Shown: positions 1 through 28,020 of the stretch, in pieces
Layout: every line of letters starts with the position of its first letter
Numbering within the stretch: position 1 is the first letter of the stretch
Source: a virus
Reading direction: 5' to 3' (one strand)
Length of the DNA: 28,020 nucleotides
IMG/VR virus record: IMGVR_UViG_3300014913_000057
Coordinates: 1 to 28,020 of that record
Program-made: the position numbers and the translations under genes
Notes under the pieces: generated by a model
The model's input: the letters and a program-made list of their open reading frames with translations, nothing else
Database searches by the model: none
Told to the model about the DNA's origin: nothing

Positions 1-14
1 AAAAAAATTATTTA

Positions 15-43
15 TTGACAAACATTACAATATTTAGTATGTT
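15..43 (+). promoter_or_regulatory. Sigma70-like promoter
   Basis: A perfect TTGACA (15-20) is followed after 17 bases by TATGTT (38-43), a 4/6 match to TATAAT, in an A/T-rich setting. Transcription would begin near base 50, giving a leader of about 180 bases before the first gene at 232. The -35 box and spacing are ideal and the -10 is moderate, so this is the best promoter candidate in the window. It would drive the first gene cluster. Confidence 0.6.
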
Positions 44-106
44 ATGACAATCAAACCACAAGATGTAGTGGTGTCGAAAAAGCGAAAATAAATAAAAACA
101 TCGAAA

Positions 107-129
107 ACCTTAAAATAAAAAGTTAAGGT
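107..129 (+). other. Weak leader hairpin followed by a T7 run
   Basis: A 7-bp inverted repeat (107-113 with 123-129, 9-base loop) lies in the leader. A T7 run sits at 140-146, ten bases past the stem. That spacing is too long for a standard intrinsic terminator, and the stem is A/T-rich. It could be a weak pause or attenuation site, or chance in A/T-rich DNA. Confidence 0.25.
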
Positions 130-157
130 ACGGTAAATATTTTTTTACAGTGTTTGG

Positions 158-215
158 CTTGTTCTCCAGGCCGGGCTAGCAACCATACTGACGTAGTTGC
201 TAGCCCGGTAACAAG
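158..215 (+). promoter_or_regulatory. Long leader hairpin upstream of the first gene
   Basis: A perfect 13-bp stem (171-183 with 196-208) closes a 12-base loop. An outer 6-bp stem (158-163 with 210-215) extends it across an asymmetric internal loop (164-170 against 209). The structure ends about 8 bases before the ribosome binding site (GAGGA, 224-228) of the gene at 232. No U-run follows, so it is not a classic terminator. It may be an RNA stability element, a translation regulator or a protein binding site. Confidence 0.55.
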
Positions 216-231
216 TCAATAACGAGGATAA

Positions 232-645
232 ATGCGACACATAAAAACACCCACCGAGCAAAAAATGGAAAACATCCGGCGAAAGCTCAAAAAAATGCAT
301 ACCAAGACCAAGCCCACCAAAAGAACGTCCAATATACGGCATCTGAGCGAGTCAACACCTAAAACACTGAAATTATTACCAATACTGCTAATATTAGCCA
401 TAATAACGGCATCATGCGCCACAACACAGCAATTATGTCCGCCTACTGACATATATATAGGCGTTACAGTCGATGACGGCAGCCATATTGTTGTTCTGAT
501 TCCGGCTGGCTATCTTAACGACCCGGAAAACTATATTGAAGCAAACCAAAAAGGGGGATACCATGAGGATATTAATAGCGATATGTATAATATTAATAAC
601 AGCAACAGCCTGGACACAAGACAAATACATCGGCAACTACAATAA
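232..645 (+). CDS. Predicted membrane-anchored lipoprotein, function unknown
   Basis: I do not recognise this 137-aa protein. It has a long basic N-terminal region (about 45 residues), a hydrophobic stretch at about 47-61, and a cysteine at 62 in an I-T-A-S-C context. That is compatible with a lipoprotein signal, although the n-region is unusually long. Start 232 is chosen because GAGGA lies just upstream, with a short gap of 3 bases. Later ATGs at 265 and 295 lack a ribosome binding site but would give a more normal signal peptide. The last 83 bases overlap the next gene in another frame. A lipoprotein overlapping a second exported protein recalls spanin pairs, but the second protein lacks a transmembrane/coiled-coil design, so no spanin call is made. 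Confidence 0.55.
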   Translation: MRHIKTPTEQKMENIRRKLKKMHTKTKPTKRTSNIRHLSESTPKTLKLLPILLILAIITASCATTQQLCPPTDIYIGVTVDDGSHIVVLIPAGYLNDPENYIEANQKGGYHEDINSDMYNINNSNSLDTRQIHRQLQ

Positions 646-919
646 CAACCAGTTTGACCAGAACAGCATATCAAACCCTTACGGTCAATACGGGTCCAAG
701 TTCAGCCAGGACAGCGTCAACAACAAGTTCGGAAAGTACGGCTCACCGTTCAGCAACCAATCAGCTAACAACCCATTTGCAACCAAAGCACCCAAAGTAT
801 ACGACAGCCAAGGCAACTACAAGGGCGTATTAACCACTAATCCCCTTAACCCGGACGCAATCAACCCATACCAACCAAAACCGAACACTTATAACACATA
901 TAAAATATACGGACAGTAA
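563..919 (+). CDS. Small secreted protein with three 16-residue repeats
   Basis: This 118-aa protein has a clear N-terminal signal peptide (hydrophobic residues 3-14, likely cleavage near A16-W17-T18-Q19). The mature part is rich in Asn, Gly, Tyr and Ser. Three imperfect 16-residue repeats lie at residues 31-46, 47-62 and 63-78, each beginning F-(D/S) and the first two ending in a G-x-Y-G-S pattern. Start 563 is preferred over 536 because AAGGGGG lies 6 bases upstream and the signal peptide then begins at residue 1. Similar short NPYGxYGS-type repeat proteins occur in bacterial genomes without known function. It overlaps the preceding gene by 83 bases. The product is probably periplasmic or secreted. 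Confidence 0.65.
   Translation: MRILIAICIILITATAWTQDKYIGNYNNNQFDQNSISNPYGQYGSKFSQDSVNNKFGKYGSPFSNQSANNPFATKAPKVYDSQGNYKGVLTTNPLNPDAINPYQPKPNTYNTYKIYGQ
653..796 (+). repeat. Three tandem 48-base coding repeats
   Basis: The repeats encode residues 31-78 of the secreted protein. They are clear at the amino-acid level (F-x-x-x-S-x-x-N-x-(Y/F)-G-x-Y-G-S-x in the first two units, degenerate in the third) but have diverged in DNA. This suggests old duplication with protein-level constraint. Confidence 0.55.
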
Positions 920-921
920 CT

Positions 922-1440
922 ATGGCAGGAGCACCTACAGCAAAACAACAAGGCGTGTCACCTCGTAGAGTAGACCCAAAAACCGGAAAACTAACAGGAA
1001 ACGGCAAATATACATACCAAAAAACCACAGCATATGATAAGAACGCCTTAGCTCTATTTAAGGAAGATCCAACTCTAACACCTTATCAAATAGGTAAGAA
1101 GCTGAAAGCTTTAGGGAAAGCGAAATCAGACACCCATATCTACCGTAGATTGAAAAGAAGCGAATATTTAAGCGCAGAGTTCGCCAGAATCGAAAAATAT
1201 CACATGGAACAGCTCCACCGTGACATCTACCCAATTGCGGCCAAGCGATGGAAAAAAGCCTTAAAAGACAAGAAGTTATCAGCGAAGGACGTAATGCCAT
1301 ACGTCAAGCTTGCGGCAGATAAAGTGTTCGGTGAGACCCATAAGCACGTAGGCCAGCGCACCATTAATATAGCGTCAGTGGAGCGCATGCAGGCTATTAT
1401 TGGTAATGATCTGGAAGTTGCGCAAAAGGAAGCTAAATGA
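922..1440 (+). CDS. Putative terminase small subunit
   Basis: The 172-aa basic protein has a disordered N-terminus (1-35) and a predicted helix-turn-helix-like region at about 41-85. Long helices at about 85-136 could serve for oligomerisation. This layout matches phage small terminases, which recognise the genome packaging site and hand DNA to the large subunit. The large terminase lies about 1.8 kb downstream. It begins two bases after the preceding stop without a strong ribosome binding site, so it is probably translationally coupled. It shares an ATGA overlap with the next gene. A different DNA-binding regulator remains possible. Confidence 0.5.
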   Translation: MAGAPTAKQQGVSPRRVDPKTGKLTGNGKYTYQKTTAYDKNALALFKEDPTLTPYQIGKKLKALGKAKSDTHIYRRLKRSEYLSAEFARIEKYHMEQLHRDIYPIAAKRWKKALKDKKLSAKDVMPYVKLAADKVFGETHKHVGQRTINIASVERMQAIIGNDLEVAQKEAK

Positions 1441-1799
1441 TTTATTTCATTACACAACAAGACAAGTATGTTAAGATAGGATACACCAAGGCTAAGCCAC
1501 TTAAGCGCCTTGTTTCATTACAGATAGGCAACCCGTTCAAGTTGACACTGTGGGGCTGCATCCCTGGCGAAAAGGACGCTGAAGCGAGACTGCACCAGGC
1601 GTTTGATATAAGCAGGGTAAGAGGTGAGTGGTATGCATTAACACCTGATATTGTTAAGTATATGCATGAGGTAGAGTCGCTGAGAGTATGCATCACAGAC
1701 GCTGAGTATGAATACATAGCACAACAGCACGGCTTATTAGACAGGCTACGATTAACCAGTGGCTGTGTTGATAGCGAGACGCATAAATGGATAATATAA
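1437..1799 (+). CDS. T5orf172/MUG113-type GIY-YIG-like protein
   Basis: The 120-aa protein opens with Y-F-I at residues 3-5, then V-K-I-G-Y-T at 12-17, R24, and an E-A-R-L-H motif at 49-53, ending with G-E-W-Y at 63-66. These are hallmarks of the T5orf172/Mug113 branch of the GIY-YIG nuclease superfamily, found in many phage DNA-binding or nuclease proteins. The start overlaps the previous stop (ATGA), with AAGGA about 6 bases upstream. It sits between the putative small and large terminase genes. Whether it cuts DNA or only binds it cannot be told from sequence. The last 40 residues after the domain are not recognised. Confidence 0.7.
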   Translation: MIYFITQQDKYVKIGYTKAKPLKRLVSLQIGNPFKLTLWGCIPGEKDAEARLHQAFDISRVRGEWYALTPDIVKYMHEVESLRVCITDAEYEYIAQQHGLLDRLRLTSGCVDSETHKWII

Positions 1800-2143
1800 T
1801 TAACATTTTAAAGCTTAACCACGCCACCAGGCAGCTCAGAAAAAAGAATGCTTTTATTCCAAGAGGGGGGGGGCTGGGAAGGCATGGGGTGCTTATATAC
1901 ATATATATACCCCCCCACATTTTTCCCCAAAATTCAAAAAAGCCCAAAAAGGCTCGAAACCGGGAGTTTCGTCAAAATGGCATGGAAACTGGGGTCATTT
2001 TTTAACATGTTGGAATTATGGGACATATTTCAAACAAAGTGCGATTGTCCCACTGACGGGAGACTTTTGGTTGGGGAATTAGAATTGGGCATAAACGGGT
2101 GTAGTTGTGTATAATCGGCAATAATCGAGGAAAGGGGTATAAT
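1800..2143 (+). other. Gene-poor region with G9 and C7 tracts
   Basis: No convincing gene was seen here. G9 lies at 1865-1873 and C7 at 1910-1916, with an alternating T/A stretch between them. The four G-runs at 1865-1889 fit the usual G-quadruplex pattern, and G-runs could also pair with the C7. Two short ORFs (1787-2005 and 1848-2114) cross the tract, but they lack ribosome binding sites and have unnatural composition. The 3' part (2085-2143) holds a promoter-like sequence and the ribosome binding site of the next gene. Confidence 0.5.
2085..2115 (+). promoter_or_regulatory. Possible promoter with a perfect -10 box
   Basis: TATAAT occurs at 2110-2115. TTGGGC at 2085-2090 is a poor -35 box (3/6) with a long 19-base spacer. 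The position, about 30 bases before the small-protein gene at 2144 and after a gene-poor stretch, supports a promoter, but the -35 is weak. A second TATAAT at 2138-2143 abuts the start codon and is probably not used. Confidence 0.35.
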
Positions 2144-2377
2144 ATGGGTTATTTTGACATATTCAAGGATGATCCTAAGAAGCGAACGTACATAAAGAGC
2201 AAGGGAGTTGGTTCAAAGGCTGTAAAGACTCAGTCTGGCAAGCGCAGGCAGTTAAGGGATTCGTCTGGGAGCGGCAGTGTTGGCAAGTATCCCAAGCCTA
2301 AGCGTAAGAGCAGGGGTAAATTACGGAAGCGGAAGAAGGAGATTAAGAGCATATTTGACAGGTTGAAGCGCAGATGA
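2144..2377 (+). CDS. Small very basic protein
   Basis: This 77-aa protein is rich in Lys and Arg, most densely at residues 49-77. The composition suggests nucleic-acid binding or an internal/DNA-condensing role, but no family is recognised. The start at 2144 follows a strong AGGAAAGG at 2128-2135. An upstream TTG at 2105 would add 13 residues without support. The stop overlaps the next start (ATGA at 2374-2377), so it is the first of three coupled tiny genes. Confidence 0.6.
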   Translation: MGYFDIFKDDPKKRTYIKSKGVGSKAVKTQSGKRRQLRDSSGSGSVGKYPKPKRKSRGKLRKRKKEIKSIFDRLKRR

Positions 2378-2493
2378 GGTCATTGTCTTACATAGAGCGT
2401 CACAGGGCGAAGATGCGTTTAGTCAGGAAGCGTGAGTTGGATAAGATAGAGCGAAAGAAGATAATCAGACTTAAAGTGAGGGTGATGAAATGA
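2374..2493 (+). CDS. 39-residue basic micro-protein
   Basis: A short ORF begins in an ATGA overlap with the preceding gene and ends in another ATGA overlap with the next. The product is almost wholly Arg/Lys/Glu/Leu/Ile and likely a single charged helix. No family is recognised. Support comes from the two exact start/stop overlaps and from codon use like that of its neighbours (AAG, AGG, GAG, CGT). Confidence 0.5.
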   Translation: MRSLSYIERHRAKMRLVRKRELDKIERKKIIRLKVRVMK

Positions 2494-2615
2494 ACAGGCC
2501 AGTAACAGAGAGGGAGTTTAAGTTACTTGAGGTGCGTGTGAGCGTGCTTGAGGGTGAATTAAAGAAGTTATTATCTGCTGTAAAGCGTGCTAAGTCGAGG
2601 AGGAAGAAGAAGTGA
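2490..2615 (+). CDS. 41-residue helical micro-protein with a basic tail
   Basis: The ORF starts in an ATGA overlap with the preceding micro-gene. Residues 5-30 show a heptad-like Leu/Val pattern compatible with a short coiled coil, and the last ten residues are nearly all Lys/Arg. No family is recognised. It is the last of three coupled small basic genes. The stop lies just 5' of the structured RNA at 2628. Confidence 0.5.
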   Translation: MNRPVTEREFKLLEVRVSVLEGELKKLLSAVKRAKSRRKKK

Positions 2616-2627
2616 GGATGTTCCGGG

Positions 2628-2718
2628 GCATCGTGTAACCTCCTTTGTCGTGGCCGGGTGACGGCTCGGCTACGGCATAAGGTTAGCGATGCTTCTAATA
2701 ATAAAAGGGGGAGGTTAC
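2628..2718 (+). promoter_or_regulatory. Possible RNA switch over the lipoprotein RBS
   Basis: Fold A has an outer stem 2628-2633/2687-2692, a small internal loop, a stem 2636-2641/2680-2685, and an inner 8-bp stem 2649-2656/2667-2674 (one G-U pair, 10-base loop). Fold B is exclusive with A: bases 2635-2643 are a perfect 9-base complement of 2710-2718, which holds the ribosome binding site GGAGG-TTAC just before the ATG at 2720. Fold A frees the site and fold B hides it. No known riboswitch class is recognised. The folds were drawn by eye, without energy calculation. Confidence 0.5.
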
Positions 2719-2719
2719 A

Positions 2720-3199
2720 ATGAGACAGTTCTTTTTAATAGCCGTGTTATTTTTGGCAGGGTGTGTGACAGGTTATCATCCGGTTGCGTTTACGGGTGGT
2801 TTTACTGATTCACAGTTGGGCGAAAACGTATTCAGGGTTACTTTTAAGGGTAATGCTTATACAAGCCGGGATCGTGTGGCTGATTTGAATTTGTTACGTT
2901 GCGCCGAGGTTGCTCTTGAGCATGGGTTCAAGTATTTTGTTCTGGCTGATTCGCAGGGTTATTCTCAAGGGGGGTCAATAACCATGCCTGGTACTTCTTA
3001 CAGTACGGGAAATGCGTATGTTTATGGTAATCAGATTTACGGTTCTGGCACAACAACTCATTATGGCGGATATACAGTCATGGTTAATAAGCCGGTTGTT
3101 GTCAGCATGATAGTTTGCACCAATGAAGAACCTGACACCATGTATTTTAATGCGGAATTTTTAGTAAAGAGTATAAAGAGTAAGTATCAACTAAAATAG
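2720..3199 (+). CDS. CC0125/CC1285-like lipoprotein
   Basis: The 159-aa protein has a classic lipoprotein signal: a short charged start, a hydrophobic stretch 4-12 and lipobox L-A-G-C with C15. The mature part has the pattern G-x-F-T-D-x-x-x-x-x-N-x-F-x-V-x-F-x-G-N and a conserved R-C-A-E segment followed by a hydrophobic strand. This resembles the CC0125/CC1285 lipoprotein family of proteobacteria, whose function is unknown. A Gly/Ser/Tyr-rich insert sits at about 84-119. It has a strong ribosome binding site (GGGGGAGG) inside the possible RNA switch. A phage-made lipoprotein could alter the host envelope, for example by blocking superinfection, but this is inference. Confidence 0.65.
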   Translation: MRQFFLIAVLFLAGCVTGYHPVAFTGGFTDSQLGENVFRVTFKGNAYTSRDRVADLNLLRCAEVALEHGFKYFVLADSQGYSQGGSITMPGTSYSTGNAYVYGNQIYGSGTTTHYGGYTVMVNKPVVVSMIVCTNEEPDTMYFNAEFLVKSIKSKYQLK

Positions 3200-3206
3200 T
3201 TAAAGC

Positions 3207-3226
3207 TCCCATCCGGCCAGATGGGA
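3207..3226 (+). other. 7-bp hairpin after the lipoprotein gene
   Basis: Bases 3207-3213 pair perfectly with 3220-3226 around a 6-base loop, eight bases past the stop codon. No U-run follows. It may protect the mRNA 3' end or work with the adjacent terminator. Confidence 0.35.
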
Positions 3227-3244
3227 CTACATAGTCATAACGAA

Positions 3245-3285
3245 GGGGCAAGGTAGTGCTACCTCACTATCTTTGTCCCTTTTTT
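3245..3285 (+). terminator. Rho-independent terminator upstream of terL
   Basis: The 5' arm at 3245-3258 pairs with the 3' arm at 3265-3279, with G-U pairs and one bulge, around a 6-base loop. A T6 run follows directly (3280-3285). It would end the transcript of the lipoprotein gene. The T-run abuts the ATG at 3286 of the large terminase, so either some transcripts read through or a promoter lies hidden here. Confidence 0.6.
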
Positions 3286-4845
3286 ATGGCGCATTATATT
3301 ATGAGCGATACAATATCAAAAGACTTTCTGCCTTTAATAACATGGCCTAAGTTTTTTTACAGGCAGCAGGCGGAGTTTGCCACGTCAAAGGCATGGCAGA
3401 CCTGGTTTGTTGCAGGTAACGGATGCGGGAAAACGCTATGTGTTTACTGGAACGCAGTGGCTTTAATGCTTGGACTGCACTCGAATCAGTTAGCTACTCC
3501 GCCAATTAAGATAAAATGTCTTGTACCGTCTTTTGATAATGTTGAGGATGTGGCTTTAGAGAAATTAAGTGAGAACCAGAAGATTATATTTCCTGCAAAG
3601 ATGACAAAAGTGCAGAAAAAATGGGTTGAGTATCTTATTTCAGAGAAAGCCGTTATTGACCATGATGATGGTTGGGTTGAGATAGGGCCGCTTCTTCCAA
3701 AGAGCGAGATAGTTCCTAAAAAATATTATTCTAAGGAACACAGGGGTATAGAATTAAGGAACGGCAGTTCAATATGGTGGGCAACATCGGAGCAGGGCTG
3801 GCAGTTTATGCGTGGTGGCGAGCAGGATATACTGTTACTTGATGAAGAAGGTGACGAGAGGGTGTTTGATGAGTGCGTCAGGGGTCTTAGAAATGCAAAG
3901 AACGGCGGTAGGATAATTGCAGGGCTGACTCCACCTTATCAGTCAGGGCAGGGTCCAACATGGACAAAGGAGAAAGTTGTTGATGCTGCGCTTTATGACT
4001 CAGATATTCATGTAGTTTCAGCATGTATGGCTGATAACCCGGCCATTACAGATGTGTTTATTAAAAGATTTTCAAAAGGCAAGACTCAAAAACAGATAGA
4101 CGTTCAGGTTTATGGTAAGTATCCCACCTGGGGCGACCTGGTTCATCCTGATTTTCAGGACAGAATGTGGGATGCTGAGAAACTTGACGGTCATTTATTA
4201 CCGAATGATACTGAAATGCCTGACAACTTCGAGGTAAGTTGGGTAATGGCGTTTGACTGGCATGCGAGCAAGCCGTGCGCTGCTGTGTTCGGGTTTGTTG
4301 ATGGTGATGGTAATATAACGATATTTGACGAGCTGGACAAAGAATGGGCGGAAGGTAAGGAGATACCAGAGCTTGCTACCGGGTTTATGAATATTGAGGG
4401 GTATCCTCATCACAAGCGCAGGTTTCAGAGGTGGCAAGACCCTTCTGCCAAGTCAAAATATAACGCAGTTCAACGTGGCTTTAACGCCTGGGATGCTTTC
4501 AGGAAAAACGGTATTACAACTTCTGCCGGTAAGAACAGAGACCCGCTTGTCGGTATAAGCATAATGAACGATTATTTTCGTGGGAACATGAAAGACCATC
4601 CACGAATATTCATATATGAGAGGTGTAAATATTTGAGGCGATACCTGAGTAACCATTATTGGAAACGTGGCGCTGATGGTAAAGGAAAGCCTGACCCTAA
4701 ATGGTCTGACTATCCTATCTGTGTGAGATATATTTTACAGGAGTTGGGCTGGAAGGTGGCATCAGGGAGCGATAAGAAATGGCCTTTATATAGTTTCAGG
4801 AAAGAAAATAAACGCAACACATTTGATATAAGCAGGATGATGTGA
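3286..4845 (+). CDS. terL: Terminase large subunit (ATPase-nuclease)
   Basis: This packaging motor subunit pumps phage DNA into the prohead and cuts it. Counting from the ATG at 3286 (519 aa), Walker A (GNGCGKT) is at 44-50, Walker B (DILLLDEE) at 181-188, and the coupling motif A-G-L-T-P at 212-216. The nuclease domain has D324 (A-F-D-W-H), D385 (Q-D-P) and D475 (S-D-Y-P) as likely metal ligands. Start choice is uncertain: ATGs at 3286 and 3301 lack a ribosome binding site, while GTG at 3256 has AAGGGG seven bases upstream but would translate terminator sequence. It overlaps the next micro-ORF by GTGA. Confidence 0.93.
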   Translation: MAHYIMSDTISKDFLPLITWPKFFYRQQAEFATSKAWQTWFVAGNGCGKTLCVYWNAVALMLGLHSNQLATPPIKIKCLVPSFDNVEDVALEKLSENQKIIFPAKMTKVQKKWVEYLISEKAVIDHDDGWVEIGPLLPKSEIVPKKYYSKEHRGIELRNGSSIWWATSEQGWQFMRGGEQDILLLDEEGDERVFDECVRGLRNAKNGGRIIAGLTPPYQSGQGPTWTKEKVVDAALYDSDIHVVSACMADNPAITDVFIKRFSKGKTQKQIDVQVYGKYPTWGDLVHPDFQDRMWDAEKLDGHLLPNDTEMPDNFEVSWVMAFDWHASKPCAAVFGFVDGDGNITIFDELDKEWAEGKEIPELATGFMNIEGYPHHKRRFQRWQDPSAKSKYNAVQRGFNAWDAFRKNGITTSAGKNRDPLVGISIMNDYFRGNMKDHPRIFIYERCKYLRRYLSNHYWKRGADGKGKPDPKWSDYPICVRYILQELGWKVASGSDKKWPLYSFRKENKRNTFDISRMM

Positions 4846-4952
4846 ACAAAATATTAAATAAAATCAAGGCTTTGAAAATATCCAAAGAACAAAAGGCACA
4901 GCTTGAACTTTTATTATTGTTAGTAAAATCTTTTAGGCGGGAAAACAAGTGA
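4842..4952 (+). CDS. 36-residue micro-protein linking terL and the next gene
   Basis: A GTG start overlaps the terL stop (GTGA, 4842-4845), and the stop overlaps the next gene's GTG start (4949-4952). The product is Lys- and Leu-rich and could form one amphipathic helix, with a run of six aliphatic residues (Leu/Val) at about 23-28. It may be a real protein or only a bridge that carries ribosomes from terL to the following gene. No family is recognised. Confidence 0.4.
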   Translation: MNKILNKIKALKISKEQKAQLELLLLLVKSFRRENK

Positions 4953-5566
4953 AGCGATACTATATTACAAGAGTGTTGGGAGAAGGGACAATAGCCAATC
5001 CTTACTATGCTGAATTGAGAAGGTATATTGAAACCCACTGGCCTGACGAACCGCATTTTCTCAAACAAGCCATACATCCTAACGTAATTATGTGGTCAGT
5101 ATTAGCTTATGATTTGTCTGATGCTGCTCACACAGACGTAATGACCCTTACGGGGATATTTTCTTTTCCTTCCGGTTCTCTTGACACAACTGTTGGCAGT
5201 TTAACATTGGAAAGAAGACAGGCTATAAGAACAAAACTTGAAAATATAGGCTTTGAGTTTTCATGGGTAACTTCTGACACAACGATAAGAGAAGTCTTGA
5301 AGTATTTAATCAGGTCAATACAACTTGCATCGTGGGCAGAAGTACCTATAAGTGCTGCTAATTTTAATCTTAATACAACTGTGGCTGATATTCCGGCAGC
5401 AGCAAGGCAGAGAATTGCAGGGCATATGCAGGATTTAGGTATTGATACTTCATGGATAACCGGTTCTCATACAGTATCAGACGTTGTACATAAAATTCAA
5501 AGGCATTCAGATAATAGTATGCGATTGTTCGGGAATGCACAATGGCTTTTTCAGGACACTGACTAA
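4949..5566 (+). CDS. Unknown protein with two related C-terminal units
   Basis: This 205-aa protein begins with a strand-rich segment (Y-Y-I-T-R-V-L-G-E-G) often seen in phage structural proteins near terminase genes. Two related units of about 46 residues lie at about 78-123 and 140-186. Both read (L/F)-x-L-x-T-T-V-x-x-(L/I), then R-Q-x-I, an (N/D)-(I/L)-G-(F/I) turn, S-W-(V/I)-T, and a final helix. The product is thus an internal duplication of a small, mainly helical domain. Function is unknown. The GTG start overlaps the upstream stop, and the stop overlaps the next start (TAATG). Confidence 0.7.
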   Translation: MKRYYITRVLGEGTIANPYYAELRRYIETHWPDEPHFLKQAIHPNVIMWSVLAYDLSDAAHTDVMTLTGIFSFPSGSLDTTVGSLTLERRQAIRTKLENIGFEFSWVTSDTTIREVLKYLIRSIQLASWAEVPISAANFNLNTTVADIPAAARQRIAGHMQDLGIDTSWITGSHTVSDVVHKIQRHSDNSMRLFGNAQWLFQDTD

Positions 5567-6510
5567 TGGCATCATATTCAGACGATTTTAACAGAGCTAA
5601 CAACACTGATAATCTTGGTTCAGACTGGACGACCGATTTAGGCGAACTGAACATATTAAACAACCAGGCTGTCGGTGTCTCTGGTGCTAACGACAGTTGT
5701 ATCGGCAGATATACAGTTTCGTCAATGGATAGTGCCAACTATTATTCACAGGTAACTGTTGATTATTCGAGTGAGGCTGGTGGAGCTACTGCAAGGGCTA
5801 CGAGCAATCCTTATTATTATGCTCAACTGTGGGATAATGAATGGTCAACACACAAACTTATTAAACAGACAAGTGGTGGCTATACTGAGTTAGACTCATG
5901 GTCTGATGCCGGTGAATCAAACCCTGCCACAGTAAAGGTAGAATGTGATGGTTCGACTATTAATGGGTATATTGCGGGAACATTAAGAAACACAGCTACT
6001 GACACGGATTTAACTGCTGCTGGTGCGCCTGGGCTATATCTTGCGTGGGAAAACTGCGCTACTCTTGATAACTGGTCGGCGGCAGACCTTGCAGCAGGGT
6101 CTGCCTCAGCAAGTCCGAGTGCGTCACCATCAGCATCACCAAGTGCAAGTCCGAGTATCAGCCCGTCAGCAAGCCCATCGGCAAGCATTTCAGCTTCGCC
6201 AAGCGCAAGTCTTTCGGCAAGCCCAAGTTGTCCAGCAGGATGCGGCGGGTGTCCAGAATATATAGACGCTAATTTCTCAGGTTTATCAGGAACTTGTCAA
6301 GTTGATTGTGTCAGTTATAACACCACTTATCAACTTACAAGGCAGGGTTCAAACTGTGTGTGGCAATATGTAAACGGAAACTTAACAATAAGTATAACAT
6401 GCGAGGAGCCTTATTGGGTTTTAGAAATCAATAATAATGGTTCTACTTGTGGCAAGTGGACAGCGCCAATGGCGAGCTTTCCTAACTGCCCACCGACTAT
6501 ATCAATATGA
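5566..6510 (+). CDS. Jelly-roll-like virion protein with Ser/Pro linker and Cys-rich end
   Basis: Three parts are visible in 314 aa. Residues 1-175 form a beta-rich domain like concanavalin/LamG-type jelly rolls (D-D-F-N-R near the start, many aromatic strands). Residues 179-221 are a Ser-Pro-Ala repeat linker. Residues 222-314 hold nine cysteines (222, 226, 229, 244, 248, 264, 279, 295, 308) and probably bind metal or form disulfides. There is no signal peptide, so it is likely virion-associated. The linker is the same type as in the 907-aa protein downstream, suggesting shared processing or modification. It begins in a TAATG overlap and ends in an ATGA overlap. Confidence 0.65.
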   Translation: MASYSDDFNRANNTDNLGSDWTTDLGELNILNNQAVGVSGANDSCIGRYTVSSMDSANYYSQVTVDYSSEAGGATARATSNPYYYAQLWDNEWSTHKLIKQTSGGYTELDSWSDAGESNPATVKVECDGSTINGYIAGTLRNTATDTDLTAAGAPGLYLAWENCATLDNWSAADLAAGSASASPSASPSASPSASPSISPSASPSASISASPSASLSASPSCPAGCGGCPEYIDANFSGLSGTCQVDCVSYNTTYQLTRQGSNCVWQYVNGNLTISITCEEPYWVLEINNNGSTCGKWTAPMASFPNCPPTISI

Positions 6511-6743
6511 ATAAATACGAAAAAAATCTATCTAAAAGAGCAAGGCCATTGGAAGTGAAAACGGTTCAAATACCCATTCATCATCCAAAGATGAAAACTT
6601 TTAAACCGAAAGTCTCTGCTGATCTGGCAGGAGATAAGCTGACTTTAACGGCGGGCCTTTGCCCTTGTGCCACCTGTGGTCACAAATATATGGAGGAGTG
6701 CGAAGAAGCAGACTGTCAATGCTGTTCTTGCACATGTACTTAA
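6507..6743 (+). CDS. Cys-rich metallothionein-like mini-protein
   Basis: This 78-aa protein has a basic N-terminal half and nine cysteines within its last 27 residues (52, 54, 57, 65, 70, 72, 73, 75, 77), plus His59. C-x-C, C-x-x-C and C-C patterns dominate, as in metallothioneins, so it probably binds Zn, Cu or an iron-sulfur-like centre. No family is firmly recognised. Its start overlaps the upstream stop (ATGA) and its TAA directly precedes the ATG of the 907-aa repeat protein, so the three genes are coupled. Confidence 0.6.
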   Translation: MNKYEKNLSKRARPLEVKTVQIPIHHPKMKTFKPKVSADLAGDKLTLTAGLCPCATCGHKYMEECEEADCQCCSCTCT

Positions 6744-9467
6744 ATGGCAACATTAGGACATTGGACAGGCGGGACAATTGGAAGCAACGTAATCCCTGAG
6801 TCATGGACTGCGGCGCCATCGCTGTTCCCTACTGAAGCCAGGAACGATAATTCCACCTATGGATGGAATTCATCCACATCTCTCTTGACTTTGCCTTCAT
6901 CCGGTTTAGCAGATGGTTACTTATTTATCGGTGCCTTTGAATTTGAAGACTCAAGCAACGGCAGGTTTAATCCTCAAGGCAAGATTGTCCAGGCAAGCGG
7001 TACAGGCACTTTTGTGGGTGGTCCTACCGGCGGGTATAACAGGGATAATTCAGAAGACCGGTCTTATGTTCGATGCTGGGCATTTGTAGACAATCCTTCC
7101 GCAAGTGCAACGTTTCAATTCCAGTGGAAAGCAGATGTAGACGATGCCAATACAGCAGACGGCACAGTAAGAAGTTCTTTTCAGGTAATACCTTTTTATT
7201 ACTCAGATATTGGTTTATATTCAAGTACCGACCATACCCTTATGGGCGGAACGACACCCAATGTAGTTCCGGGATGGTCAGGCACAAACGGAACAAACAT
7301 AACCCTGTCAAGCAACGTTGTTACTGTAACCGGGGATAATAAGCGGTATCTTGTTTTAGGAAGCCAGTTTTTTGAAGGCCGTGGCGGCAGAACTCAAAGA
7401 TGGCACGGCTTAGACATTGACGGCACGCAAGAAACTGCTGCAATGGCTTACAGTTATTATCGTAATAGCTCTAATGATGAAAATGGAGAGCTTTTCACCT
7501 GGCTGCTTGAAACCGCCACAGCCAATATTACAATCGAACAAACCTGTTACCGTGGCGATGGTGTAGCGGCTGGTGACGGGGGTGCAGACTCAGACGGATC
7601 TGATCCGGGGGTTGGCGATCATGCCTTAGTTGTTATTGAGCTTAATGACAGCGCAGAAGTTTTCCTGACTAAAGATGGTACAGGCAATCAGAACTACGCC
7701 ACCACAGGCCCGATAGATATACCTGTTTCAAGAACCACTGATATTGAAATTAATGATTCGGCATCTTTTACCAGAGGTTCGGACAACGGCATGAACGCTG
7801 CTGTCGCAATGGATGCCTTGCTTGGTGCGAATGTTTCAGCAGCAAGCAACATTGTATCCAGTGGTTCCCGTTGGACAGCATATGCGCAGTTTACCATTGA
7901 CGGAACAGAAGAATCATTATCTTTTGCCGGTGATTATTTAAGAGGTAATCAAAGCTCGATTGATACTTTTGGCTGGTCTGCTAATCTGCTGAGTTTTCAT
8001 GCTCTTGCTCAGAACGAAGATGTTGGTGTGAGTGTTACTGAACTACCAGGTACAGAGGGTGGCGGTGGCAATATAAGAGCCAATGCGGATTGGGTCGGGT
8101 TCTGGGGGATTAATCTCGATACAATGGCCGGGGCTGGGTCATCAGCGTCAGCATCTCCCAGCGCATCAGTTTCAGCATCTCCCAGCGCATCACCATCTGT
8201 GAGTGTATCCAGTAGCCCATCGGTATCAATTTCGGCTTCTCCAAGCGCATCAATTTCGGCTTCTCCAAGCGCATCAATTTCGGCTTCTCCAAGCGCATCA
8301 ATTTCGGCTTCTCCGAGCGCATCAGTTTCGGCATCACCAAGCGCTACACCGAGTGCATCAATTTCGGCAAGCCCATCGGCAAGCCCGAGCGCTTCTATAT
8401 CTGCGTCACCATCATCTACACCGAGTGCAAGCGTTTCAGTTAGTCCGTCAGCTTCACCTTCGGCATATTCAGAGTGGTCATGGGACAGTGGCATTTGTGC
8501 GCAAGGTTCAGTTACAACTAATGTTTCAGATGTAGGGTCTTCACCTTCAGTTAGCCCATCTGTATCACCATCAGCAAGTATTTCGGCTTCTGCAAGCTCA
8601 AGTCCATCGTCAACGCCATCAGCAAGTATTTCAGCTTCACCGAGTTCGACTCCGAGTGTTTCTATAAGTGCTTCGCCTTCTGCGTCTCCGAGCGCAAGCA
8701 TATCTGCGAGTCCGAGTTCGTCAATAAGTGCAAGCCTATCAGCGTCTCCGAGTTCAACACCATCAGCAAGCATTTCTGCATCAGTCTCGGCAAGTCCAAG
8801 CTCGACTCCTTCTGCTTCTATAAGCACATCACCGAGTTCATCGCCGAGCGCAAGTATATCTGCGTCAATTTCGGCTTCACCGAGTTCAACACCGTCAGCT
8901 TCACCGAGCGCAACTCCTTCGGCAAGTCCGAGCGCAACTCCTTCGGCTTCTCCGAGCGCAACACCAAGTGCGAGTATTTCTGCAAGCGCTTCGGCAAGTC
9001 CGAGTGCGTCACCATCGGTAAGCATTTCTGCAAGCCCATCGGCATCAGTTTCGGCTTCTCCAAGCGCAACCCCGAGCGCTTCTGTGAGTGCGAGTCCGAG
9101 TTCGACACCTTCTGTATCTGTGTCAGCAAGCCCATCGGCAAGCCCAAGCGCTTCTGTATCTGCTTCACCATCATCTACACCGAGTGCATCTATTTCGGCT
9201 TCACCGAGCGCTACGCCAAGTGTATCGCCAAGTGCAAGTCCTTCGGTTAGCCCTTCGGTTTCAATTAGTGCATCGCCGAGTGCAACACCGAGTGCAAGTA
9301 TAAGCGCAAGTCCGAGTGCTTCAATATCCGCATCGCCAAGTGTATCTGAAAGTGCTTCACCATCGGCGAGTGTGAGCGCATCACCTTCATCGACAATAAC
9401 AGGAAAATCATGGTTTAAAAGGTTTGCTTGGATGCTGGTAGATTATGAGGCTTTAGGTTATGTATGA
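6744..9467 (+). CDS. Giant serine-rich repeat virion protein
   Basis: In 907 aa, residues 1-465 form a beta-rich globular region with many Trp/Gly/Thr, probably jelly-roll folds for binding. Residues 466-573 and 601-883 are Ser-Pro-Ala/Val/Ile/Thr repeats in which about every second residue is Ser. A 27-residue non-repeat island with one Cys and two Trp (574-600) parts them. The C-terminus (884-907) is aromatic and amphipathic. There is no signal peptide or sortase motif, so it is likely a virion spike or fibre with a long flexible stalk. Such repeats are typical O-glycosylation targets, and the next gene encodes glycosyltransferases with an 8-base overlap. It starts right after the preceding TAA. 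Confidence 0.7.
8139..9392 (+). repeat. Ser/Pro/Ala-coding repeat tract
   Basis: About 1.25 kb encodes S-P-S-A-S-x-S-A type units. Serine is encoded by AGC, AGT, TCA, TCT and TCG in mixed order, so the protein repeat is kept while the DNA repeat is largely scrambled, apart from one fresh tandem stretch. A gap with unique sequence lies at 8463-8543. The reverse strand stays open in one frame (8009-9025), but only because of the repeat composition. Confidence 0.85.
8226..8321 (+). repeat. Four near-identical 24-base tandem repeats
   Basis: Units at 8226-8249, 8250-8273, 8274-8297 and 8298-8321 each code for eight residues (Ser-Ile-Ser-Ala-Ser-Pro-Ser-Ala). The first three are identical and the fourth differs by one base. 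A diverged fifth copy follows (8322-8345). This looks like recent slippage or recombination that can change stalk length. Confidence 0.85.
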
Positions 9468-12264
9468 TTTAAGTGTGATCATAGCAGCAAGGAATGAGGA
9501 GTTCCTTCAAAATACAATAGACGATATTTTGTCTAATATTGAGGGGAATACCGAAATCATTGTTATTTTGGATGGTTACTGGCCTGTTCCTGGGGTAATA
9601 GATAACCCAAGGCTAACCATTATACATCATACAGAATCCATAGGCCAAAGAGCAGCTATAAATGAAGGCGTAAGATTAAGTAAAGCTCAATACATAATGA
9701 AATGTGACGCTCATTGTTCTTTTGACAAAGGCTTTGATGTAAAACTCATGGCTGATTGTAAGCCTGATTGGACTGTGATACCGAGAATGTACAACCTGCA
9801 TGCCTTTGATTGGGTTTGTGAGTGTGGAAAAAGACAATATCAAGGTCCCAAGCCTACCTGTAAGTGTGGTAAGGAGATGAAAAAAGAGATTGTCTGGAAG
9901 CCGAGATTAAACAGAAGAACAGACTTCGCTATGTTCGATAATGAACTCAAATTTCAATACTGGCGTGGCTATGAAAGCAGAAAAGAAGCTAAGGGCGATA
10001 TATCAGACGTAATGAGCTTTGTGGGCGCATGTTTCTTTATGGAACGAAAACGGTATTGGGAATTAGATGGGTTAGATGAAAAGCATGGTTCATGGGGTCA
10101 GATGGGTACAGAAATATCATGTAAGTCATGGCTGTCAGGTGGTAGGCAGGTGGTCAATAAAAAAACATGGTTTGCCCATATGTTCAGGACTCAGAAAGAT
10201 TTTTCGTTTCCTTATCCTATTAAGTTTTCAGATCAGGAAGCTGCGAGAAAATACTCTAAGAATGTGTGGCTTAATGATAGGTGGCCAAAAGCTAAGTATC
10301 CTTTAAAATGGATGATTGACAAGTTCGCACCTGTTCCAACATGGGATGCTAAAACGCCAACATTATCCGTAATCATCCCGGCACGCAACGAAAAGTATCT
10401 TCAAAAAACCATTGATGATATTATGGAGAATTTTGAAACAGACTTTGAAATTATTATCGGGTTAGATGATTACGATGCTAAATTAAAAGAAAATCCAAGA
10501 GTAATTGTATATCGAAGTGATAAAAGAGTTGGCATGAGGCCGATGATTAATATTTTAGCAAAGAAAGCGAGAGGCAGATATTTATTAAAAACGGATGCTC
10601 ATTGCAGGTTTGATAAAGGCTACGACAGAAAACTGATTGATATAACAAAGCAGGGATGTACAGTTTTGGGTATAAGGTATGAGCTTGATGTTAAAAAGTG
10701 GGAACGCAAAGAAAGAACCAACTGTGATTTCAGATATTTGTCTCATCCTGACGCAGACCCACTCGGCGGTTTAAGAGGACTTGCCTGGCATGAATGGAAA
10801 AAGAAGACAAAGGGAATGAAGATAGCTGAGTCTATGAGTCTTTCCGGTTCAGGCTGGCTTATGGAAAAGAAACAATTTGATGTGTGGGGCGGGCTTGACG
10901 AAAATCACGGGACGTTCGGTCAGGAGGGTGCTGAAATAGCGTGTAAAACGTGGCTACAAGGCGGCAGGCTGCTTATAAACAGGGAAACATGGTATGCCCA
11001 CTGGAATAGAGGGAAAGCCCCATATGCGCTCTCTCGCAGGCAAAGAGATAAGTCTGTGGACTATTCCATAGATTTCTGGATGAACGACAGATGGCATTTT
11101 CAGAAATATTCTTTTAACTGGCTGATTGAACATTTCAAGCCTGTACCTGGTTGGCCGGAGCCATGCGGGAAAGGAATAAAAGCACCATCGCAAGGGACAT
11201 TGTTCAAGGGTGCTGTGTTCAAGATGGACGATCTTTGGAATAAACGGATTGAAATATGCGAACATCTTAAAAGGTGGCGGTTAGCTATCTTTTATAAAGC
11301 CTTTGGTGAAGTAATAGATAATCTTATTAAGGGGAAGAAATATACCGATACAGAAATAAGAGAATCAAGATATTATCAATATCTGGTTACTCATCTTGCC
11401 AAGAAATGTTTACCTGTTAATCAGGATGAATACATAAAAAAGTGGAATAAACACTTAATGCGTAAGTTTAAAAGTGCCATAAAACTATTTGAATCTATTA
11501 AGAAAAATGGCGCATATAGCCCACTTGAGATGTATCAGAAAGATGGATATTTATTTTTGTGGCGGGGATATAGGCGTTTCGTAATAATGAAAAAGCTGGG
11601 GTTTAAAAATGCTCCTGTTTGTATACATAAATCCATAGCATGTAAAGAACTCCCTGAAATGTTTAAATACAAAGAGACCAAGGCGAAATCTATCAGAACT
11701 TTGGCTAAAGAACAGTTTGCCAAATATGGCAAGAGGGCAACGGATAAGCATTGGGTACACCAATACACTAAAGTTTATGACAACTTGTTTAAAGACCTGA
11801 GAAATAAACGTATTAAACTGTTAGAGCTTGGAGTATTAAGAGGAGCGTCTTTAAGACTATGGCACAAAGCTTTTCCCAAAGGTCAGATATATGGATTAGA
11901 TAAGAATAAAACGATGTGGCAAGAAATGACCAAAGATTTAGACAGAGTCAAGGTCTTTGTTGGGATGCAGGAAGACAATGAATTTCTCAAAAAAGTAGCT
12001 AAGTATGGTCAATTTGACATCATTATAGATGATTGTGGACATAATCCTTCGCAACAACTTGATACTTTTTTTTGTTTATGGGGGACATTAAAACCACATG
12101 GATATTATATTATTGAAGATTGTTACAGAAGTTACCTAAAAAAGAATAAAGACGTTATTGTACCTGAACATCTCACGTCTTATGTTAAAACTATTTATAA
12201 TGATAATGGAGTGTTATCAGTACAATTTTATTACAATCTATGTGTAATTCAAAAGGGAATATAA
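9460..12264 (+). CDS. GT2-GT2-ParB-like-methyltransferase fusion enzyme
   Basis: Four parts are seen in 934 aa. Two family-2 glycosyltransferase domains (about 1-295 and 300-565) are related to each other. Each has S-V-I-I-(A/P)-A-R-N-E near its start and a D-A-H-C motif (83-86 and 379-382) in the DxD position. The first also carries a Cys4 zinc ribbon (C120, C122, C134, C136). Residues about 685-722 resemble a ParB/sulfiredoxin-like domain (D-G-Y-L-F-L, R-G-Y-R-R). Residues about 765-934 are a class I SAM methyltransferase (L-L-E-L-G-V-L-R-G at 787-795, G-L-D at 812-814, D-D-C-G-H at 857-861). It probably builds or caps a sugar chain, with the repeat protein encoded just upstream as a likely acceptor. 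No membrane segment is seen. Confidence 0.8.
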
Positions 12265-12265
12265 C

Positions 12266-12550
12266 ATGGCCTTAACAATAGATAATGATGGGAATCCTAT
12301 TATAGTAACCGGAGACACTACTGTTGATGTAGAAATATACGACAGCTATCTTATGATTAAGTTTATTAAATGGCACAGACCAGTAACAGCCGGGCATGTA
12401 TGCGTTCTTACAGACAGCAACGGGAGAGAAATTGTAAAGTTCGTATGCGAAACAGACCTTGAAAGTCAATGGGCGCCTATCTGGTCTTATTTCCAGGATT
12501 TGCATTGTAACGATATGGATTCAGGCACTTTGTATATTTACACTAAATAA
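12266..12550 (+). CDS. Small beta protein, possible head decoration or fibre
   Basis: This 94-aa protein is beta-rich with a central I-K-F-I-K-W strand and an A-G-H-V-x-x-L-T-D-x-N-G-x-E-I hairpin, and ends D-S-G-T-L-Y-I-Y. The same pattern (A-G-D, (T/I)-D-x-N, E-V, A-G-D-F-I-M-Y) recurs in the 70-aa product at 21340, so the two look like diverged relatives. No named family is assigned. It starts one base after the glycosyltransferase stop with a weak AAGGG upstream. Confidence 0.6.
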   Translation: MALTIDNDGNPIIVTGDTTVDVEIYDSYLMIKFIKWHRPVTAGHVCVLTDSNGREIVKFVCETDLESQWAPIWSYFQDLHCNDMDSGTLYIYTK

Positions 12551-12559
12551 GGAGGTAAT

Positions 12560-12814
12560 ATGGCTATACAAATTGTATGCAACAGATGCGGGAGGTTTAT
12601 TAAGAATATAACTTTCAAACAAATGCAGAACCTTGACGAAAAGAAAGACGGAGTTTGTAAGATTTGCAGTTCAGTGGAAGAAAAAAACCGTTCTCAAATA
12701 GAGAGATTCTTTAACAGACTTCAAACAAAGTTGAATGATGACAAAAGAAACGCACATGAAAACTATGTTAAGTTGTTAGAGCAACAGGTGGCAGATAGAT
12801 TAAAGGAGGAATAA
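12560..12814 (+). CDS. Zinc-ribbon and coiled-coil small protein
   Basis: The 84-aa protein has C7-x-x-C10 and C33-x-x-C36, a four-cysteine zinc-ribbon knuckle pair, followed by a charged helix (about 38-84) likely to form a coiled coil. The function is unknown. Such proteins often bind nucleic acid or act as adaptors. A strong GGAGG lies 4 bases before the ATG. The TAA overlaps the ATG of the cupin gene (TAATG). Confidence 0.65.
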   Translation: MAIQIVCNRCGRFIKNITFKQMQNLDEKKDGVCKICSSVEEKNRSQIERFFNRLQTKLNDDKRNAHENYVKLLEQQVADRLKEE

Positions 12815-13152
12815 TGGAACGAACGTATAAAACATGGGGTGAGAAATGGAATCTCTTTCAAAATGATTTATGCGAAGTAAGCATTTTGCACCTTAAGTCT
12901 AACCAAAGATGTAGTTGGCATACGCACCAAGCCAAGTTTAACCAATTCTTTGTTATCGGCGGTAAGATACGCATAAAAACCGAATGGGGAATTTCAAATA
13001 TTGCCAAAGGACAGATATTTACTACTAAGCCTGGTGAATGGCACGAGTTTCAAACAACAGACAGTCCGGCATTAATACAGGAAATTATGTATGTTCAATA
13101 TTCAGCAGAAGACATCCAGCGCAAGAAATTAGGCGGGCCTTTAAATGAATAA
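12814..13152 (+). CDS. Cupin-domain protein
   Basis: In 112 aa the cupin core is visible: W-H36-T-H38, then a G-G turn at 49-50, K-G-Q at 65-67, and K-P-G-E-W-H77. The usual metal-binding Glu of cupin motif 1 is replaced by N43-Q44, so metal binding may be altered. Small cupins of this type include sugar-nucleotide isomerases/epimerases and mannose-6-phosphate isomerase-like proteins. Its place beside the glycosyltransferase fusion makes a sugar role attractive but unproven. The gene overlaps the portal gene by 8 bases. Confidence 0.75.
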   Translation: MERTYKTWGEKWNLFQNDLCEVSILHLKSNQRCSWHTHQAKFNQFFVIGGKIRIKTEWGISNIAKGQIFTTKPGEWHEFQTTDSPALIQEIMYVQYSAEDIQRKKLGGPLNE

Positions 13153-15088
13153 AAAAGATGAAAAAATATTTAAGCACCTGATGCAGCAGTATAAGATTCA
13201 ATATGACTTGAACGGATATAACAGGGATAATTACGATGAAAACCTTGAATATTATCTGAGTTATCGTAATTCGCAGGAATATCCGCTTGCGTTTAATGAA
13301 TCCTTCAATAAGATATTGCCTATTATTTACACTATTCTTTCAAGGTTTATGGACCAGATGTATCAGACGTCAAACATTGTATCCGTAAAGCCGAGAAAAA
13401 ACAAGGATATAAATAATGCGAAGTCTGTTGAAGCTGTATTGAACTATCAGCTTGAGTCTTTGAACAACATCGACAATCAGGGCGGGTCTTATTTAACCAT
13501 GATGAAATGGTTTTTTAATGCCCTTACGTTTGGGAAGGGTATTGTTAAGTGCTATTGGAAAAAAGAGGAACGCATAAGCCCTAAAAGGCTCGTATTACCA
13601 ATACCTGAATTTGACGGCAGAGGCAACCTTGTTGGCATGAGGCCGTATGATCATCTTACTCAGGAAATGCAAATAGCATATGATGGGCCATATGTAGAAG
13701 TTCTACACAACAAGCTGTTTGTACCTCATCCTAATTACAGAAGCATAGCCAAAATGCCGGCAGTGTTTCTGGTTTATTCAAGGTCTATTGATTACATAAA
13801 GAAGATGGCGAACAAGGGTGTTTATAAAAACATTAAGGAACTTGGGTTTGAGTCAACCGGTGGTGCAGGACACCATCCGACAGATTCAACCGAAGCGTGG
13901 ATAAAAAGTATCGGTATAGAAGGTGGTATTCAGATAGACGATATAAATAGCGAACAGACTACTCCCGAAGTTGATGTTATTGAGGCTTACACAAAATTAA
14001 TCCTTAAAGACAATCCTTATGAGGTGGGTTCAGGGATAAAAATAAAAGGGCTTGAGGAAGAAGCGATTATACATATTGGTAATTATAAAACAATTTTATC
14101 AATACAACGTAATACTTATGGCGTAAGACCCCTGTTTGATATTGGCTGCTACATGCACCCTGAAATGTATTGGGATGTTGGGCTTGTGAGGCTGACTAAA
14201 GGGATACAAAAACAAATAGACAATATGGCGAATCTCAGGATGCAGAACGCATTTATGCAGATAAACCAGATGATAAGGGTAGACCCAAATTCTGATGTTG
14301 ACCCGGAATCATTAGTTTGGAGACCGTTCGGTATCGTTCCTGCAATGGAGGGGGAAGTTGAAGCGCTGACCGTACCTGATTACAACTCTAATATATTCGC
14401 AGAGCAAATGTCATTTTTTGACAGTACTATTCAGGACCTGACCGGCATGTACGATTACAATATGGGACAGACTCCGAAGCGTCAGGAACGGGTCGGAGTT
14501 GTATATTCCCTCCAGGCGATGGGCGAAGCGAGAGCTAAACTTATGCTAATGTCAATGGATTACTTAGGTATACGACCATTATTGAAACACATGATGCTTT
14601 TAAATACATTCCATTTGCCGAGCGGTTTTGAGTTTAGAGTATCTGATGGTCCAGGCCAACAGTTTAATCAGATATTCGGGCAGGATATTCATTCAGACTT
14701 TGATTATGCAGCAAGATATACGGCAATGGAACCGGCTTTGGGAAAACAGGCAAGAGGACAGCAATTAGTACAGATGGCTCCGTTAATGCAACAGAACCCC
14801 TGGATAAACCAATATCAATGGACTAAAACATTGCTTGAGCTTGCAGACGTAAGAGAATCTGAACAACTATTGAAACAGCCACAACAGTTTGCACAGGAAA
14901 TGCAACAGCAACAGCAGGCCGCAATGATGGCAGAGCAACTTAAAGAGAAGTTGGAAGGGGATAAGAAAATAAGAGTAAGCGATAAGGATTTTCAGGAGCA
15001 ATTAGTCTTGAACGAACAGGAACATGGACACAATTTAGCACTTGCAGCTTTGGAGGGAGAACTTGCTAATGAAAAGTCTGCTGAATAA
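13145..15088 (+). CDS. Portal protein
   Basis: The 647-aa protein has the size and character of podovirus portals. It has a helical N-terminal part, a central stem/wing region with the family-like segment F-x-F-x-D-x-x-I-Q-D-L-T-G and Q-A-M-G-E-A-R, and a Gln-rich helical C-terminus (about 575-605) like a portal barrel. Portals form the ring at the capsid vertex through which DNA enters and leaves. Position before a scaffold-like gene and the capsid gene supports the call. It overlaps the cupin gene at the start and the next gene at the end. Confidence 0.85.
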   Translation: MNKKDEKIFKHLMQQYKIQYDLNGYNRDNYDENLEYYLSYRNSQEYPLAFNESFNKILPIIYTILSRFMDQMYQTSNIVSVKPRKNKDINNAKSVEAVLNYQLESLNNIDNQGGSYLTMMKWFFNALTFGKGIVKCYWKKEERISPKRLVLPIPEFDGRGNLVGMRPYDHLTQEMQIAYDGPYVEVLHNKLFVPHPNYRSIAKMPAVFLVYSRSIDYIKKMANKGVYKNIKELGFESTGGAGHHPTDSTEAWIKSIGIEGGIQIDDINSEQTTPEVDVIEAYTKLILKDNPYEVGSGIKIKGLEEEAIIHIGNYKTILSIQRNTYGVRPLFDIGCYMHPEMYWDVGLVRLTKGIQKQIDNMANLRMQNAFMQINQMIRVDPNSDVDPESLVWRPFGIVPAMEGEVEALTVPDYNSNIFAEQMSFFDSTIQDLTGMYDYNMGQTPKRQERVGVVYSLQAMGEARAKLMLMSMDYLGIRPLLKHMMLLNTFHLPSGFEFRVSDGPGQQFNQIFGQDIHSDFDYAARYTAMEPALGKQARGQQLVQMAPLMQQNPWINQYQWTKTLLELADVRESEQLLKQPQQFAQEMQQQQQAAMMAEQLKEKLEGDKKIRVSDKDFQEQLVLNEQEHGHNLALAALEGELANEKSAE

Positions 15089-15401
15089 TTTCGTAATATA
15101 TTACGATACTTATGAAGAATTTCAACACAGAGTTGACCAATATCAAAGAGCAATTAAAACAAAAGAATGGGAGTTTTTACGAGACACTATACTTGTTATC
15201 AAGTCTCAAATGGCACAGGATTTATTATCAAAAAAGTTTACAGATATGAACGCTGAAGACAAGGATGTTCTTCAGAAAACATATTATAACATAAACCAAA
15301 TCTTAGACTATTTAAGTAGTCCGGTGAGATGGTTTAAACGTAGAAATCGGTTCAAACAAGTCTTAAAGCCTAACTTTAAGAGCAAGGTGAAACCGAGCTA
15401 A
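15069..15401 (+). CDS. Small helical protein between portal and scaffold
   Basis: This 110-aa protein is mainly helical with a basic C-terminus (R-W-F-K-R-R-N-R onwards). I do not recognise the family. The ATG at 15069 is chosen over a TTG at 15042 because GGAGGGA lies 10 bases upstream. It overlaps the end of the portal gene by 20 bases. Position suggests a head assembly or packaging accessory. Confidence 0.6.
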   Translation: MKSLLNNFVIYYDTYEEFQHRVDQYQRAIKTKEWEFLRDTILVIKSQMAQDLLSKKFTDMNAEDKDVLQKTYYNINQILDYLSSPVRWFKRRNRFKQVLKPNFKSKVKPS

Positions 15402-15419
15402 AGAGAAAGGAGAAAGACA

Positions 15420-16187
15420 ATGGAAGAAAAACCAACCATTGAGGAACCCACTGTGGAACCTAAAGATGATGGTACAGCGGCAGAGGCAATAGAGCCTTCA
15501 GAAATGGATGCTTTATTAAAAAAGTTGGAAACGGCAGGGATTACAAATACGCAAGAGCTTGAAAAAAAACTGGTAGCCAGCCGAGAGGCGGGACAATTGG
15601 CCAATATGGTTGGTGAATATCGGCGTGAACAAGCAGAAAAAGATAAGCGTATTGCAGACCTTGAACAGGCGATGAAAATGTCGACAGTAGAACCAACCTA
15701 TGATTATGACGAAGGACAACATGTGGATATAGTTTCTGAAGTAAGGAAAGCTATAAAAGCTGAACGAGAAGAAGAACGTAAAGCAGCCTTCCAAGCTCAA
15801 CAGAAAGCCACAGAAATCTGGAAGGGTATCCAAAATCATAAAAAATATAATCTTGTGAAAGATAAATGGGAAAAAAAAGTTAAAGACCCAAGTTTTATGA
15901 TGGAGGTCCAAGCCGGACAAAAAGATGTTGTTGTTGAGTTTAATAATATGGTTCAAGCTGAACAAGAAGATATGTTGAGGCAGCTCGCTAATACTGTCAA
16001 AATTTTAAAACAAGGGTCTGTACCAGCAGCGCCCCATGTTGAGGGCGAAGCTCAACTGCCTGGTGTTCCGGAAGTTCCAAACGAAGAAAACGAAACAATA
16101 AATAAAGCCAAGGAAAAGGTTGCCAAGGGCGGCCTTCTCTCAGAAGATGAGGAAATGGCTGCTTTAGAAGCAATCCTATCCGGCTGA
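15420..16187 (+). CDS. Scaffold protein
   Basis: The 255-aa protein has an acidic Pro/Glu-rich N-terminus and long charged helices suited to coiled coils (about 60-145). A small C-terminal segment with acidic residues ends it. No catalytic motif was seen. This composition, and position between portal and major capsid genes, is typical for phage scaffolding proteins, which guide capsid assembly and then leave the head. A good GGAG precedes the ATG. Confidence 0.75.
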   Translation: MEEKPTIEEPTVEPKDDGTAAEAIEPSEMDALLKKLETAGITNTQELEKKLVASREAGQLANMVGEYRREQAEKDKRIADLEQAMKMSTVEPTYDYDEGQHVDIVSEVRKAIKAEREEERKAAFQAQQKATEIWKGIQNHKKYNLVKDKWEKKVKDPSFMMEVQAGQKDVVVEFNNMVQAEQEDMLRQLANTVKILKQGSVPAAPHVEGEAQLPGVPEVPNEENETINKAKEKVAKGGLLSEDEEMAALEAILSG

Positions 16188-16200
16188 TAGGAGATAAATC

Positions 16201-17403
16201 ATGGCTGTTGATTATCATGCCATAGCGGCAGCGACCAATAGGGGTAGCGCACAGGCTACTACTGATATTGTATCGCTTACAGACAAACGGGATGTATCGG
16301 ATATGCTTGACCTTTTAGCACTTGACGATACTCCTTTTATTAACAGAGTAGGGTGGGGGCCGGAATCCGGTGGAACTTCCATTGAATGGATTTCAGAAGA
16401 TTTAGGCCCTGGTTATGTTAAAGTTGCATCAGCAGCAGCTTCGGCAGGAACTGCTTTCAGCATTTCAACCGTTGAAGGCTTAACCACAGCACAAGCAGCA
16501 AGACAGTTGCAGACAGGAACCATACTTTACCATTATAGTTCAACTGATGGTGAGCATAATATTATGGCTCTTGTAAGTGTTGGGTCTGATGGCGAACTGG
16601 AATTTGAGGTTCTTTCAACCGCTACGAGTTTCAGTGGTAATACCTCAATGGTTGCCGGGGATAGTCTTTTTATTCTTGGTGCAGTTGCCAATGAAGGTTC
16701 TTTACCGAGAACAGGTAACTGGCGTTCAAGGGTTGTAAATTCCAATGGTTTTACAATTCTGCGTCAGGACGTGCAGATTACAGGTAGCCAGAAAGCTACC
16801 GATATGTACGCAATCGGCAGGGAAGACACTCACCAGATTCGTATGAGATTGAAAGAGCTTACCAGAGAACGTGAAAAACAGGCTCTTTACAGTGTCCATG
16901 TTACGCCAAGGTCAGCAACCGAAGCGTCTCTTATGAACGGTGCTTTGGGCTTCCTTGTCGGGCAGGGTGGCGACAATATCAGTACTGCCACTTCACTGAC
17001 TAAAGCAGAAGCTGATAAGGTTATTGGTGCTGTTTGGGAGTCAGGCGGAAGCAATCTGACTTTCTTTGGTCATAAAGACCAGTGCGCCAAGTTCACTCAG
17101 TGGGATATAAACCGCATCAGAACCGGAGTAAGAGAGGGCTTGGGCGGTGGCAGGACTACCCACTATCTGTCTGAGGTTGGTCTGGAAGTTGAAATAGTAC
17201 CAATGAGAAAAGTCCCGAAGAATATTGCTTTCCTTATCGATACTTCAAAGGTGCGTTTACGGGCTAAGAGAGGCCGTAAGGGTATCATGGAGAAACTCGG
17301 TAAGGCGGGTGATTTCGAGGATTGGCAAATTATATCTGAGTTCTCGCTTGAAATGCAGGGGTATAATTTACACCAGCATGGGCTTTTTACGAGATTATCG
17401 TAA
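16201..17403 (+). CDS. Major capsid protein, SU10-like (DUF5309)
   Basis: The 400-aa protein has the N-terminal D-T-P-F-I-N-R-V-G pattern after a helical arm, a beta-rich insertion (about 95-180), and the central and C-terminal blocks expected of HK97-fold capsid proteins of the SU10/DUF5309 type. This is inferred from memory of the family. It follows the scaffold gene by 13 bases, with TAGGAG before the ATG. It forms the shell of the head. Two hairpins follow the stop. Confidence 0.8.
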   Translation: MAVDYHAIAAATNRGSAQATTDIVSLTDKRDVSDMLDLLALDDTPFINRVGWGPESGGTSIEWISEDLGPGYVKVASAAASAGTAFSISTVEGLTTAQAARQLQTGTILYHYSSTDGEHNIMALVSVGSDGELEFEVLSTATSFSGNTSMVAGDSLFILGAVANEGSLPRTGNWRSRVVNSNGFTILRQDVQITGSQKATDMYAIGREDTHQIRMRLKELTREREKQALYSVHVTPRSATEASLMNGALGFLVGQGGDNISTATSLTKAEADKVIGAVWESGGSNLTFFGHKDQCAKFTQWDINRIRTGVREGLGGGRTTHYLSEVGLEVEIVPMRKVPKNIAFLIDTSKVRLRAKRGRKGIMEKLGKAGDFEDWQIISEFSLEMQGYNLHQHGLFTRLS

Positions 17404-17405
17404 CT

Positions 17406-17426
17406 ATTAAGCTGTAATGGCTTAAT
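17406..17426 (+). other. Hairpin just after the capsid gene
   Basis: Bases 17406-17412 pair with 17420-17426 around a 7-base loop, followed by only two T bases. It is A/T-rich and probably weak. It may protect the 3' end of the abundant capsid mRNA. Confidence 0.3.
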
Positions 17427-17437
17427 TTAACCCTATA

Positions 17438-17463
17438 ACGGAAGCGGGGAAACTCGCTTCCGT
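17438..17463 (+). other. Strong hairpin between the capsid gene and accessory block
   Basis: A perfect 9-bp G/C-rich stem (17438-17446 with 17455-17463) closes an 8-base loop. It is followed by A-rich sequence, not U, so it is not a normal terminator on this strand. It ends 8 bases before the ATG at 17472, where a ribosome binding site would be expected. It could lower transcription or translation of the accessory genes after capsid, or mark an RNA processing site. Confidence 0.5.
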
Positions 17464-17471
17464 AACAAAAA

Positions 17472-18713
17472 ATGGCAGAGAAACCAAAAGAATTAAACAG
17501 AAAAGATTACGAGCTTATGCTCAAGGAGCATCCTGAGTTCAAGCATGTAATTTCTAAAAAGAACTGGGAATTTATTGCTCATTCAGACAAGGGCACTGTG
17601 AATTATCTGTGGGATTTATGGGCTGATAACATACGTAAAAACGTAGGCCGGAAGTTATGGAGAAAACACGGCGGATTGGCCTCAGATTGCACAGGATTGG
17701 GTTTTAACAAGGCACTTATAGGTATAGGTGCAGGACAATGTTTTAACAAGAATAAAGACGTTTTATGGCGTCTGGCTCAGTGGGACGGTATTAAGTCATG
17801 GCAGGACAGAAACTTTATATTTATATCAGCCAACCATCAATTCAAACCGTTGTTAAGCATGGGTATTATACCTGATTTTGTGGTTGTGGCTGATGCAAGC
17901 GATGTTGTTTTAGACCAGCTTATAAAAGACATTCCTGATACAGCCAGAAATGTTACTCTTATTGCGGGACTGCATTGCAGCCCGAAGGTTTTAAAAAAGT
18001 GGGACAAACAAGGCAGGGATATAAGGTTTTATCTTACACACACAAAAGGGCTTGATGACGTATTCAGGGAAGAAACAGGACTTGACCCTGAACCGCATAT
18101 ATTATTGCAGGGTGGAAACGTGCTTAATACAGCTTGGTCTATCGGTCTCAAATATTTTAAATCGTCAGTTTTTATGGCTGTCGGCAACGACCTTTCTTTT
18201 CCTCTTAAAAACACGATGGAAGAACGCAGGAAAGGTTATTATGCTGATGGCGATTATTCTTCTAATGCTCCCGGGACAGGCACAGGCAGGGATGAAGCAA
18301 GGTCTGAAAAAATGTGGATGGGATTTGACCTTGAAAAGAGGCTCATATACACAACCGGCTTGCAGAACAGATATGATGTTACGATTAAACCTGTCGGTAC
18401 AACTCAAACATTATGGGTGTATAAAACATGGCTTGAAGCTAACGTAATTGGTATGGAGAGGAAATCAAAGGCTGCTTATCATTATTACAACTGTACAGAG
18501 GGCGGCATTGCAGGTGTAATGTGTAAAGACGATTCTGACAAAGGACTGGCAAAAGAAGACAACTGGTTTTTAATGGACGAAGTATGTAAACGCTGGAAAA
18601 CCAGAACGCTTGAAGATGCTGCTGATGAATTTTTAAAAGCAAAGGATGGTATGCGATGGGGAACACTCCAATCAGATGCCCGGTCTGTAACGGATTCGGT
18701 TCAACTAAATTAG
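17472..18713 (+). CDS. DUF115/MptE-like protein, possible glycosyltransferase relative
   Basis: The 413-aa protein has a Rossmann-like core: I-G-I-G-A-G at 83-88, the strand P-D-F-V-V-V-A-D at 134-141, G-G-N-V-L-N-T-A at 214-221 and V-G-N-D-L-S-F at 237-243. This matches the DUF115 (6-hydroxymethylpterin pyrophosphokinase MptE-like) family. Family members include motility-associated factors linked to flagellin glycosylation with nonulosonic acids. A sugar transfer role is therefore likely but unproven. The ATG has no Shine-Dalgarno and sits just after a strong hairpin. It leads a block of modification genes between capsid and tail genes. Confidence 0.7.
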   Translation: MAEKPKELNRKDYELMLKEHPEFKHVISKKNWEFIAHSDKGTVNYLWDLWADNIRKNVGRKLWRKHGGLASDCTGLGFNKALIGIGAGQCFNKNKDVLWRLAQWDGIKSWQDRNFIFISANHQFKPLLSMGIIPDFVVVADASDVVLDQLIKDIPDTARNVTLIAGLHCSPKVLKKWDKQGRDIRFYLTHTKGLDDVFREETGLDPEPHILLQGGNVLNTAWSIGLKYFKSSVFMAVGNDLSFPLKNTMEERRKGYYADGDYSSNAPGTGTGRDEARSEKMWMGFDLEKRLIYTTGLQNRYDVTIKPVGTTQTLWVYKTWLEANVIGMERKSKAAYHYYNCTEGGIAGVMCKDDSDKGLAKEDNWFLMDEVCKRWKTRTLEDAADEFLKAKDGMRWGTLQSDARSVTDSVQLN

Positions 18714-18862
18714 GGGGTTATTGTAAAAATCATTTCCCAAAGGGAATTGATGAACACTTAAACAGGTCTGAATATAGACCAAACTATGGGACACACCAGG
18801 GAGATTTTTTCAAAGACTCTTACGGTCTTGATAACGATACATATCCCATAGACAGGAGGTAG
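18656..18862 (+). CDS. Zinc-finger-like small protein
   Basis: The 68-aa protein carries C8-P-V-C11 and C23-x-x-H26 around a Gly-rich loop, likely one zinc site, then a polar, Tyr/Asp-rich tail. It overlaps the end of the preceding gene by 58 bases in another frame, with an AAAGGA about ten bases upstream. The intact reading frame fills the space to the next gene's ribosome binding site, which supports it as real. Function unknown. Confidence 0.5.
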   Translation: MGNTPIRCPVCNGFGSTKLGGYCKNHFPKGIDEHLNRSEYRPNYGTHQGDFFKDSYGLDNDTYPIDRR

Positions 18863-18863
18863 T

Positions 18864-19064
18864 ATGGACAGATTAGACAGTGGGTTTTGTGTAAGATGTG
18901 GCAGCACGCTTTTAGATCTTCAAGCGCCATTACAGATGTGTAGTGAGTGCCAAAAGTGGGCTGAACAGAAAGCACAGGCTGCCATTAAGAATCGTAAGAA
19001 TATTGTCCCTAAAAAAAGGATTAAAATCAAAAGCGCATTATTTGCAAAAGCACAGAACGCATAA
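18864..19064 (+). CDS. Small zinc-ribbon protein with basic tail
   Basis: The 66-aa protein has C9-x-x-C12 and C26-x-x-C29, a four-cysteine zinc ribbon, and a Lys/Arg-rich C-terminal half. It resembles short zinc-ribbon proteins common in phages that may bind nucleic acid. AGGAGG precedes the ATG. It starts two bases after the preceding gene ends. Confidence 0.6.
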   Translation: MDRLDSGFCVRCGSTLLDLQAPLQMCSECQKWAEQKAQAAIKNRKNIVPKKRIKIKSALFAKAQNA

Positions 19065-19078
19065 CGAGGGGTTTGGCC

Positions 19079-19837
19079 TTGAAATGTATTATATGTGATA
19101 ATACAAAGTTCGAGCAGATACATATTTATACAATACCGGATGAGTATGAAAAATTTATGGGTATTAAAGATGTTGACCGTGACTGGATAAGGTGTATGCA
19201 ATGCGGGCATTATCAACAAGACAGGAATTATCCATTGGCGAAACTGGAAAAGATATATGAAGATGGTTACAGAAGTTTCGAGTTCAGGCATGAAACCATA
19301 CAACAGGCTTATAATAAGGTTGTTGAAATACCGGACAACGAGAATAGCCAGAGATGTGAATGGTTCATTGACAATATCGGCAAAGTTAAAACGATTCTGG
19401 ACTTTGGGTCAGGTCTGGGTTTATTTCCTGAGTTTCTTGCTAATCGCAGGTATGATATTACTTGTGTCGAGATTAATAAACACAGTAAAGAGTTTATTGA
19501 ATATTCCTTAAAGATACCTTGTTATAAGTCTATGCCTGCCAGCAGGTTTGATGTAATAACTTTAGTGCATGTTCTGGAACATATTGAAAATCCTGTTGAG
19601 TTTTTAACGTTACTTAACACAGATAAAATTTTTGTAGAAGTGCCTGACGCAGTTGAGTTTGAACTTTTAGACAAGAACCATGATGATTTCAACAGTTGTC
19701 ATTGTCACTTCTTTACAAGAAACAGCCTTGAAGCATTATTGAAAATGAGCGGCTATGAAGTTACAGCCGAACACGATATACATTATAAACAGCGTAACCT
19801 ATCAAGGATATTGATGATTGCAGTTAAACAACAATGA
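19079..19837 (+). CDS. Zinc-ribbon class I SAM methyltransferase
   Basis: The 252-aa protein begins with a Cys4 zinc site (C3, C6, C39, C42), then a Rossmann-like methyltransferase: motif I D-F-G-S-G-L-G at 108-114, acidic E131 after the second strand, and L-V-H-V-L-E-H-I-E-N-P at 162-172. This domain order is like sugar C-methyltransferases and related small-molecule methyltransferases. A TTG start at 19079 is chosen because CGAGGGG lies 7 bases upstream. The TTG at 19073 is too close to that site. The end overlaps the radical SAM gene by 20 bases, so the two are coupled. Confidence 0.75.
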   Translation: MKCIICDNTKFEQIHIYTIPDEYEKFMGIKDVDRDWIRCMQCGHYQQDRNYPLAKLEKIYEDGYRSFEFRHETIQQAYNKVVEIPDNENSQRCEWFIDNIGKVKTILDFGSGLGLFPEFLANRRYDITCVEINKHSKEFIEYSLKIPCYKSMPASRFDVITLVHVLEHIENPVEFLTLLNTDKIFVEVPDAVEFELLDKNHDDFNSCHCHFFTRNSLEALLKMSGYEVTAEHDIHYKQRNLSRILMIAVKQQ

Positions 19838-20732
19838 AATAAGAATTGAGACGACCAATTTTTGTAACGGGAATTGTATATTCTGCCCCAGGGATGAAAT
19901 GACAAGACCTAAAGTTACAATGAAATATCCTCATTTCAGGCAACTTGTGGAACAAGCATATGCGCTTGGAGTGGATACGGTTTCCCCTTTTGGCTTTGGT
20001 GAACCGTTAATGGACTCGAAGATTGCAGACAAAATAGAACTGTGTAATATCATGGGATTTAATACATTTCTGACAACCAATGCAACCCGGCTTACAGTTG
20101 AAAAATCCTTTGATTTACTCAAGGCTGGATTATCACATATCAGGTTTTCAGTTCATGGCGTAGGTTTTAATTATGAAAGAGTGCAAAAGGGTTTCACGTG
20201 GAACGAAACAATAACCAATATAAATAACTTCTTAAAAGTCAACCATGTGAAATATGAACATAAGTGCAAAGTAAGCGTGTCTATAATACCGATGCACAAT
20301 GAAGATATAAAAGACTTAAAAATGTTCTGGGAACGACCGGAAATAGATTATCTTGAAATATGGAAACCTCATAACTGGTCAACGGTTAAAAATTATCGGA
20401 AACCAACCAGAAAGAAATTGAAAACATGCGGCAGGTCTACACATGGCCCCATACAGATTCAGTCAGACGGTAAGGTTATTCCATGTTGTTTTATGACAAA
20501 CGCTGAGGTTGTTTTAGGCGACACTTATACAGACGCACTTGAGAACATTATCAAAGGCAAGAAATACAATGCTTTTCGTGAAGCTCACAGAACGGGTAAT
20601 TTAAAAGGCTTGCCCTGTGAAACATGCGATCAGCTTTATATAGGCGAAAACCCCTTGCTTTATTCCAGCAGGGATAAAGACAGGAACATTCATGTAACAA
20701 GTTCAACCAAATTTAAACTAAAGGAGAATTGA
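19818..20732 (+). CDS. Radical SAM/SPASM enzyme
   Basis: The 304-aa protein has the radical SAM cluster motif C16-x3-C20-x2-C23, followed by G-F-G-E-P-L at 59-64, a GGE-like SAM-binding motif. A C-terminal SPASM-type region has cysteines at 204, 223, 224, 267 and 270 with D-G-K-V-I-P-C-C. Such enzymes use an iron-sulfur cluster and SAM to modify peptides, sugars or small molecules. The start is a TTG at 19818 with AAGGA 9 bases upstream, overlapping the methyltransferase gene. Partners point to a joint modification reaction, with the substrate unknown. Confidence 0.85.
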   Translation: MQLNNNEIRIETTNFCNGNCIFCPRDEMTRPKVTMKYPHFRQLVEQAYALGVDTVSPFGFGEPLMDSKIADKIELCNIMGFNTFLTTNATRLTVEKSFDLLKAGLSHIRFSVHGVGFNYERVQKGFTWNETITNINNFLKVNHVKYEHKCKVSVSIIPMHNEDIKDLKMFWERPEIDYLEIWKPHNWSTVKNYRKPTRKKLKTCGRSTHGPIQIQSDGKVIPCCFMTNAEVVLGDTYTDALENIIKGKKYNAFREAHRTGNLKGLPCETCDQLYIGENPLLYSSRDKDRNIHVTSSTKFKLKEN

Positions 20733-20733
20733 C

Positions 20734-21006
20734 ATGGCACTAACATTTACAAAAAGAATATCAATGCCGATGGGAAGCAAAGCATTCAGGTTGTATGAGG
20801 TAACTCATGACGGGTCTGAAACAAGTATGGATGCAAGCGATTTTGAATTAAACTACATAGAAGGTGCGGCAGCTATGCCTGGGACACAGGTATTAAGTGC
20901 AGGCTCAACGGTTTACTGCGACCTTACGACAACTTATGGTAGTTCAATCGCTTTTTCTGCTCTCAGTTCAGGAGCAACTACTGTGATTATGGCGATTGGT
21001 TATTAA
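20734..21006 (+). CDS. Small structural-like protein
   Basis: The 90-aa beta-rich protein has a hydrophobic C-terminal strand and no signal peptide or cysteine-metal motif. It begins a run of three small genes leading to the adaptor and tail hub, so a head decoration or connector role is likely. No family recognised. AAAGGAG precedes the ATG. Confidence 0.6.
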   Translation: MALTFTKRISMPMGSKAFRLYEVTHDGSETSMDASDFELNYIEGAAAMPGTQVLSAGSTVYCDLTTTYGSSIAFSALSSGATTVIMAIGY

Positions 21007-21015
21007 GGAGGAATC

Positions 21016-21330
21016 ATGGCAAACCAAACATCAGGGAACTTAATGGTTCTTGATACGGTAGGGACTATCTGGTCAGACGGAACTAAAAGTATTCGTTTGA
21101 TACAATGGATAAACGATGCCGGGGATGTGAATAATACCAATGCAGACTGTGTGTTTTCTATTGACCAAACAACTGTAACCTTAAAAATAGATAAGCATGA
21201 TACAGACGCAAGCGTAGACGAGAATGATGTTGTAGAGTATCAGGCTGGGCCATTTAACCCTGGTATTCCTGTACATAGTTTTGTACTTACAACACTTGAT
21301 GCAGGTGTTGTTCATATCTGGATTAGTTAG
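21016..21330 (+). CDS. Small beta protein, possible virion decoration
   Basis: In 104 aa a central strand I-R-L-I-Q-W-I and a final G-V-V-H-I-W-I strand recall the pattern of the 94-aa product at 12266. It may belong to a small beta-sandwich family of virion decoration or fibre proteins. The strong AAGGAGG lies before the ATG. It ends in TAG, nine bases before the next ATG. Confidence 0.6.
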   Translation: MANQTSGNLMVLDTVGTIWSDGTKSIRLIQWINDAGDVNNTNADCVFSIDQTTVTLKIDKHDTDASVDENDVVEYQAGPFNPGIPVHSFVLTTLDAGVVHIWIS

Positions 21331-21393
21331 GGGGGCATTATGTCGATTATAAACAGCACGACAAGTCATGATACTGCATGGTTGGAAAGTTCT
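21331..21393 (+). repeat. 5' gene-start duplication, copy 1
   Basis: This 63-base segment, from the ribosome binding site through codon 18 of the 70-aa gene, matches 21558-21620 at 57 of 63 positions. Both copies carry the GGGGG-CATT-ATG start region. The shared start sequence was probably made by local duplication. Confidence 0.85.
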
Positions 21394-21552
21394 GTGGAGG
21401 GCGCATCGGCTGGCGATATAGCTACATTTATAGATGAGAACTGCAATGAAGTTCTCCGGTTATCTCCAGCAAGACCGTTTTTATTCAACGGCCTGACGTT
21501 CGATGACAGCGCAAGCGACCTTGCAGCAGGTGATTTTATTATGTATTCTTAG
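21340..21552 (+). CDS. Small beta protein with a start shared with the adaptor gene
   Basis: The first 18 residues of this 70-aa protein closely match those of the following 248-aa protein. The rest (about 22-70) instead resembles the end of the 94-aa product at 12266 (A-G-D, D-E-N, E-V-L, A-G-D-F-I-M-Y). It therefore looks like a chimera: a copied leader joined to a small beta domain. GGGGG lies before the ATG. Function unknown, probably virion-related. Confidence 0.6.
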   Translation: MSIINSTTSHDTAWLESSVEGASAGDIATFIDENCNEVLRLSPARPFLFNGLTFDDSASDLAAGDFIMYS

Positions 21553-21557
21553 AGTAA

Positions 21558-21620
21558 GGGGGCATTATGTCGATTACAGACAGCACGACAACTCTTGATA
21601 CTGCATGGTCAGAAAGTTCT
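21558..21620 (+). repeat. 5' gene-start duplication, copy 2
   Basis: This is the second copy of the 63-base start segment (six differences from 21331-21393), covering the ribosome binding site and first 18 codons of the adaptor-like gene. The match ends sharply after the Glu-Ser-Ser codons. Confidence 0.85.
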
Positions 21621-22313
21621 ATTGTGAGCTTTGCGTCAGGTGTATTGTCAACTATGTCCGATTGTGTGTCAGAAGTCGAGGCTAAAATCAAGCGTGGCAC
21701 ATTAAGCTCAGGCACAGACCCAACATTATCACAGGTTCAAAACTGGCTTAAACGTGCCAAAATGGAGCTTGCAGAGGCTAAAGGTTTCACCTTTAACCGT
21801 AAGTATGCAACTGTTTCATTAACTGCCGATACTTACAGGTATTCTATGCCGCCTGACTATAACGGTGGTGCGATAGCCCTGAAAGACCTTACCAACGACA
21901 GGTATATAACCATATGGTCGGAGAACTGGTTTAATAAGAAGTTCCCGGACCCGTCAGAAGAAACATCTGACGAGGTTATTGTGGCTTGTGTAAAAAACAT
22001 GGAGTTATGGTTAGCACCGCCACCGTCCGGCGCTGATTCTTTTGAACTTGAATATGACAGAAGCGGGGCTGAAACTACATCTGACGATTTTTCATGGCTG
22101 CCTGAAATAGAGCGGTTCAGGTGTTGTGATTATGCCATAGGCGAGTCTTTTCTTGCATTACATATGTGGGAACAGGCAATGTTATATACTCAAAGGTGGT
22201 CAGCAGCTTTAGGAAAGGCCATAAGAGCAGATGGTAAGCGAAAATGGAAGGGAAAGCGATACCAGGCAATTAACGTATTTCAAGAGTTCGATGCGGTAAA
22301 TTATCAGCCATGA
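21567..22313 (+). CDS. Putative head-tail adaptor protein
   Basis: The 248-aa protein starts with the shared 18-residue segment, followed by helices (L-S-Q-V-Q-N-W-L-K-R-A-K at about 52-63), a beta-rich middle, and long C-terminal helices. This layout and place before a gp10-like hub match adaptor/gp4-type head completion proteins that dock on the portal ring. The family match is by character, not by a strict motif. It overlaps the tail hub gene by ATGA. Confidence 0.6.
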   Translation: MSITDSTTTLDTAWSESSIVSFASGVLSTMSDCVSEVEAKIKRGTLSSGTDPTLSQVQNWLKRAKMELAEAKGFTFNRKYATVSLTADTYRYSMPPDYNGGAIALKDLTNDRYITIWSENWFNKKFPDPSEETSDEVIVACVKNMELWLAPPPSGADSFELEYDRSGAETTSDDFSWLPEIERFRCCDYAIGESFLALHMWEQAMLYTQRWSAALGKAIRADGKRKWKGKRYQAINVFQEFDAVNYQP

Positions 22314-23908
22314 AAACATTTAAACTGATACCAGCGCTTGGTTTAAAAACCAACGTACCTGAAAACGATCCGACCCTGTTTAAATTTATAACAGAAGGGG
22401 CGGCTTTGACACACTGTGTTGACGGAATGAATGTTGACTTCGCTACTGTCAGGAACGCATGTTCCAAATCAAAAGGTAAGACAATATGGTCTAATAGTGC
22501 CAATTCGTCAGCCACTAAATGTTTAGGGCTTTTTGAGTTTTATGACGGTACGAACAGGGATAAGTGGTTTGCAGATAATGGACAGTTGTTTAGATATGAC
22601 TCGTCAAGAGACCCTATAAGGATATGCGACACTTCCGCATGTTCTGGTCCTATCACTTTTGCAAACAGCGATAACGACCTTTACACTTTCATTCAGTATG
22701 GGGATTATACAATCTTCACTGACAAAGGTGAGCATACACCCTATAAGGCCGCTCATGGCGATACTGAAATAACTAAGCTGATTCAATCAGGCACAGAATA
22801 TAAGTTCAGATATTTAGAGCAGTTTCAGCGCAGAATTATCGGAGCATATTCTGACCAGACAAATGGCGACATTGAGATACGATGGACTGACGCTTTACCT
22901 GTTTGGGCATCGCTTGATTTTGCAGCAGCTAATCAGCTATACAAGCCTAATGACGATAAAATAGTCGGCATTAAACGGTTTGGAAACAATGCCTGTTTTC
23001 TTTACGGTGAAAATTCCGTAGACAGGATTGATTATTATCCGAACTTTACAGCGCCATTTGGGATTGTTAATATGGTAGCATATGAGGGGGCTGTTAATCA
23101 CCATAGTATTGTCGATTTCGGAGACAGGCATTATTTTTTCAATAGGAATTATGGGTTTTGCGAATACAGGGGCGGCAGTCAATTTCCCTATGGCGGCACG
23201 CCTATATCCGAAGATATTGAAGAAGATATTGCAGGTATCGACAGCAGCTATCATGATTTAATTGTCGGCACGAAAGCACCTAATACGAATGAAGTAGTGT
23301 GGGCTGTACCCTTAAACGGCGCAGGATACCCGACACATCTTGTTTATTATAATTACATTACAAACAGTTGGAGGTTTGAAGATAAAGAATCAAGGTTTAT
23401 TAATTCATGGGTTGTTGCAACAGACTTAACGTGGAACGACCTTATCGCTTTGGGTTATACTACGTGGAACGACCTCGGAAATAGCCGATGGGTGGATTTT
23501 ATAAGCAGCCGTCAAGAGGTTGTTTTGGCCGGAACTGATGGACACTCCTATTATGTGGCAACAGAAGCGGACGCAGGAAGTGCTTTAGACGGGTACAGGG
23601 TTGAACCTATGCTTGACTTCGGCAGACCAAACGATAAAGACCTTCTGCTTGAAATATGGTTTGATATTGTTAATACAGGTTCTTATTCAATGTATGTATC
23701 ATATCGTGGAGGGGACACTCTTGCAGAAGTTAAAAACGCTACATGGACAACTTTAGATGAGGTTTCTTTTGATTCGCCTTCTAATGCGGTCATAAGGCTG
23801 GCTGAAACAAACAGGTTGCATCAAATTAAATACGGTACAGACGCAGCAAATGAACCTTTTGTAATTAACGGTATTGAATTTAAGTATTCAGAACAGGGAA
23901 GATACTAA
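22310..23908 (+). CDS. Putative tail hub/DNA stabilisation protein (P22 gp10-like)
   Basis: The 532-aa protein is nearly all beta-strand, with repeated W/Y-G-D and aromatic-rich blades suggesting a beta-propeller. T-W-N-D-L occurs twice close together (about 375 and 387). P22 gp10-type hub proteins plug the portal-adaptor complex and anchor the tail needle and fibres. Its place after the adaptor and before fibre genes supports this. Without a fold search the call is moderate. The start overlaps the upstream stop. Confidence 0.6.
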   Translation: MKTFKLIPALGLKTNVPENDPTLFKFITEGAALTHCVDGMNVDFATVRNACSKSKGKTIWSNSANSSATKCLGLFEFYDGTNRDKWFADNGQLFRYDSSRDPIRICDTSACSGPITFANSDNDLYTFIQYGDYTIFTDKGEHTPYKAAHGDTEITKLIQSGTEYKFRYLEQFQRRIIGAYSDQTNGDIEIRWTDALPVWASLDFAAANQLYKPNDDKIVGIKRFGNNACFLYGENSVDRIDYYPNFTAPFGIVNMVAYEGAVNHHSIVDFGDRHYFFNRNYGFCEYRGGSQFPYGGTPISEDIEEDIAGIDSSYHDLIVGTKAPNTNEVVWAVPLNGAGYPTHLVYYNYITNSWRFEDKESRFINSWVVATDLTWNDLIALGYTTWNDLGNSRWVDFISSRQEVVLAGTDGHSYYVATEADAGSALDGYRVEPMLDFGRPNDKDLLLEIWFDIVNTGSYSMYVSYRGGDTLAEVKNATWTTLDEVSFDSPSNAVIRLAETNRLHQIKYGTDAANEPFVINGIEFKYSEQGRY

Positions 23909-24295
23909 ATGCTTATTCAAAGCGCACCGAGGACTGGTAACATAGAGTTTGACTCTTGGATTGAACTCTTTGTTGAATATGTGAGGATTCTTTTTAAGGG
24001 TAAAATGTCAGAAGTGATTACATTCACTGACGGCGATGCAACACCCGATGTTGGAAATGGGAACATATTTAAAACAGCCAATACCGGAGCAACTACAATC
24101 ACAATGTTTGATGGTGGTTCTAACGGTCAGGTAATACACGTCATAATAGCTGACGCCAACACAACGATTGATTTTACAGGAACTAATTTGAAAGGTAACG
24201 CGGGCGTAAACTGGTCACCTACAACTAATGACCATATGACCTGCATTTATGATGGTACGAATTGGTTTTGTACCATAAGCGATAATACAGCATAG
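23909..24295 (+). CDS. Small tail-fibre-like beta protein
   Basis: The 128-aa protein has a short helical start (about 14-32) and a beta-rich repeat-like body with T-T-I-T-M-F-D-G-G and T-T-I-D-F-T-G, ending in D-G-T-N-W-F-C. Similar short domains end many environmental phage fibre proteins. It starts immediately after the hub stop and lies just before the collar-domain fibre, so it probably trims or attaches the tail fibre. Confidence 0.6.
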   Translation: MLIQSAPRTGNIEFDSWIELFVEYVRILFKGKMSEVITFTDGDATPDVGNGNIFKTANTGATTITMFDGGSNGQVIHVIIADANTTIDFTGTNLKGNAGVNWSPTTNDHMTCIYDGTNWFCTISDNTA

Positions 24296-24304
24296 GAGTT
24301 TATT

Positions 24305-25939
24305 ATGCCACACAATCCGAACATACCCGCACTTGGAAATCAGATAAACGCTGACATTCCAGACATTAAAGAAAATTTTGAGTTTCACAAAGACGTATTT
24401 GAGAACTTTGTAAACGAATGGTCTGATACTGACGCAACAGACCAATACCCTGCATATTGGGAAAGAACAGCCTTAACCAGCGCAGACACGCCATATACCA
24501 TGCTTGCAGCAGATATTATCATGGAGGTTGATACGTCCGGCGGAGCAGTGGAAATAGATCTGCTTGATGCTGCAAGTTATGCAAAGCGATATTTTATGGT
24601 TAAGCTGACAGACGCTACAAATGCGCTTACACTTGACCCAAGCGGTGCTCAAACCATTGATGGAGAATCAACCCTTGTACTATCCACAGTAGATCAATGC
24701 GCAATGTTTTACTCAGATGGTTCAAACTGGCAAAGGGTTTTTAACAATGTTCTTAAAAATGATGAATACCTGAAAGCAACAAATAATGCTGGTGACGGTT
24801 CGGTTAATCTTATAAAAGCAACACCTGCTGATCAGATACAGTTTGGTGAGCAGTCTTCCACACTTCTTGCAGAGCAAATATCAACCATTACCGGCGATAC
24901 CCATTCAAACACAACCATTGACAACATAACATCCACGGCAAAGGTTAATGTTGGCATGTCCATAACTGGTTCAGGAATACCGGCAGGGACTACCGTTGCA
25001 ACTATTGCAAGCTCAACATCCATCACTATAAGCCAGGCAGCAACAGGTACAACGGCAGGTGTAACCCTGACGCTGAAAACTTCCACGGCTGCAAACCAGA
25101 TGGCTATTTATTCAAGAGAACATCAGGGGCACAGTGAGCTGTTCGTCAGAGAGGAATCAAGCGGAGACGAAATCACAATGACAAAACAGGGCGTACCGTG
25201 GCTTCCTTCGGGCATAATTTTGCCTTACGCAGCAGCCACAGCGCCTACCGGATGGCTTGAGTGTAACGGCGCTGACGTTTCCATGACAGACTATGAAGAA
25301 CTGTATGATATTATTGGTAATACATACGGTTTAAATACAGGTGAAAACGCAACATTCGACAACACTACGGATACGGTAGAAGACGTTGCTCACGGCCTGT
25401 CTGAAAACGATATTGTTGAGCTTTCAAATTCAGGTGGTGCATTACCGACAGGACTTGCAGCAGATACAAAATATTTTGCCGTTTCGGTAGCATCGGACAC
25501 CTTCCAGTTGTCAACAACTTCCGGTGGCAGTGCAATTAACTTTACAGATGACGGCACGGGGACTCACTCATATCATAACGAAATGAAACTGCCTGATTTG
25601 AGAGGACAATTCATAAGAGGCTGGGATCACGGAGCAGGAACAGACCCGGATGCAGCTTCCAGAACAGATAGAGGCGATGGTACAACAGGGGATAATGTTG
25701 GAACGAAACAAGCAGATGAAGTTGAAGCTCATACACATGGCAATTCTGGCTCTCACGATCACGATATAAGAGTTTCAGGTGGAAGCACGTCATATAATAT
25801 TATTGATGCTGTGATTGCGAATGCTTCAAGCGCAACAGACTCCGAGGTGGTTAGGGCAAGTACCCACGAGCATACAAGTGTTGGAGGTAACGAAAACAGA
25901 CCGATTAATATCAACATGATGTATATCATTAAAACTTAG
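24305..25939 (+). CDS. Tail fibre with an interrupted collar domain
   Basis: In 544 aa, residues 1-150 are a fibre base. An Ig-like module sits at about 190-258. The phage tail collar domain starts at about 301 (P-S-G-I-I-L-P-Y, P-T-G-W-L-E-C-N-G, Y-E-E-L-Y-D-I-I-G) and resumes at 427 (M-K-L-P-D-L-R-G-Q-F-I-R-G-W-D). Between them (about 347-426) lies an inserted beta module with an A-H-G-L-S-E-N-D motif. His pairs (476/478, 484/486, 521/523) resemble the metal-binding H-x-H sites of collar fibres such as T4 gp12. The product likely binds the host surface. Confidence 0.8.
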   Translation: MPHNPNIPALGNQINADIPDIKENFEFHKDVFENFVNEWSDTDATDQYPAYWERTALTSADTPYTMLAADIIMEVDTSGGAVEIDLLDAASYAKRYFMVKLTDATNALTLDPSGAQTIDGESTLVLSTVDQCAMFYSDGSNWQRVFNNVLKNDEYLKATNNAGDGSVNLIKATPADQIQFGEQSSTLLAEQISTITGDTHSNTTIDNITSTAKVNVGMSITGSGIPAGTTVATIASSTSITISQAATGTTAGVTLTLKTSTAANQMAIYSREHQGHSELFVREESSGDEITMTKQGVPWLPSGIILPYAAATAPTGWLECNGADVSMTDYEELYDIIGNTYGLNTGENATFDNTTDTVEDVAHGLSENDIVELSNSGGALPTGLAADTKYFAVSVASDTFQLSTTSGGSAINFTDDGTGTHSYHNEMKLPDLRGQFIRGWDHGAGTDPDAASRTDRGDGTTGDNVGTKQADEVEAHTHGNSGSHDHDIRVSGGSTSYNIIDAVIANASSATDSEVVRASTHEHTSVGGNENRPININMMYIIKT

Positions 25940-25947
25940 GAGGTTTA

Positions 25948-26403
25948 ATGTTTAAAGCACAGAAAATTACAAATCCGTTGTATTTAGGCCATATAGGGCC
26001 AACGATAGACAAGTTCAACAAAAAGATAAGTCTGCCAGGGGTTACATATGAAAGTCTTTATTCATACTTTGCACAAAATATTCAGTTCGGAGGTGAAAGA
26101 GCTGAGTTCTGGATTGTCTATGAAGATGATAAACCTGTTGGCTTTGCAGACTGGTTCGTTAGGGGATTGCCGCATATAGGTAAAGTATGCTGTGATTTTT
26201 TATATTCATCAAACAGAATGAGAGAACCTGTTGAGCTTCTTGTAGACGAGTTTGAAAAATTCGGGCTGAAATTCAAAGCTCCGCTATATGAGGCATATGC
26301 CATTAACGAAGAATTATTTAGGGTTCACAGGCTGGCTGCGACCCGTAAAGGATACAACGTAACAAGATTAAAAACAGTTAATTTTGTTGGGAGAAAGCAA
26401 TGA
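25948..26403 (+). CDS. GNAT-like acetyltransferase fold protein
   Basis: The 151-aa protein resembles GNAT N-acetyltransferases: a core strand (E-F-W-I-V-Y-E-D-D-K-P-V-G-F-A-D) and a C-terminal block with R-x-x-A-x-R-K-G-Y-N-V. The usual acetyl-CoA loop R/Q-x-x-G-x-G/A is not evident, so activity is uncertain. It lies between the collar fibre and an ejection-like gene. It has GGAGG before the ATG and an ATGA overlap with the next gene. Confidence 0.5.
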   Translation: MFKAQKITNPLYLGHIGPTIDKFNKKISLPGVTYESLYSYFAQNIQFGGERAEFWIVYEDDKPVGFADWFVRGLPHIGKVCCDFLYSSNRMREPVELLVDEFEKFGLKFKAPLYEAYAINEELFRVHRLAATRKGYNVTRLKTVNFVGRKQ

Positions 26404-27428
26404 AGATTTATACAAAAGTCGTTATAGACATGGAAAGTCTGAAAACCGTGCATGAAGAAAGCTATGAATATGAAGGCGAATTAGCTTTATGCGGTGGCAG
26501 TAGCGGTGGTACAGACTATGTTCAAAGTCCTGAACAAAGACAAATATATGGGTATCTTGCTCCGCTTGCTAAAATTATGTCACAACGTGGACAGGCAGGT
26601 CAGCCACTATGGGAAGGCACTCCTGCGCCTGACGTGTTTAATGTTCGAGAAGGAGGCATACCGTCTATGCGTGGCGCTTTGTCCGGTGTTGATATGTATC
26701 AGCTTCCTTCTCAAGACCTTGTACAGCCCACTTCGCAATGGTGGGGGGATGTGTCTCCTGATGTAAAAGCAGGTTTATGGGCACCATACAAGGAGGCAGG
26801 CGCTCAACTTGCAGAACAGTTAGGCGGCAGAGGACAATGGGGTTCTGCGAGAGGGGGACCGTCCGGTGCAGCAGGTGCAGCTTTGGGTGAAATAGCAGCA
26901 AGGGGAGCGCAGCAAGTACCATTACAGGCGTGGCAGATGGGCGAGGCTGGCAGGATGGCAGGATGGCAGGCGGAACTTGGCAGGAATCAGAGGGATTATG
27001 GAAACAGGCTGCAAGAAGCACTCGCTGACTTTAACAGGTATGGTACGAGATACCAGAATAAAATGGCGGAATGGGGTGGCGAACAACAGGCAATAGCTGC
27101 ACCCTGGGGACAGTTCATGCAGGGTTTAGGCGCAACTTACCCGACACCTGTTGTTGACCCCGGAAGCCCTGACCAGTCAGGGCAGATTGCAGGAACAATC
27201 ATGTCGGCAATTATGATGGCGGCAGCAATGGCTCCGTCTGATATTCGCCTTAAAAAGAACATAACCAAGATAGGTAAATATAAAGGTCTGGATGTAATAG
27301 AATTTGAATACATCTGGGGCGGGGGAAAGCGAACCGGCCTGATAGCGCAACAGGTTAAGAAAGTTATGCCGGATGCGGTTGGAAGATTACCTAATGGCTA
27401 TTTATATATTAATTACGCAATGGTATAG
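26400..27428 (+). CDS. Putative ejection protein with S74 chaperone domain
   Basis: The 342-aa protein has a Gly/Ala/Gln-rich helical middle (about 130-245) and a hydrophobic stretch (262-279). It ends with S280-D-I-R-L-K-K-N and G-L-I-A-Q-Q-V-K-K-V-M-P-D-A-V. This C-terminal part matches the intramolecular chaperone/peptidase S74 domain, which helps trimeric fibres fold and then cuts itself off near the Ser-Asp. It may be a fibre or an internal virion (ejection) protein. The hydrophobic part could act in membrane penetration. Confidence 0.65.
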   Translation: MKIYTKVVIDMESLKTVHEESYEYEGELALCGGSSGGTDYVQSPEQRQIYGYLAPLAKIMSQRGQAGQPLWEGTPAPDVFNVREGGIPSMRGALSGVDMYQLPSQDLVQPTSQWWGDVSPDVKAGLWAPYKEAGAQLAEQLGGRGQWGSARGGPSGAAGAALGEIAARGAQQVPLQAWQMGEAGRMAGWQAELGRNQRDYGNRLQEALADFNRYGTRYQNKMAEWGGEQQAIAAPWGQFMQGLGATYPTPVVDPGSPDQSGQIAGTIMSAIMMAAAMAPSDIRLKKNITKIGKYKGLDVIEFEYIWGGGKRTGLIAQQVKKVMPDAVGRLPNGYLYINYAMV

Positions 27429-27437
27429 GAGGATATT

Positions 27438-28020
27438 ATGCCGCAACCAATAATATTACCAAGACAACCAACATTTATGGACCAGTTTGCGCCGTATTTA
27501 AACAACATCATGCAATCTATAATACTGGGTGTACAGAACAGGCGTGAAGATGAGGCTACCTTGAGAGGATACATGGGTAAAGGATATACTCAGATACAGC
27601 CACGTTCAGAATATCAAAGGCAGACGGCCGGTCCTCAAAACGAAGCTGAAAGGCAGGCTTTCGTAAGAGGACCCAGCGCTCAGGAGTGGGGTTTAAAACC
27701 GCCCGATGTTTCAGTTGGTAGCGGTGGGCTGTTTGGTATGCCAAGAACGGGGTTGAGGAAGCCCGAAGAAACTACTTATGATTATTTTATTGAAAAGAAA
27801 AAGGGTAGGGAATTTCTTGTTATGCGAGATAGTAATAAGCATCTACAAGGGAAACCGACACCGTTGTCAACCGATAAATCGTCCGAAGATTTGAAAAAAG
27901 GAAAGCCTTTTAATGCCGTAGTTAATGGTAAAACCAAGAGAGTTGTTCCTTGGTATTCAACTGAAGGGAAATTGCACCATATAACGGAATTAGGTACTCC
28001 ATATATAAAAAGCGGTTCGG
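27438..28020 (+). CDS. Unknown virion-associated protein, cut by window end
   Basis: A reading frame begins at ATG 27438 with GGAGG 6 bases upstream and stays open to the window end (194 codons, no stop). Residues 1-40 look helical with N-R-R-E-D-E. The middle is Gln/Arg/Gly-rich, and the visible C-terminal part is polar with basic patches. No family recognised. It follows the S74-domain gene directly, so an ejection or tail protein is likely. Confidence 0.65.
   Translation, partial: MPQPIILPRQPTFMDQFAPYLNNIMQSIILGVQNRREDEATLRGYMGKGYTQIQPRSEYQRQTAGPQNEAERQAFVRGPSAQEWGLKPPDVSVGSGGLFGMPRTGLRKPEETTYDYFIEKKKGREFLVMRDSNKHLQGKPTPLSTDKSSEDLKKGKPFNAVVNGKTKRVVPWYSTEGKLHHITELGTPYIKSGS

Follow-up and report, generated by a model that had tools for sequence, protein, structure and literature searches.

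We find that a 907-aa protein with a long alternating-serine repeat and a 934-aa fused glycosyltransferase-methyltransferase, encoded by overlapping genes in an uncultivated phage, belong to a cassette that appears to occur in unrelated phages on different virion proteins. We consider it likely, with a probability of roughly 75%, that this cassette carries out phage-borne O-glycosylation of virion stalks. The stretch of DNA analyzed here, referred to as the window, is the complete IMG/VR record IMGVR_UViG_3300014913_000057 (28,020 bases). Its terminase is a distant match to the terminases of Arthrobacter phages, and since portal, major head, and tail collar fibre genes are present alongside the terminase gene, the source is a tailed phage. 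The repeat and enzyme ORFs are located between the terminase and portal genes. Other genes in the window include a small cupin gene ahead of the portal gene (12814-13152), methyltransferase and radical SAM/SPASM genes placed before the tail genes (19073-20732), and, directly after the major head protein gene, an MptE-like/DUF115 protein (17472-18713, 4e-15). The latter has a weak match to the flagellin modification protein PseD and is possibly a second protein-glycosylation enzyme.

The 907-aa protein (6744-9467, forward strand, as are all features of it, of the enzyme, and of the upstream protein described below) consists of a head (6744-8141), an alternating-serine stalk (8142-9422), and a short C-terminal tail. 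A sequence-only reading of this DNA had described about 400 residues of Ser/Pro/Ala repeat in a virion-type protein, and the repeat indeed covers 427 aa (residues 467-893), with serine at almost every second position and a composition of 47% Ser, 18% Ala, and 14% Pro. Based on its composition and codon mix, this region is the proposed O-glycosylation acceptor. Runs of at least 12 Ser-x units were absent from all 138 random viral loci searched (1.17 Mb), so the repeat is not a product of chance. A recent tandem repeat of a 24-bp unit at 8225-8344 is 94% identical as DNA, which is what would be expected if the repeat were a functionless product of replication slippage. Most of the 427-aa region, however, is not repetitive at the DNA level, and the Ser-x pattern recurs in unrelated phages with other second residues. 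The serine runs of the window mix both codon boxes (76 TCN and 56 AGY), and each box accounts for more than 10% of serine codons in 85 of 89 repeat-bearing loci. Because serine is retained through both boxes, selection on the protein is needed, and we reject slippage as having virtually no chance of being correct.

Upstream lies a 314-aa protein (5566-6510) that is a possible second acceptor. No Pfam family was found above the cut-off for this protein, in which a 44-aa SPSA linker (6100-6231) connects two globular parts, in agreement with the Ser/Pro linker that had been noticed earlier as resembling the repeat.

The enzyme gene (9460-12264) begins within the last 8 bases of the repeat ORF (9460-9467), and neither protein has an N-terminal segment resembling a signal peptide when judged by eye; both points had been made from the sequence-only reading and hold. 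The enzyme comprises two GT27-like domains, a middle region, and a methyltransferase. Its description as a two-domain glycosyltransferase plus methyltransferase was accurate, while the generic GT2 label was not the best one, the domains being rather GT27-like. Pfam recognizes Glycos_transf_2 twice (1.4e-26) and, at approximately aa 788-888, a domain of the Methyltransf_24 type (4e-5). A phmmer search against solved structures placed the methyltransferase part (domain at 11752-12261, match over aa 761-893) with 3ssm (1.2e-21) and 8ia9 (2.6e-10), which are macrolide-sugar O-methyltransferases, and the middle region of about 170 residues (aa 591-764) could not be assigned to a family. In alignment and tree, the first GT27-like domain (9460-10332; DxH at 9706-9714, C-terminal His at 10177-10179) belongs to clade A, whose members have a Cys-rich insert and which is recovered with support of 100/100 for 21 rows. 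Most relatives have two GT27-like ORFs at each locus, and the partner of the clade-A domain mostly lacks the insert. In the window, the clade-A domain, its partner, and the methyltransferase are joined in one fusion, and a fusion of the same kind is found in L038.

Polypeptide GalNAc-transferases of family GT27 initiate mucin-type O-glycosylation in eukaryotes, and several lines of evidence connect the phage domains to them. In the same phmmer search, aa 259-543 matched GALNT12 (4.6e-9). A profile built from six phage domains found polypeptide GalNAc-transferases as all of its best 15 solved structures (top 2e-13), followed by a chondroitin synthase (8e-9). An AF2 model of the second domain (10354-11232; DxH at 10594-10602, C-terminal His at 10999-11001), made from 72 sequences, reached a mean pLDDT of 92, and the 50 PDB matches listed for it by Foldseek were all GalNAc-transferases (best E 8e-17, TMq at most 0.78). 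D81 and H83 of the DxH motif and the C-terminal H216 are invariant in 72 diverse domains, and the position of the xED Asp (192) is never Asp in them. DxH takes the place of DxD only in GT27 and GT60, 2 families that share the Ser/Thr O-glycosylation of polypeptides, the C-terminal His binds the metal in GT27, and the xED Asp is mostly kept in inverting families (PMC7185993). With this combination of DxH, C-terminal His, and missing xED Asp, the phage domains look like retaining, metal-dependent polypeptide transferases. We use the name GT27-like because the lectin domain of eukaryotic GT27 enzymes is lacking: no Ricin_B_lectin match was found in either the 934-aa protein or the C-terminal part of one relative (L002:8931-9713).

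The association between these enzymes and serine repeats was assessed in both directions. A glycosyltransferase-only query built from three repeat-bearing phages gave 419 relatives in one scan of viral contigs, the best 80 of which were examined, and control loci were picked by random DNA words. Runs of at least 12 Ser-x units were present in 59 of these 80 loci versus 0 of 138 controls. After removal of near-copies, the alternating-serine repeat was found in 53 of 71 loci versus 0 of 138 (Fisher 2e-34), and in 0 of 53 when controls were restricted to those of at least 10 kb. Of the 18 loci in which the DNA examined shows no serine repeat, several are short fragments, and Ser/Thr-alternating stretches occur in four more loci. 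For the reverse direction, a DNA pattern for SPSA was scanned, and only loci with an in-frame repeat were used since 98 of 120 lacked one. Strong GT27-like matches (best E below 1e-100) were found in 7 of the 16 in-frame records, and most of the other 9 are fragments; among repeat records longer than 30 kb, 5 of 6 carry GT27-like genes. Random records gave 0 of 50, with two weak partial matches. The co-occurrence across phage genomes that the sequence-only reading had proposed as a check is therefore seen both ways.

The two genes are also immediate neighbors more frequently than their shared presence would require, in 30 of 50 loci compared with 17.7 expected by shuffling (maximum of 29 in 5000 rounds). 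The pair always shares a strand but may come in either order; the median gap is 86 nt, and stop and start frequently overlap. These results bear on a reading in which the repeat is a mere flexible spacer and the enzyme glycosylates another virion protein. Three loci (L024, L033, and L055) are compatible with it, since their glycosyltransferases are found beside moderately Ser/Thr-rich structural proteins without an alternating repeat. Yet the association of repeat and enzyme holds in both directions, and it is serine itself that is conserved, not merely small residues. The head domain of the 907-aa protein provides a further comparison. It has two relatives of approximately 60% identity, L380 and L381, which lack the serine stalk and have no GT27-like gene in records of 26 and 16 kb, and L380 bears RPPTFITG-type repeats in place of the stalk. 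That head relatives without the stalk also lack the enzyme is suggestive, not conclusive, in two cases. Taken with the serine conservation and two-way association, it leaves the spacer reading quite improbable. In L380 (8001-12287), an extended SRPPTFI(S/T)G-type repeat array is joined to the window-type head domain. An AF2 model of the head domain, made from only three sequences, had a pLDDT of 40, too low to be of use.

The heads of repeat ORFs elsewhere match tail, distal tail, neck passage structure, head, and minor tail proteins, with single heads matching lectin or carbohydrate-binding domains. Beyond the cassettes themselves, the same loci encode major head proteins of several different families, along with terminases and tail proteins, and it is from this variety of head families and of virion heads that we infer the presence of the cassette in unrelated phages. 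Cassettes additionally hold Methyltransf_24 enzymes, TOD1/MUCI70-like, Glyco_tranf_2_4, and GT4-like glycosyltransferases, and sugar-nucleotide enzymes. Together with a sulfotransferase, these extra enzymes are as expected for a longer, decorated glycan, while no sugar-nucleotide gene was recognized within the 28-kb window. The sulfotransferase domain gene (L002:6739-7407, 4.7e-18) lies within a phage cassette and suggests sulfated virion glycans. A recurrent family of approximately 220 aa with the motifs YYTANxx and ISVSQKPxDFGxNICVG (L014:7097-7813, L024:5400-7334, and L002:8931-9713) is also found fused to the C-terminus of clade-A glycosyltransferases; it has no Pfam match and is probably a new glycosyltransferase-like family.

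The enzymes could instead be cargo carried in the structural region, acting on polysaccharide, lipid, or protein of the host surface, for example in the exclusion of other phages. The GT4 and GT2 enzymes, epimerases, and UDP-glucose dehydrogenase of the cassettes are also found in surface polysaccharide clusters, and one copy of the module lies on a WWE3 chromosome (L360). Against this, the glycosyltransferase genes pair and overlap with Ser-repeat ORFs, the closest enzymes target Ser/Thr of polypeptides, and no membrane-anchored or undecaprenyl-type transferase was seen in the window. We regard this alternative as unlikely, though less so than the spacer reading.

Full-length relatives in cellular genomes are mostly in Patescibacteria. 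L394 and L361 are phage regions, while L360/L393 belongs to a WWE3 chromosome that carries, in addition to housekeeping genes identified by eye (a TatC-like gene among them), the glycosyltransferase pair and a 2323-aa Ser-repeat protein. This protein (L360:12096-19064), which adjoins the GT27-like pair in a cellular version of the arrangement, may be a glycoprotein on the surface of an ultra-small bacterium. In the phylum to which the WWE3 genome belongs, 4 of 287 sampled genomes carry relatives, counting the seed genome, versus 0 of 298 for the phyla represented by a Bacteroidetes and a Devosia genome. In three Patescibacterial genomes (L358:2360-4334, L360:2490-4483, and L396:3039-4798), the same two genes, as judged by eye, precede the module; one encodes a REP/Y1-transposase-like protein, the other a small membrane protein, and they may mobilize the module. 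Exchange of the module between phages and hosts is likely. With the window protein or a glycosyltransferase consensus as query, the GT27-like domain was not found in 50,697 GenBank phage records, the sole exception being one weak partial match in an uncultured record. Its presence in Patescibacterial genomes, one clearly chromosomal, offers a host lead for such phages.

Glycosyltransferases that modify phage DNA are well known (reviewed in PMC12619734), and the window encodes radical SAM and cupin proteins, so one could suppose that the enzymes glycosylate hypermodified bases as a defense against restriction and that the neighboring repeat is incidental. Radical SAM relatives are present in loci L002 and L028 as well. 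Thymidylate synthase/hydroxymethylase (PF00303) exceeded the cut-off in only 1 of 41 glycosyltransferase records, the nearest structures are polypeptide transferases, and the association with serine repeats is strong. DNA hypermodification is disfavored by both the scarcity of PF00303 and the enzyme family, and we consider it very unlikely.

We therefore return to glycosylation of the virion stalk. The virion glycosylation module put forward by the sequence-only reading is supported by the two-way co-occurrence, the GT27-like enzyme, and the repeats on recognized virion proteins, and a sugar coat on particle parts is probable given the pairing of glycosyltransferase and repeat in dozens of unrelated uncultured viruses. 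The repeat would be the natural acceptor because the enzyme family is close to the eukaryotic initiators of Ser/Thr O-glycosylation of polypeptides. In the proposed mechanism, the GT27-like domains would transfer a sugar, probably HexNAc, from a nucleotide donor in the cytosol of the infected cell to serines set close together in the repeat of the 907-aa protein, and probably also to those of the SPSA linker in the 314-aa protein. One domain may initiate while the other extends or co-initiates, after which the fused methyltransferase would O-methylate the glycan. The decorated repeat would form a stiff, extended, mucin-like brush bearing the head domain on the particle, which may lengthen or shield a virion appendage.

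To our knowledge, virion glycosylation is known from few phages. The family described here, with 419 relatives, links uncultured phages to the enzymes that initiate animal mucins, and in most examined cases the predicted acceptor is encoded beside the GT27-like enzyme. It is possible, although we suggest it only tentatively, that phages and some Patescibacteria have a true prokaryotic mucin-type O-glycosylation, in which GT27 relatives build HexNAc-Ser brushes on tail, neck, and head proteins from a mobile cassette. If so, GT27-type polypeptide O-glycosylation would not be a eukaryotic specialty, and viruses or bacteria may serve as its reservoir. Whether phages carry mucin-like brushes and whether this chemistry is older than eukaryotes are now testable questions, and expression of the fused enzyme and of repeat peptides is straightforward.

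Among known systems, the phage enzymes share with GT27 GalNAc-transferases the GT-A fold, closest solved relatives in both sequence and fold, the DxH, the C-terminal His, and the missing xED Asp, and a Ser-rich, Pro-containing presumed acceptor adjoins the phage enzyme gene. They differ in lacking the ricin-type lectin domain that is usual in eukaryotic members and a Golgi anchor, in being paired and, in the window, fused to a methyltransferase, and in being phage-encoded, with donor and acceptor here putative.

In bacterial serine-rich repeat (SRR) glycoproteins, GtfA/GtfB add GlcNAc to Ser/Thr of the repeats (PMC6973325). As in these proteins, a long alternating-serine repeat stands beside a non-repeat head (binding region in SRR proteins), the glycosylation enzymes are encoded adjacent to it, and modification is expected in the cytosol. 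In contrast, the phage enzymes are of an unrelated GT-A family and the repeat is on a virion-type protein. GtfA/GtfB (GT4/DUF1975) were absent among the Pfam or NCBIfam matches of the 934-aa enzyme, and no SecA2/SecY2, long signal peptide, or LPXTG was seen among the ORFs of the window, whose starts and ends were read directly. Since the SRR enzymes and export machinery are absent here, the earlier parallel to SRR adhesins stands as functional analogy and not as homology or membership.

Mycobacteriophage virion proteins carry glycans for which shielding has been proposed, the acceptors being the C-termini of capsid and tail-tube subunits (Freeman et al. 2023, as cited in PMC12619734). As in such phage modules, a phage-encoded glycosyltransferase adjoins virion protein genes in the window, and prophiFVLQ01-1 likewise has a glycosyltransferase-methyltransferase gene pair near terminase and portal. 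However, the match of the window protein to the mycobacteriophages was confined to its methyltransferase domain, and the reported acceptors are not long serine repeats. Our search of the open-access literature turned up no description of GT27 enzymes in phages or of glycosylated phage Ser repeats. Virion glycosylation itself is already known, and what is new here is the pair of GT27-like enzymes, the Ser repeat as putative acceptor, and how widely the cassette has spread.
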